A model generated the notes under the pieces. It saw only the letters and a list, made by a program, of their open reading frames with translations. It was not told the DNA's origin and did no database searches. Shown here in pieces: positions 1 through 64,000 of a stretch of DNA of 64,000 nt. The DNA comes from Candidatus Methylospira mobilis. Its GTDB lineage: Bacteria; Pseudomonadota; Gammaproteobacteria; Methylococcales; Methylococcaceae. The position numbers were made by a program, and so were the translations under genes. Location of the stretch: positions 4,629,816-4,693,815 of the forward strand of contig NZ_CP044205.1 in NCBI RefSeq assembly GCF_009498235.1. Reading direction: 5' to 3'. Position 1 is the stretch's first letter. Each line of letters starts with the position of its first letter.

Positions 1-171
1 GGTCAGGTGAGCCACGTTTCGGTACAGAAAAATATAACAACCGGCGGATGGCGCTTGAGCTTCGATCTGACGCCTGAAAAGGATAAAGACCCGGTCGAGT
101 TGCGCGCCGTATTGAAGTCGAAGGAAGACATTTTGACCGAAACCTGGGTATATCAATGGAGCCGCTGGTGA
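1..171 (+). CDS. opgG: OpgG (MdoG) periplasmic glucan biosynthesis protein, C-terminal end
   Basis: The frame is open from base 1 and ends at TGA 169-171. It encodes the last 56 residues, ending in WVYQWSRW, which resembles the C-terminus of the periplasmic OpgG/OpgD family. OpgG acts with OpgH in making osmoregulated periplasmic glucans. The opgH gene lies just downstream on the same strand, which supports the call. The start of the gene lies outside the window, so nothing can be said about its signal peptide. Confidence 0.75.
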   Translation, partial: GQVSHVSVQKNITTGGWRLSFDLTPEKDKDPVELRAVLKSKEDILTETWVYQWSRW

Positions 172-737
172 CGATAGCCATGTCGAGCGCAGTTTTGCCT
201 GATAAACCGGCCGGTTATGGCGCAGTTACCGATGTTGTTCGTCAGGAATCCGGTCCATTTGCTGCCGATAATGCCGCTACGGCATTAGCCGGCGGCGATA
301 TCGATTTTCCACAGCTTCGGGAGCGTCTGATAGCCTATTTGAACGTGCTGGGCATCAAGGATGCCGCAAAAAGCGATGTAATTGCTGCGGATGCGCTGGC
401 GCGCGCGCGCCGCAAGGTTGCGCCCGGATTGCATGAAGAGCTTTTCCGGCGCGCGCTGGAAGATATCCAGCGTAATCTCGATCTGGCATTGACGCGCGCT
501 TTAGGCCTGGGCCTTGCCTCCGATGCGCGCGCGGTTTCAGGTGCGCGCGCGGCGGTTTTGATGGGACAAGGCATCCCGGCGGACATTTTGCTTGACCCGG
601 CAGTCCAGCAGGCGATCGATATTGAAGGTTTGCGCCGCGTGCTTCCCCAGGCGACGCCTCCCGAGTCGGCTTTATCCATGCAGGAACAGCCGCTCAGCTT
701 TTTCTTTGGCGCCTCCTCTCTTGCGAAAACGAAATAA
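156..737 (+). CDS. hypothetical protein between opgG and opgH
   Basis: This 193-residue protein was not recognised. Its ATG overlaps the end of opgG by 16 bases; an alternative ATG lies at 180. It ends 25 bases before the opgH start. It is helical and alanine-rich with no clear signal peptide or membrane segment, so it is probably cytosolic. Enterobacterial OpgH has a soluble N-terminal region of about 100 residues that is missing from the opgH here. This gene might supply an equivalent part as a separate protein, but I see no sequence similarity that shows it. The tight spacing implies one operon with opgG and opgH. Confidence 0.6.
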   Translation: MEPLVTIAMSSAVLPDKPAGYGAVTDVVRQESGPFAADNAATALAGGDIDFPQLRERLIAYLNVLGIKDAAKSDVIAADALARARRKVAPGLHEELFRRALEDIQRNLDLALTRALGLGLASDARAVSGARAAVLMGQGIPADILLDPAVQQAIDIEGLRRVLPQATPPESALSMQEQPLSFFFGASSLAKTK

Positions 738-762
738 AACCAGCGTGCTCATTGATCGCCAC

Positions 763-2829
763 ATGACTTCTCAACAAGTAAAGGTAAAATCGGCGCCTTC
801 GCGCCTCTGGCGGCGCACCCTGTTTTTTTCGCTGGTGGTGCTGACGACGCTTTTGGCCATGTTCATGATTACCAGCGCGTTTTTTCAGAACGGGTTGACG
901 CCGCAGGAAACTGTGCTGCTGATACTGTATGCAATGCTCATTCTATGGGTAAGTACCTCGTTCTGGACCGCGCTCATCGGTTTCGCGGTATTGCTGCTGG
1001 GAGGGGACCCCGGTTCGATAGGGCGCATGCCGCCGCGTCCGGCGCCGGAAGAAGGGGACAAGAGTCCGGCGTGCACCGCGTTGGTGATGCCCATTTATAA
1101 CGAAGATCCCGCTCGTGTTTTTTCCGGGTTGCGCGCGATATACCAGTCGCTGCTCGAAACCGGGCGCGCGGACGAATTCGAACTTTTTATCCTGAGCGAT
1201 ACCCGCGACCCGGACACCTGGATGCAGGAGGAAAGTCATTGGTACCGCATGTGTTGCGACTTCGCCGCGCATGGCCGCATCTTCTATCGCAACCGCGAAA
1301 AGAATTTGAGCCGCAAGAGCGGCAATATCGAAGAATTCTGCAAGCGCTGGGGCGGACGTTACCGTTACATGATCGTGCTCGACGCCGACAGCGTGATGGG
1401 CGGCGGCGCGCTGACGCGTATGGTCGACCTGATGGATGCGCATCCGCAGGTGGCGCTGATCCAGTCTCCCCCGCTGCCTGTAAACCAGCGTTCGTTGTTC
1501 GCCCGCATACTGCAATTCGGCAGCAGTCTGTATGGCGATATGTTTGCCGCGGGCAGTTCATGGTGGCAGCTTTCCGACAGCAATTACTGGGGACACAACG
1601 CCATTATCCGCATGCAGCCATTCGTGAAGCATTGCGGTCTGCCGAAGCTGCCGGGACGCGAGCCGTTCGGCGGTGAAATTTTCAGTCACGATTTCGTTGA
1701 AGCCGCCTTGTTGCGCAAGGCAGGGTGGGAAGTCTGGCTCGGCTACGATATACAGGAAAGCTATGAGGAATTGCCGCCGACATTGATCGACTACGCCAAA
1801 CGGGACCGGCGCTGGTGCCAGGGCAACCTGCAGCATCTGCGCATGATTACCGCGCGGGGTTTTTCCGGACTCAGCCGTTTGCATATGTTGATGGGCATCA
1901 TGTCCTATGTTTCCTCGCCGCTATGGCTGCTGTTTTTATTGTTCACCGGACTGGAAGCCTATGTGCAAACGCAGACGGTACCGGTGTACTTTTTCGGCGA
2001 CAACATTTTTCCGGTATGGCCGGAGTCTTATACGGTGGAAATGACGACGGTATTGCTGGTGACGCTGCTGATGCTGTTCGCGCCCAAGGTGTTCGGTTTG
2101 TTTCTGCTGTTTGTCCGGCATGACAAGGTCAAAGCCTACGGCGGCTATCTGCGCGTAACGTTGAGCGTGGTGCTGGAAAGTATTTTTTCGATGCTGACGG
2201 CGCCGGCGCTGATGCTCTATCAAAGCAAGTTCGTAGTGGCAATACTGTTGCGGCGCAGCGTCGGCTGGCCGCCGCAAAACCGCGGGGAGCACCGCCTGGG
2301 TTTCGGCGAAGCGGTTCTGGCGCATGGCGGACAGACCCTGACCGGGTTGGTGGCCGGATATTTAAGCTATACCTACATCCCCAATTTTTTCTGGTGGTTT
2401 ATTCCGGTTTTGACCGGATTGATACTGGTCATACCGGTTTCGATTATTTCCAGCAGTACGTCGCTGGGACAACTGACGCGGCGCATGGGCTTGTTTCTGA
2501 CTCCCGAGGAGTATGCGCCTTCAGACGTGATACGTTATTTGAAGGAAAATTTGTCCCGGCTCGAAGCGGAGCAGGAAGGCGGCGATGACGCCATATCAGG
2601 CGGCGTCCGCGATCCGGCTGCATGCAGCCTGCATCTGGCTTTGCTGCCGCATCGTCCGGTCAGAAAACGTTTTCGTCATGAATTAAAGGCCTTGCTGTAC
2701 AAGCTGGTCGAAGAGGGGCCGGAGCGTCTGTCATCGCAGGATAAACGCACACTGATCTCAGATCCGGAAACGCTGATGCGCCTGCATAATCTTGCGTGGA
2801 GCAGCCGGAAGGATGGCAACACGGTTTGA
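763..2829 (+). CDS. opgH: OpgH glucosyltransferase, periplasmic glucan synthesis
   Basis: This inner-membrane glycosyltransferase family 2 enzyme polymerises the glucose backbone of osmoregulated periplasmic glucans from UDP-glucose. Visible features are N-terminal membrane segments, a GT2 domain containing the DADSVM acidic motif and the acceptor motif RRWCQGN (QxxRW-like), a conserved WGHNAIIR segment, and several C-terminal membrane helices. The chosen start is ATG 763; a GTG at 745 is possible. At about 688 residues it is shorter than the enterobacterial protein (about 850), mainly because the soluble N-terminal extension is absent. It lies in one operon with opgG and the small upstream gene. 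Confidence 0.9.
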   Translation: MTSQQVKVKSAPSRLWRRTLFFSLVVLTTLLAMFMITSAFFQNGLTPQETVLLILYAMLILWVSTSFWTALIGFAVLLLGGDPGSIGRMPPRPAPEEGDKSPACTALVMPIYNEDPARVFSGLRAIYQSLLETGRADEFELFILSDTRDPDTWMQEESHWYRMCCDFAAHGRIFYRNREKNLSRKSGNIEEFCKRWGGRYRYMIVLDADSVMGGGALTRMVDLMDAHPQVALIQSPPLPVNQRSLFARILQFGSSLYGDMFAAGSSWWQLSDSNYWGHNAIIRMQPFVKHCGLPKLPGREPFGGEIFSHDFVEAALLRKAGWEVWLGYDIQESYEELPPTLIDYAKRDRRWCQGNLQHLRMITARGFSGLSRLHMLMGIMSYVSSPLWLLFLLFTGLEAYVQTQTVPVYFFGDNIFPVWPESYTVEMTTVLLVTLLMLFAPKVFGLFLLFVRHDKVKAYGGYLRVTLSVVLESIFSMLTAPALMLYQSKFVVAILLRRSVGWPPQNRGEHRLGFGEAVLAHGGQTLTGLVAGYLSYTYIPNFFWWFIPVLTGLILVIPVSIISSSTSLGQLTRRMGLFLTPEEYAPSDVIRYLKENLSRLEAEQEGGDDAISGGVRDPAACSLHLALLPHRPVRKRFRHELKALLYKLVEEGPERLSSQDKRTLISDPETLMRLHNLAWSSRKDGNTV

Positions 2830-2844
2830 CTCGCGAGAGTCAAA
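2825..2844 (+). terminator. hairpin at the end of opgH
   Basis: A perfect 8-bp stem with a GCGA loop overlaps the opgH stop codon. There is no T-tract, so it may be a weak terminator or an RNA-stabilising hairpin. Confidence 0.3.
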
Positions 2845-2934
2845 GCCTTGAACAAAAAGTCACGAAAGCGTAACTTGTAGCGTATAGAGTTAGAACGGTG
2901 TTGAATCGGCGTATACGGAAGGAGTGAGCGGCTC

Positions 2935-4428
2935 ATGTACGAAAATCTTGAAACAGCGACTAATCCTGAAAGTTTGAGACGTGTTGTCATCGATCCGGTT
3001 ACCCGGGTTGAAGGGCACGGAAAAGTGACCCTGCTGCTCGACGAAGACAATCATGTCAAACAGGCTCGATTGCACATCGTTGAATTTCGCGGTTTCGAGC
3101 GCTTTATCCAGGGGCGGCCTTATTGGGAATTGCCGGTCATGGTGCAGCGATTATGCGGGATTTGCCCGGTAAGCCATCATCTGGCCGCCGCGAAGGCGGT
3201 TGACCAGCTGGTCGGTGTCGATCGCTTGACTCCGACAGCGGAGAAACTCCGGCGTTTAATGCACTATGGGCAGACGCTACAGTCGCATGCGCTGCATTTT
3301 TTTCATCTCTCCACTCCCGACTTGCTGTTCGGTTTCGACGACCAAGCGGAGCACCGCAACATTGTCAGCGTATTGAAGGAATATCCCGAGCTGGGATTGA
3401 AGGGCGTAAATCTGCGCAAATACGGACAGGAAGTGATCCGCGTGGTGAGCGGCAAGCGCGTACATGGCACGGCTGCGCTTCCGGGGGGCATGAACAAGGC
3501 ATTGACCGCAGCAGACAGGGATTTTCTGCTTAAGGATATAGACGAGGTGACGCTCTGGGCCGACGAAATAGTCGAGCTGATACGCCAGATATTCCTTGCC
3601 AATCCGGAATACCACCAGCATTTCGGTAATTTCCCGTCCAACTACCTGGGGTTGGCCAGAGAGGATGGCGCTTTCGAGTTGTATCATGGCGGACTCAGGG
3701 CAAGAGACGAACACGGCAAATATATTTTCGATCATGTCGATTACCGGAAATATCCGGAGTATTTGCGTGAAGAAGTTCGTTCCTGGACTTACATGAAATT
3801 TCCGCATATTGTCAGCTTGGGGCGCGATAACGGCTGGTATCGGGTTGGTCCGCTGGCGCGCTTGAACAACTGCGATTTCATTTCCACGCCGCGCGCCGAA
3901 GCCGCGCGCCGGAACTTCATTGCTTACGGCGGCGGAAACCCGGTGAGCGCTTCGCTGGCTTATCACTGGGCGCGCATGATCGAATTGCTGTATTGCGCCG
4001 AGGCGATACACGAACTGCTGGAAGATCCGGAGCTGCTGGGTACCGATCTGGTTACGCAGGGCGAGAAGCGTTTCGAGGGCGTCGGTGTAGTCGAAGCGCC
4101 GCGCGGCACCTTGTTCCATCATTACTGTATCGATGAAAACGATCTGGTTACAAAGGCAAACCTGATCGTGTCGACCACCAATAACAATCAGGCGATGAAT
4201 GAGGCGGTTCGCGCGGTGGCGGCGCGTTATCTGGATGGTCAGGAGCTGACCGAGGGTTTGCTTAATCATTTGGAAGTTGCGATACGCGCTTATGATCCTT
4301 GTCTGTCCTGTGCAACCCATGCGCTGGGAAAAATGCCGCTGGAGCTGGAGTTGCTGAATGCGGAAGGTGCTCGAATAGACCGGCTGGCACGAAATAGTCA
4401 AGGCGAGTTTTGTCAGACGCTCGGATGA
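2935..4428 (+). CDS. hoxH: HoxH, [NiFe]-hydrogenase large subunit (NAD-linked, group 3d-like)
   Basis: This 497-residue protein is the catalytic large subunit holding the NiFe(CN)2CO centre. The L1 motif CGIC lies at residues 74-77 and the L2 motif DPCLSCATH at 454-462; all four nickel-ligating cysteines are present. About 35 residues follow the L2 histidine and would be removed by the maturation endopeptidase. The N-terminal motif DPVTRVEGHGK is typical of the superfamily, and overall the sequence resembles HoxH of bidirectional NAD(P)-linked hydrogenases. A good ribosome-binding site (GGAAGGAG) precedes ATG 2935. No hoxF, hoxU or hoxY is nearby, which is unusual since these usually form one operon. 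The protease gene follows with an ATGA overlap. Confidence 0.92.
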   Translation: MYENLETATNPESLRRVVIDPVTRVEGHGKVTLLLDEDNHVKQARLHIVEFRGFERFIQGRPYWELPVMVQRLCGICPVSHHLAAAKAVDQLVGVDRLTPTAEKLRRLMHYGQTLQSHALHFFHLSTPDLLFGFDDQAEHRNIVSVLKEYPELGLKGVNLRKYGQEVIRVVSGKRVHGTAALPGGMNKALTAADRDFLLKDIDEVTLWADEIVELIRQIFLANPEYHQHFGNFPSNYLGLAREDGAFELYHGGLRARDEHGKYIFDHVDYRKYPEYLREEVRSWTYMKFPHIVSLGRDNGWYRVGPLARLNNCDFISTPRAEAARRNFIAYGGGNPVSASLAYHWARMIELLYCAEAIHELLEDPELLGTDLVTQGEKRFEGVGVVEAPRGTLFHHYCIDENDLVTKANLIVSTTNNNQAMNEAVRAVAARYLDGQELTEGLLNHLEVAIRAYDPCLSCATHALGKMPLELELLNAEGARIDRLARNSQGEFCQTLG

Positions 4429-4931
4429 GCGCTGGTCTAACGGCTTCAGTGCTGATTAGCGCTTGCGGTAATCCCAGCCGGGGCGACGATGCGCTGGGGC
4501 CGCTGCTTCTGGAGCGGCTTGCCGCGGCGGGCGTTGGGGCGGGCGTCGAACTGCTATGCGATTTTCAGTTTCAGCCTGAACACGCGCTGGATTTGGAAGG
4601 GCGTACGCTGGTGCTGTTCGTCGACGCCCATGTCGAATGCTGTCCGCCATATTCTTATCAGCGGTTGACTCCACGCCGCGATAACAGTTATACCACGCAT
4701 GCAATGAGTCCGTGGTCGGTGATGCAGGTATATCGCGATATAAAAGGCATGGAGCCGCCTCCTGCTTTTTTGTTGAGCCTGCGTGGAGAGCGCTTCGAAT
4801 TGGGGGACGACGGATTAAGCGGGGCGGCTGCGCAACACCTTGATGCCGCTGCCTCCTTTTGCATAAGGCTGTTGGAAAACCGGAATATAATTTTTTGGGA
4901 TAGCTTCGCTGATCCTATTGAGAAACTCTGA
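4425..4931 (+). CDS. hoxW: HoxW, hydrogenase maturation protease
   Basis: This is a HupD/HyaD/HoxW-family endopeptidase that trims the C-terminus of the large subunit after nickel insertion. The N-terminal motif GNPSRGDDALGP matches the family's GNxxxxDDGxG pattern, whose acidic residue senses nickel, and the second acidic motif FVDAH follows. The ATG at 4425 overlaps the hoxH stop (ATGA), implying translational coupling; an upstream TTG at 4410 is less likely. At 168 residues the length is normal. Its pairing with hoxH points to HoxH as the substrate. Confidence 0.85.
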   Translation: MSAGLTASVLISACGNPSRGDDALGPLLLERLAAAGVGAGVELLCDFQFQPEHALDLEGRTLVLFVDAHVECCPPYSYQRLTPRRDNSYTTHAMSPWSVMQVYRDIKGMEPPPAFLLSLRGERFELGDDGLSGAAAQHLDAAASFCIRLLENRNIIFWDSFADPIEKL

Positions 4932-4944
4932 TAGATTCGAAAAT

Positions 4945-4967
4945 CCCTCCTCACGATACGAGGAGGG
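4945..4967. terminator. bidirectional hairpin between hoxW and ppa
   Basis: A perfect 8-bp inverted repeat (CCCTCCTC / GAGGAGGG, 7-base loop) lies between the convergent ends of hoxW and ppa. It probably terminates transcription from both sides, although a T-tract is not pronounced. Confidence 0.5.
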
Positions 4968-4995
4968 GTGGTGACCATACACGCGGCGCTTGTGG

Positions 4996-5544
4996 CTAGA
5001 AGTTGGGTTTTTCAGTCGCCATTGCGTAACGCTCAATGCTTTCGAGGATTTCCTTCTCCGCTTCTTCACGATTGCGCCAGCCTTCGATTTTGACCCATTT
5101 TCCGGGTTCCAGGTCCTTGTAGTGTTCGAAGAAATGGGAAATCTGCGCCAACTGCGATTCGTGTATGTCTTCGTAGGAGTTGACGTTTTTATAGAGCGGA
5201 GAAAGTTTGTCGACCGGCACCGCCAGGATTTTGGTGTCGCCGCCGGCTTCGTCGGTCATCTTTAAAAGACCGATCGGACGGCAGCGCGCTACCGAGCCGC
5301 TCAGCAGTTTGGACGGAGCTAAAACAAGCACGTCTATCGGGTCGCCGTCTTCGCCCAGCGTGTGGGGGATATAGCCGTAATTGCAGGGGTACTGCATCGC
5401 GGTGCCCAGGAAGCGGTCGACGAAAAGTGCGCCGGTTTCCTTGTCAACTTCGTACTTGACCGGATCGCTGAATGCCGGGATTTCAATAACGACATGGATG
5501 TCGCTGGGGATGTGTTTTCCGGAACTGACTTTCATCAATGCCAT
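4996..5544 (-). CDS. ppa: inorganic pyrophosphatase
   Basis: This 182-residue family I soluble pyrophosphatase hydrolyses pyrophosphate to two phosphates in the cytoplasm and so pulls biosynthetic reactions forward. The family signature DGDPIDVLV is present, together with the Y-NYGYIP segment and the KxxxPLYKNVN region. Length matches bacterial family I enzymes. It is a single gene between convergent hoxW and the divergent VTT gene. Confidence 0.95.
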
Positions 5545-5717
5545 GGTGATGAGGCTCCTCGGTTATGTGTGGATGGAAAAACTTGAATGTGAATTATAAC
5601 AACTCGAAGCGTTTCATAGCGGTTTCGAATTATAATCCGGGAAAATCGTTATCGTCTGTCAGCCGGGGAACCGTATCTTGATCGAATCAGCACCTTATCA
5701 GCCCTTGTCGTCTTCAC

Positions 5718-6425
5718 ATGAATAAAACAGTTCCAGCCGCTTCGAACATGCAAAAAAAATCCTCCTTCATCTCAATTTTACTCAAAGGCGGCCTGCTGCT
5801 GATTTTACTGGGGTTAGGTGCGCTGGTGTATTTTTCTCCGATCCGCGTTTGGCTGGCGCAGGGCGCGTTGATAAAAGCGCAACTGGCGCAGTTCGGCATG
5901 GCTGCGCCAGCCGTATTTACCCTGTGCACCGCGATGCTGGTAGCGATAGGAGTTCCGCGCTTATTGTTGTGTTCTCTGGCCGGGGTGATTTTCGGCTTTG
6001 CCTGGGCGATTACGCTGACGCAGATTGGTACCGTGTTGGGGGCCTACTGTACCTTTTTATTCATGCGTTTGCACGGGCGCGACTATGCATTTCAGCATTT
6101 TCCGCGTTTACGCAGGTTTTCCCGGAAACTGGAAGGGCATGGGCTGATGTCGGTGCTGATTGCGCGGCAGCTGCCGGTTAACGGCTTCTACAACGATATC
6201 ATTCTGGCGTTGTCGCCGGTAAGCCACCGCAGTTTTCTGGCCGGTACATTCATTGGTTTTTTGCCGCAAGGTCTGACAGCTTGTCTTATCGGCGCAGGTC
6301 TGATTCAGGCCGATACGACGCAAGGCATCCAGTATATGGCTTTGGCATTAATCCTGTCGCTGTTACTCGGACTGGGCTTGCGCCGCTGGATCAGCGTCAG
6401 AAAAGCCTCGTATACGCTACGGTAG
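5718..6425 (+). CDS. VTT/TVP38-family (DedA-like) membrane protein
   Basis: This 235-residue integral membrane protein has five or six hydrophobic segments and belongs to the TVP38/TMEM64 (VTT, SNARE-associated Golgi) family. The family hallmark glycine-rich segment GVIFGFAWAITLTQIGTVLG occurs in the middle, followed by the conserved arginine-containing RQLPVNGFYNDI stretch. Related proteins act in membrane lipid scrambling or homeostasis; the substrate here is unknown. It ends 15 bases before the Sel1 gene and probably shares its transcript. Confidence 0.8.
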   Translation: MNKTVPAASNMQKKSSFISILLKGGLLLILLGLGALVYFSPIRVWLAQGALIKAQLAQFGMAAPAVFTLCTAMLVAIGVPRLLLCSLAGVIFGFAWAITLTQIGTVLGAYCTFLFMRLHGRDYAFQHFPRLRRFSRKLEGHGLMSVLIARQLPVNGFYNDIILALSPVSHRSFLAGTFIGFLPQGLTACLIGAGLIQADTTQGIQYMALALILSLLLGLGLRRWISVRKASYTLR

Positions 6426-6440
6426 GAAGAGAGTTCCCGC

Positions 6441-7307
6441 ATGCAAAAGAAAGTCATTTTTACGCTGCTGTGTTTTCTATTTTTGAATAAAGCCCAGGCA
6501 GGTTTTTCGTCGGTCGAACCTGCTCCGAATGGCGGTTTACCGACCGAGCAGCCGCTGAGCGATCTGACGCCCGCGGCATTAAGCTATGAACAGGCGCAGC
6601 AACTGGAAGCCGCGGCAGAAAAAAACGATAGCCAGGCCCTGGAACAGCTGCGGCATGCTGCCGAGGCGGGCGACGCCGAGGCCCAGAACGGCATGGGCCT
6701 GTATGATTATAGCCAGCGAAAATACGCCGACGCACTGAGCTGGTACAACAAGGCCGCCGCTCAGGGCAATGCCCACGCAGAGGCCAATCTTGGCGTACTT
6801 TACACCTATGGTCTGGGCGTTGCGCAAAACTACGCGCAAGCGCTGTCCTGGTACCGCAAGGCGGCGGAACAGGGCGAAGCGCGCGCTCAAACCAGTCTGG
6901 GCGATCGCTACATCAGCGGGCAGGGCGTTGCGCAGGATTTCGCTCAGGCAGCCGTCTGGTACGGCAAGGCAGCCCAGCAAGGCGATGCGTATGCGCAGAA
7001 CGGCCTGGGAGCGCTCTATGCCGGCGGGAGAGGCGTGGCGCAGAATTTTTCACGGGCGGCTTCCTGGTACTGCAAGTCGGCAGTGCAGGGCAACGTGCGC
7101 GCGCAGTCCGGGCTTGGCGATTTATACGCCAGAGGCCAGGGCGTTGCGCAGGATTACGCCAAAGCTTCTTATTGGTTGTGCAAAGCGGCAAGAAAGGGCT
7201 ATGCGCCGGCAGAGGCCGTCATTCAGCAGTATTCCCGTAGCGGACTTATAGCAGCTCAGTGCGCCGATACTTCCGCGGGGCAACAGATGGACTGCCCCGG
7301 CAAGTAA
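6441..7307 (+). CDS. secreted Sel1-like repeat protein
   Basis: This 288-residue protein starts with a signal peptide (cleavage likely after KAQA near residue 20). The rest consists mainly of about six Sel1/TPR-like repeats of 36 residues with the recurring pattern A-LG-LY--G-GV-QNYA-A--WY-KAA-QG. Sel1 repeats form a helical solenoid used for protein binding, here probably in the periplasm. Two cysteines lie in the last repeats and another pair near the C-terminus, so disulfides are possible. No enzymatic domain is visible and the partner is unknown. Confidence 0.85.
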   Translation: MQKKVIFTLLCFLFLNKAQAGFSSVEPAPNGGLPTEQPLSDLTPAALSYEQAQQLEAAAEKNDSQALEQLRHAAEAGDAEAQNGMGLYDYSQRKYADALSWYNKAAAQGNAHAEANLGVLYTYGLGVAQNYAQALSWYRKAAEQGEARAQTSLGDRYISGQGVAQDFAQAAVWYGKAAQQGDAYAQNGLGALYAGGRGVAQNFSRAASWYCKSAVQGNVRAQSGLGDLYARGQGVAQDYAKASYWLCKAARKGYAPAEAVIQQYSRSGLIAAQCADTSAGQQMDCPGK

Positions 7308-7318
7308 GCAGGAACGCG

Positions 7319-7813
7319 CTATGTTTCCTGGACGCAGTCGCTTCTTTTCCACATGCCGGAACGCCCTCCCGATTTTTCCAGCAGGCGCACATCGCAAATT
7401 ACCATGCCCCGATCTACTCCCTTGCACATATCGTATATGGTTAACAGCGCAATCTGGGTTGCGGTAAGGGCTTCAATTTCAACGCCGGTAGGGCCAACCG
7501 TCTTTGCCGTAACCGTACAATGCACTGCGCTGTGAACGTTATCCGCTTCAAGATGAATATCGATATGAGTGAGTGCTATGGGATGACATAACGGGATCAG
7601 ATCGGCGGTGCGTTTTCCCGCCATGATGCCGGCGATGCGCGCTATGCCTAAAACATCGCCTTTACTATGTAGTCCCGATACGATCAGCGACAGGGTTTCC
7701 GGCTTCATTTCGATGCGGCCCTCGGCGATGGCGACGCGTTCGCCGGCGGTTTTCATGCCGATATCCACCATGTGCGCGTCGCCGGATGCGTTGAAGTGCG
7801 TTAAGAGCGTCAT
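7319..7813 (-). CDS. moaC: cyclic pyranopterin monophosphate synthase MoaC
   Basis: MoaC acts with MoaA in the first step of molybdenum cofactor synthesis, converting the MoaA product to cyclic pyranopterin monophosphate. Family motifs are visible: MVDIGMK near the N-terminus, the [17 protein letters not shown] stretch, LIPLCHP, VGPTGVEMEA-like VEIEALTA, and the catalytic-site segment [10 protein letters not shown]. Length (164 residues) is normal. It is a single gene converging on the Sel1 gene. Confidence 0.95.
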
Positions 7814-7884
7814 GAGGGTTTCCGAGGTGTAAGATATGGAATACAGTGCTGGTTTAAGCCCATCATTACCGAATTTATCTCACC

Positions 7885-8838
7885 ATGCAAATTTTACCGC
7901 GCGATTTTATTGAAACCGGCGAAGGACTTTTTTTTGCGGTAGTCGACAGGGTGATGGAAAATGAACGCGTCCTGTGCTTCCTGCGTTATGGCAGTCCGCA
8001 CGGAATTACCGTCAAACTGGATACCGCAGCCGCTAATTCACTATTACAGACGTACTATCCAGCCTATTTGTATTATTCACGCCGTCTGAACGCAAACCTG
8101 CATGCGGTACCGCTGGAAAATATCAAACATCACCACTCTTCGCGCGTGCGCGTGCAGAGCATGCTCGAGTCAAATATATCGGCAGGACCCATCGTGAACG
8201 CGATCGAGCTAAAGCTGGTAACGCTGATTCGTTATCTGGAAGCGCAGGGCGTAAGACCTGAAGATGCCGGTGTAACCGGGTCGCTTTTGATTGCACAGCA
8301 GCATGCCGCATCGGATATCGACCTGGTGTTTTACCGGCGCAGCAGCTTTTTTCTTGCGCAGCGCGCCGTTGCAGCCGGAATCGAAAACGGTGACTTGCAA
8401 GCGCTGGATGAGGAGGACTGGCAGGCCGCCTGGGGCAGACGTGGCTGCGAGCTGGATTTCGATAGCTATGTGCGGCACGAGCGTCGCAAGGGTAATAAGG
8501 GTATGCTGGACGGCACCAGGTTTGATTTGGCGCTTGTTGTCGATGAGTCTGGAGAGGAAGACCGTGGTGTTTGGGTAAAGCTGGGCGCCAGACAAATTCA
8601 GGCGCGCGTGAGCGAAGACGCTTATGCCTATGACCAGCCCGCGCGTTATATGCTGGATCATGACGAGGTTGGCGAAATTCTTTGTTTTACCCACACCTAT
8701 GTGGGGCAGGCCCGTGCCGGCGAGATGATAAGCGCATGCGGCATGCTGGAGTTGTCGAACGATGGGCGTCGCCGCTTGATAATAGGTTCCAGCCGCGAAG
8801 CGCCGGGAGAATATATTCGGGTATTGTGGGGCGAATGA
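7885..8838 (+). CDS. predicted nucleotidyltransferase-like protein
   Basis: This 317-residue protein was not assigned to a named gene. The middle part contains GVTGSLLIAQQHAASDIDL, which matches the GS-(x)n-SDIDL pattern of the Pol-beta nucleotidyltransferase fold. A third acidic position could be in the downstream ELDFDSY or TRFDLALV segments. The N-terminal 100 residues are a separate mixed alpha/beta part. Substrate and partner are unknown. It is transcribed alone, divergently from moaC. Confidence 0.6.
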   Translation: MQILPRDFIETGEGLFFAVVDRVMENERVLCFLRYGSPHGITVKLDTAAANSLLQTYYPAYLYYSRRLNANLHAVPLENIKHHHSSRVRVQSMLESNISAGPIVNAIELKLVTLIRYLEAQGVRPEDAGVTGSLLIAQQHAASDIDLVFYRRSSFFLAQRAVAAGIENGDLQALDEEDWQAAWGRRGCELDFDSYVRHERRKGNKGMLDGTRFDLALVVDESGEEDRGVWVKLGARQIQARVSEDAYAYDQPARYMLDHDEVGEILCFTHTYVGQARAGEMISACGMLELSNDGRRRLIIGSSREAPGEYIRVLWGE

Positions 8839-8873
8839 ATGGGGATGAAGCGCCTGCCGTCAAGTATGACGCA

Positions 8874-8920
8874 AGCGATTGAACCCGCCGGAAACAGTCT
8901 CTCCGGCTGGCGCAATCGCT
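8874..8920. terminator. hairpin between convergent genes
   Basis: An inverted repeat (AGCGATTG ... CAATCGCT) encloses an inner GCCGGA / TCCGGC stem. It lies between the converging nucleotidyltransferase-like gene and the 73-residue gene and probably acts as a two-way terminator. Confidence 0.4.
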
Positions 8921-8947
8921 ATTTCAGCTCAGGCAGAAGCTGCGCGT

Positions 8948-9169
8948 TTATTGCCGCAATTCGCTGTCACGATAGTGTACATCGATCCAGCAGCGGGGCA
9001 ATTCTTCCCCTGATGGAAAGATCAGTTCCGATTTTTCGAAATTTTCAGGGTCCTGTAGTTCTTCGCCGTAATGCGAACGTCCAACTGCTACCTTGAGCAA
9101 GGGGTTGAATAAATCGCTGAGGCTGAGTATCTCGACCAGATGATCATCTTGTTTTCTTTTGAGAAACAT
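8948..9169 (-). CDS. small conserved hypothetical protein
   Basis: This 73-residue acidic protein contains a conserved-looking tail (FPSGEELPRCWIDVHYR). I recall similar short proteins carrying an unsupported 'acetyltransferase' label; nothing in this sequence shows such an enzyme. It lies downstream of ftsH on the same strand, across a 197-base gap with no gene. Confidence 0.55.
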   Translation of the reverse strand: MFLKRKQDDHLVEILSLSDLFNPLLKVAVGRSHYGEELQDPENFEKSELIFPSGEELPRCWIDVHYRDSELRQ

Positions 9170-9366
9170 GACACTGCACTCCTTATTGTTTTGATTAGGA
9201 AATACCGATCACTATGGAGTTACGCCGGAGATGCGCCGACGGGCCTGAAACCCACCGTCCTGTTTCAACAATATCTGAAGCTGGGTGCCCCAGACAGGTT
9301 GGAAAGCGAACAATCAACACTTCCCCGGCAGCTATCGTACCACCGGTATATAAACCGAACCACTCA

Positions 9367-11310
9367 CTAATCCCCTTTATCGCGAATAACGCCCTTTATT
9401 TCTGCTCCGCTGACAACTTCCTTCTCCTGTAGCAGCTTTGCCACGGCATCAAGGGCTGCACGCTTATGTTCGAGAATTTCCTGGGCGCGCCGCTGACTGT
9501 CCTCAAGCAAGGCTCTGACCTCGGTATCGATAAGCCGCGCAGTTTCTTCACTGAAGTTACGCTCTTCGGGACCTTCGACATTCAAATATTGCAGGCGCTG
9601 TCTTTTTCCGTAGCTGAGCGGCCCCAGGATCTTACTCATGCCCAGTTGGCAAACCATGGCGCGCGCAATTTCAGAGGCTTTTTCCAAATCGTTCTGGGCA
9701 CCGCTGGAAACACAGCCGAAAACAAGGTATTCAGCAGTACGTCCGCCCAGCAGAATGGCGAGTTGATCCTTTAGTTCAGCTTCCGTCGACAAAAACTTTT
9801 CTTCTACCGGCAATTGCAAGGTATAACCCAATGCCGCAACGCCGCGCGGAATAATTGAAACCTTGTGTACCGGTTCTCCGGTGGGAACGGTTTCGGCTAC
9901 CAGGGCGTGCCCTGATTCATGGTAGGCAACCCGGCGTTTTTCCGCTTCGTTCAGTGTCCTGTTCCTTTTTTCGGGACCGGCCAGTACGCGGTCGATGGCA
10001 GCCTCGAAGCGCTTCATGTCGATGTCGTCGCAATGATCGCGCACAGCTATAATTGCGGCTTCGTTGGCGATATTGGCAAGATCTGCGCCGACAAAGCCGG
10101 GTGTGCGCTGAGCGATGACGCGCAGATCGATATCGTTGCCCAGTTTCATGTTTTTGGTGTGCAGAGCGAGTATGGCGATACGGTCTTCGAGGCCCGGTTT
10201 GTCCACGACGATCTGCCTGTCGAAGCGGCCTGCGCGCAGTAAGGCACTGTCGAGGATTTCAGGACGGTTGGTCGCGGCCATCACGATGACTCCGACCGAA
10301 GGGTCGAAACCGTCCATTTCGGTAAGCAGCTGGTTCAGGGTTTGCTCGCGCTCGTCGTGCCCGCCCATGACGGCGGGTCCGCCGCGGGAGCGGCCGATAG
10401 CGTCAAGCTCGTCGATGAATATGATGCACGGCGCTTTCTGGCGAGCTTGATCGAACAGGTCCCGCACTCGCGACGCGCCCATGCCTACGAACATTTCGAT
10501 AAATTCTGAACCACCGATGTTGAAGAAAGGCACGCCTGCTTCGCCCGCCACAGCACGCGCCAGCAGCGTCTTGCCGGTTCCGGGCGGGCCGACCAGAAGC
10601 ACCCCTTTCGGCATATGTCCGCCCAAACGCTGAATGCGGGCCGGGTTTTGCAGAAACTCGATAGTTTCCTTTAGCTCCTGTTTTGCGTCCTCGGCCCCGG
10701 CCACATCGTTAAATGTCACTTTCGGCAAGGAGTCGGCATGTATGCGTATGCGATTCCTGCCCAGGTTGAGGGTGCCGCGTCCTGCGGTAAAGCGGCGCGC
10801 CATCCAGCCCCAAAGCAGTAGCATAAAACTGATCGGCAGCAACCAGTTGAAAATGAAGTTGCCAAACCAGTTGCTGCCGTAACGCACCGTGTATTTTACG
10901 CCTTGTTTCTCCATGCTCTCGGCGAGCGCTTGATTCCAGAGCGGCACAGTGGAGAAATGCCTGACGACGGCGTCAGCCGGATCCGGTTTCAGCGTGCCGA
11001 AAATGACTTGTTCGGTCACTACCGCTTCCTGTATGCGCTGTTCGTTTACATATTGCAAAAACAGGCTATAGGGGATTTCTTGCTGACGCGCCTCCTGGTA
11101 TCCCTGCCAGAAATACAGCATGGCGATCACGAGCAGGATATAAAAAATCGAATTCGACTGCAGATTGGCGCGGATGCCATTTGTTCCTGACGACTTAAGG
11201 TCTATGCGCGGCTCATGTTTAGCCGTCAAGGTGTCGAAGTATTCGGTCAGTTTTCGTCTAAGATCCTCAGCGCCTTTTCGGAGAAATTCAAGCAGAGTAT
11301 GTTTATTCAT
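9367..11310 (-). CDS. ftsH: FtsH-family membrane AAA+ zinc metalloprotease (paralogue)
   Basis: This 647-residue protein is an ATP-dependent membrane protease that extracts and degrades membrane and regulatory proteins. Two N-terminal membrane segments flank a periplasmic domain; the AAA+ domain carries Walker A GPPGTGKT, Walker [12 protein letters not shown] and the second region of homology; the protease domain has HESGH (HEXXH zinc site). It starts with an unusual soluble stretch of about 50 residues before the first membrane segment. Housekeeping ftsH usually follows rlmE; that context is absent, so I take this as an additional copy. Its position just beyond the hup operon may be coincidental. 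Confidence 0.88.
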
Positions 11311-11682
11311 TGGAACTCTCCTGTTTGATTGGAAAAACCCGGCTACGGCAATAAAAAGGGATCAAATGCAATAGTTGCAATAGTCGACGGTGCCGGCGGA
11401 TGGGTGTGTACGGGGTTTTTGCGCTACGCTTGTCAAGCGTAGCTATCGATACGACGCCACTGGCGTATGGCGCCGGTAGCGTAAGCGAGGCCTGGTCTTG
11501 TTGATCGGGAAACGACATGCTGCATCCGATTATGACTTGCTCATATGATCGTAGCAGTTTTTTCCCTGCGCAGCAAAATGTGGTTGCCGCTAACCCGTAG
11601 CTGCATGCTGGGGGCGAAATATCGACGAAACTGCTGGAATAGTGCGCTACAAAAGCTATAAATCGATGCCGGTATGAAGATG
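11311..11682. other. intergenic region between ftsH and hupG
   Basis: No gene is supported in these 372 bases. They hold a perfect 10-bp palindromic hairpin at 11423-11443 (GCTACGCTTG / CAAGCGTAGC), which could end the leftward hup transcript, and presumably the ftsH promoter. Confidence 0.5.
11423..11443. terminator. perfect hairpin downstream of the hup operon
   Basis: A 10-bp perfect stem with a single-base centre lies about 240 bases after hupG. On the plus strand the flank is T-rich on the left side, but there is no T-tract after it on the minus strand, so a terminator role is uncertain. Confidence 0.35.
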
Positions 11683-12045
11683 TCAGCCGTTCAACAGGGT
11701 TTGCAAGTGTTGCTGATATATTCCCCATGGCTGTATGCGCGGCCAGCGCTGCTGCACTTCGCCGTTGCGCAGCAGTATCAGCGCGGGAAAGGTATCGATA
11801 CCGTAAATCAAGGCTAAAGCCGTGACCGCCTGCGGCTCGGCGACCGCGGCGCGGAGCGCGGGGAAGCTTTTCAATAACTCCGGCACCACCACCGCAACGT
11901 CGAAATTTTCCGGGAATGTCTTGGGATCGTTGAATAGGCACAGCAGGACATATTCATGGCTTTGCGCATAAATGCGCGCCGCCTCACGATCCACTACCGG
12001 CATGCCTTGCGCACTCAAACGTGATATCAGATCCGGAAGGCTCAT
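11683..12045 (-). CDS. hupG: HupG/HyaE-type hydrogenase chaperone (thioredoxin-like)
   Basis: This 120-residue protein fits the HyaE/HupG family, thioredoxin-fold chaperones that bind the Tat-exported small subunit of uptake hydrogenase before export. The fold is recognisable from the FNDPKTFPENFDVAVVVPEL stretch and the FPALILLRNGE strand. The CxxC of true thioredoxins is absent, as is usual in this family. Its start overlaps the hupF stop by 4 bases. It is the last gene of the hup operon. Confidence 0.75.
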   Translation of the reverse strand: MSLPDLISRLSAQGMPVVDREAARIYAQSHEYVLLCLFNDPKTFPENFDVAVVVPELLKSFPALRAAVAEPQAVTALALIYGIDTFPALILLRNGEVQQRWPRIQPWGIYQQHLQTLLNG

Positions 12046-12344
12046 GAGGCGGGCTTTAAAAAGTCGGGTAACTGCGGCTCGCGGCCTGCGAGATCGGGAA
12101 ACCAGCGATCGACATCCGCTTCGCCATGCATGATCCGATGCAGGCCGGCCACTGCCGCCTGAATCTGCAACGCCCGCTCCGGCTCCAGTTCTTCGCGCGC
12201 CGCGTCCAGAAATACCAATAGCCAGTTGCCGGCGGTCTGTCTACCCACCAGCCGGGTATCGATCATGCGCGCCTCGCCAAGGCCTTGGCAAAGCGCTTGA
12301 AACTCACCGGCTTCTATCACCTGCATCGCTAAGCCTATGCACAT
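12042..12344 (-). CDS. hupF: HupF/HypC-family hydrogenase assembly chaperone
   Basis: This 100-residue protein starts with MCIGLAMQV, the HypC-family N-terminus whose cysteine 2 binds the Fe(CN)2CO unit or the large-subunit precursor. HupF proteins are HypC paralogues that protect the large subunit during maturation, notably under oxygen. It is longer than HypC (about 80 residues), as is usual for HupF. It overlaps hupD by 10 bases and hupG by 4 bases, so the three are translationally coupled. A separate hypC is at 49445. Confidence 0.8.
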   Translation of the reverse strand: MCIGLAMQVIEAGEFQALCQGLGEARMIDTRLVGRQTAGNWLLVFLDAAREELEPERALQIQAAVAGLHRIMHGEADVDRWFPDLAGREPQLPDFLKPAS

Positions 12345-12958
12345 GAATGACCCGCTTCACGTAAATTCAAAAAACGCGCGTCGCCGATGCGGCATGCCGC
12401 ATCGGGAGCGGGACGCTGGAGCTCGTAATTGGCAAGCGCCAGCGCGTCGCCGCTCACTCCGGGATCTTCCTGCTTGCGGCGCGCGGAAATAGCATGCGTT
12501 TGCAGATAGGCAAGCACGCGCTGCATCGCCGGTTCCAGTTGCGCCCTGACGGTGGCGGTCAAGCTGCCGCCGTAGTCTTCCAGAAGTTCCGGTTGCACGC
12601 CGACCAGATACAGGTTTTCAGGACGCTTGCCCAGCAGTTCCGATAGCGCCAGAACCTCCTGAAAACTGACCTGATGCAGGCTCATTTTTTTTGCGCCGAA
12701 ATAGGCGGGTACTGCGTCGTTACTCAGCTCGACCAGCGATCCCGGCGGCAGATGAAAATCGACCGCATCCAGGATAACCAGGGTATCGGCTTCCTGCACA
12801 TAAGGGATCAAACCCAGGCCCTGTGTGCCGCCATCGACCAGACTGACATTTTCCGGGAAATCGAAACCTTGTTGCAGAGCCTGCACCGCGCGCACGCCAA
12901 AACCTTCGTCCGCCCAGAGGATGTTGCCGATGCCGAGTATGAGGATTTTTTCAGTCAT
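12335..12958 (-). CDS. hupD: HupD, uptake hydrogenase maturation endopeptidase
   Basis: This 207-residue protease cleaves the C-terminal peptide of HupL after nickel insertion. The N-terminal GIGNILWADEGFGVRA motif contains the nickel-sensing Glu, DAVDF contains the second acidic ligand, and MSLHQVS contains the ligating His. The last 45 residues (after QTHAISARRKQ) extend beyond the usual end of the family. It lies 114 bases after hupC, with a strong hairpin between. Confidence 0.88.
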   Translation of the reverse strand: MTEKILILGIGNILWADEGFGVRAVQALQQGFDFPENVSLVDGGTQGLGLIPYVQEADTLVILDAVDFHLPPGSLVELSNDAVPAYFGAKKMSLHQVSFQEVLALSELLGKRPENLYLVGVQPELLEDYGGSLTATVRAQLEPAMQRVLAYLQTHAISARRKQEDPGVSGDALALANYELQRPAPDAACRIGDARFLNLREAGHSCA

Positions 12959-12981
12959 TATTGCAAATGTGCCGTAGAAAT

Positions 12982-13025
12982 GGGCTTAAGGCCGCGATTA
13001 ACCGTTTTATCGCGGCCTTAAGCCC
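12982..13025. terminator. 17-bp perfect hairpin between hupC and hupD
   Basis: The arms 12982-12998 and 13009-13025 are perfectly complementary over 17 bp around a 10-base loop. No T-tract follows on the minus strand. It sits inside the hup operon, so it may be an attenuator or mRNA-processing/stabilising element, or an inserted repetitive palindrome. Confidence 0.5.
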
Positions 13026-13072
13026 GCCCCTGCAATGAATCAGTCCGTGTGGGGTGTTTGGAATATCTCAAA

Positions 13073-13762
13073 CTACGGCCTGTCGTCTTTCCAGCGCCGC
13101 CAGCCGTCCTTCATAGTTGAGAGCAGTGATTGGCGCGACATAAGGTTTTCGCGCACCGCGACGTAGATATGAGTCATGGTGAAAACTACCAGATACCACA
13201 TGCCGACATGATGCCAGGTATGCGCGCCCTGACTTTGTCCCAGCAACGGAATCACCCAGCCGAAAAGCCGGTCGGCCCAGCTGCCCTGGCCCAGACCTTC
13301 GCCGTACAGTGCAAAACCGGTCACGATCATGAACAACGCGCCCAGCACATAAAATATGAACAGGGCCAGACCCGCGAGCGGGTTATGGCCGATATGCTTG
13401 CGCGGCTCCTTCACCAGAAACAGGTACCAGAGCACTTCATGCCATAAATCGTCCCACCATTTTAGCTTGTAAACTTCCGGTACAAACAGTTGGCGGGCAT
13501 ACTCATTGCCGACGAAAGCCCAGTACACGCGTCCGATAAAACCTAGCGCAAGCACGTATCCGGCGGAAAAATGAGCGAAGCGGATGTTGCCGAGCAGGAA
13601 GTGCTGACTGGCTTCATCGTACACCGACACTACCGGCGGCGACGCAATCAAATAGCCGGTAATCGCCAAAACCACCAAAGCCAGCGCATTGACGCCATGC
13701 CACAAACGCACCGGCAGTTCGTAAACATAAACCGGCTTATCCAGGGGACTGATCGCAGACAT
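13073..13762 (-). CDS. hupC: HupC, Ni/Fe-hydrogenase b-type cytochrome subunit
   Basis: This membrane cytochrome b anchors the HupSL dimer and passes electrons from hydrogen to quinone. Four or so hydrophobic segments and conserved histidines (RLWHGVNA, HFSAGYVLALGFIGRVYW, HTWHHVGMW) fit the HyaC/HupC family. ATG 13762 has a ribosome-binding site (TAGGAGTG); a GTG at 13771 is an alternative. It is separated from hupL by hupE, whereas in many operons hupC follows hupL directly. Confidence 0.9.
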   Translation of the reverse strand: MSAISPLDKPVYVYELPVRLWHGVNALALVVLAITGYLIASPPVVSVYDEASQHFLLGNIRFAHFSAGYVLALGFIGRVYWAFVGNEYARQLFVPEVYKLKWWDDLWHEVLWYLFLVKEPRKHIGHNPLAGLALFIFYVLGALFMIVTGFALYGEGLGQGSWADRLFGWVIPLLGQSQGAHTWHHVGMWYLVVFTMTHIYVAVRENLMSRQSLLSTMKDGWRRWKDDRP

Positions 13763-13867
13763 GACACTCACTCCTAATTCAATACGTGCGCAACGATGCT
13801 TATGACTCGGCTGGGCGCGGGGCCGTATTTACGGCCTGCACGCGGATGCCGAACAGGTACTTCAAGA

Positions 13868-14440
13868 TCAGACGCTTTGGCTCAACAACACGAAACCGGT
13901 GGCTCCGATGACCATGCCCGTCGCGCGATACAGCGCAGGAATCCTGACCAGCAGCCGTCCCAGCACAATGCCTGCGCCATGCAGCACGGCGGTTGCAGCG
14001 GAAAAACCGGCGGCATAGCCGGTAAAGTCCACGCCATTCTGCATTTCAGCGCCGTGGGCAAAGCCGTGGAAAGCCGCAAACAACGCAACCAGCGCCATGG
14101 CCAACGGCAGGGATACCCGCGCCATCGCGCACACGAACGCGCCGAGCAGCAACACCGACAACGCAATAGCCGAATCAGCCACAGGCAGTGAAAAGCCGCT
14201 GGCGCCCAACGCGCCGCCGGCGGCCATGAATGCAATAAAAGCCAGCGGCAAATACCCGCATTGCCGCAAATCGCGCGCAATGAAGGCCGCCCAAAGCCCA
14301 ACGCTCAGCATTGCCAGCAGATGATCCAGGCCCATGAACGGATGAACCCAACCGCTGAGCAAGCCTTCGACCGGATGACCGGTATGCGCAAAAACAGCAG
14401 GCGAAACCAGAACCAACAGTGCCGCTACAAATCGTTTCAT
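13868..14440 (-). CDS. hupE: HupE/UreJ-family nickel permease
   Basis: This protein of about 190 residues has a signal-like N-terminus (ending VFAHTGHP) and six hydrophobic segments. The nickel-binding motif HPFMGLDHLLAM near the N-terminus and FHGFAHGAE in the middle are diagnostic of HupE/UreJ secondary nickel transporters. It would supply nickel for the hydrogenases encoded nearby. The start is taken at ATG 14440, where the signal sequence begins; the frame remains open upstream. Confidence 0.85.
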   Translation of the reverse strand: MKRFVAALLVLVSPAVFAHTGHPVEGLLSGWVHPFMGLDHLLAMLSVGLWAAFIARDLRQCGYLPLAFIAFMAAGGALGASGFSLPVADSAIALSVLLLGAFVCAMARVSLPLAMALVALFAAFHGFAHGAEMQNGVDFTGYAAGFSAATAVLHGAGIVLGRLLVRIPALYRATGMVIGATGFVLLSQSV

Positions 14441-14477
14441 TGATATTCTCCGGGTTGGGAAAGCATAAAAAGCAGTT

Positions 14478-14678
14478 AGTCCACGAAAAACACGAAAATT
14501 TTCAGAGATGCAAGCATACATTAATTACTCGATTAGACGGATGAATTACTTAAGGAAACGCTGAATAAAGCGTTTTCGTTCATGGTTCGACTATGCTCAG
14601 GAGAGCCCTCTCGAAGGACTTAATCAGCGCTTCCTTAATGCACAAATAAATATTTTTCGTGCCTTTCGTGGATAACTT
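14478..14678. repeat. outer inverted repeat in the hupE-hupL gap
   Basis: The arms at about 14478-14502 and 14648-14678 are imperfect inverted copies built on CCACGAAA-ACACGAAAA. They enclose the shorter element at 14551-14637. The 251-base gap inside the operon therefore consists mostly of nested repeats. Confidence 0.5.
14551..14637. mobile_element. MITE-like inverted-repeat element
   Basis: This 87-base element has imperfect terminal inverted repeats of about 20 bp (TAAGGAAACGCTGAATAAAG against TAAGGAAGCGCTGATTAAGT). Its ends resemble those of the element at 36315-36460 (GGGAAACACTGATT). The interior contains TTCATGGTTCGAC, also found near 19620 and 28113. It is too short to encode a transposase. 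Confidence 0.5.
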
Positions 14679-14691
14679 TAACTCGCTTTTA

Positions 14692-16485
14692 TTACCGCAC
14701 CTTTACTTCGGTCAATTCCCTGCCGTCCGCATCCATCACATGGGTCGAACAGGCCAGACACGGATCGAAACTGTGCAGGGTGCGCAGGATTTCCAGCGGC
14801 TCGTCCGCTTTCGCCAGCGGCGTATTCATCAAGGCGGCCTCGAACGCTCCGATATTGCCCTGCGGATCGCGCGGCGAACCGTTCCAGGTAGTCGGCACGA
14901 TGCACTGATAGTTGTCGATCTTGCCGTTTTTGACCTTGATCCAATGTCCCAGTGCGCCGCGCGGCGCTTCGGTGGTGCCGACGCCCTGCGCTTCGGCAGG
15001 CCATGTATCCGGGTCCCATTTCGCGACATTGGCGGTCGTCAAATCACCCGCCTTGATGTTCGCTACCAGCTTGTCCTGAAAATGCTTCATCAAATGCGCG
15101 CAATAAGAGGCTTCCAGGCCGCGGGCTGCGGTGCGGCCCAGCGTCGAGAACAGCGCGGTGACCGGTAGGCCCAGTTCGCCCAGCAACTGCTCGGTCGGCC
15201 CCTTGATTTCAGGGACGCCCTTGGCGTAGCCGACAATATAGCGGGCCAGCGGTCCGACTTCCATCGCATGGCCGCGCCAGCGCGGAGCCTTGATCCAGGA
15301 GTATTTTGCACTCTCGTCCAGATTCTCGATGTTGGTTTTTGTGCCCCTGGTTTTGCTGCCCAGCACGAAACGCGGTTCGGTCACGCCGTTGAACGGATGC
15401 AGCCCGACGCTTTCGTTATCGTAGCGATACCAGGAGTGGGTCACGAACTCCTGAATCTGCTGCGGGTCCTTGGTATCGACGTCGAATACCTCGTTCAGAT
15501 TGCCGTTGATGATCGCGCCGCGCGGCAACAGCAGATTCGCTGCCGTACGGTCGTTGGCCTTTTCCGGGATATCGCCGTAACTCAGCACGTTGGTGGCCGA
15601 CAAACCGCCGCCGTACTGCCAGTCCTTGTAGAAGGACGCGATTGCCTTCAAGTCGGGGATATATACCTGATCGATAAACTCGATGGTGCGGTCGATGATC
15701 GACGAGACCAGGTTCAGGCGCTCCATATTGACCGCGCCCACCGCGCCGACGCCGTCAACGTTGATCGCGCACGGCACGCCGCCGACCAGCCAGTTCGGGT
15801 GCGGATTCTTGCCGCCGTACACAGTATGGATTTTGACGATGTCTTTCTGGAAATCCAAAGCTTCCAGGTAATGCGCAACCGCCATCAGATTGGCTTCAGG
15901 CGGCAGCTTGTAGGCGGGGCTGCCCCAGTAACCGTTGCTGAACGGCCCCAGTTGTCCGCTTTCGACAAACTTTTTCAGACGCGTCGCGATATCGCTGAAA
16001 TAGCCCGGCGAAGACTTGCCCCACGGCGAAATGCTCTGCGCCAGAGCCGACGTCGCCTTCGGATCGGCCTGCAGCGCGCTGACCACATCAACCCAATCCA
16101 GCGCGTGCAGATGATAGAAATGCACCAGATGATCGTGCGCCTGCAGCGTCAACTGCATGATGTTGCGGATCGAGTTGGCGTTTTCCGGTATGTTGATGTT
16201 CAACGCGTCCTCTACCGCGCGCACCGAAGTCAGCGCGTGGGTGCCGGTGCAGACGCCGCAGATTCTTTCGGTAAACGCCCATGCGTCGCGCGGATCGCGG
16301 CCTTTCAATATCACTTCCAGACCGCGCCACATGGTGCCGGACGACACCGCGTTGCGGATGACGTTGTTTTCGTCCAGATTGACCTCGCAGCGCATGTGGC
16401 CTTCGATGCGGGTAACCGGATCGACGACGATGCGCGTGCCGCCGTCGTTCAGGGTAAAACCGTTGGGTGTTTGGGTAACAGTCAT
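14692..16485 (-). CDS. hupL: HupL, membrane-bound uptake [NiFe]-hydrogenase large subunit
   Basis: This 597-residue catalytic subunit oxidises hydrogen at the periplasmic face of the membrane. The L1 motif RICGVC has Cys76 and Cys79; the L2 motif DPCLACSTH has Cys576 and Cys579 with His582. A 15-residue C-terminal extension after this histidine would be removed by HupD. The N-terminal [11 protein letters not shown] is typical. Sequence and operon content fit a group 1 membrane-bound uptake hydrogenase. It begins 13 bases after the hupS stop. Confidence 0.96.
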
Positions 16486-16498
16486 GATCGGTCAGGCC

Positions 16499-17581
16499 TC
16501 AGCTGGTTTTATCGGTGTGGGAGGTTTTCGCCTTGCCGGCGGAAACCACCGCATGGCCCGCAATCGCCGCGCCGACCGCGCCGGCGGCTATCAGCCCTGC
16601 GGTATCGGCGTTGGCTTCGATGCCGAACGCATCTATGCCGGACAGACGCTGATAGAACGGCCCCTTGTCCCAGAAGCCCTCTTCGGAGCAGCCGATGCAG
16701 CCGTGACCGGATTGTATCGGGAACGACACGCCGTCGTTCCAGCGCACCGTCGAGCAGGCGTTGTAGGTGGTCGGTCCCCGGCAGCCCATTTTGTACAGGC
16801 AATAGCCCCTGCGCGCGGCTTCGTCGTCCCAGTGTTCGACGAACTGACCGGCGTCGAAATGCGGACGGCGATAGCATTTGTCGTGGATGCGCTGACCGTA
16901 GAACATTTTCGGACGTCCCTGGCGGTCCAGATCCGGCAGTTTGTCGAAAGTCAGCATATAGGTAATCACCGCCGTCATCACTTCGGCGATCGGCGGACAG
17001 CCCGGCACCTTGATCACCGGTTTGTCGAGTATCACCTTGTGCACCGGCGTGGCCTGGGTTGGATTCGGCTTGGCCGCCTGCACGCAGCCCCAGGAAGCGC
17101 AGGAACCCCAGGCAATGATCGCTGCGGCGTCCTTTGCGGCATGACGCAGTTGCTCGACGAATGGCTTGCCGCCGACGATGCAATACATGCCGTCCTCATT
17201 CAGCGGAGGATTGCCTTCCACAGCCAGGATATAGCGCCCCTTGTATTGCTTGATCACGTTTTCCATCGCCGCTTCGGCCTGATGGCCCGCCGACACCATC
17301 AGGGTATCGTCGTAATCCAGCGACAGCATCGACAGCACTACGTCTTTCGCCAGCGGATGCGCGGAACGGATGAAGGACTCGGAGCAGCAGGTACATTCGA
17401 GACCGTGCAGCCACAGTACCGGCGTGCGGGGCTTGTTTTCCATCGCATGCACGATGTTGCCGACAAACTGCGGCCCCAAAGCCAGGGAGGAGGCAGTCAG
17501 ACTGCAATACTTCAAAAAGCTGCGCCGGCTTATTCCCTGCCGTCGCATCACATCGTAAAAGCTCTCGCGGCCTACAGTCAT
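16499..17581 (-). CDS. hupS: HupS, uptake [NiFe]-hydrogenase small subunit
   Basis: This 360-residue iron-sulfur subunit transfers electrons from the NiFe site to the cytochrome b. The N-terminus is a Tat signal with SRRSFLKYC at residues 18-26, and processing would follow the NIVHA region. Cluster ligands are visible in the ECTCCSES and CPPIAEV segments and in the C-terminal CYRRPHFD and [11 protein letters not shown] motifs. A hydrophobic C-terminal helix (about residues 325-350) anchors it in the membrane. It is the first gene of the operon, about 95 bases downstream of a sigma-54-like promoter. Confidence 0.96.
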
Positions 17582-18103
17582 CGGTCTCCTCCGCTTCTGG
17601 ATTGTTGTTGTTCCGGCCTGGTTGTCATGGCCCGAACATCGAACGCGCGGAACCCAATAAGCCTACAGCGCGTATGGCATTTAGTATGCCACTATGCAGG
17701 TTACTGATTCCATGAGGCAGGGAAGAAAATTAGCTTGTCACATAAATGACATTTTGTTGTGCAGCGATACGACAATGTCGTTTTACCGACCCGTCCGCGC
17801 ACGATAGCGACAGGCGCCGGTGTTTATTCCCCTTTCCCTGCGGGCATAGAGGGAGGGAAACATGGGTCGAATGCCGGCAGTAACGTTAACAGAAAGCGCT
17901 GCCCTACCGCATGTCGCCGTGGGCGCGGAGTCGGCTGGTTGAGAGAACCCGCTGGTACACGGCAAACACCCGTATGATCGGAAGCGGCGTTTTTGTCATA
18001 ACCGGTCAGGCTGGTTCTTTAACCGGGTAATAAACGCTGCCACTGCTGCCCGCAAGGTCGCGTGGAAATTCCGCCGAGCCAGGGTTTCGATTAAAACCGT
18101 TCC
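17582..18103. other. intergenic region between hupS and the CHAD gene
   Basis: No gene is supported in these 522 bases. The hup-proximal part contains a sigma-54-like promoter at 17676-17691. The remainder is GC-rich and shows short open frames without coding character. Confidence 0.5.
17676..17691 (-). promoter_or_regulatory. sigma-54-like -24/-12 promoter upstream of hupS
   Basis: On the minus strand TGGCATACTAAATGCC matches the consensus TGGCA-N8-TGC, with the invariant GG and GC ten bases apart. It ends about 95 bases before the hupS start. The site is also a perfect palindrome (TGGCAT-5-ATGCCA), so it could instead be an operator. RpoN control of hup operons is known in other bacteria; here it is an inference. 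Confidence 0.5.
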
Positions 18104-19315
18104 TTATTCCCTCCAATAATGCGAAGTTTTCAGGAACGCTTTCCAGGTTTTTCCTGCCGCGGCCAGGCGTTCGGCGGCTTCGCGTTCATGCCACCCTATT
18201 ATCAGTCCGGCGGCGAAGGCGTGTTCGGTCAGGTCATTGTTCCGGTTTTTGAACGGGGCCTCGGCGGACAAACCGGCCAGCAGCAACCGTGCAACGGCTA
18301 CGTCGTTGATATGACCGAGTTCATCCTGTAGCGATGACACTACTAAAGCCGCTTCTCGCGCCGCCTTGCCGGGCCACAGGGAGCGAAAAAACTCGGAGGC
18401 GTAGCGCAGTTTTTTCAAATCGATCCGCAGGGCATGACGGGCTTTCGGCTCCAGGCGCCGGAAATGGCGTCCGGCTTTGCCGGCCTTACGCCGTCGCCGG
18501 GTGAGGATAGCGGCGGCAAAGGTTTTGACCGGTAGCAGGGTGGCTTCCGAGAGCCGGGACTCCCCTTCGATCCAGGCGGCAAGGTTCACGCAGAGGGCGA
18601 TCAAGCGCGGTGATCGCAGCGCTTCGCCCGCCGAGACATACGCCCGGTCGCGCCGCCCGGCTACCTCGGCGGCGAGCGCTTGCAGCCCGCAGTGGTCCGG
18701 CAGGGCGGCGATCACCGGTCCGGCGATTTCGTCCAGGAAAACGTCGAGGTTGCGGGCGTCGCCCAGCGTTCCGGCAGCCCAGCGTAATTCCTCGCGCAGG
18801 GGGAGGGCGCTCTCGTCCAGAACGCCGGAAAACAGCGTGAACGCCGAGCGCAGCCGTCGCAACGCCACGCGGGCCTGATGCACGGCTTCCGGATGGTCGC
18901 CCTGCGCCAGGCAAACGGCATTACGCAGAAAATGCACAAGGCCGCCGCGCAGGATCGCTCTGATGGCCTCGGCCAACGGCATTTCCGGGTGCAACAGGAT
19001 TTCCGGCGCCTTGACCGGTTGCGCATTCCCGTTCGCCGGCAAGGCATCTCCGCGCTGCGTTTCAAGCAGCCCCGCTTCGGACGATAAATTTCTGTCCTGC
19101 TTGTTGTTGGTACAGGATTTTCCCTGCTCGTTTTTCAGGCGATTGATTTCAGCCTTCAGCGCCTGAAGTTCGTTCTCCGGAACAGGATTTTCGCCGGTCA
19201 ACCGCTCCATGATAGTTAATAGCTTTTTGACGGCAACCAGACTTCCGCCATTTCCACGCGGCGTAGCTTCTTGGCTCATGGCGCTGTTTTTAGCCGATAT
19301 GTCGTAGTTTTTCAT
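18104..19315 (-). CDS. CHAD-domain protein
   Basis: This protein of about 403 residues carries a CHAD domain in its C-terminal two thirds, a helical domain with conserved histidines thought to bind inorganic polyphosphate. Diagnostic stretches are AVHQARVALRRLRSAF and ALRIDLKKLRYASEFF with their regularly spaced basic residues. The first 110 residues are polar and probably disordered, with a short coiled-coil segment (ELQALKAEINRLKNEQ). The start is taken at ATG 19315; the frame continues upstream without coding character. No CYTH domain is attached. The function is not known beyond polyphosphate association. Confidence 0.8.
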   Translation of the reverse strand: MKNYDISAKNSAMSQEATPRGNGGSLVAVKKLLTIMERLTGENPVPENELQALKAEINRLKNEQGKSCTNNKQDRNLSSEAGLLETQRGDALPANGNAQPVKAPEILLHPEMPLAEAIRAILRGGLVHFLRNAVCLAQGDHPEAVHQARVALRRLRSAFTLFSGVLDESALPLREELRWAAGTLGDARNLDVFLDEIAGPVIAALPDHCGLQALAAEVAGRRDRAYVSAGEALRSPRLIALCVNLAAWIEGESRLSEATLLPVKTFAAAILTRRRRKAGKAGRHFRRLEPKARHALRIDLKKLRYASEFFRSLWPGKAAREAALVVSSLQDELGHINDVAVARLLLAGLSAEAPFKNRNNDLTEHAFAAGLIIGWHEREAAERLAAAGKTWKAFLKTSHYWRE

Positions 19316-19692
19316 GAGTGTGAAAACTCCGGATAGATATGCGCTGCCGGCAACATAATGACGCAGGCGAGGCGAAGACGCGCAACGGGCGGTCGCGCCC
19401 GGATCGAGCACAGTAAAAGTATGTCCGAAAAGCACAGCGATAGATACCTGCGCCGGCATCCGTCGCGCGCGCAGCCGGTGGTCGGCATGCAGACTACGGC
19501 GTGTTATGCAATGAGCAGGCAGACGGCGCTCGATTTAATCCTGCGACAGGCGCAGAGCCTGCCCGGAGCGCAGCCGTAAGGAACGAACGGCAGGCTGTCG
19601 TTTCCGTTCGCGGTTGGCTTGTCGAACCATGAACGGAAACGCATTATTCCGCATTTACTGAAACTCCGGACGAGGCCGCGAACGTGTTTTTT
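19316..19692. other. intergenic region with palindromic repeat
   Basis: No gene is supported in these 377 bases. They hold the inverted repeat described at 19599-19641. Confidence 0.5.
19599..19641. repeat. dispersed palindrome (GTTCATGGTTCGAC family)
   Basis: A perfect 11-bp inverted repeat (CGTTTCCGTTC / GAACGGAAACG) surrounds GTCGAACCATGAACGG. The same core, GTTCATGGTTCGAC, appears near 14580 and 28113, so this is a dispersed intergenic palindrome. Confidence 0.55.
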
Positions 19693-20409
19693 TCATTGAC
19701 CCCAGCCGACTTTTAAATCCTTGTGCAGCCGGTTGGTAAATTCAACGAGATTTTCATGGGATTTCGCCTTATCGAAAATCGGAGCGCTGAACTCCGATAC
19801 CAGAATGAATTGCGATAAAATTCCGTAAGCGGTAATGTCCAGGGTCGTGGGTTTATCGCCGAAAAAATAGTCTTTGACGCCCAGGAAGTCGGACAGCGCT
19901 TTCAAGTCCAGGTTGCCTTTTTCCGCAATTTCATCGTCGGAAAGACGCCCGATTCCCTGCTTGTAAAGCGCTTGCCTGACGTCGTTTCGCGCCCTGCAGG
20001 CAACAACTTTGTTAAGCGGAAACGGAATGCCTCCAAAAAATAATTTGTTCAAGGTATTTGCGTTATGTTCCAACGCCCAGCGGGCATGAACCAGAACCCA
20101 GTAGAGGTGTTCGTCTATCATTTTGATAAATGCGTGCGCGATGGCTTTATCGGTGCCGCTTAGATGGCTGTCGATATCTTTGCCATAGGTTTCCTTCAAA
20201 TACTGCAGGATAAAGCTTGAGTCGGGAACGATATTGCCGTTGTCTTCGATATAAGGCAGTTTTCCTTTGGGCGCTTTGCGTAAATATTGAGCGCCGTTCA
20301 GCGTTTCATAGGGGATGCCCGCCAGTTTCAGATAAGCTTCAACCTTGACGCAAAATGGGCTGGCGTCGCATACATCACCTACCGGTCCGAATTTGTAAAG
20401 TTTAATCAT
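19693..20409 (-). CDS. glutathione S-transferase-like protein
   Basis: This 238-residue cytosolic protein has an N-terminal thioredoxin-like GST domain (SPFCVKVEAYLKLAGIPYE, then KGKLPYIEDNG and the PDSSFILQYL glutathione-contact segment) and a helical C-terminal domain with TTLDITAYG. It resembles the metaxin/FAXC-like branch of GSTs. The substrate is unknown. A perfect palindrome lies about 150 bases upstream, next to the WYL regulator gene, which may control it. Confidence 0.8.
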   Translation of the reverse strand: MIKLYKFGPVGDVCDASPFCVKVEAYLKLAGIPYETLNGAQYLRKAPKGKLPYIEDNGNIVPDSSFILQYLKETYGKDIDSHLSGTDKAIAHAFIKMIDEHLYWVLVHARWALEHNANTLNKLFFGGIPFPLNKVVACRARNDVRQALYKQGIGRLSDDEIAEKGNLDLKALSDFLGVKDYFFGDKPTTLDITAYGILSQFILVSEFSAPIFDKAKSHENLVEFTNRLHKDLKVGWGQ

Positions 20410-20558
20410 TGAATGACCTTCTGTTGTCCATGTTATAAAACGATACGCAAAACGCTCAATCGCAATCCGTCACGCTGAAGCCGAACGCTCGGCAAGTCGT
20501 GGCAGGAGTGAATACCCGACCGGGCTTCGCGAACACCTCGCCATCATCGATGATGCAA

Positions 20559-20575
20559 CTGACAGTTTCTGTCAG
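20559..20575. promoter_or_regulatory. palindrome, candidate operator for the WYL regulator
   Basis: CTGACAG-TTT-CTGTCAG is a perfect 7-bp inverted repeat with a 3-base spacer. It lies 11 bases downstream of the regulator's stop codon and upstream of the GST gene, which reads in the same direction. Position and symmetry suggest an operator; a short terminator is the alternative. Confidence 0.45.
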
Positions 20576-20585
20576 CAGAGATACA

Positions 20586-21275
20586 TTATTGCGGTTGAAC
20601 GCCCTCGATTTCCCGCCACTCCTTCAGCAACGTCTGCCGTCGGCGCGGGTAGCGTTGTTCGGAGATGGTCAGGGAAGTTATCCGGTCCGCGCGGAAATGG
20701 CGGAATGCCTGACGCAGTTCGCACCAGGCAACGACAATACGGATATGATCGAAAAAAGCGAGCGCGAACGGCCAGATCGTGCGCGCGGATGCAGCGTCCT
20801 GGAGGTCGCAATAAGTAATGTCCAGTTTACGTTCCAAGCGGATCGCCTGACGAATCAGCGGCAATTCCGCTTCGCCTGCCGGAATGTCGGCGCCGGGGCC
20901 TATCAGCAGCGTGGAAGTGTCGAGCATTTCCCGCAGATCGCCCGGAAGCACGGCGGCAATTTTTGCCAGCGCGTTACGCGCAGCGGAACCGAGCCGGGTA
21001 TCCGCGCGATCGACCACCCAGCGCGAACCCAGCACCAGCGCTTCGATTTCGTCTTCCGAAAACATCAACGGCGGCAGCATAAAACCGGGACGCAGGACGT
21101 AGCCAAGACCCGGCTCGCCTTCAATATGCGCGCCTTGCGCCTGCAAGGTTCCGATATCGCGGTAAAGCGTGCGCACACTGACGCCCAACTCGGCGGCCAA
21201 CGCCGCCCCGGTTACCGGATAGCGGTGGCGGCGCAAAAGCTGGATCAGATCGAACAGGCGTTGAGTGCGGGACAC
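20586..21275 (-). CDS. YafY-like transcriptional regulator with HTH and WYL domains
   Basis: This 229-residue protein has an N-terminal winged helix (TQRLFDLIQLLRRHRYPVTG, then ELGVSVRTLYRDIGTLQAQG) and a C-terminal WYL domain (RLERKLDITYCDLQDA, then RTIWPFALAFFDH), though the central motif is less canonical. WYL regulators sense ligands, possibly nucleic acids, and are often linked to CRISPR or phage-defence genes. It lies 85 bases from the leader-distal end of the CRISPR array, but the likely target is the downstream GST gene. Both explanations are inferences. Confidence 0.85.
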   Translation of the reverse strand: MSRTQRLFDLIQLLRRHRYPVTGAALAAELGVSVRTLYRDIGTLQAQGAHIEGEPGLGYVLRPGFMLPPLMFSEDEIEALVLGSRWVVDRADTRLGSAARNALAKIAAVLPGDLREMLDTSTLLIGPGADIPAGEAELPLIRQAIRLERKLDITYCDLQDAASARTIWPFALAFFDHIRIVVAWCELRQAFRHFRADRITSLTISEQRYPRRRQTLLKEWREIEGVQPQ

Positions 21276-21359
21276 GCGGTGTTTCCTTCCGAACGGAGAA
21301 GAGACAAGTATCTCATTACATATCGCTATTTTGGGTGAGTGGCGTTCGCTAACTGCTGC

Positions 21360-23666
21360 TTTCTAAGCTGCCTATGCGGCAGCGAACGCTGCGGCGAATG
21401 GATCGTTTTCGTTGTAATATTTCTAAGCTGCCTATGCGGCAGCGAACACGATCAATGCGCAAATAAGCGGCGTTGTAATTTTCTAAGCTGCCTATGCGGC
21501 AGCGAACGATAGGGCGAAGCCAGGGAATGGCGAAGGGTATTTCTAAGCTGCCTATGCGGCAGCGAACCCAGCACAGCCAACGCATGCAAAGGGTCAGTGT
21601 TTCTAAGCTGCCTATGCGGCAGCGAACACCGGCTGTGAGCGCCCACAGTTCGCCTTTTATTTCTAAGCTGCCTATGCGGCAGCGAACAGCGATTTCATCG
21701 CGTTGAGCGCGATATTCATTTTCTAAGCTGCCTATGCGGCAGCGAACCATGATGTGTTACCGGAACGATAAACGGTTTGTTTCTAAGCTGCTTATGCGGC
21801 AGCGAACTTTAATGCCGGCGCTGATCCGGTGGCTACGATTTTCTAAGCTGCCTATGCGGCAGCGAACACCCTGTCGACTGAGCGGTTATGTTTGCCCTTT
21901 TTCTAAGCTGCCTATGCGGCAGCGAACTACGCTGAGCGCGTGCGCTTCTTCGATAACAATTTCTAAGCTGCCTATGCGGCAGCGAACGAATGGTTGATGC
22001 CAAGATTGCGACCGTAGACTTTCTAAGCTGCCTATGCGGCAGCGAACGATCTGCGACAATATCCGTTGGTGTCGCTGATTTTCTAAGCTGCCTATGCGGC
22101 AGCGAACTTCGGCAAGAAGGGAGTGATTTACCGCTTGATTTTCTAAGCTGCCTATGCGGCAGCGAACGGGGTCAGAGGACGCGCTCCGGAGGCGATGCAT
22201 TTCTAAGCTGCCTATGCGGCAGCGAACGACCTGTGCGCCGCCTACATGCTCGACAAGCTTTTCTAAGCTGCCTATGCGGCAGCGAACGAAATATCCAATA
22301 ACCTTGCAGCATGCTCAGTTTTCTAAGCTGCCTATGCGGCAGCGAACGTGCATGCGTTGCGGCTATTCCGGAGACGCGTTTTCTAAGCTGCCTATGCGGC
22401 AGCGAACGTCAATGCGCCCCCGGTATAGTTCGCGTCCTTTTTCTAAGCTGCCTATGCGGCAGCGAACAGCTGCGCACCGTATTCCAGGCCTAATTTTTTT
22501 TTCTAAGCTGCCTATGCGGCAGCGAACAAGATAATCGGCTTATGAAGTCATGCCCATATTTTCTAAGCTGCCTATGCGGCAGCGAACAATCTATATGCCG
22601 CAGTTTGCGCCGCGCGTATTTTCTAAGCTGCCTATGCGGCAGCGAACCGGGAAGGGCGTACACGCTGCGCACCGATTCCTTTCTAAGCTGCCTATGCGGC
22701 AGCGAACATCACCAAACGCGGCTTCACCCTGCTGGCGATTTTCTAAGCTGCCTATGCGGCAGCGAACACCTCGCGCGATCTGTTTGATAATCTGATCTTT
22801 TTCTAAGCTGCCTATGCGGCAGCGAACTACAGAAAATCGAAACAGCCGCCGCTCATTTTTTTCTAAGCTGCCTATGCGGCAGCGAACACGTTGAGCAGGT
22901 GAGGAACTAAGCTACCCATTTTCTAAGCTGCCTATGCGGCAGCGAACCGAAAGAGTTTCCCGGCGTAGCCAATTTTCTTTTTCTAAGCTGCCTATGCGGC
23001 AGCGAACTTCATGTTCTTGTATGCTTTCCAGCTCTTCGTTTTCTAAGCTGCCTATGCGGCAGCGAACATGAAGACGACCTGAAAACGCGCTTGATCCCTT
23101 TTCTAAGCTGCCTATGCGGCAGCGAACATGAATGATGGCGGCGTCACATGGCTGGCAATTTTCTAAGCTGCCTATGCGGCAGCGAACTTGATACAGGGAT
23201 TTGTTCCGGTTCTGGTTTATTTCTAAGCTGCCTATGCGGCAGCGAACCCACACGCGGCCCTTGTGGGTTACGGATGCCTTTCTAAGCTGCCTATGCGGCA
23301 GCGAACAACTTTCGCGAGGCGGCGACCAAATTCCTATTTTTCTAAGCTGCCTATGCGGCAGCGAACTTTATGACTCATCATTCGAGCGTAATTGAATTTT
23401 TCTAAGCTGCCTATGCGGCAGCGAACGAGTAGTGCATTTCAAAATGTTGCATCGTATTTTTCTAAGCTGCCTATGCGGCAGCGAACGCTCCGCATGCGGC
23501 TTGCGGTTCGCCCTTGACTTTCTAAGCTGCCTATGCGGCAGCGAACTTCATACACCTCGTCCGGTATTAAAAGTACCTTTTCTAAGCTGCCTATGCGGCA
23601 GCGAACCATAGCAGAGGAAACCAAGCGTCCGTGCAGTTTTTCTAAGCTGCCTATGCGGCAGCGAAC
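21360..23666 (-). CRISPR. type I-F CRISPR array, 39 repeats and 38 spacers
   Basis: The 28-base repeat reads, on the transcribed minus strand, GTTCGCTGCCGCATAGGCAG followed by CTTAGAAA. It contains the I-F stem CTGCC-GCATA-GGCAG recognised by Cas6f. Spacing is 60 bases, giving 32-base spacers, except one 31-base spacer (repeat starting at 23220). Repeats are almost invariant; only the one starting near 21780 has a change, which breaks the loop-closing C-G pair. The leader is on the right, next to cas6f, so the newest spacers are near 23.6 kb. The apparent open frames of repeated peptides across this region are not genes. Confidence 0.98.
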
Positions 23667-23798
23667 TGTGCGCCGAATTAAAATAAGATAAATACATCAA
23701 TAGGCTGGGCGCAATTATCCATTTTTACCAATGAAAAATCGCGCTCAATATAAGGTATTGATTAGATTTGGTTTTTAAAGAACGGCAATTTGAAAAGG
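23667..23798 (-). promoter_or_regulatory. CRISPR leader
   Basis: This AT-rich 132-base stretch separates cas6f from the first repeat and is the expected position for the array promoter and the spacer-integration signal. It contains a perfect IHF consensus site. No protein is encoded. Confidence 0.75.
23751..23763 (-). promoter_or_regulatory. IHF-binding site in the CRISPR leader
   Basis: The minus strand reads AATCAATACCTTA, a perfect match to WATCAANNNNTTR. It lies about 85 bases upstream of the first repeat. IHF bending of the leader is known to direct Cas1-Cas2/3 integration in type I-F systems. Confidence 0.65.
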
Positions 23799-24377
23799 TC
23801 AAAAAATGGGTACGCTGCTTATCCGGCTTAGACCGTAGGCGCTGAAACCGGCCTGTACCAGGGCCGGTTTCTCGGCGTAGCCGACGAACAGACAAAACCG
23901 TTCGCCGTTGGTCTGGCTGTTCATCCACACATAAGGCGCATCGGCGCGCCGTTCGCTAAAGTTTTCCAGTGCGGCCAGCGCCTGTTCGAAGCCGATGTTT
24001 TCGCGTCGCGCCTTGCGACGCGCCAGTCTGGCTTTGCTGCTCTTCGGCTGTATGCGTGGGTAGCAGGCATAGGCGCGGATACGTTCGGGTACGGGACGGA
24101 TGCCGGTCAAATGGATGTAGTCGCTGAAACGGCTCAGCCATTGCGCAGCGTTAAAGCGTTCGAGCAGCGCTTCGCTTTCGGCCAGCAGCCGCAGCTTGTT
24201 GCCGAGCAGGCACTGTTGCGCATCGTAGCCGGGGAAGGCGACGCCGACAGGTACGCTGCCGTTAGCCTCCTGAATTTCAACCAGTCCCAAATGAATTTGC
24301 CGGTAGAGCTTTTCCCACAGGAAATGCAGCCCGATATCGGCGTCGGGCAACAGGGTGATATCAATATAGCGGTTCAT
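23799..24377 (-). CDS. cas6f: Cas6f (Csy4) CRISPR RNA endonuclease
   Basis: This 192-residue protein cuts the CRISPR transcript at the 3' base of each repeat stem and stays bound to the crRNA. The N-terminus MNRYIDITLLPD matches the family, and His29 in the IHLGL segment aligns with the catalytic His29 of the Pseudomonas enzyme as I recall it. The C-terminal YGLSR segment and the basic PKSSKARLARRKARR helix, which would contact the RNA stem, are present. The matching stem is intact in the repeats. It starts 3 bases after the csy3 stop. Confidence 0.95.
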   Translation of the reverse strand: MNRYIDITLLPDADIGLHFLWEKLYRQIHLGLVEIQEANGSVPVGVAFPGYDAQQCLLGNKLRLLAESEALLERFNAAQWLSRFSDYIHLTGIRPVPERIRAYACYPRIQPKSSKARLARRKARRENIGFEQALAALENFSERRADAPYVWMNSQTNGERFCLFVGYAEKPALVQAGFSAYGLSRISSVPIF

Positions 24378-24380
24378 GGA

Positions 24381-25338
24381 TTAGTCCTTGCCGCTTTCGC
24401 CGAATACGCCGCCGCGCACCAGCACCGCCATCACGTAATGCTCGTCGTTTTTGTGATCGAGCTTGCCTCCGCGCGCGAAACGGTCGAACAGCGTGTAAAA
24501 GTCGGCTTTTTCCTTCGGGGTGCGGTAGGCTTTGCCGAGACTGGTCACAGCGCCGTAAGGCTCTATCGCAATCGGGCCTGCGCCGTTCTGGCTGTCGTCG
24601 TGCGCCGGATACCAGGTGTCGATAGTGCGCAACGCGTTGCCGATTTTTTGCGAGTGCATGCCGGCTATGCCGTCGATCTGGTAGAGAATCTTGCTTTTCT
24701 TCGACTTGCTGTTGCCTTTGTCCAGCACCAGCTCTTCGCTGGGATAAACATCCTGCGCTAACCCTATCTGCGCATAAGCGCTGATTTCCAGCAACAGGAA
24801 TTCGGTTTTGCCGGACAAGGCGGCGGCGATTTTGGCGGCAAGTGCGGCGATATCGGCATGATTGAGATCGAAGCTGTGGGTGCCGACGGTTTTAGCGTCG
24901 AAAACCCAGCTTTGCGCCTCGCCCTGATTCAACACCCTGACCGCAACTTCGATGCGTTCCGCGCCGACGCGGTTGCGCCATAAAAAGCGGGCGTTGGCGA
25001 TGTTGACCGCGTAGCGTCCGGCCAGCTCGGTAAATCCTTCGGCGTCGATATAGGCTTTGGCCGCCTGCGCGTAACTGGCGCTGAATTCGGCGCTGTTGCA
25101 GGCCGACGGTCTGTAAATTGGGCTTTTCCACTTCGGCGTCCAGTTTCAGCGGATCGTCCTGCAACGGCTTTTTCAGGCGGTTGGAAATGGTGCCGCGCAC
25201 CGATTTTTCCTGCAGTTTCAGCGGCGCTGCCGGCCCGTATTTGTTTTCCCAGGCGACGCCGTAGAAACGTCCGTCGGAAGGAACCAGTTTTTTCTCGAAT
25301 GCGAGTACCGTGGCGATGGGCTTGTCTTTCTTAGCCAT
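24381..25338 (-). pseudogene. cas7f: cas7f (csy3), broken by an internal out-of-frame deletion
   Basis: Csy3 forms the six-subunit backbone of the type I-F surveillance complex. The first frame gives MAKKDKPIATVLAFEKKLVP through SVRGTISNRLK to KPNLQTV. It then leaves the csy3 frame near 25104. The second frame resumes with ACNSAEFSASYAQAAKAYI and runs normally to the end, including ANARFLWRNRVGAE and HSQKIGNALRTIDTWYP. Compared with my memory of Pseudomonas Csy3, about 27 residues between LQTVD and ACN are missing. A deletion of about 83 bases explains both the gap and the frameshift. No full-length Csy3 can be made. Confidence 0.85.
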
Positions 25339-25378
25339 GATGTATTTTCCTTGCTGGTAGGTTTGCGATGATTGTATT

Positions 25379-25413
25379 GGCCCTCACCCTAGCCCTCTCC
25401 CGCAGGGAGAGGG
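25379..25413. repeat. dispersed palindrome CCCTCTCCCGCAGGGAGAGGG
   Basis: This intergenic palindrome of a type common in proteobacterial genomes lies between csy2 and csy3. It encodes the last residues of Csy2 and its stop codon. Confidence 0.55.
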
Positions 25414-26306
25414 GACAAAGGGCTGCGACTGCGATGGTTTTGTTCGATCAGGTAAAGATGGTTTTCCGCGTCGTAGCGGCTGCGCCAAAGTATTTCGTCC
25501 AAGTGCCGGATGCGGTACGGCATCCTGAACTCGCCCAGCGTGACCAGGCTTTCGGCGAAACGGTGCGGGGTATCCGGGTCGCGCTGATTTTCGGCACGGC
25601 CCGGTTCGCTGACGCCATGGAAGCCGGTTGCGATCGGCACGATCCAGCCGCCGCTTTTGCGTTTCGCCGTCCATTCCACTGTGCCGTCGTCCGCTATTTC
25701 GCTGCGGTAGGCTACCTTCAGGTAATCCAGCAGCGCGTCGATGGCGTCCGCGCCGTTTTGCATCGCGTCTATCATCAGGTCGCGGCGTTCGATCAACGCA
25801 TAGCCCGGCATTACACGGCGCATCAGGGAGCGCAACGCCTTGATTTCGTCAACAGCTATGAACTCCGGCTGAGAAAACGCCAGAATATCGCCTCCGGCAA
25901 CTTTCCATCCGGCGTTAATATGGCCCGACAAGGACGCCCGTAATGCTTCGCGATCGAGCGGCAGGTTCTCGCATTCCACTATCAGCGAAATATTGAGATC
26001 GCAGCGCGCTTCTTCGATAAACGAAGGGCGTTCGCCGTTTTTATCGAGCGGATTGCCGGTGCCGACGATGGAATGCACATAATCGCCGCGCCCCCGGTGG
26101 GTGTGCAGGGTAATGGCGTGGCAAACCACGCCGATGCTGTTGAAAAGCGGTTCCGGGTTGCCGGTCTGATTCATCCGCCGCTGCAAGGCATGTACTGCGC
26201 CGAACCAGGCGGTCATTGCCGGAAAGCCGATGGTATAGGGGCTGGACAGCGCGTTGGCGTTGTGGATCGAGATTTTCGGCAACAGCAGCATCTGTTTCAT
26301 CTTCAT
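25389..26306 (-). CDS. cas5f: Cas5f (Csy2)
   Basis: This protein of about 305 residues forms, with Csy1, the head that holds the 5' handle of the crRNA. The family pattern is visible in MLLLPKISIHNANALSSPYT, in GFPAMTAWFGAVHALQR and in the C-terminal segment GFHGVSEPG. Its ATG at 26306 overlaps the csy1 stop (ATGA). The last nine residues (LSPLPAGEG) and the stop come from a palindromic repeat, so the original C-terminus has been replaced. Confidence 0.93.
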   Translation of the reverse strand: MKMKQMLLLPKISIHNANALSSPYTIGFPAMTAWFGAVHALQRRMNQTGNPEPLFNSIGVVCHAITLHTHRGRGDYVHSIVGTGNPLDKNGERPSFIEEARCDLNISLIVECENLPLDREALRASLSGHINAGWKVAGGDILAFSQPEFIAVDEIKALRSLMRRVMPGYALIERRDLMIDAMQNGADAIDALLDYLKVAYRSEIADDGTVEWTAKRKSGGWIVPIATGFHGVSEPGRAENQRDPDTPHRFAESLVTLGEFRMPYRIRHLDEILWRSRYDAENHLYLIEQNHRSRSPLSPLPAGEG

Positions 26307-27496
26307 CTCCACCCCTCCCGATGTTCGGCAATCACGCGCCGGATATGCGTCAGTTCGACATCGCCCACAGCAACATGTTCTTTACCTAAGATTTTTTTAT
26401 AGGTATATACAAACCAATGCGCGTAATCTTTCATGATCGGTTCCAGCCAATCGTCGGTATTTTCGCGCTGTTCGCGATAGTGTTCATCCAGCCAGATTTT
26501 TTGCCGCAAGGGTAAGCGGGTATTTTCCGACCATCCGGCTGGCAGTTGCCGCATCTGCCAGCATTTGTCGATGACTTGCTCCACGATCTGCAAGATCAAA
26601 TCATCGCGGGCCTGGCGGTTTTCCATGTCATTCCGGTAAAAAAGCAGATTGCGGTGAAAGGCCTGGAAATCGCGTTGATACTGTCTGTAATACAGGCTGT
26701 CGGCAAAAAAACTTAATTTTGGCACGCGCACTTCGCGCGCTTCCAGTTGCGGCGGCAAGGATGGCAACAGATAGGCCGTGCCTCCGTTTGTGCTATTCAA
26801 TTCACTGATATTTTGTTTATTCGAACCGCCGTAGCCGATCTCGGTCAGGTTATAAAGCTCGTCGTAACCGTGTTCGTTATGCTGCTGTTTACGCCGGTCT
26901 TCGCGCGCCTGTTTTGCGGCATCGGAAAAGCGCATCGCGTTGATGCGCGCTTTCAGCGCGAACATCAGGCCGGAGGGCGTCAGTAGCGACAGCAGGTGAT
27001 AGCCTGCATCGACCGGGAAATAAACCTGTTTGATTTTTTCGGAAGTTTTAACGGTATCGGAAAGCTCGGTGATAGAAAGCAAGCCTTGCTGGATTTCAAT
27101 AAACGGCATCGACGGTATTGTTAATTGTTGTTTAATATAAGCGCTATCTTGCTGTAGATGTTCCAAGATAGATTTTCCGTCTGTCAATTGGAGCGATAGA
27201 AATTTCCAGATGGGAATGTTTGCCGATGTGTCAAAAATAGTATCGAGCTCAGTATCGGCATTACCTGTTCGCAAAAAACCATCAGCTTTGAAATTGGATG
27301 TTGCACAGATTTCACTGATGTTTTTGGCGTCAGGATGGCTGAATTTAACGGGATGGCTGACTCTGGATAGTTTATTTGCTTTTTTTGCTGCGCTCGGCAA
27401 CCAATCATCCAGTTCTTTTTCCAGTTCTGATGAGCTTGGATTTGACACATTTTTTATCCGGGCGGATAAAAATGCTTGTAATACAATATCTAGCAT
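26303..27496 (-). CDS. cas8f: Cas8f (Csy1) large subunit
   Basis: This 397-residue protein is the type I-F large subunit, responsible for PAM recognition in the surveillance complex. Family features include the N-terminal helical region (LQAFLSARI, ELDDWLPSAAKKANKLS), the SHPVKFSHPDAK segment, the FKARINAMRFSDAAK-like region and the C-terminal HWFVYTYKKILG. It is somewhat shorter than the Pseudomonas protein (about 430). It starts a csy1-csy2-csy3-cas6f transcript that has been separated from cas2-3 by 1.3 kb of toxin-antitoxin sequence and therefore needs its own promoter in 27497-27697. Confidence 0.92.
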   Translation of the reverse strand: MLDIVLQAFLSARIKNVSNPSSSELEKELDDWLPSAAKKANKLSRVSHPVKFSHPDAKNISEICATSNFKADGFLRTGNADTELDTIFDTSANIPIWKFLSLQLTDGKSILEHLQQDSAYIKQQLTIPSMPFIEIQQGLLSITELSDTVKTSEKIKQVYFPVDAGYHLLSLLTPSGLMFALKARINAMRFSDAAKQAREDRRKQQHNEHGYDELYNLTEIGYGGSNKQNISELNSTNGGTAYLLPSLPPQLEAREVRVPKLSFFADSLYYRQYQRDFQAFHRNLLFYRNDMENRQARDDLILQIVEQVIDKCWQMRQLPAGWSENTRLPLRQKIWLDEHYREQRENTDDWLEPIMKDYAHWFVYTYKKILGKEHVAVGDVELTHIRRVIAEHREGWR

Positions 27497-27697
27497 ATCA
27501 TTGTCCTTCTAAAATTCAGGGCAAATAAGGGTGTAGTGTAGAGTAAATTAATTTACAACCTGTGTTATTAACGTTGTTTTTGCTTACTACCGAGTAGGTA
27601 GCTTATAAAGCTTTGCCGTACATTTTTACCTACATGAAGTCAATATTAAACCAGTTTGCAGGTACAATACGCCTGCTATTTAATAGTGAGATGAACT
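27497..27697. promoter_or_regulatory. divergent promoter region, csy1 and tacA-like gene
   Basis: This AT-rich 201-base region separates two divergent genes and must serve both. It contains CTACCGAGTAGGTAG (imperfect palindrome near 27587) and repeated AGGTA/TACCT motifs, which may be operators for the ribbon-helix-helix antitoxin. Exact -35/-10 boxes cannot be assigned with confidence. Confidence 0.4.
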
Positions 27698-28072
27698 ATG
27701 GCAATCGAATCCAACAAACAGGACGTTCTGAAAATTCGCATGGATGCGGTAACGTTACAGCTACTCGAACGGGCCAGAGGCTATGTTGACCTGGACAGAA
27801 ACAAATTTATTCGTCTAAGCATTCGGGAAAAGGCGGACGCCGTTATTTCGGAATATGAAAAAACCCGCTTCAATGCCGACGACTGGCAACGGTTTTTCGA
27901 CATGCTGGATAATCCGTCCGAGCCAGGCGAACACATGAAAAAAGCAGCTGCGACCTACAGGAGCATTATTGCCGGTGCCGCCGGCTTTTACCAAAAATTC
28001 GGTTTCAAGCCGCTGTTGGCGACTCCAAACCGTTTGGTGCTGCCGTTTTCGGCGATAAAAAGTTTGCTTTAA
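27698..28072 (+). pseudogene. TacA-like (DUF1778) antitoxin fused to the tail of a GNAT toxin
   Basis: The first ~80 of 124 residues form a DUF1778 ribbon-helix-helix antitoxin (RMDAVTLQLLERARGYVDL, then the NADDWQRFFDML toxin-binding region). The last ~35 residues (AGFYQKFGFKPLLATPNRLV, then LPFSAI) match the C-terminal strand-and-loop of TacT-type GNAT acetyltransferase toxins, which block translation by acetylating aminoacyl-tRNA. The normal arrangement is two adjacent genes. An in-frame deletion removing most of the toxin gene would give this product. DNA binding may survive; acetyltransferase activity cannot. Confidence 0.7.
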
Positions 28073-28201
28073 TCAATTATTACGCTTGTATCCATTCTCA
28101 AGATGCATTCCCGTTCATGGTTCGACAAGGCTTTCCTTAGCGCAGTCGAAGGGCTCATCGCAAACGGAAACAATAACCTGCCGTTCGTACCCGATCACGA
28201 G

Positions 28202-28531
28202 CTAGGCATGGGTTGCTTCACCCAACACATCAGAAACCCATTGACTCAGGCTTTTACCCGCTGTTTGTGCAGCTACCAGCGCGGCGGCATGCACCCGCAT
28301 CTCCGGCGGCGCATTCTGTGTTAATTTTCCACTGGCCGGCGTCTCGCCACGCGCATTGCTATCGTCAATCATGAAGTCGATAGCCGCCTCGAAATCGGCG
28401 CGCAACTCCGTCACGGTTTCGCCATGAAAACCGATGATAGCGCTTACCCCCAGTACGCGCCCTACAAAAATATTATCGCGCTCGTCGAATTCAATATGGG
28501 CGCTATAGCCCTTATAAGTCATCGTATTCAT
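28202..28531 (-). CDS. hicB: HicB-family antitoxin
   Basis: This 109-residue protein has the HicB partial RNase H-like fold at the N-terminus (MTYKGYSAHIEFDERDNIFV, then GRVLGVSAIIGFHG) and a C-terminal DNA-binding helix segment (RVHAAALVAAQTAGKSLSQW). HicB neutralises HicA mRNA interferase and represses its own operon. Its ATG overlaps the stop of the hicA frame (ATGA). With hicA frameshifted it is probably an orphan antitoxin. The pair sits between cas8f and cas2-3. Confidence 0.85.
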   Translation of the reverse strand: MNTMTYKGYSAHIEFDERDNIFVGRVLGVSAIIGFHGETVTELRADFEAAIDFMIDDSNARGETPASGKLTQNAPPEMRVHAAALVAAQTAGKSLSQWVSDVLGEATHA

Positions 28532-28784
28532 GGTGTGATCTCCAGTTGCGTGAGGATAGCGCGCACTTGTTCAACCTGATACTTTTTCGCTTCCTTACCC
28601 GGGTGAGGGCGATGAGCGTGCCACTCTACGCCATGTAGCGTGAATCTCACGCGAGAACCTTCTCGCTCGGTTTTTTTAGCACCGAGTGCGAGATTAACAA
28701 TCCCTCAATCTCGGCAAAGGCAATAGATGCCCGTGTAGGCAAAGCGAATACAGCATGCAAGATTTTTATGTGTTTGACTTTCAT
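28528..28784 (-). pseudogene. hicA: hicA mRNA interferase toxin, frameshifted
   Basis: ATG 28784 opens MKVKHIKILHAVFALPTRAS and runs to FAEIEGLLIS. The frame is then lost near 28687-28690. One base later the reading resumes as LGAKKTEREGSRVRFTLHGV and EWHAHRPHPGKEAKKYQVEQ, which carries the HicA RxRPHP-type core motif with its catalytic His. A single-base loss (or a sequence error) explains this. The product as read would be inactive. Confidence 0.75.
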
Positions 28785-28842
28785 AGGATGAATGCTATCA
28801 CTTGAATTACTTTACAATTTACTGTTGCAGGTTATGAACTGC

Positions 28843-31800
28843 TCACTGTTTTTTCCACATCCCCAACTGATCGGAATATTCGAAGCCGTTGCCGCTCAGT
28901 TTCTCTTTTTCGCCAATACGCACGCTGATTTCGCCGTAACGCAACGCCGCTTGCAGGAGCGACAGCCCTTGACGTTCGGCCTGCTGTTCCAGCAATTCTT
29001 CGTAGTCTCGATGCAGCCATAATTTGCCGCTCCAGGCCTGATCCGAAGGATCACGGTGGATTTTGTAGTATGTCTCAACCGGATTGATGCCGCCGTCCGG
29101 GGTTTTCTCAACGAATTTTCCTTCAGGCATAAGGTATAAATTTTGATGGTTGTCCTGTTTGCGAAACGGTTTCAAATGTTGCGGCAACGCCGTCAGCCAC
29201 CAGCATTCGTCGAGCCATCCTTGCAGCGCTTGCGGGCCTTGATCGTCGTAGGCGGTTAATAAATGTCGAATACTGGCATGTTCCAGATCGGCCAGATTGT
29301 TATCCGGTCTGAGTTCGGCGTTGCGCCGGATGCGCGGCAACGCATTGATGTTCGCCAACTGTGCGCCGGGGATCAAATCCATCAGGTCGTGACTGGCTAA
29401 AGGGAATTTCTCGCTTTCGTAACCGGGGCGGCAGTAGGCTGGGCGTTGTTGCTTCAGCGCTTTCAGGTTGTATTGCATTAACGCGATGTTGGCGCTTTGC
29501 GGCAGGATGTCGAAACGATGGCGTAAAATCCGCCCCGCCAGCTGAATGATGGAGCGATAGGACGACGGTTCCACCACCGCCCAGTCGAAATCGTGATCGC
29601 GTCCGACCTCTTCCACCGGCGTTGCCACCAGAATGAAAATCAGGTTTTCGGCGGTGCTGTGATCCAGATGCCGGCGTATCAGCGTATCGTCGAACGGTGA
29701 GCGTTTGCTGCGTTTCAGCACCGTATCCAGATGTTTTTCCTGCGCGTGGCGCAGCAATAACACCTGTTGGCTGTGATATGCCATCACGCGCATATCCACC
29801 GTTTCCGGCCATTGCGCCTGCGCCAGATATTGGGTCAGCCGGATACAGGGCGGAATATTCGCCATGCGCACCACGCCGAACGATACGTATTTACCGCTAT
29901 GAGGGTCGGTTAGGGCGTGACGCCGGTGCTGGACGATAATCGCTTGCTGAACGACCGCGAAATACTGCTGCTCCATGCCGGTTTCGTCGCAGTCGGACGG
30001 TATGCAGGCAACAATTTCGGCTATGCGCCTGACCGGCTGTTTTTGCAATTGCCCGCTGCGTTTTTCGATAAAATGCTGATGCGCCTGACGATAGCTTTGT
30101 CTGCGCACGGGAATTTCCGCATCCTGTACCGTTTCGATACGGGTGGCGAATTCGTCTATCCAGGCGCAGCCGATTTGGTGTTTGATGTCCCGGGTCAGTG
30201 CAAACAGCCGCCAGCCTTGCTGATAGGCGTTGAAATAGCCTTCGGCCAGATCGGGCGGAATCGTGGCAGAGGAAATCATCACCTTGCGTCCCAGCATCCC
30301 GGCCAGATGGATCAAACGGCCTATTGCGACCAGATCGTCGCCGTCGAAGTCGTCGATTTCATCTATCACCAGATCCGACGACATCAGGCGCAAATACGGC
30401 AGGATATAGCGTCCGCCGCGCTTGGTTTCGGTTGCCGCCATCAGATGATCGATGGTGCAGGCCAGAACCGGGGCGTACAGGAATTTTTGTTTGCGTTCGT
30501 CGGCCTTGCCGTTGCCATCGCACCACACGGTACTGAGCGCGCTTAAGGTGTGATCCGGTATCTCGAAATCAATCGCGTTGTCTTCCCATAATTCTTCCGT
30601 CGATTCGGAACCGTTTTTTTCGTGATCGCTTTCGGCATCCGCTGCCGCTTCCGCCGTTTGCCGGTGCAGTTCCATCACCGCGCGCGAACCGATCATCACC
30701 GCCAGTTCGCTATCGTCCAGGCCTATGCGGTCGCGGTATTCCTGGCCGGTTTGCAGCGTCAGCGTGCGCAACCCGAGCGCCAGCGCATAACGCAGGCTGT
30801 CGCCGTCGACGGATAAAGCCTGCATGATTTTGGCGTTGGCCAGGGTTTTACCGCAGCCGGTACTGGCCATGTTGACCGCGAAAAAACCGTAGCGCGCGTT
30901 GCCGGTGTTTTCTTCGGCTTTCCAGGCCTTGATTTTTTCCACGGCCTTGTCCTGCCAGCGGAAGCGGTCGTCGGCGCTTTTTTGTTTCAGTCTTTTTACA
31001 TCGTAAACGCGCGGCACGTCGTCTTCGAAAGCAGGCAACAATTGCGCGTTTATCAATGTCTGTCTGGCGACGCCGATCAAGTGTTCGTCCAGCGCCTGTT
31101 TGAATCGGCCGGTTTTTTTGTCGGTGTTGGCGTACAGCGGCAGCGCGTTGCCCCACTGTTTGTCGGCATCCTGCGAGGAATAATGGTGATCGCCCAGCAT
31201 CAGGCTCAAACGCGCATGCTGCAAAATCAGCCGGTAGCTGCCGTCGCTGACGGCTTGCTGCAGCAGCGGTAACGCATCCTGCAGGCGCACCGCCCATTTT
31301 TTTGCCTGCTTTAACCAGCGAGCAGACCGGCTGGGCAAGCCTTTCGGGAAAGTCAGGCAATCGGCGATGTTTTCATCGCTGTTTCGATAGCCGAATTCGG
31401 CGCTGATGACTGAAAATAACAGCTCGAATTGTGTAACCTGCGGCGCGCCTTTGAAACTATCCTGGGGCAGCGGCAAGCGATGATGCGCAACCATCAGCCA
31501 CGCCAGCATGGAAGCGGCGGGCGGCAATTTTGCCAATGGTTTATGAGTGGCGTTTGCCGCCAATATTGTTTTGAGCTGTGCTTCGTCGATTTCGCCTGCG
31601 GCCAGACGCGACAGCCAGCACTCATCGCTGTCGCCGTTCACAAACGCATGCAGCAGCAGACAGGATACCCATTCGTGGCGTAGCGGATCGGCGATGATTT
31701 TTTTCGATTTGCCCGGTTTCAGTTTGGATTGAAAAAACAGGGAGGCCTTGCCCCAATCATGAAACAGCGCCGCCAACGCGGCCAATGCCTTGATCAGCGG

Positions 31801-32127
31801 CAGCAAACGCCAGTCGTTTTCCCATTGGGTGTTGATGACGGTTTTACGCGTGCTATGCACCGGCACGATGCCTTGCGCATTGAATTTTTTACGGTTGCCG
31901 ACGATCCACACCAGCTCGCTGCGTCCACGGCTACGCAGCCAGTGGCAGGAAACGGCGGTGTTTTTCGATGCGGTTTTGCGCAGCAGTTTTTTTACTGCAT
32001 CGAGGCCGTCGCTGGTGATCACTGTTTGCCAGGTACAATCGCCGATACGATCGGCAAAGCTGTCGAGTACGCGGCGGGTTTTGTTCAGCGCGTTTTTCTC
32101 GCACTGCGAAACGAAGGTCACCATCAT
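28843..32127 (-). CDS. cas3: Cas2-3 fusion (Cas3f) nuclease-helicase
   Basis: This 1,094-residue protein combines an N-terminal Cas2-like domain (MVTFVSQCEKNALNKTRRVL), an HD nuclease domain (ALFHDWGKAS and RHEWVS) and a superfamily 2 helicase (Walker A STGCGKT, DEIDDFDGDD as the DExD-type box, SSATIPP). It degrades DNA unwound after Cascade binding and, with Cas1, forms the integrase complex. The frame is intact and of normal length. Its ATG overlaps the cas1 stop. With csy3 broken, its adaptation role may be the only one left. Confidence 0.96.
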   Translation of the reverse strand: MMVTFVSQCEKNALNKTRRVLDSFADRIGDCTWQTVITSDGLDAVKKLLRKTASKNTAVSCHWLRSRGRSELVWIVGNRKKFNAQGIVPVHSTRKTVINTQWENDWRLLPLIKALAALAALFHDWGKASLFFQSKLKPGKSKKIIADPLRHEWVSCLLLHAFVNGDSDECWLSRLAAGEIDEAQLKTILAANATHKPLAKLPPAASMLAWLMVAHHRLPLPQDSFKGAPQVTQFELLFSVISAEFGYRNSDENIADCLTFPKGLPSRSARWLKQAKKWAVRLQDALPLLQQAVSDGSYRLILQHARLSLMLGDHHYSSQDADKQWGNALPLYANTDKKTGRFKQALDEHLIGVARQTLINAQLLPAFEDDVPRVYDVKRLKQKSADDRFRWQDKAVEKIKAWKAEENTGNARYGFFAVNMASTGCGKTLANAKIMQALSVDGDSLRYALALGLRTLTLQTGQEYRDRIGLDDSELAVMIGSRAVMELHRQTAEAAADAESDHEKNGSESTEELWEDNAIDFEIPDHTLSALSTVWCDGNGKADERKQKFLYAPVLACTIDHLMAATETKRGGRYILPYLRLMSSDLVIDEIDDFDGDDLVAIGRLIHLAGMLGRKVMISSATIPPDLAEGYFNAYQQGWRLFALTRDIKHQIGCAWIDEFATRIETVQDAEIPVRRQSYRQAHQHFIEKRSGQLQKQPVRRIAEIVACIPSDCDETGMEQQYFAVVQQAIIVQHRRHALTDPHSGKYVSFGVVRMANIPPCIRLTQYLAQAQWPETVDMRVMAYHSQQVLLLRHAQEKHLDTVLKRSKRSPFDDTLIRRHLDHSTAENLIFILVATPVEEVGRDHDFDWAVVEPSSYRSIIQLAGRILRHRFDILPQSANIALMQYNLKALKQQRPAYCRPGYESEKFPLASHDLMDLIPGAQLANINALPRIRRNAELRPDNNLADLEHASIRHLLTAYDDQGPQALQGWLDECWWLTALPQHLKPFRKQDNHQNLYLMPEGKFVEKTPDGGINPVETYYKIHRDPSDQAWSGKLWLHRDYEELLEQQAERQGLSLLQAALRYGEISVRIGEKEKLSGNGFEYSDQLGMWKKQ

Positions 32128-33071
32128 AAGCGGCTGCCTTCCTCGCTCAACGTTTTGACAGCCTCGAACATGAAATCCAGCGCCTTATGTTCGGCAAAGC
32201 TTTGCAGGCATTGCTGGCGAAATTCCTGTTCGTTCATTTTTTCCGAGGCACAGATAAACGCCCAGGGCAGAACCAACGCATCCTTCACCAGATCGGCGAC
32301 ATCGAAAACCAACGCGCCGCGCCGGGTTTTGCCGTGCATGACCGCGAAGCCGTGCGGTATGCCCAGCACCCAGAGCGTGGTGGCGGCCAGACCGTAAGCC
32401 AGATAATTGCCGTGATTCAAAAAGGCGTTGGCGTCGTCTTCACCGGCATGATCGCGCGTAAAACCGTCATGCCGGGTCAGGTTGGCGGCGATTTTATAGA
32501 GGTTTTTGGTGAGCTGCGCTTCCGCCGTCAGCAGGTCGGTCACACTCGCGCTCTGCGCTATTTTGGTTTTGGCGTTGCTCAATGCCCGCTCCACATCGGC
32601 ATCGTCGGCATATAAACCGTGCGCTTGCAAATCCCTGTCCCTGCCCCAAACCTGCTGTAAATAATCGAGACGCAGTTGCTGCAAACGTTTCGCCACCGCC
32701 AGGCGTTTGTTGCCGTCGAACCAGAACGCCAGCCAGTTCTGAACGTATTCGGTTGGACGGTATTCGCTTTGCGGCGACAGCCATTCCACCTCGCCGGCGG
32801 CAATCAGCGGCGTGCCGCCGCTGCCGCTGAAGCCGATCAACACCCCGGCGGATGCCAGCATCCTGACCGCCGACTGCGTGATCGAAGTACCCATGCCCAG
32901 CAGTATCACCGTGGTGTTGGCAATCGGGATATTCCAGTATTGTTTTTCATTGGTTTCGTCGGTGAGATACACCACCCGGCCGTCCTTCTGCATTACCCGG
33001 CACTTTTCCAGGTAATAAATGTTGGCGCGCTTGGAGTGTAATATCGCTTTCAGATCGGAAAGTTGGTCCAT
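32124..33071 (-). CDS. cas1: Cas1f integrase
   Basis: This 315-residue metal-dependent integrase inserts new spacers next to the leader. The N-terminus LKAILHSKRANIYYLEKCRV, the WNIPIANTT segment, PQSEYRPTEYVQ, the active-site Glu/His region (LTAEAQLTKNLYKIA and GIPHGFAVMHGKTRRG) and DVADLVKDALVLP are all present. Length and frame are normal. Its first 39 bases have a diverged second copy at 40901-40939, fused to an hsdS fragment. It lies 46 bases after the UvrD-like gene. Confidence 0.97.
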   Translation of the reverse strand: MDQLSDLKAILHSKRANIYYLEKCRVMQKDGRVVYLTDETNEKQYWNIPIANTTVILLGMGTSITQSAVRMLASAGVLIGFSGSGGTPLIAAGEVEWLSPQSEYRPTEYVQNWLAFWFDGNKRLAVAKRLQQLRLDYLQQVWGRDRDLQAHGLYADDADVERALSNAKTKIAQSASVTDLLTAEAQLTKNLYKIAANLTRHDGFTRDHAGEDDANAFLNHGNYLAYGLAATTLWVLGIPHGFAVMHGKTRRGALVFDVADLVKDALVLPWAFICASEKMNEQEFRQQCLQSFAEHKALDFMFEAVKTLSEEGSRL

Positions 33072-33117
33072 GGTGCAGAGTTGTCCGGCGTTATGGCGTA
33101 TTTTTTATGCTGTAGTA

Positions 33118-35988
33118 TCACTCGTAAGGGTTGCCGCCATGCTCAGCCAGATACAACTCCGCCGACACAGGATTACCGGTCGGCTCGTAGATATCCGGCC
33201 TTAACAGCCGATCGACAAAGCGCCAATACATGGGTTCGGAGAATTCCTTAACCAACGGCAAATTGAGCGCGGCGTAGACAGGCGTCCAGGCTTCTTCCTC
33301 GCCGTTTTTAACACGCACTGACAGAGCGGGGTTGAACTGATACCAGCCTGTTCTAACGCGTTGAAATAAACGCCGGTTATAGGCGTAATCGCGCTCCACC
33401 TCGTTGCGAGACAGCACGCCGGATAAATAGGGGCGCTTGCGGCGATGTTCCGGCAGCACCGACAACGGCGCCAGTTCGTAGGCGGCGAGCAAAGCTTTGG
33501 TATCGAAGGCGGGCGGCTCTCCCCATCGCCCCCTGCTGAAGCAGAATTTGAACAAGGCCCACATCGTCTGGAACAGAAAATACTCGCTCAAATGGCGATC
33601 AATGCGCACCAGGCGTTCGCCTGCCATTACGTCCACAGCAGGCGGGGCGATCAAGCCGTAAATTGTGGCGAAAGACTGTTGGGCGAATTGCTTATCCTTA
33701 TGTTGAAATACCCTGACCATGGCCCAATGCAAGGCGTTGCGCCCAAGATGGTCGGTCAATTCGATGTTGGCGCCGCGCTCCAGCAAAGCTTCGATCAGCG
33801 GGATATTGCCCGTGGCTGCTGCAGCCATCAATGGCGTAAAATTCATCGGCGAACGGTAATCGACGCCGTGACGCTCGCATTCGCGCAGAACCTCCTTGAA
33901 ATTGTTCTGCTCGTAGCGGCCCAGGTGCTTGCGCCGCAGCGACGGAAATTGTTGCGCGTAATGTTTGGCCTGCTCGTATTTGCCGTAGCGCCCCAAATAA
34001 GCGACCAGAACGGACTCGCTGTACATGGCGGCGTATTCGAACAGCTGATGGCGGTATTTCGCGCTGGGCGCCTGTTCGTGAAACACCTTGCCCAGATGTT
34101 CGCGCAGCCTGGCTTCGTCGAATACCGGCCACGGAACCGGAACCTGTTTGAGTATGTTCTTGCGGATGGCGTCGGCCTGTTCCTGCTTGCCCTGCAATTC
34201 CAGTTTGCGCGCTTCTTTCTGCCAATCCTCCAGCGTGGAGGTTTTGGCCTCCACCTGCATTTTGTCCGCGCCGGCCTGAATGCCCAGCAATTGTAGCAAC
34301 GGATGGCGCGCGTCGGATTCGATCAGATAGATGCGTTTGATCGCGCGGGTCAGCGCTACATACAAGGCGTTGACGAAAAACTTGTAGACTTCCAGCGACT
34401 TGTCGCTTTTATCCCTGGCGCGGCGATAGTCCAGCTCTTCGACTTCCAGATCCCTGGCTGTCACGCCTTCGGCAATTTCCAGATATTCGGCGCGATTGGC
34501 GGAAACGAAGCGGTACAGCACGATATTTTCGTACTCCAGCCCCTTGGCCTCGTGGATGGAAAAGATCAGCGGCGTCTGGAAAAAGCGGCGCGCTTCGGCC
34601 TTGTCTTCGTCGCGCATCACCAGCACCGCGAACTGGGTGGAGGCTTTGGTTTTTTCGTTCAGCTCGCGCTTGACGTTGTCTTTATCCGCCAAGGTCGTGA
34701 CTGCGCCCAAATCGCCGGAAACCGCCTCCACCAGAAAATTGCTTTCGCGGTCGATAGAGCCGAAACGCCTGTGTTTGACTTTCAGCAACGCGTTGGAGAC
34801 GCGGATGGCTTCGCCGCCGTTGCGGAAATTGGCGCGCAGCACCTTCAATTCCTGGTGGGCGGCCAGATCGGGATCATTCCAGAACAGCGACTTGACCTTG
34901 CTCCAGGAGAAAAAATTGGGATGGACAATCTGGTTGGAATCGCCGCACAGCAGGAAATGCCCCGGTTTTTTCAATTGCGCCAGTATCAGAGCGAGTTGAG
35001 CTGTGGTCAAATCCTGCACCTCGTCCACTACCACGAAGTCGTAACGCGGCTGCGCTTCCTGCCGCCATTCGTGAGCGATGAGGTTGAGATCGTATAGTTT
35101 GGTTTCCTGCAGCCAGACGCGATATTTTTCGAACAGGCCGTAAAGGGCGTCGCGCTGGTCTAGCGGAAAAATCGACTGGCGCACGCCCAGTTCGCGGTAT
35201 TGTTCGAGGCTGAGCACCCCGACGGCATCGGCAGCGATAACGCCCCGTATTTCCTCGAACGCCTGATGCGCGTCCACGCCCTTGAAGCCGGCGCGCTGGC
35301 GGCTGAACCACGAAGAAAAATCGCGCCAGCCGGCTTCGCGCCCGGTGGGTACGCGTATGGTTTCGACGAATTCGCGATAAGACAGGAATATCGCCTCCTG
35401 GCCCGGGTGCTCGAAGCCGTTGGCGTAATACAAATCGCGCGCGCTTTGCGCCAGATAGGCGGAGTGGGTAACGTACAGCACCTCGCCCTCGGCGTGTTTC
35501 ATCTTTTCCAGCGTCAGCGCGGTCTTGCCGCTACCGGCCCCGCCCACCACGATCAGCGGCGGCGGCAGACAATAAATCGCCTCTTGAACGTCGTCGAAGG
35601 AAATCACCTTGTCCAGCAAATGGATATCGCCGCGCTCGGGATGTATATAGCGCACTTCTTCAGCGTCGTTGGCGGCTTCGCGCGCATCGACGTTGGGAAT
35701 CAGCGCTTCGTCCACCGCCGCTCCGCGCAGAAAGCGCGATTTGTCGTAAGCATGGTTGGCGATTACCTCCAGCATCAACGCATAAACCGTATCGCCGTGA
35801 CGCACGATGGAAAACAGCAGCCGGTTGGAAGCGTCGAGACGGGCGCGGTAAAATTTGCCGTGGCTCAGGCTGGTCAGTTTTTTCACTTCAGCCGAGCGGA
35901 AATCGTCGCGCTCAATGGCTGCCTTGACTTTTTTGTAAGCGGCCTTGGCTATGGATTTATTCAGGCCGATATATTCGAGAACTCTCAT
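33118..35988 (-). CDS. RelE/ParE-like domain, UvrD-type helicase and ankyrin repeats
   Basis: This protein of 956 residues has three parts. Residues 1-88 (YRARLDASNRLLFSIVRHGD, NHAYDKSRFLRG) resemble the RelE/ParE toxin fold. Residues ~140-620 are a superfamily 1A helicase: Walker A VVGGAGSGKTA near 147-157, DEVQDL as motif II, GDSNQIVHPN as motif III, LRANFRN, HEAKGLEYENIVL as motif V and YVALTRAIKRIYLIE as motif VI. The C-terminal third contains at least two ankyrin-type repeats (FTPLMAAAATGNIPLIEALL, then GRNALHWA). ATG 35988 is preferred; a GTG at 36039 is possible. It is transcribed towards cas1. The role is unknown; defence is suggested only by position. Confidence 0.8.
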   Translation of the reverse strand: MRVLEYIGLNKSIAKAAYKKVKAAIERDDFRSAEVKKLTSLSHGKFYRARLDASNRLLFSIVRHGDTVYALMLEVIANHAYDKSRFLRGAAVDEALIPNVDAREAANDAEEVRYIHPERGDIHLLDKVISFDDVQEAIYCLPPPLIVVGGAGSGKTALTLEKMKHAEGEVLYVTHSAYLAQSARDLYYANGFEHPGQEAIFLSYREFVETIRVPTGREAGWRDFSSWFSRQRAGFKGVDAHQAFEEIRGVIAADAVGVLSLEQYRELGVRQSIFPLDQRDALYGLFEKYRVWLQETKLYDLNLIAHEWRQEAQPRYDFVVVDEVQDLTTAQLALILAQLKKPGHFLLCGDSNQIVHPNFFSWSKVKSLFWNDPDLAAHQELKVLRANFRNGGEAIRVSNALLKVKHRRFGSIDRESNFLVEAVSGDLGAVTTLADKDNVKRELNEKTKASTQFAVLVMRDEDKAEARRFFQTPLIFSIHEAKGLEYENIVLYRFVSANRAEYLEIAEGVTARDLEVEELDYRRARDKSDKSLEVYKFFVNALYVALTRAIKRIYLIESDARHPLLQLLGIQAGADKMQVEAKTSTLEDWQKEARKLELQGKQEQADAIRKNILKQVPVPWPVFDEARLREHLGKVFHEQAPSAKYRHQLFEYAAMYSESVLVAYLGRYGKYEQAKHYAQQFPSLRRKHLGRYEQNNFKEVLRECERHGVDYRSPMNFTPLMAAAATGNIPLIEALLERGANIELTDHLGRNALHWAMVRVFQHKDKQFAQQSFATIYGLIAPPAVDVMAGERLVRIDRHLSEYFLFQTMWALFKFCFSRGRWGEPPAFDTKALLAAYELAPLSVLPEHRRKRPYLSGVLSRNEVERDYAYNRRLFQRVRTGWYQFNPALSVRVKNGEEEAWTPVYAALNLPLVKEFSEPMYWRFVDRLLRPDIYEPTGNPVSAELYLAEHGGNPYE

Positions 35989-36209
35989 GCGGAACCAACA
36001 GGGGAAAATAGAATGAGCGCTATGAAACGATTGACTCACAGCGTAGCGGCAGACGGAACAATGAAGCCGTCCTGATATCGGATATTTTACGGAGATATTG
36101 CGGTTATTTCACTTTGACGTACTTCTTTCTGATTTTCCTCCATAAGGAAAGCGCGTACTGGCCGGTCATATTTGTACAGTAGAGATGTACGCTATCGTGT
36201 GATGCGCCA

Positions 36210-36262
36210 GTTTTGAGTTCGGCTACCTTGGCTTGGAGCAAGTCAAAAGCGTAAGGATGGTA
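36210..36262 (-). pseudogene. hsdS: hsdS remnant (C-terminal helix fragment)
   Basis: The minus strand encodes YAFDLLQAKVAELK, nearly identical to YAFDALQAKIAELK in the larger hsdS fragment at 40187-40939. The two DNA copies differ at several bases, so they are diverged homologues rather than a recent duplication. The remainder of the gene is missing here. Confidence 0.65.
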
Positions 36263-36314
36263 TTTTTATAGTGCGTTGTGGCGTGGAATGATAGCTTTAA
36301 CTTTGAGTCTCGTC

Positions 36315-36460
36315 GGCATCTGAACATAAGTTCTCCAAGGGAAACACTGATTTAATCGGTTTTTGCGCTGATTTTAAAAGCAACCCATTGATTTTACGCG
36401 CCCGCAATCAGCGGATTTTGAATTAATCAGTGTTTCCCAAGAGAACTTATGTTCAGATGC
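36315..36460. mobile_element. MITE-like element with ~40-bp terminal inverted repeats
   Basis: The left end starts GCATCTGAACATAAGTTCTC and continues GGGAAACACTGATT; the right end is its near-perfect inverted copy. Both arms are about 38-40 bp with only a few differences, around a ~65-base core. No transposase is encoded, and no clear target-site duplication was seen. It sits directly upstream of the HATPase cassette. Confidence 0.65.
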
Positions 36461-36601
36461 AATATTTGCGAATAACCGGCAAACACGCCACAATTATCCA
36501 TAATGCTATGGATAGCAAGGTTACCGATAGCAGGAACAGGCTTGCCCACTACCGAACAGAGAGTTTGCCATGCACTTTATCCTGAAAAATCTACCGTTGG
36601 C

Positions 36602-37474
36602 ATGATTCATCGCCTGCCAACAATTCGTAGTGACCTGAATGGATTCACAGGACTGGGCGGTTTGGCCGAGTGGGCCAAAGACCTTGCTGATGACTGCTTG
36701 GAAGTCGATTTTTCACAGTGCGGTTTTTTCGACGCCAACTTGGCAGCTTGTCTGGCAAGCGTACTGGCGCGAGTAGCCGAAAAATCCAACACTATCAAAA
36801 TCACCAGCGTAGGCCAGGAAGCCGAGAAAATTTTACGCAAAAACAACTTTCTATCCAGCTATGGTTATAGCTCTTTGGCGGACAACAACCACACTACATT
36901 GCCGTTTGCCCGTATTCAGATTGCGGATCAAAACTGCTTCGCCGAGTACTTGGACCAGCATATGAACGGTAAAGGCATCCCTCGCATGTCCGAAGCGCTG
37001 AGCAAACTTTTTCGGCAAAGTATTTTCGAGGTATTCCAGAACTGTATTATTCATTCCAGTTCGCAATCCGGTATCTTCGTCTGCGGACAGTTTTACCCCC
37101 GCCTTAAACGGCTCGACCTGACTATTTCCGATGCCGGCGTCGGTATTCGAACCAATGTAAGGCGTCATCTGCGAAACAACCAAATCAAATCGGTTGACGC
37201 AATCCGCTGGGCGCTGAAGGAAGGCAACAGCACCAAGATCAACAATCAACCGGGCGGTATGGGCCTGAAACTGCTGAAAGAATTCATCGAGTTAAATAAG
37301 GGCAAGATTCAGATCGTCTCCCGGCAGGGTTTCTACCAATTTGAACGCAGCCAGGAAACCTTTCGAGCGCTTTCCTCCGACCTTCCAGGCACCACCGTCA
37401 ATCTGGAAATCAATACCGGAGATCGCCATACTTACCGGCTAAAATCGGAAGTCACTCCCGACGACATTTTTTAG
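36602..37474 (+). CDS. STAS-like plus GHKL ATPase protein of a three-gene cassette
   Basis: This protein of 290 residues (from ATG 36602; the frame opens at 36503) has an N-terminal STAS-like part (LEVDFSQCGFFDANLAACLA) and a C-terminal GHKL (HATPase_c) domain. The N-box is IFEVFQNCIIHS (Asn147), the G1 box DAGVGIR (Asp177) and the G2 box GGMGLKLL (218-225). This resembles anti-sigma kinases such as SpoIIAB/RsbW and related ATPases, not a membrane sensor kinase. No transmembrane segment is visible. The next gene follows after 9 bases. I infer a partner-switch role with the STAS-like protein. Confidence 0.75.
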   Translation: MIHRLPTIRSDLNGFTGLGGLAEWAKDLADDCLEVDFSQCGFFDANLAACLASVLARVAEKSNTIKITSVGQEAEKILRKNNFLSSYGYSSLADNNHTTLPFARIQIADQNCFAEYLDQHMNGKGIPRMSEALSKLFRQSIFEVFQNCIIHSSSQSGIFVCGQFYPRLKRLDLTISDAGVGIRTNVRRHLRNNQIKSVDAIRWALKEGNSTKINNQPGGMGLKLLKEFIELNKGKIQIVSRQGFYQFERSQETFRALSSDLPGTTVNLEINTGDRHTYRLKSEVTPDDIF

Positions 37475-37483
37475 GGTAGCACC

Positions 37484-37840
37484 ATGAACGAACCTCATAT
37501 TATTCGCATTTTCGACATCGTTGGCGGTCCATTATGCATTTCCACTGATGACGGGCAGACTGTCCACGATAAAATTGCCCCGCTGCTGAAGGACGGCCAG
37601 CGAGTAATTTTATCTTTTTCCGGCGTGGATACGCTGATTTCCCTGTTTCTCCATGTTGCAATCGGCCAGCTTTACGGCGAATTGACCGAGGAGCGTATCC
37701 GCGAGTTGCTTTCTGTTCAGGATATGGCGCAGGATGATCTCGTTCTGCTCAAACGCGCGGTTGAAAACGCCAAGGCTTTTTTTAAAAACCGGCAGGGGTA
37801 CGAGCAGGCGTGGAAAGAGGAAGTCAGTGATGAAGAATAA
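37484..37840 (+). CDS. STAS-like (DUF4325-type) small protein
   Basis: This 118-residue cytosolic protein shows the pattern of STAS-like DUF4325 proteins: VILSFSGVDTLISLFLHVAI followed by GQLYGEL and a helical C-terminus. Such proteins often stand next to GHKL ATPases, like the one just upstream. It overlaps the downstream PIN gene by 11 bases, so all three are probably translated together. A role as phosphorylatable or nucleotide-controlled switch partner is an inference. Confidence 0.75.
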   Translation: MNEPHIIRIFDIVGGPLCISTDDGQTVHDKIAPLLKDGQRVILSFSGVDTLISLFLHVAIGQLYGELTEERIRELLSVQDMAQDDLVLLKRAVENAKAFFKNRQGYEQAWKEEVSDEE

Positions 37841-38387
37841 GGCTTACGACATTGCTGCTTATCAATTTTCCAAAGATGAGCCGCTACTGTTCGATACCAA
37901 CATCTGGCTATATCTGTTTCCCGCGCCCTCCGGACAAAATCCCCATGCACCGGTCTATTCATCGGCGCTGAAAAAAATGCAGCAAGCAGGCGTACACCTC
38001 GCGCTTGATGTCATGATACTCAGCGAATATCTGAACCGTTACTGCCGCATCGAATGGAAGGCAAATTTTCCTCAGACGAGCTTCAAGTATTTCCGATCAT
38101 CGCCATCATTCAATAGCATAGGGCAAAATGCTGCAACCTACGCACATCAAATACTTAAATTATGCACGCCTTACGACCATCCGTTTGCCGCTGTGGATAT
38201 CAAGCAAATATTATTGGGTTTTTCTGCTGGAAATCAGGACTTCAATGATGCGCTTCTGGCTGATTCCTGCCGGCAACGCGGCTGGAAATTGGTGACCCAT
38301 GACGGGGATTTTACTCAAGGCGGTATTGAAATACTTACGGCCAATAGTAAATTGCAAGTTGCTTGCAACGGTCACCGTTCTAAATGA
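37830..38387 (+). CDS. PIN-domain protein, candidate toxin or effector nuclease
   Basis: This 185-residue protein has a PIN-like fold: LLFDTNIWLYLF gives the first Asp (residue 22), MILSEYLNRY the conserved Glu, and NQDFNDALLADSCRQRGWKL with VTHDGDF the C-terminal acidic residues, so the metal-binding set looks complete. PIN domains cut RNA in VapC toxins. Unlike vapBC, no AbrB-, RHH- or Phd-type antitoxin is adjacent; the only partners are the two upstream genes. ATG 37830 lies inside the end of the STAS-like gene. Confidence 0.8.
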   Translation: MKNKAYDIAAYQFSKDEPLLFDTNIWLYLFPAPSGQNPHAPVYSSALKKMQQAGVHLALDVMILSEYLNRYCRIEWKANFPQTSFKYFRSSPSFNSIGQNAATYAHQILKLCTPYDHPFAAVDIKQILLGFSAGNQDFNDALLADSCRQRGWKLVTHDGDFTQGGIEILTANSKLQVACNGHRSK

Positions 38388-38547
38388 TTTAGTCAGCAAT
38401 AATTTCCCATGCCCGGATCGCTGCTAGCCGCTCCGCTTCAGATGACATTTGTTCATTCTCCATTTATCCGTCTTGATGTTCAGGCCTTCCCTGCTCGGTT
38501 TCAGAAAATCGACTTCATCCATTATAATATTGATAGTAAAAATAAAT

Positions 38548-39165
38548 TTATTTTACATCATCCGAACCGTTAGTCGTTTCTGCCTTTTTCCCAAGACCAC
38601 CTAGTTTGGAGTCAGGTTCCCATTCAGCGACTCCGTCTTTCAATGATTGAATTTGATTGGTTCGCTGTTGTTCTCTCCGCTCCAACTCCTTGACCTCGGA
38701 TCGAAGCTCTCGGATGTCTTCAAGCTCTGCCCAAACTCGGCGCAACAGAAACAAAGCCAACACGAGGGAGCCTGTAGCAACAGCAAATGCTCTTGGCCCT
38801 GGCGTTATTCCGCCGTCTTGCAAAAACATAGGTAGGTTCGTGACCAAACCAGCGATGCCAAGAAGTCCTGCCCGAAACCAGAACCATTGAAGTCTGAGCT
38901 GGATTGCCGATTCCAGTCCTCGGTGCTGTTTGTAGTCAATGCCGGGAAGCTCGGTTAAATCAGAAAGTTTGTTGTAGACAATCATAGAGAATGCCCACAC
39001 AACACCGAGCAAAACGGTTGCATACTTGAGAATGGAAATCAGCGTGCCGCTAGGTGCTCCTGCTCTGGCAACCCAAAATCCTGCACCAGCGCCCACTACG
39101 ACGATGAACGACCCAGAAATTACAGTCTGGACTATGCTTGATTTGCGTTGCAGATGAGTTTTCAT
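38548..39165 (-). CDS. four-helix membrane protein with coiled-coil tail
   Basis: This 205-residue protein was not recognised. Hydrophobic segments lie near residues 13-33, 42-60, 95-113 and 126-146, followed by a charged coiled coil (ELEDIRELRSEVKELERREQ) and a disordered tail. The topology puts the coiled coil on one side of the inner membrane, probably the cytoplasm. Its ATG overlaps the stop of the upstream gene (ATGA), which is amber-interrupted. Small membrane proteins paired with a cytosolic partner occur as effectors in abortive-infection systems; that role is only a possibility here. Confidence 0.65.
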   Translation of the reverse strand: MKTHLQRKSSIVQTVISGSFIVVVGAGAGFWVARAGAPSGTLISILKYATVLLGVVWAFSMIVYNKLSDLTELPGIDYKQHRGLESAIQLRLQWFWFRAGLLGIAGLVTNLPMFLQDGGITPGPRAFAVATGSLVLALFLLRRVWAELEDIRELRSEVKELERREQQRTNQIQSLKDGVAEWEPDSKLGGLGKKAETTNGSDDVK

Positions 39166-40136
39166 GGCTCAATGATTTTATTTTCCAATAGGTCCAGCAA
39201 CCAAGCCCGCATCTTTTGGAACAGATCATCAGGGTTAGCTATCCCATCACGGGCCTCAACGCGCAAGGGCGACGAGAGCTTTAATTGGCTCCCAATAACA
39301 TCGCCGCCGCCAACCAGTTTGAGTTTTACCTGGTCTTCATCAATATGACGGATTGCTAGGGCAATGTTATCCAACAATTTGTGTGCCTTTTCTGTCGTTT
39401 TCTATTTGTAGCGGATTCGTAGACTGACTTCGATATTGCCGTCGAGTGCATCGGATAGTTTCATGGAGTCCAATTTATCTCCGAGAAGTTGGCGAACCAT
39501 ATCTAGCCCAAAACCACTATAAATCAGCGCGGTATCCTTGGTGATTTCCTGCTCCCTACCTGCGACCGGTTGATTTTGTATAAACGGTGCGCCAATCTCG
39601 ACTTCCTTCACATGGGCGTTGCGGATTCTCTCTTTGGTCGCCGCAGCAATTTGTTCGGATAGTCCTACGCTATTTTCCTCTGAGATTACTCTTGATAGTT
39701 TTAAAAGCCAGTTAATGTGCTGTTCTATCTGTTTTGCTCCCAATGCATTGGACTGAACAAGAACTACATGGTTTCCGAACAAACCAAAATAACAAATACC
39801 TTCCAAAAACTCTCTGCGTTTGTTGTCCTCGCTTTTTGGTGGGGCAACTTGTTCGATAGTCAATGTCTCCGCGTCGTCATCCTCGGCAACTGTCAACTGA
39901 TGAGTACCTCGCTCGTAGGATGCAAAGATGCCGAATAGCATATTTGCGTGCTGACGGTGATAGATAACTGAGCGTACCTGCCGATTATCCTCACCAAGCT
40001 CTTCCTTTCTGTCGCCAATTCGATGTAGTTTTTTGAGAGCTTCGGCAAGCTTGTTCTGAATCGTTGGCGACTCTTTTCGGTCAAAAAAAATGGCTTGTTT
40101 GAGGTACGCACGCTTGGTGACTATTTCCCGAGACAT
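39162..40136 (-). pseudogene. unknown 324-codon gene with an in-frame amber stop
   Basis: The first 244 codons read MSREIVTKRAYLKQAIFFDR to SLRIRYK and stop at TAG 39402-39404. The same frame continues KTTEKAHKLLDNIALAIRHI to LLENKIIEP and TGA, with coding-like sequence throughout. I recognise no family. The C-terminal part is needed to reach the coupled membrane-protein gene. Either the gene is recently inactivated, the stop is read through, or the tail is re-initiated at a TTG (39377). The N-terminal protein alone could still fold. Confidence 0.65.
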
Positions 40137-40186
40137 CTGTTCTCCTTATGCAGAGCTAAATTAACCCGGCAAAGCCGGTGGCTTAC

Positions 40187-40939
40187 TCATTGAGTTATTT
40201 TTTGATCAAATAGCCGCTCCAGCGTTGCCGGAACAAGAGCCTGATTGGCCTTGCGGATGCCTTCATGCTTGGCTTTGAGTTCGGCTATCTTGGCTTGAAG
40301 CGCGTCAAAAGCGTATTGAGTGGCGAGTAATGGAACCGGGATTTCAAGCGCCATCAGCTTTTGCAAACCGAGAGTCCGGTTGCGGCCTGCTCCGCCCGGC
40401 GATGCTGAGCCTATTTTTTCCATGCCTGCGTCAGTCAGAAAGAAATAGCGCAGAAACTCGGCGGTAGCCAGTTTTTTGTCAGGCACGCAGCCGATGAAGC
40501 GGTGCGAACCAAAACGCCCGGCATCCTCGGGCTGTGCGATGGCAATTGCGCCTTCCCAGGCAAACACATTGGAAAACAGCAAATCGCCCGCTTCGATGCG
40601 AAACAGCCGCTTGGAGCTAACTTCGGAGCCAGTCAACGGTGGTTTGTGGAAGGTGCCTTTACCGAAAGAGCGGATACCCAACTCGGGATAACTATCATCA
40701 AGAATAATTCTTTGTTCGCGACACACTAATGGCGCTACCTCGGCCATCGTTCGTAACGGCGCATCCTTGATGGCCTCGCGAAAACGCACGGCGAGCAGGC
40801 GTTCGGCATCGGCCTCAATAGTGTCAAGATGCTTGTTGACCTGTTGTGTCTTCTCGGCCAAAGCATCCAAACGGGACACAATGGTTTGCTGTTCGTCAGC
40901 GGAGTGTAAGATAGCTTTCAGGCCGGAGAGTTGGTCCAT
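40187..40939 (-). pseudogene. hsdS: chimera of a cas1 5' end and half of an hsdS
   Basis: Codons 1-13 (MDQLSGLKAILHS) match the Cas1f N-terminus of this window in 12 of 13 residues. The frame then passes directly into a type I restriction specificity subunit: a conserved spacer helix (DEQQTIVSRLDALAEKTQQV), one target-recognition domain and the distal helix (YAFDALQAKIAELKAKHEGI). The first recognition domain is missing. No hsdM or hsdR is in the window. The product is open but half-length, so it could only act if it dimerised with modification subunits encoded elsewhere. Confidence 0.75.
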
Positions 40940-41001
40940 GGCAAATTTTGTAATACCCAAAAACTCGTAGCGAATGAATCATATAATGAGCCCCCTGTAG
41001 T

Positions 41002-42653
41002 CTATCCTCCAAGCCGCTCCTGCAGTGCCATCGCTTGTGGGTTTTGATGCTCCACCAACATGCGTAGCAGGCGAAAATATATGGTGCGTGTTTCTGTACC
41101 CTGTTTGACCAGTTCCTGGCTTATATCGAGCAGATCAGCCATGTGTGTATCAATTTCGTCGCAGGAGTTACGCCAAAAACCATGTTGCGCAATCGTTTGA
41201 TCCAGCCATTTTATTCCTGGTATCCGTAACGATTCCGCGACTGGTTTTGTAAGGAATTTAATGAACGCACGAGCACATGTATTCGCAGGCAACTTGGCTT
41301 CGCACCAAAGACGAAATTCATCTGTCATGGCTTTAACCAAGTGTTTTTTATCCGTGCTCCAGAAACCATCGCTTAAGGTTAACTCGCCCAACCCCATCAA
41401 TGAACAGTAACTTTTATCCATATCCCATGCACGTTTGGCAGCGTTGTTCCAGGCTGGGCTTGTTTGGGTGAATGCCCATATCTCTTTCCAGACCGAAATG
41501 AAACGTTGCTGTCCTTGCGTATCGCTTGAAAACCCATAATTCCACCAGTCGCTCAAAAAGTCATCTATCCAATAATGCGCTGGCGCACCCAACGTCAGAA
41601 TCGGGCACCATAGGCTTTCGGCTTCTTGTGCGGTTTTTGTCGATACCAGAATGACAGGTAGTTTTTTGAATAGCCAACGGTCGAATTGATACGGAGTCCC
41701 ATCTATTTTTTCAATTTCTGACTTCCCTTCGCCCAGCATCCATTGTACGGTATAAATACATTGTTGCCAAAATTCGAGCCATTGTAAGCGTTCAGTTTCA
41801 CTATGTGCATTGTTAAGGTCTGGCAACCAGTCATGGGCTGATTGAATTAAATGCAAATCAATACCGGGTGGCCGTGGATAATAAGTTTGCCTATCAAACT
41901 CGTCGGTTACATTTAGACTGGATCTATGATCAACGAAAGTATGGTCTATGGTTATCCAGCGTGGAATAGTCGGTGACAGTGATGCGTCCACGAATTTACG
42001 AAGCAAAACATTGGTTTCTTCCGCTAGCTCTTCGCTGGCGGATTTTTCTTTACCGCCTAATCTTCCGAGGCGGTGGCGTAAAACGGACCAGCGCAACAAC
42101 ATATGTTGTAATCGGAAGAAATCCTCTCCCAATTGCAGACGCAACCCTGCAATTTCATGGAACAACCGTTGCACCGTGTTGTAATGCAGATTAAAAATCA
42201 GAGTGCCTATGGCTTGGCGTATTACAGGCGTATCTGGATTTTCTGCCCATAATATCGGCAACGCATCGGCGCAAAAACTGTCCCACCAAGTATCCATAAT
42301 ATTTTCCGCCATATCGAATTTTCGTCCTGGCGGCGGAGTTAGCACCGTTTCAACCAGATAATTGATGCAATCGGGCTCCTGATTCGCGTTAAAATTAAGC
42401 CAACCTCTAAACTTGCAGACCGCAACAGCAATAAGGCCACATGCTACGTCTTGCTCATATACAAGTTGATCTTTATCGAAAATTTCGTCAAAATCGAGAT
42501 CGAGAAGTCGAACACCGAGCTCCCATAGTTGCTCAAGCTCTGTTTCTGAAAGCTTTTGTTTGTCATCAATAACCTGTCGGCAACGCATTGGAAAGTAGAT
42601 GATCGCTTGACGATTTTCATGGCGTTGTTTATCTTCTACATTTCGTAATGCTA
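41002..42653 (-). pseudogene. C-terminal segment of a large Avs-like STAND protein
   Basis: From ATG 42588 this frame encodes 528 residues with no recognisable enzyme domain, rich in aromatic and helical segments and ending in LRMLVEHQNPQAMALQERLG. The frame is open and coding-like upstream of this ATG (EIALRNVEDKQRHENRQAII). That stretch joins the end of the previous segment (MRFQLQFMEPG) if one G is added to the G4 run at 42657-42660. I therefore read it as the C-terminal sensor part of the same protein. It could alternatively be a separate downstream gene. Confidence 0.55.
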
Positions 42654-43336
42654 TTTCCCCGGTTCCATGAACTGGAGTTGGAACCTCATATTATTTTCAG
42701 GGTCTTGTTTAACTTTCCAATTATTCCAGTTGAATTGATGAAAAAGGCGTAACAATAATTCGTCTCGTAGTTCATCTTTCGCGGCGTTTTGCAACTTTTC
42801 TTTCCAAATCTCCCTTACACTATCAATATAACTCCTGAAATTCGTATCTTTAAACTGAAGTTCTAACACAATGTTTTCAAGCCTTTTTTTCTATGGGGCG
42901 CTCCATGCCATTCCTTTGCGGCTTCAAACTCTTTTTGTGTATGCCCGACTCTCCAACCTATCATTTGATGACCTTCTCTATCAATCTGGTGGCGAAGATC
43001 GAACTCATAAATTTCCGGTGACCCCAGGAAAGAGCGCAACGGCCCAAGAAAAAGTTTGGGCTGCTTTCGTCCTACTCCAATTAAAAGTCCGGCCAAGGCC
43101 AATGAGCGTGTGCGTTTGAGGATATCGGCGATGATATGATCTATATCCTCGCTTTTGTCCAGTTGGATGTAAAACCATCTTTCCAAGGCCATCAGCGCAG
43201 AAACAAGAATATTGGGCGCTGGAGGCATATGTCGGTAGCTGAAAAACCACCGACGGTCGCTAATCCATGTTTGTACGCCGTCAGCGAATGGTATATCAAC
43301 GCTTAAAATCAGATCTTCTTTCGGTAACCATTGCGG
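42651..43336 (-). pseudogene. middle segment of the Avs-like STAND protein, with frameshift
   Basis: Immediately after TGA 43337 the same frame continues PQWLPKEDLILSVDIPFADG, then NILVSALMALERWFYIQLDK, a helical-repeat pattern I recall from large STAND proteins. At the A7 run 42884-42890 a one-base slip is needed to pass from APHRKK into RLENIVLELQFKDTNFRSYI. Without it the frame ends at TAG 42863-42865. The sequence A-AAA-AAA-G would also allow -1 ribosomal slippage into exactly this frame. The last stop is TAG 42651-42653. Confidence 0.6.
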
Positions 43337-45112
43337 TCACTCACGCTGGGATTCGTTTGCTAGCTTCCATTGCTGCCGTTCCCGCCAGCGTTCAGTCGTA
43401 AAGTTTACGAGTTTGACGACTGTGTCCAAGCCTATAGTTGGATGAAAAGTCAGTAAACATTGGAATGGGCCGTTGTCGTAAAAAGGCTGTCTATATAAAT
43501 GGGCGTCCGCTAATTCAAAGTCGTAATGTGTACTTTGATAGTCGCTTTCCGGTAGTCGCGTTCCACCTTTTTTGATAACCAGCGCCAACGTAATTTCCGC
43601 AGCAATATCCGGTTTGAGTACGATAAACCGTAAAAATTCGAAACTCTTCCAGCATATTTCTCTGAAAACGCAGTCTATCGGCCAGCGTGGTCCATCCTGC
43701 CAGGCTGGAATTTCGATTTCATATTTGCGCCAGGGAGGAACAAAATTCAGTGCCGCTTCAAATTCTGGCGGAATAGGCCGAGGCTGAAATTCCGGTTCAT
43801 CAGGTTCAGATATAGGTGGAAATGGTTCTGTAGGTTCGCGTCGACCGCAAGCGCACAGTGCAACGTCGATAACAAGATCCGCGCACACATCTATTGCCAG
43901 CAATACGGCTGAATAAGCTTTTTTTGCTGTAGCTTCCGAATCGCTATGTGAATAACGGTTACTTGAGTAATGCCGAAGATGCCAATGCTGTCGATAACGA
44001 AGGGTCTGCCAAGCTACCGCCAACGCTAAATCTGCGGCCTGTTTTCGCAGAGGCGTGTCTGTTGCGGTCCAGCGTACCCAACACTCTGCAACCTCCGCAG
44101 TTTGTAGCGGTGCGAGATCGGTGCATGTTTCCCTGTGCGCATCCAGAAAGCGGAGCATGGCACCCCATAATGCCGGTTTCGGCTTCCGGTTTACGCTGGA
44201 CGCCCAGGTTTCGCTTAAACCTTCCCGCGATCTGGCATACTCAAGCATCTCAGGATTTGGCGATGTGGCGAGATGAAGGAACCGTGTCAATAAGCGGCGT
44301 AACCAGAGACCGTCCTGGTCACATAGTTGCGACCAAGCTTGTGCGAGTGCATCCGTAGTTTGGGCTGCGCGGATCAATGCTTCAAGCAATAGGTCACAGA
44401 ACTGGCTTTCGCCGTTTTCGAGCGATTTGCTTTGCTCCAGCAACTCGCGCCAACGCTCCGGTTTTACGCGGCGTTCAAGTAAATCCAGGCCGAGCAATAC
44501 TATGGCCCGGTGCCAAACGGGGTTGTCGAGTTGCGTTTCGATAAATGCGGGCAGTTCCTTTTCATGAGCCAGCAACAAACGTTGACGAGACCAATCGCCC
44601 CATAGATCGTGAGTGAAGGAGACACGACCCTCCTTACATTGGCATATCCGGTCGGCTTCCAAGTCATCAAGCGCTATATCGGCAACGTCGCTTAGTTCGT
44701 CAAGCGCGACATCGACGGAAAGTTGTTGTGCTTGTTTGTCCGCCAGTTGCCACAACAAACGTTGGCGGGCGGTGGCTGGTTTTTTGCTTTCGATTGCCGC
44801 TTTCCAAATCCAGTCGATTACATCCGGTTCACCAGCCCAAACGCGGACGCTTGGCAGTTTTCCTGCTTCGCTGTTCCGTGCCAACAAATCGAGAATTTTC
44901 GGCTGGCGCAATATAGGGATCAAGTGGTCTTGAAATGATAGTGATCGTAGCGCCGGGAAATTGTTAATTAACGTAGATAATTCTTCGGTGCTAACCTGAG
45001 GCACTAAAACCGTTGCCCAGGTGGTGACCGGAAGGCCGGTTTGCAGCAGGGCTACTTGAACATCCCCCCAGGCTTGTTCCTGGCATGTCAGCAGCACACG
45101 GAACGAATCTTT
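43337..45112 (-). pseudogene. STAND module and helical segment of the Avs-like protein
   Basis: The frame continues directly from the amber codon 45113-45115 with KDSFRVLLTCQEQAWGDVQV, the strand normally following Walker B in STAND NTPases. A winged-helix-like segment (LSDVADIALDDLEADRICQC, then VSFTHDLWGDWSRQR) and long helical repeats follow. It ends at TGA 43337-43339 after LANESQRE. An internal ATG 45097 could start a 586-residue protein, but this would lack the P-loop and make no functional ATPase. Confidence 0.65.
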
Positions 45113-46366
45113 CTAGTCGTGATGAACCAACGTAGCCAATAGCTGCGCGGTAGCCGTCATTGATTCGGGCCGGAATAGCAGACGATCCAATCCGTCCAAA
45201 ACCACCGCTACACTGGGGCGTGCCTGAGCTGTTACCATTTCTTGCCATGAGCGGTTGAGTCCTAGCATTTCGCGTAGTTCCGATAAATTGCCGATTTCGA
45301 GTAGCTTGGGATCGAACCATAGCGCGGCTTCCATTTGGGAGCGCTGTTCGACCCAATGGCGCGCCGCTACTGACTTTCCGCCGCCTTGCTCTCCCAACAC
45401 AACCACCACAGGACTGTCGTCAAACGCCGATTCAATTCGCTGTATCAATTGGTTTCTGGGGAAGCGAGTTTTTCCACCGATGAGGTCAATTACCGATTGC
45501 CAGCGATCCTTTGAGTCTAGTCGCAAGCGCAGCCAATCTGCGGCAAAATCAGGATGGTCTTTTAGCGGGAAGCAATGACGCAATGCTTGTAGCGCGGCAG
45601 CAAGATCAATGTGTCCGCGATCCACGCGGTGACGATCTACCAGGCCCACCAGTTCATTCCAAAGGTCTATAGCAGTTTGTAACTCACCGGTTTCTATAAT
45701 TTGTCGGCATAACGTCAAGGCATGTGACATGTCGCTGGACGATGGTTCTTCAATATCCAAAGATTTCACGATAATGCAACGTAGCAATACCGGAATATCT
45801 TCTGTTGTCGCCTGATATTGTGCAGCCAAGTCAGCAGGGCAGGTAAAGCTTACGAATAGTGAGCGTGAGTTTTTTGACAAATCCCCGTTGGTGAGCTGTT
45901 TTACCATTTCAACCGGGTCGCGAACACGAGCCGCCTTCAGGAGAGGAAAAAGGCTGTCTTGTACGGCTGGCGGTAGTTTTGCTGTAATGTTTACCAGCCT
46001 GTCGGTTTCTGCGGAAAATGGGTTGTTTTTCTTTTCAAGGAACTGGAGCCAGCAGCGTCTTACAAAATCTTCAGGGGCTTTTTTCGCAGTGAACTGGCGA
46101 TTGCTTTTGATTGAAATGGCGCAATGATGGGTGGCTGTCGCGCTTGTGGAAGTCAACATCAAGTCGTCGAGCTTCCATCCATCCGGTGCTGTTTGAAACG
46201 ACAAACGTTGAAGCGAGCCTAGCTCTATGTCTAATGGATGCACGCCGGAAAGCATATGAAGCAAACACCATGCTCCGGCTTGGCTTTCAAAACCGAATCC
46301 TTTGCCGCCGGTTAGATTGGCTGAGTGTATGCTTGGTTCTTTCGGGTTTGGTCTCTTTTTGGTCAT
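45113..46366 (-). pseudogene. N-terminal nuclease-like domain and P-loop of the Avs-like STAND protein
   Basis: Residues ~15-150 (GGKGFGFESQAGAWCLLHML, then WKLDDLMLTS and AISIKSN) resemble the PD-(D/E)xK Cap4/DUF4297-type nuclease of Avs proteins, with D and E-x-K-like positions partly visible. Further on come Walker A VVVLGEQGGGKSVAARHW and Walker B VAVVLDGLDRLLF. Avs proteins sense phage proteins through their C-terminal repeats and then cut DNA. ATG 46366 is preferred; a GTG at 46372 also exists. The amber stop after TLVHHD separates sensor from nuclease. Confidence 0.65.
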
Positions 46367-46514
46367 TTGCACTCATGGCGTAATTAATTGAAGAGAAAAT
46401 AACTCAATCTGCCGGGGGACGCGGCCCGCCTTAAGCTTAGCCGGCAATCAATTGCATAGACGGTAGGCGCTGATTTCCTTGTTTGCCGGGAACATCAATC
46501 ATTCCCTCCAATCC

Positions 46515-46700
46515 TCAACCTGCAAACCGTTGACCTGCCCGAAAGCGCGGGCGTTTCACCAGCCCAAACAGAAGTTCGCCTTCGGTGATTGCTGAAATAC
46601 AAAGAGACGCCATCGGCGCTGTCGTTACGCGTCGAGTAACAGCTGGGTGCGCTTTGACCAGGTGGCTCACAGTGTTGGTGTCGAGCATGTGGCGCTTCAT
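46515..46700 (-). pseudogene. vapC: vapC toxin, truncated
   Basis: The ATG overlaps the vapB stop (ATGA). The first part, MKRHMLDTNTVSHLVKAHPA and ISAITEGELLFGLVKRP, is a normal VapC PIN-domain N-terminus with the first Asp and the conserved Glu. The frame ends after about 61 residues; VapC proteins have about 130. The C-terminal acidic residues are absent, so it cannot be an active ribonuclease. Confidence 0.8.
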
Positions 46701-46957
46701 TCGCTCCAATCTTCGAAAGGATCGCGGTCTTGCATGCCCTGGCAATGCTCATGCTCGTCGAGAAAAGCGGCGGATTTATCGGCCTCCTTGAGCGCACTGA
46801 AAAAGTCGTCCCAATTCTCTTGTTTACGCGACAGGATGACGTCGCCGGTCTCCGGGTCCCGGCGGATGAAAACTTCCCTGGTGTCGAAGCGGTATGCTGC
46901 CGGCAGGCGTACCGCCTGACTGCGGCCGTTGGCGAATAATTTGGCTGCCTGGCTCAT
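46697..46957 (-). CDS. vapB: VapB antitoxin (AbrB/SpoVT type)
   Basis: This 86-residue protein starts with the swapped-hairpin DNA-binding domain (AKLFANGRSQAVRLPAAYRF) and ends in an acidic toxin-binding tail (DEHEHCQGMQDRDPFEDWSE). It would repress its own promoter and neutralise VapC. Because the coupled vapC is truncated it is probably an orphan. It marks the right edge of the defence island before hypF. Confidence 0.88.
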   Translation of the reverse strand: MSQAAKLFANGRSQAVRLPAAYRFDTREVFIRRDPETGDVILSRKQENWDDFFSALKEADKSAAFLDEHEHCQGMQDRDPFEDWSE

Positions 46958-47171
46958 GACCGTACCTTTTTAAGATGATAGGTATCTTAGTATATGCCTG
47001 GCGACGGGATATACAACAGCCATTGCCGGGCGTATCTCAGTCTGGCTATATTAGCGAAAGTCAAACCGTTTCCTGCCGCCCGGCGCATCGGCCGGTAGCG
47101 ATCCCTCTTCAATCACACCTTGATTGCGGTATAGTAATATCCCTGATAGGCGGGCGGGATATGTTTCCACT

Positions 47172-49454
47172 ATGGTAGAGATCGAGCGATGCCGGTTTAC
47201 TCTGAACGGCCTGGTGCAGGGCGTCGGCATGCGGCCTTTTATTTACCGGCTGGCGCACGAACTGGGTTTATCGGGTTGGGTGCGCAATGCGCCTGATGGC
47301 GTGCTGATCGAAGTGCAGGGACCGACGGCGCTGATCGAACAGTTTCGCGCACGCTTGAGCAGCGAAAAACCGGTGCCGGCGCGTATCGATCGATGCCGCT
47401 CGGCGGCTGTGCCGGTCGATACCGGTAGCGCCGATTTCCTGGTGATCGACAGCGCCAATGAAGGATTGGCGCTGTCGGCTTCGTTGCCGGATCTGGCAAG
47501 CTGTCCCGCCTGTCTGGCCGAATTGTTCGACCCGGCGGATCGGCGCTATCGTTATCCTTTTGTCAGCTGCAGCGAATGCGGGCCGCGCTACAGCATCGTC
47601 GAGTCGCTGCCGTTCGACCGCGAACGCACCGCGATGCGTTTGTTTCCGCTGTGTCCGCTATGTCTGCAGGAGTACCGGAATCCGCAGGACAGGCGATTTC
47701 ATGCGCAAACCCTCAGTTGCCCGGTCTGCGGGCCGCAGCTGAGTTTGTGGAGCGGGCGCGGCGAGGCGCCGGCGGCAGCCGATGAAGCGCTGCGTCTGGC
47801 GGTACGGCGTCTACGGCAGGGCGAAATTGTTGCGGTCAAGGGCATCGGCGGTTTTCAGCTGCTGGCGAATGCGCAGAACGAGGATGCGGTTTTGCGCCTG
47901 CGGCTGCGCAAGCATCGCCCGGCCAAACCGTTCGCATTGATGATGCGCGATCTGGAAATGGCGCGGCGTTATTGCGATGTCTCCGCTGCCGAAATTGCGC
48001 TGCTCGGTTCCTCCGCCGCGCCGATAGTCTTGTGCCGACGCCGTGAACACGCCGGTCTTGCGGCCTCGATAGCCCCGGCATCCGGACGTCTGGGCTTGAT
48101 GCTGGCGTATTCGCCGCTGCATCATCTGCTGCTGGCCGATTTCGGCGCGCCGGTCGTCGCCACCAGCGGCAACGCCGGCGGCGAGCCGATCTGTGTCGAT
48201 GAGTATGACGCGTTGCGGCGGCTGGGCGCGATTGCCGATTGCCTGCTGGTGCATAACCGCCCGGTCCAACGCCCGTTGGACGATAGCGTGATGCGCGTCG
48301 CGGCCGGTAAGCCGCTGATGCTGCGGCGCGCGCGCGGCTTCGCGCCGATGGCGCTCGAACTCCCTGGGTGCTTGCCGCCCATACTCGCCACCGGCGGCCA
48401 TCTGAAAAATACCGTGGCGCTGGCGCTGGGCTCGCAGGCGATACTGAGCCAGCACCTGGGCGATCTGGACACGACCGCCTGCCTGACGCTGCATCGCGAC
48501 ACCCAGGCCGAACTCGGCGCTTTATACCGCGTGCAGCCGCAGGCTGTCGCAGTCGACTCGCATCCCGATTATGCGGGCGGCCGCATCGCGGAACAAGGCG
48601 CGTTGCCGATTATCCGTGTCGATCATCATTACGCGCATGCGCTGGCCTGCATCGCCGAGCATGGTTTGCAAGCTCCTGTTCTGGCAGTGGTTTGGGACGG
48701 CATTGGGCTGGGTGCAGACGGCGGTTTGTGGGGCGGCGAATTTTTGCGTATCGAAGCCGCCGGCTACCGCCGCATCGCCAGCCTGTGGCCGCTACGCTTG
48801 CCCGGCGGCGAACGCGCGATCAGAGAACCGCGCCGCGCCGCGCTGAGCGTGCTGCATGAGCTTGGATTGGAGACGGCAACCATTACGGACGCCTTCGAAG
48901 TCTCCGAACTCGCCACCCTGACGGCGATGCTGCATAAAGGCTTCAAGTCGCCGTCAACCTCCAGCGCCGGACGCTTGTTCGATGCGCTGGCCGGATTGCT
49001 GGGTGTATGCCAAATCAACGAATTCGAAGGGCAGGCGGCAATGGCGCTGGAGTCGCTGGCCGAACAGGCCGACGAAGCGGATGCGCTGCTTTATCCTTGC
49101 GAACTGCTTATGGATGCATCCTTGCCGCGCGTCGATTGGCGTCCGCTGTTCCGGGCGCTGTTAAACGATGCGCGGCGCGGCGTTTCGCCGCCGCAACTGG
49201 CTTATCGTTTTCATGCGAGCCTGGCCGATGCGATTCTGCGCGCCGTTCAGCAACAGGACATCGCGACAGTGGTATTATCTGGCGGCTGTTTCCAGAACCG
49301 GTTGTTGCTGGAGTTATCGAATGCCCGCTTGCAGCAGGCCGGTTTCAAGGTTTATTGGCCGCAGCAAATACCGCCGAACGACGGCGGATTGGCGTTGGGG
49401 CAGCTGGCTGCCGCCTTGATCAATTTCAAACAGGAGAACCTCCGATGTGTTTAG
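47172..49454 (+). CDS. hypF: HypF carbamoyltransferase for hydrogenase cyanide-ligand synthesis
   Basis: HypF converts carbamoyl phosphate to a thiocarboxamide on HypE, the source of the cyanide ligands of the NiFe site. Domains in order are an acylphosphatase domain (LVQGVGMRPFIYRLA), two zinc-finger motifs (CPACLAEL with CSECGPRY; CPLCLQEY with CPVCGP), a YrdC-like domain and a Kae1-like domain (RVDHHYAHALACIAEHG). The start is taken at ATG 47172, about 760 residues, normal for the family; the frame opens at 47124. It overlaps hypC by 10 bases. hypA, hypB and hypE are not in the window. Confidence 0.96.
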   Translation: MVEIERCRFTLNGLVQGVGMRPFIYRLAHELGLSGWVRNAPDGVLIEVQGPTALIEQFRARLSSEKPVPARIDRCRSAAVPVDTGSADFLVIDSANEGLALSASLPDLASCPACLAELFDPADRRYRYPFVSCSECGPRYSIVESLPFDRERTAMRLFPLCPLCLQEYRNPQDRRFHAQTLSCPVCGPQLSLWSGRGEAPAAADEALRLAVRRLRQGEIVAVKGIGGFQLLANAQNEDAVLRLRLRKHRPAKPFALMMRDLEMARRYCDVSAAEIALLGSSAAPIVLCRRREHAGLAASIAPASGRLGLMLAYSPLHHLLLADFGAPVVATSGNAGGEPICVDEYDALRRLGAIADCLLVHNRPVQRPLDDSVMRVAAGKPLMLRRARGFAPMALELPGCLPPILATGGHLKNTVALALGSQAILSQHLGDLDTTACLTLHRDTQAELGALYRVQPQAVAVDSHPDYAGGRIAEQGALPIIRVDHHYAHALACIAEHGLQAPVLAVVWDGIGLGADGGLWGGEFLRIEAAGYRRIASLWPLRLPGGERAIREPRRAALSVLHELGLETATITDAFEVSELATLTAMLHKGFKSPSTSSAGRLFDALAGLLGVCQINEFEGQAAMALESLAEQADEADALLYPCELLMDASLPRVDWRPLFRALLNDARRGVSPPQLAYRFHASLADAILRAVQQQDIATVVLSGGCFQNRLLLELSNARLQQAGFKVYWPQQIPPNDGGLALGQLAAALINFKQENLRCV

Positions 49455-49681
49455 CCGTACCCGGTCAGATTCTGAGCATAGAACACGCCGACGACCTGCT
49501 GTTGCGCGCCGGGCGCGTCAGTTTTTCCGGCATCGTCAAGGAAATCAATCTGGCTTATGTGCCGGAAGCGCAGTTGGGCGATTACGTGATCGTGCATGCC
49601 GGTTTCGCGCTTTCGGTGCTGGATGAGGACGAAGCGCTGAAAACCCTGGAAGCCATCGCCGCACTGGACGCAGCCGAGTGA
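49445..49681 (+). CDS. hypC: HypC hydrogenase assembly chaperone
   Basis: This 78-residue protein has the conserved N-terminus MCLAVPGQI; Cys2 holds the Fe(CN)2CO unit together with HypD. The [20 protein letters not shown] tail is typical. It overlaps hypF by 10 bases and hypD by 4. A paralogue, hupF, serves the uptake operon at 12042. Confidence 0.96.
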
Positions 49682-50760
49682 AATACCTGGACGAATACCG
49701 CGACGCCAAGGGCGTCAACACGCTGGTTAATGCGATCGCCGCGCGCGTGACGCAGCCGTGGACGCTGATGGAAATTTGCGGCGGTCAGACCCATGCGATT
49801 TTGAAATACGGGCTGGATCGTTTGCTGCCGCCGCAAATCCGCCTGATACACGGCCCCGGCTGTCCGGTGTGCGTGACCGCGCAGATTAAAATCGATCAGG
49901 CGCTGCACATGGCAATGCAGCCCGGCGTTATTTTCTGTTCCTTCGGTGATATGCTGCGCGTACCCGGCAGCCGCTACGATTTGCTCGGCGTGAAGGCGCA
50001 AGGCGCCGATGTGCGCATGGTCTATTCGCCGCTGGATGCGCTGACGCTGGCGCGCGAGAATCCGGATAAGCAGGTGGTGTTTTTCGCGGTCGGTTTCGAA
50101 ACCACCGCGCCGTCCACGGCGATGGCGCTATTGCAGGCCAGACGCTTCGGCGTCGGGAATTTCTCGGTGCTGGTCGCACATGTGCGCGTACCCCCGGCCA
50201 TGGAAGTGCTGCTGTCGGCGCCGGACAACCGCGTTCAGGGATTTCTGGCTGCCGGCCATGTCTGCGCGGTGATGGGCTACTGGGAGTACGAGCCGCTGGC
50301 CGAGCGCTTCCGCTTGCCGATCATCGTGACCGGCTTCGAACCGTTGGATATTCTTCAGGGCATACTGGCGTGCGTGGAGCAACTGGAGCAGGGCCGCGCC
50401 TGCGTAGAGAATCACTATGGCCGTGCGGTCACGCACGCGGGCAATGTTGCCGCGCAATCCTTGATGAATCAGGTATTCATGCCTGTTGACCTGGAATGGC
50501 GCGGATTGGGTTGCATTGCCGGCAGCGGTCTGGGGATGCGTCCGGAGTTTAAGGAGTTGAATGCGGATACGCGTTTCGATTTGAGCGGCGTCGCCGAAGT
50601 GGAAGAGAACCGCTGTATGAGCGGCGACGTGCTGACCGGGCGCATCAAGCCCGATCAGTGCCCGGCGTTTGCGCGGCCCTGTACTCCCGAGCATCCGCTC
50701 GGTGCGACGATGGTGTCGTCGGAAGGGGCTTGCGCGGCGTATTACCGTTATCGCCGTTAA
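49678..50760 (+). CDS. hypD: HypD iron-sulfur scaffold for Fe(CN)2CO assembly
   Basis: This 360-residue protein is the scaffold on which the iron acquires its CN and CO ligands. The conserved motifs [24 protein letters not shown] and [11 protein letters not shown] are present, as are the C-terminal cysteines that bind the [4Fe-4S] cluster. GTG 49678 overlaps the hypC stop (GTGA). The usual downstream neighbour hypE is missing; instead a palindromic element follows immediately. Confidence 0.95.
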
Positions 50761-50762
50761 AT

Positions 50763-50904
50763 CGTAATTATTCAGCTACCGTTATCAATTCCTGCAGGAG
50801 CGGGTTTTAGTCCGCTCCTGCAGAATATTTTCGCAGCAGGCTTTTGTGGGGATCACTTTAATAGTAAAGGTCCTCGCGCAGATTCCGTTGGCTGAATAAT
50901 TACG
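50763..50904. mobile_element. MITE-like element with 14-bp terminal inverted repeats
   Basis: CGTAATTATTCAGC at 50763-50776 is perfectly repeated in inverse at 50891-50904. Inside is a strong 12-bp hairpin (50792-50823). It starts 2 bases after the hypD stop. Diverged partial copies appear near 63390-63450 and 63966-63995. Confidence 0.55.
50792..50823. terminator. 12-bp perfect hairpin after hypD
   Basis: CTGCAGGAGCGG-GTTTTAGT-CCGCTCCTGCAG forms a perfect stem-loop. It probably ends the hypFCD transcript although no long T-tract follows. It is also the core of the inverted-repeat element. Confidence 0.5.
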
Positions 50905-50940
50905 TTAACGCCATGTATCTACACATAGCCCTTTCCCGCT

Positions 50941-51579
50941 CTACTTTCCCCGCACCAGAAAAAAGCGCTGGGCGGGAGCGGGTTGCGAAGCGCCGCCGTC
51001 ATCCGCGATCAGCGTAACATTGCCTTCGCGTCCGCCCTTGAAAAAAACAACCGTAAACCGGCCCCGTTCTCGTGCGTTGCGCGCTTGCTGCGGCAGCGCT
51101 TCTTCCGGGGTGCTCACGCCGGCCCAATCGCCGCTGCAATCCAGATCCCAGGGACCTGATACCGGCGAGGGCCTGCACTGCCCGATCAGTTTGATGTATC
51201 CGCTTCGCGCCGACGGCGCAACCAGAGTCAATTGACGGCTGCGATGGTTGAACTGGCTGGGAGGCACCAGCAGCTCGGTTTTTCTGGCCTCCGGTTGTCC
51301 TTTTCCCGATGCCGGCAGTAATTTCCATTCCTGCTCTTTACCGGATTCGATTGTTACTTCCGACAACAGTATTTTCAAATGTTCGGTAATCTGCGCATAC
51401 CAGACCGGCGTCATCGCCGAGAGCAGGAAGCCGAGAAAGGCGAGGACGATCAGAGCCTGAACGCTTGCCCACACGCGCGATGCCGGCCGCTGTAGCAGTC
51501 CTTGCCGCGTAGCGCTCGCGGTTTCGGCCTGTTTGTGTTGCTTGCCGGTGTGCGCTGTTTTCGCGTGGTATTTACTCAA
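50941..51579 (-). CDS. hypothetical single-span membrane protein
   Basis: This 212-residue protein was not recognised. A basic, polar N-terminus of ~40 residues is followed by one membrane helix (VQALIVLAFLGFLLSAMTP); the rest is probably periplasmic and contains two cysteines (GQCRP, DCSGDW). The start overlaps the end of the L,D-transpeptidase gene by 8 bases at a TTG, so translation coupling is likely. A role with the transpeptidase in the cell wall is possible from position only. Confidence 0.6.
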   Translation of the reverse strand: MSKYHAKTAHTGKQHKQAETASATRQGLLQRPASRVWASVQALIVLAFLGFLLSAMTPVWYAQITEHLKILLSEVTIESGKEQEWKLLPASGKGQPEARKTELLVPPSQFNHRSRQLTLVAPSARSGYIKLIGQCRPSPVSGPWDLDCSGDWAGVSTPEEALPQQARNARERGRFTVVFFKGGREGNVTLIADDGGASQPAPAQRFFLVRGK

Positions 51580-52066
51580 TCGACACCTGTATGCCGGCGC
51601 GGACGCGCGGATAAAGCTCCAGTATATCCGCTGTTTTCATGCGGATACAGCCATGCGAAGCCGGCGTGCCGTCAACGCCTTCGTCAGGACTGCCATGTAT
51701 GTATATGTAACGTCTGCCGGTGGAAGTCTCGCCGTAACGGTTAAATCCCGGCTCCAGTCCGCTCAGCCAGAGTATGCGCGTCAGTATCCAGTCGCGCTCA
51801 GGGAAGCGTTCTGCAAGTTCGCTGCTGTAAATCTCGCCGGTCCAGCGGCGTCCGACAAACACCGCATTGCCCGGGCGATCCCCGCCGATACAGGCGCGGA
51901 TCGCATGACGTCCGCGCGGAGTGCACCCGCTGCCCAGTCGTTCGCCCGGTCCGTTGCGTGCCGTCGATACCGGCCACGAACCAAGCGCATCGCCCTCGGC
52001 AGACAGCAATGTCAAGCGCTGATCGGCGATGGAAACCCGCAGATGAGGTTCGGCGCTTATATTCAT
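51572..52066 (-). CDS. L,D-transpeptidase (YkuD domain)
   Basis: This 164-residue protein has the YkuD catalytic motif IHGSPDEG ... SHGCIRM, in which the Cys is the nucleophile. Such enzymes cross-link peptidoglycan or attach proteins to it. No signal peptide is evident from the chosen start, which overlaps the rlmD stop by 4 bases, so export is unexplained; some family members lacking signals are known. It lies in an operon rlmD-ldt-50941 gene. Confidence 0.88.
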   Translation of the reverse strand: MNISAEPHLRVSIADQRLTLLSAEGDALGSWPVSTARNGPGERLGSGCTPRGRHAIRACIGGDRPGNAVFVGRRWTGEIYSSELAERFPERDWILTRILWLSGLEPGFNRYGETSTGRRYIYIHGSPDEGVDGTPASHGCIRMKTADILELYPRVRAGIQVSIE

Positions 52067-53397
52067 TTTTCAAACACCGCCAGCGATTCCACATGCGAGG
52101 TATGCGGAAACATGTCCATGATGCCGGCCGCCGCCAGACGGTAACCCAGCTCGTTTACCAGATAACCCGCATCTCGCGCCAAAGTCGACGGGTTGCATGA
52201 GACATACACCACGCGCGACGGTTGCCAGTTTTTCATATACTGAAGAATTTCGAACGCGCCGGCGCGCGAAGGATCGAGCAATGCCTTGTCGTAACGGGAT
52301 TGCGCCCATGGCGATTTATCCTGGGGCGTTGCCAGGTCGGCAACATGAAATTCGACATTGCCGCCCCCGTTCAGCAGCGCATTGTGCCGGGCGCGCTCAA
52401 CGGAAACCTTGCTGCCCTCCACGCCGGTGACATGCTGCGCCTGCCGCGCCATCGGCAAGGTAAAGTTGCCCAGGCCGCAATACAGATCGAGCACTTTGTC
52501 AGAGGGTTGCAAATCCAGCAGCGCCAGAACGCGTTCGACCATCAGGCGGTTGATCTGAAAATTGACCTGGGTGAAATCGTTCGGTAAAAACTCGAAGCGC
52601 AGATCATGATCGGGCAGGGAATAAAACAGGGGCGGCGCTTTTTCCGGTGATAATGCCTGAACCGAATCCGGTCCCTGGCGCTGCAGGTAAATGGTAAATC
52701 CCGATGCCGGTTCGTATGCGCGCAGTATTTCCCGGTCTTCCTCCGTCAACTCGGCCAATAGCCGGATGATCAAGGCGCGGCCTTCTGCTTCGCCTATTGC
52801 GACCTCCAGTTGCGGAACGCGGTCTCGGACGCTCAGTTTTATCAGCACATCGCCCAGCTCCAGCAAGCGCGTTCCCATGTCGGGATGCAAGACCGGGCAA
52901 TGGTCCAGCGCCGCCAGCAACGGCGACGCGCGTTCGCGAAAACCGACCAGCACGCGGCCCTTTTTCGCCACGTATTTGACGCTCAAACGCGCTTTTTGAC
53001 GGTATCCCCAGACCGGGCAGGTCAACGGCGGCAATAGCGATGCAGGTTCGACCTTGCCGATGCGTTGCAATTGATCCTGCAGCAACGCCTGTTTGGCCGC
53101 AACCTGGGCCTCCGGGCCGAGGTGCTGCAGGCTGCAGCCGCCGCAGATGCCGTAATGCGCGCAATGCGGCTCGACGCGGTCGGGCGACGCCATATGCACG
53201 GCGTCGACGCGCCCTTCGTCGTAGTCGCGATGGATGCCGGTGTAAACAAAATCGACTTCTTCTCCCGGCAGCGCGCCATGAATAAAAGTGGCCTTGCCGT
53301 TGACGTGCGCCACCCCACGCCCGTCATGGGCAAAGGAGGTGATCGCGGCGTTTACGGGTTGGGTGGGCAGGGGTTTGCTGGTTGGGCGTCTTGACAT
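52063..53397 (-). CDS. rlmD: 23S rRNA (uracil-C5)-methyltransferase RlmD
   Basis: This 444-residue enzyme methylates U1939 of 23S rRNA using S-adenosylmethionine. It has an N-terminal TRAM domain (TSFAHDGRGVAHVNGKATFI), an iron-sulfur motif (CAHYGICGGCSLQHL), the SAM-binding DLYCGLGNFTLPMA and the catalytic segment DPSRAG with VYVSCNPSTLARD. RlmCD family assignment is secure; the D subfamily is judged from length and these motifs. Confidence 0.92.
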   Translation of the reverse strand: MSRRPTSKPLPTQPVNAAITSFAHDGRGVAHVNGKATFIHGALPGEEVDFVYTGIHRDYDEGRVDAVHMASPDRVEPHCAHYGICGGCSLQHLGPEAQVAAKQALLQDQLQRIGKVEPASLLPPLTCPVWGYRQKARLSVKYVAKKGRVLVGFRERASPLLAALDHCPVLHPDMGTRLLELGDVLIKLSVRDRVPQLEVAIGEAEGRALIIRLLAELTEEDREILRAYEPASGFTIYLQRQGPDSVQALSPEKAPPLFYSLPDHDLRFEFLPNDFTQVNFQINRLMVERVLALLDLQPSDKVLDLYCGLGNFTLPMARQAQHVTGVEGSKVSVERARHNALLNGGGNVEFHVADLATPQDKSPWAQSRYDKALLDPSRAGAFEILQYMKNWQPSRVVYVSCNPSTLARDAGYLVNELGYRLAAAGIMDMFPHTSHVESLAVFEK

Positions 53398-53656
53398 GAG
53401 TATCTGTTGGTTTTACCGCAGAAGAGGTGGAAACTGTAATGCTTTTGATTTTACACTCCATAACCCGCGCCGAGTATCGCAGCTTTTGGCGGCTTGACTC
53501 CGCCAGGGAGGAACGGGACAAGCAGCCGGGGAGGGGCGATTCAGGAGTTAATCGCGGTTGTCGCGGGCGAGGATAGCCCCGCGGCAGACCCCCGGCAAAA
53601 GCGGAACCGCCCATGGGTGCGGATGCCCGCATAAAACTTCGCGCAGCGAAACAATA

Positions 53657-54547
53657 TCAATCAGGAAAAATTCCAGTAGAAAGATATCTGTCTCCACGGT
53701 CGCAAATAATCGAAACGATGGTGGCGTTTTCCCGTTCGCGCGAAAGTCTTAACGCAGCGGCAACGGTGCCGCCCGACGATACGCCGGCAAAAATGCCTTC
53801 CTGCGCCGCCAGTTGCCGCGTGGTTTCCTCCGCTTCTTCCTGGCTCATGTCCATAATGCGGTCCACGCGGAACGCTTCGTAGATTTTCGGCAGATATTCT
53901 TCAGGCCAGCGCCGTATGCCCGGAATCTTCGAGTCTCCCTCCGGCTGCACTCCCACTACCTGTACTGCGGGGTTCATCTGTTTCAGATAACGCGACGTCC
54001 CCATAATGGTGCCGGTGGTGCCCATGGAACTGACGAAATGCGTTATCGTTCCCTGGGTATCGCGCCAGATTTCCGGCCCGGTTCCTTCATAATGCGCTTC
54101 GGGATTATCGGGGTTGGAGAATTGGTCCAGTATGCGTCCATACCCTTCCTGTTCCAGCTTTCTGGCCAGGTCGATTGCCGCCTCCATGCTTCCGGATGCC
54201 GGCGTCTGTATGATTTCCGCTCCAAAAACCTTCATTGTGGCGCGGCGCTCGGAGCTCATGTTGTCCGGCATGATCAGCGTCATCCGATAGCCCTTGATCG
54301 CCGCCGCCATTGCCAGCGCGATGCCGGTATTGCCGCTGGTAGCCTCGATCAGCCGATCGCCCGGCTTAATATCGCCGCGCTGTTCGGCGCGCTGTATCAT
54401 GCTGAACGCCGGCCTGTCCTTGACGGAGCCGGCGGGGTTATTGCCTTCCAGTTTAACCAGCAGTGTGTTGCTGGTGACGCCCGGCAAACGCTGCAGCCGC
54501 ACCAACGGAGTGTTGCCGATGCAGGACTCCAGAGTGGGATAATTCAT
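53657..54547 (-). CDS. cysM: cysteine synthase B (O-acetylserine sulfhydrylase)
   Basis: This 296-residue PLP enzyme makes cysteine from O-acetylserine (or O-phosphoserine) and sulfide or thiosulfate. Motifs are NPAGSVKDRPA with the PLP lysine, TSGNTGIALA and SSMGTTGTIMG for phosphate binding, and GVSSGG near the end. The pattern RRWPEEYLP is typical of CysM. ATG 54547 is preferred over an upstream start in the same frame. Confidence 0.93.
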   Translation of the reverse strand: MNYPTLESCIGNTPLVRLQRLPGVTSNTLLVKLEGNNPAGSVKDRPAFSMIQRAEQRGDIKPGDRLIEATSGNTGIALAMAAAIKGYRMTLIMPDNMSSERRATMKVFGAEIIQTPASGSMEAAIDLARKLEQEGYGRILDQFSNPDNPEAHYEGTGPEIWRDTQGTITHFVSSMGTTGTIMGTSRYLKQMNPAVQVVGVQPEGDSKIPGIRRWPEEYLPKIYEAFRVDRIMDMSQEEAEETTRQLAAQEGIFAGVSSGGTVAAALRLSRERENATIVSIICDRGDRYLSTGIFPD

Positions 54548-54773
54548 GTTCTGATTCTCGTCGCTCGTTATAACCAAGAAAAACGGTCACGTATAATTAT
54601 ACCTCCTTCGAACCCGGTTCTGTTGCCGCAAGCTTGAAAAGTGAAACTACAAATCAATACGCTGGCGGATCAAAAGAAAAAGCCGTCATTCCGGCGGATT
54701 GCTGGAACCAGGGCTTGCGCCTTGCGCGATGAAACGAGTCTCAGGATAAAACTGACGCGGTTAAAACCGCAAA

Positions 54774-55742
54774 TTACTTCCCCGTCGCTTCCACTTCATC
54801 CGCTCCGCCTTCGGGCAGGTCGGGAATCGGGCCGTGTGCCGCACGGTTTAGTTCGGTGACGATGCGATGCGCATGGTCGAAATCGTGCCAATACCAGCTA
54901 TCCCGGCTGAAAGGCCTGATTTGTACGCCGTCCGGTATGACGTTGCCCTGGCTGTCCTTATGGCCGGAACCGGTGCTGTCTATGACCAGCGGCGTTCCGT
55001 CGGGAGATACGCCGACATCGCCCAGCCACATGATGACGTGGGCAAGATTGCCGCTGTTGTTACGGATATAGAGCAGGTCGGCCGGCTGCAGTTGTTTGAC
55101 CGTGGTGTCGTAATCCTGCTTTTCTATGCGCTGCACCGGCATTACACCGGAGTCTCCGGGTCCGGCGATTTGCGTCATGGTCGCTTGTTCGCGTATGCCG
55201 GTGCTCATTTTGACGCCGAGGGCGTAGTTGTAGACAAAGCCCGTGTAGTTGCTGCAATCCAGTCCCGGCCCGGCATGGCCGGATTTAACCTTTTTCCACG
55301 GCCAATCCTCGGGCGGGTCCCAGGCCGGAATATGATGGTGCTGGTAGGATAGCCCCTGGTAGCGAAGAGCGGTTCGCAATACGCGTTCCTGCAGCCAGCG
55401 CACCGGACGCGAGGACCACTCCGGCGCCTCGGGGTAGCGGCGTTGCGGAGGCCCCCATGAACCCCATTTACGCCGCGTTTCGCGGTCGTACCAGGCTTGC
55501 GCCGGGACAGTGGATTGTTCCTGATCGTCGCTCCACGGACTGCGGTTCAGACCGGTTTCGACATCCGCTGCCGGTAGCTGAAATACGGCCCGGTAAGGCG
55601 AAACATAGCTGTTTTCCTCGGCTGCGGTAGTATTATCTGCGGCGGCATGGCGATGTTTGGGGCTGCTGTTGCAGCCGTTTGCGGCAATCAGCAGCAGAAG
55701 CGCCGTTATCCAGTGGCGGCGGGCGCAGGCTTGGGCATGCAT
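54774..55742 (-). CDS. NlpC/P60-like lipoprotein
   Basis: This protein of 322 residues begins with a lipoprotein-type signal (ITALLLLIAANGC). The central part has GLDCSNYTGFVYNYALG, with the likely catalytic Cys, and AHVIMWLGD with the His, matching the NlpC/P60 fold of cell-wall peptidases and amidases. An additional N-terminal domain of ~130 residues is unassigned. The start at ATG 55742 is chosen for the signal peptide; the frame stays open upstream through the antisense of the neighbouring gene, which is not coding. It lies 44 bases after the DUF4105 gene. Confidence 0.75.
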   Translation of the reverse strand: MHAQACARRHWITALLLLIAANGCNSSPKHRHAAADNTTAAEENSYVSPYRAVFQLPAADVETGLNRSPWSDDQEQSTVPAQAWYDRETRRKWGSWGPPQRRYPEAPEWSSRPVRWLQERVLRTALRYQGLSYQHHHIPAWDPPEDWPWKKVKSGHAGPGLDCSNYTGFVYNYALGVKMSTGIREQATMTQIAGPGDSGVMPVQRIEKQDYDTTVKQLQPADLLYIRNNSGNLAHVIMWLGDVGVSPDGTPLVIDSTGSGHKDSQGNVIPDGVQIRPFSRDSWYWHDFDHAHRIVTELNRAAHGPIPDLPEGGADEVEATGK

Positions 55743-55786
55743 GACTTCGGACTCCGTTAGTGGGTGGTGAGCTAAATGGTTACATC

Positions 55787-57706
55787 TTAAAAATAGTATT
55801 GCAAACGCAAATCCAGCTCGTTGGCGTAGATGTTCTGTCCGCGCTGCCGCGCCAGATCCAGCGTAACGGCAAGGTTGTTCGACAGGTTGACGGTATGGAG
55901 CAGACCCAGCCGCCCGGCGCAATAGCCTTGTTCGATCAAATAACAGCCGCTGTCGAAACTCAGCAGGCCTTGTCCGCCCAGACCGCGATACAGCCAGCCC
56001 ACGCGTGGCCCCAGCGCAATATTGACGCCTTGTGTAAATTCGCCGCCCACTTCGAGGCTTGCGCCGATCTGGCCGTAGACCATTCCGCCGGGAAAGTCGT
56101 AACTGAAGCCGGCATTCCCATCCGCATAACCCGCCAAGGGCCGTCCATTGCTGGTGAGTCTGCGCTGCGCGCCGACGGCGACGCCCCATGACAGCGGTTT
56201 GAAAAAATCGTTGCGCGGGCTCAACGACCGTATACTGAACAGTTGCGCGCTTTCGAGCATCAGCCCGGAGTTTTGGTAATAACGCAAATCGGCGTCCAAA
56301 AATGTGATCTGCGCGCCCTTACGGTAGCCCGGCCAGGGATCGGTTAAATCGTGATAAGCCGCTCTCAGCTCCAGTTCGCCGAAGGCCTGTCCGTCGTAAT
56401 ACCCGCCGCCCAGGCTGACTCGCGACGAACCGTGTCCCTGGTCGTCGCGCACGGCGGGACGTTCGGGCGGAATGAAATCGGCGGGCGCGTTCAGTTTGCT
56501 GCGCGCGCGCAGCAGCGACAGACTGGCGTCGGCGTTTTCCTCGCGCGTCAGTTTTTCGTCGATGACGCGGTAGCGCAAAAAATCGTAGGCGGTTTCCAAT
56601 ACCCTGGCGCTTTCCCTGCCGTTCAATTGCCGCGCATCCGGCGTAGTCTGCGCATCTTCGGGTTTGCGCTCGCCGTAGGCAAGCTGCAGCGACAGCGAGC
56701 GTTCATCGGCGTTCAGCTGCTCGATTTGCGAGGATAAGATACTGGCTGCGGAAGGACGGAAACGGGTATCGGCAACCAGTCCCGCCGCAACCAAAGCCCT
56801 GACGGTATCGGCAGGGATCGCGGCGATAGGGAATTGCTGCGCAAGGCGCAGGTTGGGCCGGGTAACGTCGAGCAGGCTGAGGATACGATAGGAGCAGTTT
56901 TCGCCGACAAAGAAATAGTCGAAACGCGTTGGCATGATTTCCCATACGTGCCGGACCAGCTGATCGACTTCGCCGCGGCTCAGATTAAGCCGGTACTCCC
57001 AGATGTCGCGGTTTTCCCAGTTATGATATTCCCGGATCTTCAGATAATACGGCTGCACGGTCGTGCGGCCCGGATAGCCGCCGAACAGCCCTTTCCAGGC
57101 GTAGAACAGCTCGTTCTCGTCTTCGGCGTGCGCCGCGTAGTTGATGCTCCACGCCAGACGCGCATTGTCGTCGTTCTGTCCGGGCCGGTCCAGTCTGAGC
57201 AGCGTATGCCCGAACATGGACGAAGGGCTGTTGAGATAGGCGGTAGGGAAAATCAGGGTGACGCCGTCGGCATTCAGCGTTGTGCGCCACTCTTCCAAAG
57301 CAGGGCAGCTAATCGGCGGCAAGTTTACCGATAGCGCATGGCCGAGCCAATGGTAACGCGCTGGAAAGCGGCAGCGCGGATGAGTATCGCCATTGCCGGG
57401 CAGCATTATAGCGGCAATTGTCGCGCGCAATTCCGCGCGCGGGTCGTATTTTCCTTCGGAAGCAAGAAAGAAACCGCGATCATCGGCCTCGCCCGCATAT
57501 CCGCCGCCGACAAGTTCCGTCCGGTAATGTCCCAATGCCAGCCATGCGGCGTTACGGTACAGCATCAGACGTTCGGCGCGCAGCTGCAGGGTTTCGACAT
57601 CGAATGCCGCTTGTGCCGGACGTTGGGGCAGGAACAGCAAAAGAAGGATGCAGCAGGCAGCAATTGGGACTTTGCGCGTCAAGAGCAGGAAGCGTTGATC
57701 CGTCAT
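55787..57706 (-). CDS. DUF4105 (Lnb-like) outer-membrane protein
   Basis: This protein of 639 residues begins with a signal peptide (cleavage near AQAAF). The N-terminal half contains the DUF4105 domain, with the Cys/His-protease-like motifs SSMFGHTLLRLDRP and FFVGENCSYRILSLLD. The C-terminal half has many alternating short strands ending in LRLQYYF, a typical outer-membrane beta-barrel ending. The function is not established. It is followed by the NlpC-like lipoprotein, so both may act on the envelope. Confidence 0.8.
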   Translation of the reverse strand: MTDQRFLLLTRKVPIAACCILLLLFLPQRPAQAAFDVETLQLRAERLMLYRNAAWLALGHYRTELVGGGYAGEADDRGFFLASEGKYDPRAELRATIAAIMLPGNGDTHPRCRFPARYHWLGHALSVNLPPISCPALEEWRTTLNADGVTLIFPTAYLNSPSSMFGHTLLRLDRPGQNDDNARLAWSINYAAHAEDENELFYAWKGLFGGYPGRTTVQPYYLKIREYHNWENRDIWEYRLNLSRGEVDQLVRHVWEIMPTRFDYFFVGENCSYRILSLLDVTRPNLRLAQQFPIAAIPADTVRALVAAGLVADTRFRPSAASILSSQIEQLNADERSLSLQLAYGERKPEDAQTTPDARQLNGRESARVLETAYDFLRYRVIDEKLTREENADASLSLLRARSKLNAPADFIPPERPAVRDDQGHGSSRVSLGGGYYDGQAFGELELRAAYHDLTDPWPGYRKGAQITFLDADLRYYQNSGLMLESAQLFSIRSLSPRNDFFKPLSWGVAVGAQRRLTSNGRPLAGYADGNAGFSYDFPGGMVYGQIGASLEVGGEFTQGVNIALGPRVGWLYRGLGGQGLLSFDSGCYLIEQGYCAGRLGLLHTVNLSNNLAVTLDLARQRGQNIYANELDLRLQYYF

Positions 57707-57764
57707 TCCGGCAGGAAATGCCGGAATGACGTTGTTATCGACGCCACCCAATACCCCTGCGCTA

Positions 57765-58286
57765 TTAAAGCACGTATTTCGCCAAGGCGGGGTCGGCCAG
57801 CATCGCAGCGACCAGATGGTCCATGACCTGATCGCTGGTGACCTTTGTGTCCGGGTAAATTTTAACGAACTGTTGCTGCGTCAGCGTATAAAAAGCCGCC
57901 TTGTCCTGAGCCTGGATGCCCAGCACATCCGAGAGTCCGGCCAGCGCTTCGCCGTGTCCCTGCGACATATCTTCAGCGAGCTGGGTCATATTGCCGCTGA
58001 TGTATACGCGCCCGCCCTTGTAACGGATGGGCTGATGCGCGTCGCAACCGAGGGTGCCGGATGAAAGACCGAAGGTCGCGTCGCTTAAACTGACGTTGGT
58101 GGATAGCGCCATTACATGCGCGCCGACGCCGGTGCTGCCCTCGAACAGCAGGGCGCCCCAGCCGCATCCGCCCACGCCGTCGCCTGTCGGCCGGTAGCCC
58201 GAGGGCGAATTAGGCGTGGTGGCTTCTGCAGCGGAAGACATGACCGGCATGACCAGCAATAAACCAACTGTAATGATACGTCTCAC
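57765..58286 (-). CDS. DUF3015 family periplasmic protein
   Basis: This 173-residue protein has a signal peptide (cleavage near SSAAEA). The motif GGCGWGALLFEG followed by SLSDATFGLSSGTLGC is typical of DUF3015. The cysteine pair may form a disulfide. Its role is unknown. It lies 58 bases upstream of the DUF4105 gene and is probably co-transcribed. Confidence 0.85.
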   Translation of the reverse strand: MRRIITVGLLLVMPVMSSAAEATTPNSPSGYRPTGDGVGGCGWGALLFEGSTGVGAHVMALSTNVSLSDATFGLSSGTLGCDAHQPIRYKGGRVYISGNMTQLAEDMSQGHGEALAGLSDVLGIQAQDKAAFYTLTQQQFVKIYPDTKVTSDQVMDHLVAAMLADPALAKYVL

Positions 58287-58356
58287 GTAATACTCCTTTG
58301 GTAACGGGAAAGCTTAAGTAATACCAGATCGCCGGGTTAATTGGAAGCAAGCCGGA

Positions 58357-60072
58357 TCAGTTGCCGCAGGCGCGCCGCAGAAAGCCCGGCGCTTCGCTTA
58401 TCGCAATCGTCTTGCTGTCCGCGTCGCGCCGCCCTTTATATTCCAGAATGCCTTCATCCAGCCCTTTATCGCTGATAACCAGCCGGTGCGGAATGCCGAT
58501 CAGCTCCATGTCGGCGAACATCACGCCCGGACGCGCCTTGCGGTCGTCAAGCAATACGTCCAGACCGGCCGCCGTCAAATCGGCGTAAAGCTGCTCTGTG
58601 GCCTGCTGCAGACGCTCGGACGCCTGCATGTTGATCGGAACCAGCGCCACCTGGAACGGTGCAAGCGCTCCGGGCCAGATGATGCCCTTATCGTCGTGAT
58701 TCTGCTCTATCGCCGCGGCGACCACGCGCGATACGCCGATGCCGTAGCAGCCCATCATCATGGTCTGGCTTTTGCCCTGTTCGTTCAGCACCGTCGCATT
58801 CATTGCCTCGCTGTATTTGGCGCCGAGCTGGAAGATATGCCCGACCTCGATTCCGCGCGCAATGCGCAGACGGCCCCTGCCGTCCGGGCTCGGGTCTCCA
58901 TCAACCACATTGCGTATATCGACGATGGCGTCCGCGCCGGGTTGCGGCAAGTCGCGTCCCCAGTTGACGCCGGTGTAATGTTTGCCGTCCTGATTCGCGC
59001 CGCAGACGAAGTTGACCAGTGCCGCGGCGCTACGGTCGACCAGAACCGGAGTTTTCAGACCGATAGGCCCCAGCGAGCCGGAGACGCAGCCGGCGGCGTC
59101 GCGCACTTCCTGTTCGCCGGCAAAACGCAGCGGTGTGGCGGCGACGCCGAGTTTTTCGGTCTTGATGACGTTCAGCGCGTGATCGCCGCGCAGCAATAGC
59201 GCAACGACGCCGCCTTCCTTGCCGGCGACCAGCAGGGTTTTCAGTATGCGTTCGGGAGCGGATTTCAAAAATGCGCCGACTTCTTCGATGCTGTGCCGGT
59301 TCGGGGTGTCCACCAGAGTCAGTTCCGCCTCGGTTTCCGTTGGCCCTGTGAGCGCCGGCGCTTCGGCCTGCTCGATATTGGCGGCGTAATCGCTGCTGTC
59401 TGAAAACGCAATCGCATCTTCGCCGGAGTCGGCCAGCACATGGAATTCGTGCGAATGGCTGCCGCCTATCGAACCGGTGTCGGCCAGCACCGGCCTGAAG
59501 CCGAGCCCGAGACGGGTAAAAATTGTGCTGTAGGCCGTATACATCGCATCGTAGGTCAGCTGCAGCGATTCCTCGTCGGCATGGAAGGAGTAGGCGTCCT
59601 TCATGATGAATTCGCGCGCGCGCATCACGCCGAAGCGCGGGCGGATTTCATCGCGGAATTTGGGCTGGATCTGGTAATAATTCACCGGCAGCTGTTTATA
59701 GCTTTTCAGTTCGTTGCGCGCCAGATCGGTAATGATCTCTTCGTGCGTCGGACCCAGGCAGAATTCGCGTTCGTGACGATCCCTCAGGCGCGTCAATTCC
59801 GGGCCGTATTGCTCCCAGCGCCCGGATTCCTGCCACAGTTCGGCGGGCTGCACCATCGGCATCGCCACTTCCAGCGCGCCGGCGCGGTTCATTTCCTCGC
59901 GCACGACATTTTCGACCTTGCGCAAAACGCGCAGTCCGAGCGGCAGCCAGGCATAGAGTCCCGAAGCCAGTTTGCGGATCATGCCCGCGCGTATCATCAG
60001 TTTGTGGCTGATGATTTCGGCATCCGAGGGCGTTTCTTTGAGCGTGTTGAGCGGAAATTGGCTGGTGCGCAT
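58357..60072 (-). CDS. proS: prolyl-tRNA synthetase
   Basis: This 571-residue class II synthetase charges tRNA-Pro. Features are the N-terminal catalytic core ([20 protein letters not shown], then [14 protein letters not shown] and [20 protein letters not shown]), an inserted YbaK-type editing domain at about residues 240-390, and the C-terminal anticodon-binding domain. The catalytic [14 protein letters not shown] motif is present. Length equals the bacterial long form with editing domain. Confidence 0.97.
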
Positions 60073-60404
60073 GGGGCGGGTCTGGTATTGGGTGAGTTAA
60101 GGTTGGAAAGCGTAAGATATGGGTATTTTACCCGTAGTTGCGTTTTCGTGCTTGCGCTCTGTGCTGTCAAGGATTTCGACGGGGACAAATTATGTACCCA
60201 TCCGGCATAAGGCCGGGGCGGTAATAGGTTTGAAATTCGTATTTGAGGCGATTCAAGTTTTGGTATGTATGTGTAATGGTTTCAATATATATTCAAGTAT
60301 TGCTATACATATTTTCGTAACGGATTGCAAAATTGCCGTATCAGAATCCTGCTATAGTCAACGAGCAATGAATATTGACGACAGAGGGGCCGAATCGAAC
60401 TTCC
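60073..60404. other. intergenic region between proS and the ABC exporter
   Basis: This 332-base gap holds no supported gene. Its right half is AT-rich (60230-60360) and must contain divergent promoters. A TTG at 60375 could extend the ABC protein by 10 residues. Confidence 0.5.
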
Positions 60405-62165
60405 ATGAATTTTAAAACCGAACTGGTCGTTTCCGGCCTCGATATCCGCAAGATTTTCCATAGCGGCGAAAGAGAAATCACCGCGCTGGACGGCGTTTGC
60501 TTGCAGATTGCGCCAGGAACCCTGACGGCGCTGGCCGGCCCGGACGGCGCGGGCAAGACCACGCTGCTGCGTCTGCTGTCCGGTTTGCTGGTTCCGGACG
60601 GCGGCACGCTGGAAGTCTTGGGGATGGATGTCAGCATCGATCCCCAAGCCATCCAGTCGCGCATCAGTTATATGCCGCAGCGCTTCGGTTTATACGAAGA
60701 CCTGACGGTGCAGGAAAATCTCGACCTGTACGCCGACCTGCACGGCATCGCGATGGACATGCGCCGGCAGCGCTATCCGCGCCTGATGGAAATGACCGAT
60801 CTGGGCCATTTCACCGGGCGGCTGGCCGGACAGCTTTCCGGCGGCATGAAACAGAAACTGGGACTGGCCTGCACGCTGGTGCGTTCGCCGGATCTGCTGC
60901 TGCTGGACGAGCCGACGGTAGGCGTCGATCCGCTGTCGCGTCGCGAGCTTTGGCAGATCATTCAGCAGCTGGTTCACGATGAGCGGCTCACGGTGCTGAT
61001 GAGCACCGCTTATCTGGACGAGGCGGATCAGTGCGATCAGGCCATCGTGCTGTCGCAGGGCAAAGTGCTGACGCACGGCAGGCCGGAAGTGTTAAGTCAA
61101 ACCGCCGCCGGAAAGGTGTTTCTGATTCAGCCGGAACAGGGGCAACCGGCGCGTAATCTACAGGCCCGCCTGCTCGACGATGCCTCGGTTGCCGATGCGT
61201 TGCCCGAGGGCGGCTGGGTGCGTGTGGTGATGCGGGAGACGCCGAAGGATGCCGGCGATCTGAAGCTTGATATATGTACCGAGCCAGTGCCGGCGACGCC
61301 AGGTTTCGAAGACGGCTTCATGCTGCTGCTGCACCGGACGCGCGTGTCCGAGGCGGGTGGAACCGTGACGCCGCTGCTTAAACTGGATAAGACCCTGAAC
61401 GCAGCGCCGGGAGAAACCGTGATCGAAGTGCGCGACCTGGTGCGCCGTTTCGGCGTGTTTACCGCCGTCGATCATGTCAGCTTCGATGTCAAACGCGGAG
61501 AAATTTTCGGGCTGCTGGGACCAAACGGCGCGGGCAAGACCACGACCTTCCGCATGCTGTGCGGATTGCTCGCCGCCACTTCCGGCTCGCTGCGCGTGAT
61601 CGGCCAGGACTTGCGCGTGGCGCGCGCATCGGCGCGTCAGCGTATCGGCTATGTCGCGCAGAAATTCGCGTTGTACGGACAGCTTTCTGTCGCCGAAAAC
61701 CTGGATTTTTTCGCCAGCGCCTACGGACTGCGCGGCAAGCGGCGGCGAGAACGCCTGGACTGGGCGCTGCAGCAATTCGAATTGACGGCGATGATGCACT
61801 CGCCGAGCGCGCAACTGCCGGGTGGATACCGGCAGCGCCTGGCGATGGCGGCGGCGCTGCTGCATGAGCCAGAAGTCCTGTTTCTGGATGAACCGACCAG
61901 CGGCGCCGATCCGCTGGCGCGGCGTGATTTCTGGCGGCGAATCACCGGCTTGGCCGAGCAGGGCGTCACCGTGGTGGTGACCACGCACTTCATGGAGGAA
62001 GCGGAATACTGCGACCGCGCGGTGATACAGGATGCCGGTCGCGTGCTGGCTCAGGGCGCTCCGGCCGAGATACGCCGCCACGGCGTACGCAGCGACGGCC
62101 GCAGGCCGACCATGGAGGATGCATTTATCAACATCGTCGAAACGGCGCGCCGCCATGCAGCCTGA
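60405..62165 (+). CDS. ABC exporter ATPase with two nucleotide-binding domains (YbhF-like)
   Basis: This protein of 586 residues holds two complete ATPase domains. The first has Walker A GPDGAGKTTLLRLLSG and signature LSGGMKQK; the second has GPNGAGKTTTFRMLCG and a variant signature LPGGYRQR. Walker B motifs are LLLLDEPTVGVDP and VLFLDEPTSGADP. This tandem form is typical of YbhF/RbbA-type ABC-2 exporters of drugs or envelope components. It overlaps the permease gene by 11 bases. The usual HlyD-like adaptor upstream is absent in this window. Confidence 0.9.
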   Translation: MNFKTELVVSGLDIRKIFHSGEREITALDGVCLQIAPGTLTALAGPDGAGKTTLLRLLSGLLVPDGGTLEVLGMDVSIDPQAIQSRISYMPQRFGLYEDLTVQENLDLYADLHGIAMDMRRQRYPRLMEMTDLGHFTGRLAGQLSGGMKQKLGLACTLVRSPDLLLLDEPTVGVDPLSRRELWQIIQQLVHDERLTVLMSTAYLDEADQCDQAIVLSQGKVLTHGRPEVLSQTAAGKVFLIQPEQGQPARNLQARLLDDASVADALPEGGWVRVVMRETPKDAGDLKLDICTEPVPATPGFEDGFMLLLHRTRVSEAGGTVTPLLKLDKTLNAAPGETVIEVRDLVRRFGVFTAVDHVSFDVKRGEIFGLLGPNGAGKTTTFRMLCGLLAATSGSLRVIGQDLRVARASARQRIGYVAQKFALYGQLSVAENLDFFASAYGLRGKRRRERLDWALQQFELTAMMHSPSAQLPGGYRQRLAMAAALLHEPEVLFLDEPTSGADPLARRDFWRRITGLAEQGVTVVVTTHFMEEAEYCDRAVIQDAGRVLAQGAPAEIRRHGVRSDGRRPTMEDAFINIVETARRHAA

Positions 62166-63282
62166 TAACGGACGTTTGCGCCGCGTGCTGGCGCTGATAC
62201 GCAAGGAAAGCCTGCAGATGCGCCGCGATCCGAGCAGCATCGCCATCGGCGTGCTGTTGCCGGTGATGCTGGTGCTGCTGTTCGGTTACGGCCTGTCGCT
62301 GGATGTGAAGGACGTGCCGGTGGCGGTGGTGCTGGAAGCGCCCAGCCCCGAGGCGACCGAGTTGGCAGCCGGTTTTGCGCTGTCGCCGTATTTCCGCGCG
62401 CGCGAAATGATCGCAATGCCGGAAGCGATGACCTTGATGACCAGCCGCAAAATCGATGCGATCATCCGCATCCGCCCCGATTTCGCGCGCCGGCTGGCGC
62501 TCGGCAATGCCGATGTCGAAGTGCTGGTGCACGGCTCGGACGCCAATTACGCGCGGCTGGTGCAGGCATACGCCGAAGGCGCAGTCGCGCAATGGACGCA
62601 GCGGCGTCAGGCCGAAGGCCGGGGCGGCATGGCCGGACCGGTGAAAATCGAATCGCGGCTGTGGTTCAACGAAGCCAACAACAGCCGCTATTTCCTGGTG
62701 CCGGGTCTGATCGTGCTGGTGATGACGCTGATAGGCGCGTTCCTGACCGCGCTGGTCATGGCGCGCGAATGGGAGCGCGGCACGCTGGAAGCGCTGTTCG
62801 TGACGCCGGTCAGGGTAACGGAGATTCTGATCGGCAAAACCGTGCCTTATTTCGTGCTGGGGGTGATGGGCTTGACGCTATGCCTGTTCTCGGCCAAATT
62901 CCTGTTCGAGGTGCCGTTTCGCGGTTCCGTCATCGTGCTGATGCTGGTTTCCATGCTCTATCTGCTGGTGTCGCTGGGCATCGGCCTGCTGATTTCATCG
63001 GCGGTAAAAAACCAGTTCGTCGCCAGTCAGCTCGCGGTGCTGACGACTTTTCTGCCGGCAATGATGCTGTCGGGCTTTCTGTTCGATATACGCAGCATGC
63101 CGGTAGTTCTGCGGCTGCTGACGCAGCTGCTGCCGGCGCGCTATTACGTCGATTTGTTGCAGACATTGTTTCTGGCGGGCGATGTCTGGTCGGTGATACT
63201 GCCCGATACTGCCGTATTGTCGGCGATGGCGATTTTTTTTCTGTGGCGTGCGCGCAGTATTACGCGGAAGAGGCTGGAGTAA
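62155..63282 (+). CDS. ABC-2 type transporter permease (YbhR/YbhS-like)
   Basis: This 375-residue inner-membrane protein has one N-terminal helix, a large periplasmic domain (~residues 45-170) and five C-terminal helices, the ABC-2 permease layout. The conserved FVTPVRVTEILIGKTVPYFV loop would contact the ATPase. Only one permease is present, whereas YbhFSR has two; it may act as a homodimer, or a second copy may lie elsewhere. Confidence 0.88.
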   Translation: MQPDNGRLRRVLALIRKESLQMRRDPSSIAIGVLLPVMLVLLFGYGLSLDVKDVPVAVVLEAPSPEATELAAGFALSPYFRAREMIAMPEAMTLMTSRKIDAIIRIRPDFARRLALGNADVEVLVHGSDANYARLVQAYAEGAVAQWTQRRQAEGRGGMAGPVKIESRLWFNEANNSRYFLVPGLIVLVMTLIGAFLTALVMAREWERGTLEALFVTPVRVTEILIGKTVPYFVLGVMGLTLCLFSAKFLFEVPFRGSVIVLMLVSMLYLLVSLGIGLLISSAVKNQFVASQLAVLTTFLPAMMLSGFLFDIRSMPVVLRLLTQLLPARYYVDLLQTLFLAGDVWSVILPDTAVLSAMAIFFLWRARSITRKRLE

Positions 63283-64000
63283 TGGTAACAATAAAGGGCA
63301 GAACCCGCACATGCTGGTTATTCTTGAATTTGGCTTCGCTGAAAAGCCTTCGGCTGCAATATTTGGCGGTTAAGCCTGTGAGCGGCTTGTTATTCGCGGG
63401 CTCAAATCCGCTTCTACAGAGATAGGCAACGGTAGCTGAAAAGTTGCGAGTAATGATAAATCGAAAGTAACTACAGGCGTGTGCGCTTGTTGCTGTAACT
63501 TCACGAGCTGCAACAACGATTATAGTAGCGGTTAAGGCCGTTTCTTATCGTAAGCGGCAAGCTTGACACTCTGGACAGGCGCGTTTGTGCGAGGACTTTC
63601 TATTCCGTCCGAATGTAATTTGGTATTCGCAAACCTGTAAGTTATTGTAGTTAATGTGATAATTTTGTTTTCAATAGCAGTATTGCTCTTTGCCCCCCTT
63701 GATTCTCAAAGTTGTGATGCTCAACGCTAATGAGGTATCCTTCGTCAATGGAAAGTATCCTCAGGGTCATGGAGCCGCTGCTTTCAGAAAAATATCGGTA
63801 ACTATTCTGCACCGCCGGGTTCGACGTACGCGGGGCTGGGAGCGAGGTTGGCGAGACCGTCTCCGGCTGGGACGCCAGAGGCAGGATATAACGGGCGGAT
63901 ACACGGCGTAGCAGTTAGATCGACACGATTCGCGTGTCTAGTGGTCTTACTCCCATACCCTAAGCGGGTAGCTGAATAGCTGCCATAATTGTAATCGTGA
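63283..64000. other. intergenic region without recognised gene
   Basis: These 718 bases contain only short frames without coding character. Diverged pieces of the inverted-repeat element of 50763-50904 appear near 63390-63450 (CGGGCTCAAATCCGC, GGTAGCTGAA) and 63966-63995. An inverted repeat GTTGCTG ... CTGCAAC lies near 63489-63514. Confidence 0.5.

Follow-up and report, generated by a model that had tools for sequence, protein, structure and literature searches.

The minus strand of the window (the whole 64,000-nt stretch of Candidatus Methylospira mobilis DNA analyzed here) very probably carries, from 46366 to 41002, a pseudogene of recent origin, derived from an Avs4-like STAND receptor that acts against phages as a one-gene system. 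The gene encodes a tripartite STAND immune receptor, with a Cap4/LmuA-type nuclease, a P-loop NTPase and an all-helical sensor. It belongs to a divergent Avs4-like family, a distant relative of Avs4, which is little annotated but recognizable, and which is intact in many other bacteria. In this strain two stops and two frame changes interrupt its reading frame, leaving five consecutive open pieces that are collinear with one long gene and together amount to about 1,790 codons. No other copy was found in the complete, single-contig genome (4.70 Mb).

All five pieces are on the minus strand. Piece 1 (45116-46366) covers the PD-(D/E)xK nuclease domain, of Cap4/LmuA type, a linker, and the first part of the STAND NTPase; it has 419 codons counted from the GTG at 46372, where the open frame begins, while the ATG at 46366 corresponds to the start in the nearest relative, G025. 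It ends at the first lesion, an in-frame TAG (45113-45115) inside the NTPase domain. Piece 2 (43340-45112, 591 codons) holds the remaining STAND NTPase/winged-helix region and the onset of the helical region, and is closed by an in-frame TGA (43337-43339) in a linker of variable length. Piece 3 (42890-43336, 149 codons) is a conserved helical block, ALMALERWFY...APHRKK, and is separated by a frame change at an A7 run (42884-42890) from piece 4 (42660-42887, 76 codons, helical). A second frame change, at a G4 run (42657-42660), leads to piece 5 (41005-42657, 551 codons), the all-helical C-terminal sensor, with its stop at 41002-41004. The positions of the four junctions are identical to those in the initial annotation. 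In an alignment of relatives, homologues continue without a break across all four; the TGA junction is the least constrained, because the linker there varies in length.

The joining of the five pieces into one reading, as first proposed from the open reading frames, is confirmed by what is found elsewhere and is no chance effect. Each piece matches the same G025 protein, in order and with an E value of 1e-16 or better, and in other bacteria most or all of the pieces have their counterparts within one unbroken protein. G025 belongs to the same family, and its gene is open at all four lesion sites; identity to it is 66% for piece 1, 68% and then 53% along piece 2, and 63, 41, and 49% for pieces 3, 4, and 5. 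Two plasmid-encoded homologues, 25-29% identical, each align as one protein along the entire gene: WP_244217987.1 of Paraburkholderia caledonica (1,732 residues, intact) and WP_066122143.1 of Geminocystis NIES-3709 (1,604 residues, without a recognized nuclease domain). They are annotated as “hypothetical protein” or “AAA family ATPase.” This continuity in relatives, together with the domains described below, supports an Avs-like STAND gene in which two stops and two frame changes have disrupted the reading.

Piece 2 as the sole query gave almost no matches in 369 genomes of the class or in a scan of genome contigs, and none in phage records; where it failed by itself, an alignment-based query was needed, and this supplied the relatives' loci. 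The gene was found in 18 further loci, spanning Nitrospirae, Myxococcota, Cyanobacteria, Chloroflexota, and Proteobacteria, and in one contig from a viral collection (IMG/VR; L050, 4884-10256), where it is an intact family member of 1,791 codons. At least 15 of these are full-length copies with one open frame (1,726-1,866 codons) through every junction, which provides the intact alleles that the initial annotation had suggested seeking in relatives. Elsewhere, L017 has an open frame that matches only from the NTPase onward, the L014 gene is cut by a contig end, and there is a frame change in the L026 gene. The L013 gene (1,563 codons) was first suspected to be broken, but is better read as a member without a nuclease domain. 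The possibility that the C-terminal ~550 residues exist as a separate protein, also raised at the outset, was not borne out: in the relatives examined they never stand apart from the remainder of the protein, except in genes split by an insertion or a frame change. A comparison of neighboring genes found no conserved partner around the family loci, which fits a one-gene system.

The predicted structure of piece 1 (18 sequences; mean pLDDT 85.8, pTM 0.81) has Avs4 (8dgf) as its best structural match, with Z 15.0, followed by Cap4 (6wam; Z 14.1, 202 residues, 4.2 Å), Avs3 (8dgc; Z 13.8), and LmuA (9hr5; Z 13.2, 199 residues, 3.5 Å). Five residues, E29, D69, D70, S87, and K89, are invariant across 18 sequences, the window copy included; judged by sequence, E29/D69/D70/S87-x-K89 is the pattern of a PD-(D/E)xK nuclease, and the predicted fold with its conserved acidic and lysine residues is that of a Cap4-type nuclease domain. 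Toward its end, piece 1 has a Walker A (GEQGGGKS) and a Walker B (VVLDGLD) motif, both intact in the window copy. In the same 18 sequences the aspartate of Walker B and the greater part of Walker A are invariant, G327, K333, and D393 among these positions. Pfam recognized little of this, giving only sub-threshold NTPase matches for the window pieces and little more for the relatives.

The predicted structure of piece 5 (19 sequences; pLDDT 88.1, pTM 0.85) is all helical, and corresponds to the C-terminal sensor fold of Avs4: it superposes over 480 residues (Z 18.4, 4.4 Å; VIA-align) on residues 1069-1587 of 8dgf, a structure in which Avs4 has a phage portal bound. Since a common arrangement of helical repeats can by itself give a Z of about 13, the margin over the next-best structure, at Z 10.7, is of importance. 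Foldseek was also run on the predicted sensor, and the 50 matches it listed were all to helical repeats of a generic kind. A sequence profile of the sensor likewise had no credible relative among solved structures, the best match being a designed protein, and it showed no similarity to Avs4. Given the folds predicted for piece 1 and piece 5, the NTPase, and the single frame of the relatives, the gene has the tripartite order of STAND/AVAST-type receptors; the initial annotation's succession of nuclease-like domain, P-loop, Walker B, and helical sensor is supported by motifs and by predicted folds alike.

Among known systems, Avs4 (AVAST type 4; NF041815, PDLC02169, 8dgf) is the closest in kind, as a single large gene with a nuclease, a STAND NTPase, and a helical sensor in the same order. 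The NCBIfam Avs4 model is matched separately by pieces 1-3, in collinear order but weakly (13.6-25.2 bits), and the same model matches the Aromatoleum (2e-10) and G025 (2e-7) relatives, the best relative reaching 38.7 bits. The curated cut-off of this model is 1500 bits. Neither the window pieces nor the relatives come near it, and the family is therefore named Avs4-like rather than filed as Avs4. By sequence profile, Avs4 8dgf is also the sole convincing solved relative (E 3e-9), in the NTPase region. Against these likenesses, and that of the superposed sensors, stand a sensor sequence just 13% identical, scores of at most 39 bits, and the broken state of the window copy.

The family shares a nuclease and STAND fold with Avs3 too, as the structural match of piece 1 indicates. 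Known Avs3 has about 2,000 residues and, as the title of 8dgc states, binds terminase; no Avs3 profile reached the reporting threshold for the family here. Cap4, a CBASS effector, and LmuA, a Lamassu effector, have in common with it an N-terminal fold of about 250 residues and the conserved E-DD-SxK motif. They differ in context: the domain here is fused to a STAND receptor, rather than to a SAVED sensor or forming part of an SMC-like complex.

The N-terminal domain is not the same throughout the family. No nuclease was recognized in the Geminocystis protein or in L013, so the effector varies. The cyanobacterial members at L008 (5943-10757) and L013 (9277-13965) have no recognized N-terminal nuclease domain, the N-terminal domain of L017 is a different one, and that of L011 resembles LmuA; these differing or absent domains suggest effector swapping within the family.

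The pseudogene lies among other damaged defense genes. The csy3 (cas7f) gene of a type I-F CRISPR system (24381-25338) is in two frames, with its N-terminal part (profile positions 1-72) and its C-terminal part in different ones and about 80 bases missing, as measured against the intact csy3 of two relatives (L051 and L052); 39 repeats remain in the array beside it (21360-23666). Directly downstream of the Avs4-like gene is a fragment of HsdS, a type I restriction specificity subunit (40187-40960, minus strand), from which the first ~144 profile positions, the first third, are absent. Directly upstream is the remnant of a truncated PIN-domain (VapC-like) toxin (46521-46700, minus strand), adjoining a MazE/VapB-like antitoxin (46697-46957). 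The csy3 deletion and the HsdS and VapC fragments point to a decaying defense island rather than random sequencing error, and decay is what the island looks to be undergoing. Two further genes of this region may be mentioned: one (33118-36039), adjoining the cas genes, whose 973-residue product combines ankyrin repeats with UvrD-like helicase motifs, and one with a STAS-like segment, a HATPase domain, and a weak match to DrmA (36503-37474), between the cas genes and a PIN-domain gene.

The lesions are probably real decay, given the two nonsense codons and the damage to neighboring defense genes. It is nevertheless conceivable that the organism itself has an intact gene and that some or all of them are errors of sequencing or assembly. 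Two of the four are single-base steps at homopolymer runs, a frequent error in long reads, and there is no excess of amino-acid change in the window gene when L012 is used as outgroup: 122 changes are unique to the window branch and 117 to the G025 branch. With the Geminocystis protein as outgroup there is a slight excess (106 vs. 82); overall, this relative-rate test gave no sign of long-standing decay. Error is an improbable explanation, however, for a gene whose other two lesions are nonsense codons. The remaining long genes of the window, about 26 kb in all, have no interruption; by a rough simple count, 4 of 5 lesions would fall within this one gene with p ~0.003 under an even error rate, and what csy3 has undergone is the loss of about 80 bases instead of a slip at a homopolymer. 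If the lesions are real, as preferred here, the retained catalytic motifs and the absence of accelerated change imply that inactivation was recent.

Two other readings would keep the gene at work in its present form. The pieces might be expressed separately and then reassemble, as a split Avs; there are possible start codons in the long pieces 1, 2, and 5, and the motifs are conserved. Piece 1 stops inside the NTPase domain, however, piece 4 has a mere 76 codons, and two of the breaks are frame changes, one of them within a conserved block, so that this arrangement is very hard to credit. Alternatively, the stops might be read through and the A7 run slipped over, as is known to happen at runs of this length, so that some full-length receptor is made at a low level; this might act as a phase-variable switch. 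One such product would need four independent events of three kinds, which makes this just as far-fetched. Both models were rejected because relatives carry one open gene through the four sites: they are simply open there, and the parts form one gene in every relative examined unless an insertion or frame change intervenes. A recently inactivated pseudogene remains the preferred reading.

The window copy is not the only broken one. The G025 copy lies on two contigs, and on each of them it ends at a common 8-base TATTTTGC (L005 3950-3975; L006, minus-strand start), adjoined by inverted GTAATCGTTCAGTTACC / GGTAACTGAACGATTAC ends (GTAA...). It appears to be split by IS ends, and the repeat and inverted ends look like those of an IS66-type insertion. 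The plasmid copy of Aromatoleum aromaticum EbN1 (L009 12150-14566) is interrupted by ISAzo2 (IS1182); the missing 280-odd residues are found just downstream of the element, and are 86% identical to the Paraburkholderia protein. A Mesorhizobium STM4661 copy has one frame change, in a draft assembly. Broken copies thus number 4 of about 24 examined, the window copy included, a count which is suggestive but is not a measured rate. A tentative and rather doubtful interpretation is that the family is costly to keep and repeatedly switched off. If so, auto-activation or a lost need would drive rapid loss of the receptor, and these copies would be a natural set of before-and-after alleles.

STAND proteins work by NTPase switching and oligomerization. 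In the intact relatives, the C-terminal helical solenoid would bind a conserved phage protein, which by analogy with Avs4 is most likely the portal. On binding, the central P-loop NTPase would become free to exchange nucleotide and to oligomerize, bringing the N-terminal Cap4-type nuclease domains together; the assembled domains would then cut DNA, so that the infection is halted and the cell sacrificed. For Avs1-4, the sensor recognizes a conserved phage packaging protein (terminase or portal), and the nuclease effector then cuts both phage and host DNA (PMC12931631). We infer ligand, oligomerization, and DNA cleavage for the family described here, and likewise the loss of function of every piece of the window copy.

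Once broken into four or five pieces, a STAND immune receptor vanishes from annotation. The fate of the window copy is otherwise an ordinary one for a defense gene, and together with the co-located damage to csy3, HsdS, and VapC it is an example of a decaying defense island; its use lies in directing attention to the intact family. That is a family of ~1,750-residue receptors, present in several phyla and missed by current Avs4 models despite an Avs4-like predicted sensor fold, and it could serve to test whether portal sensing reaches well beyond known Avs4.
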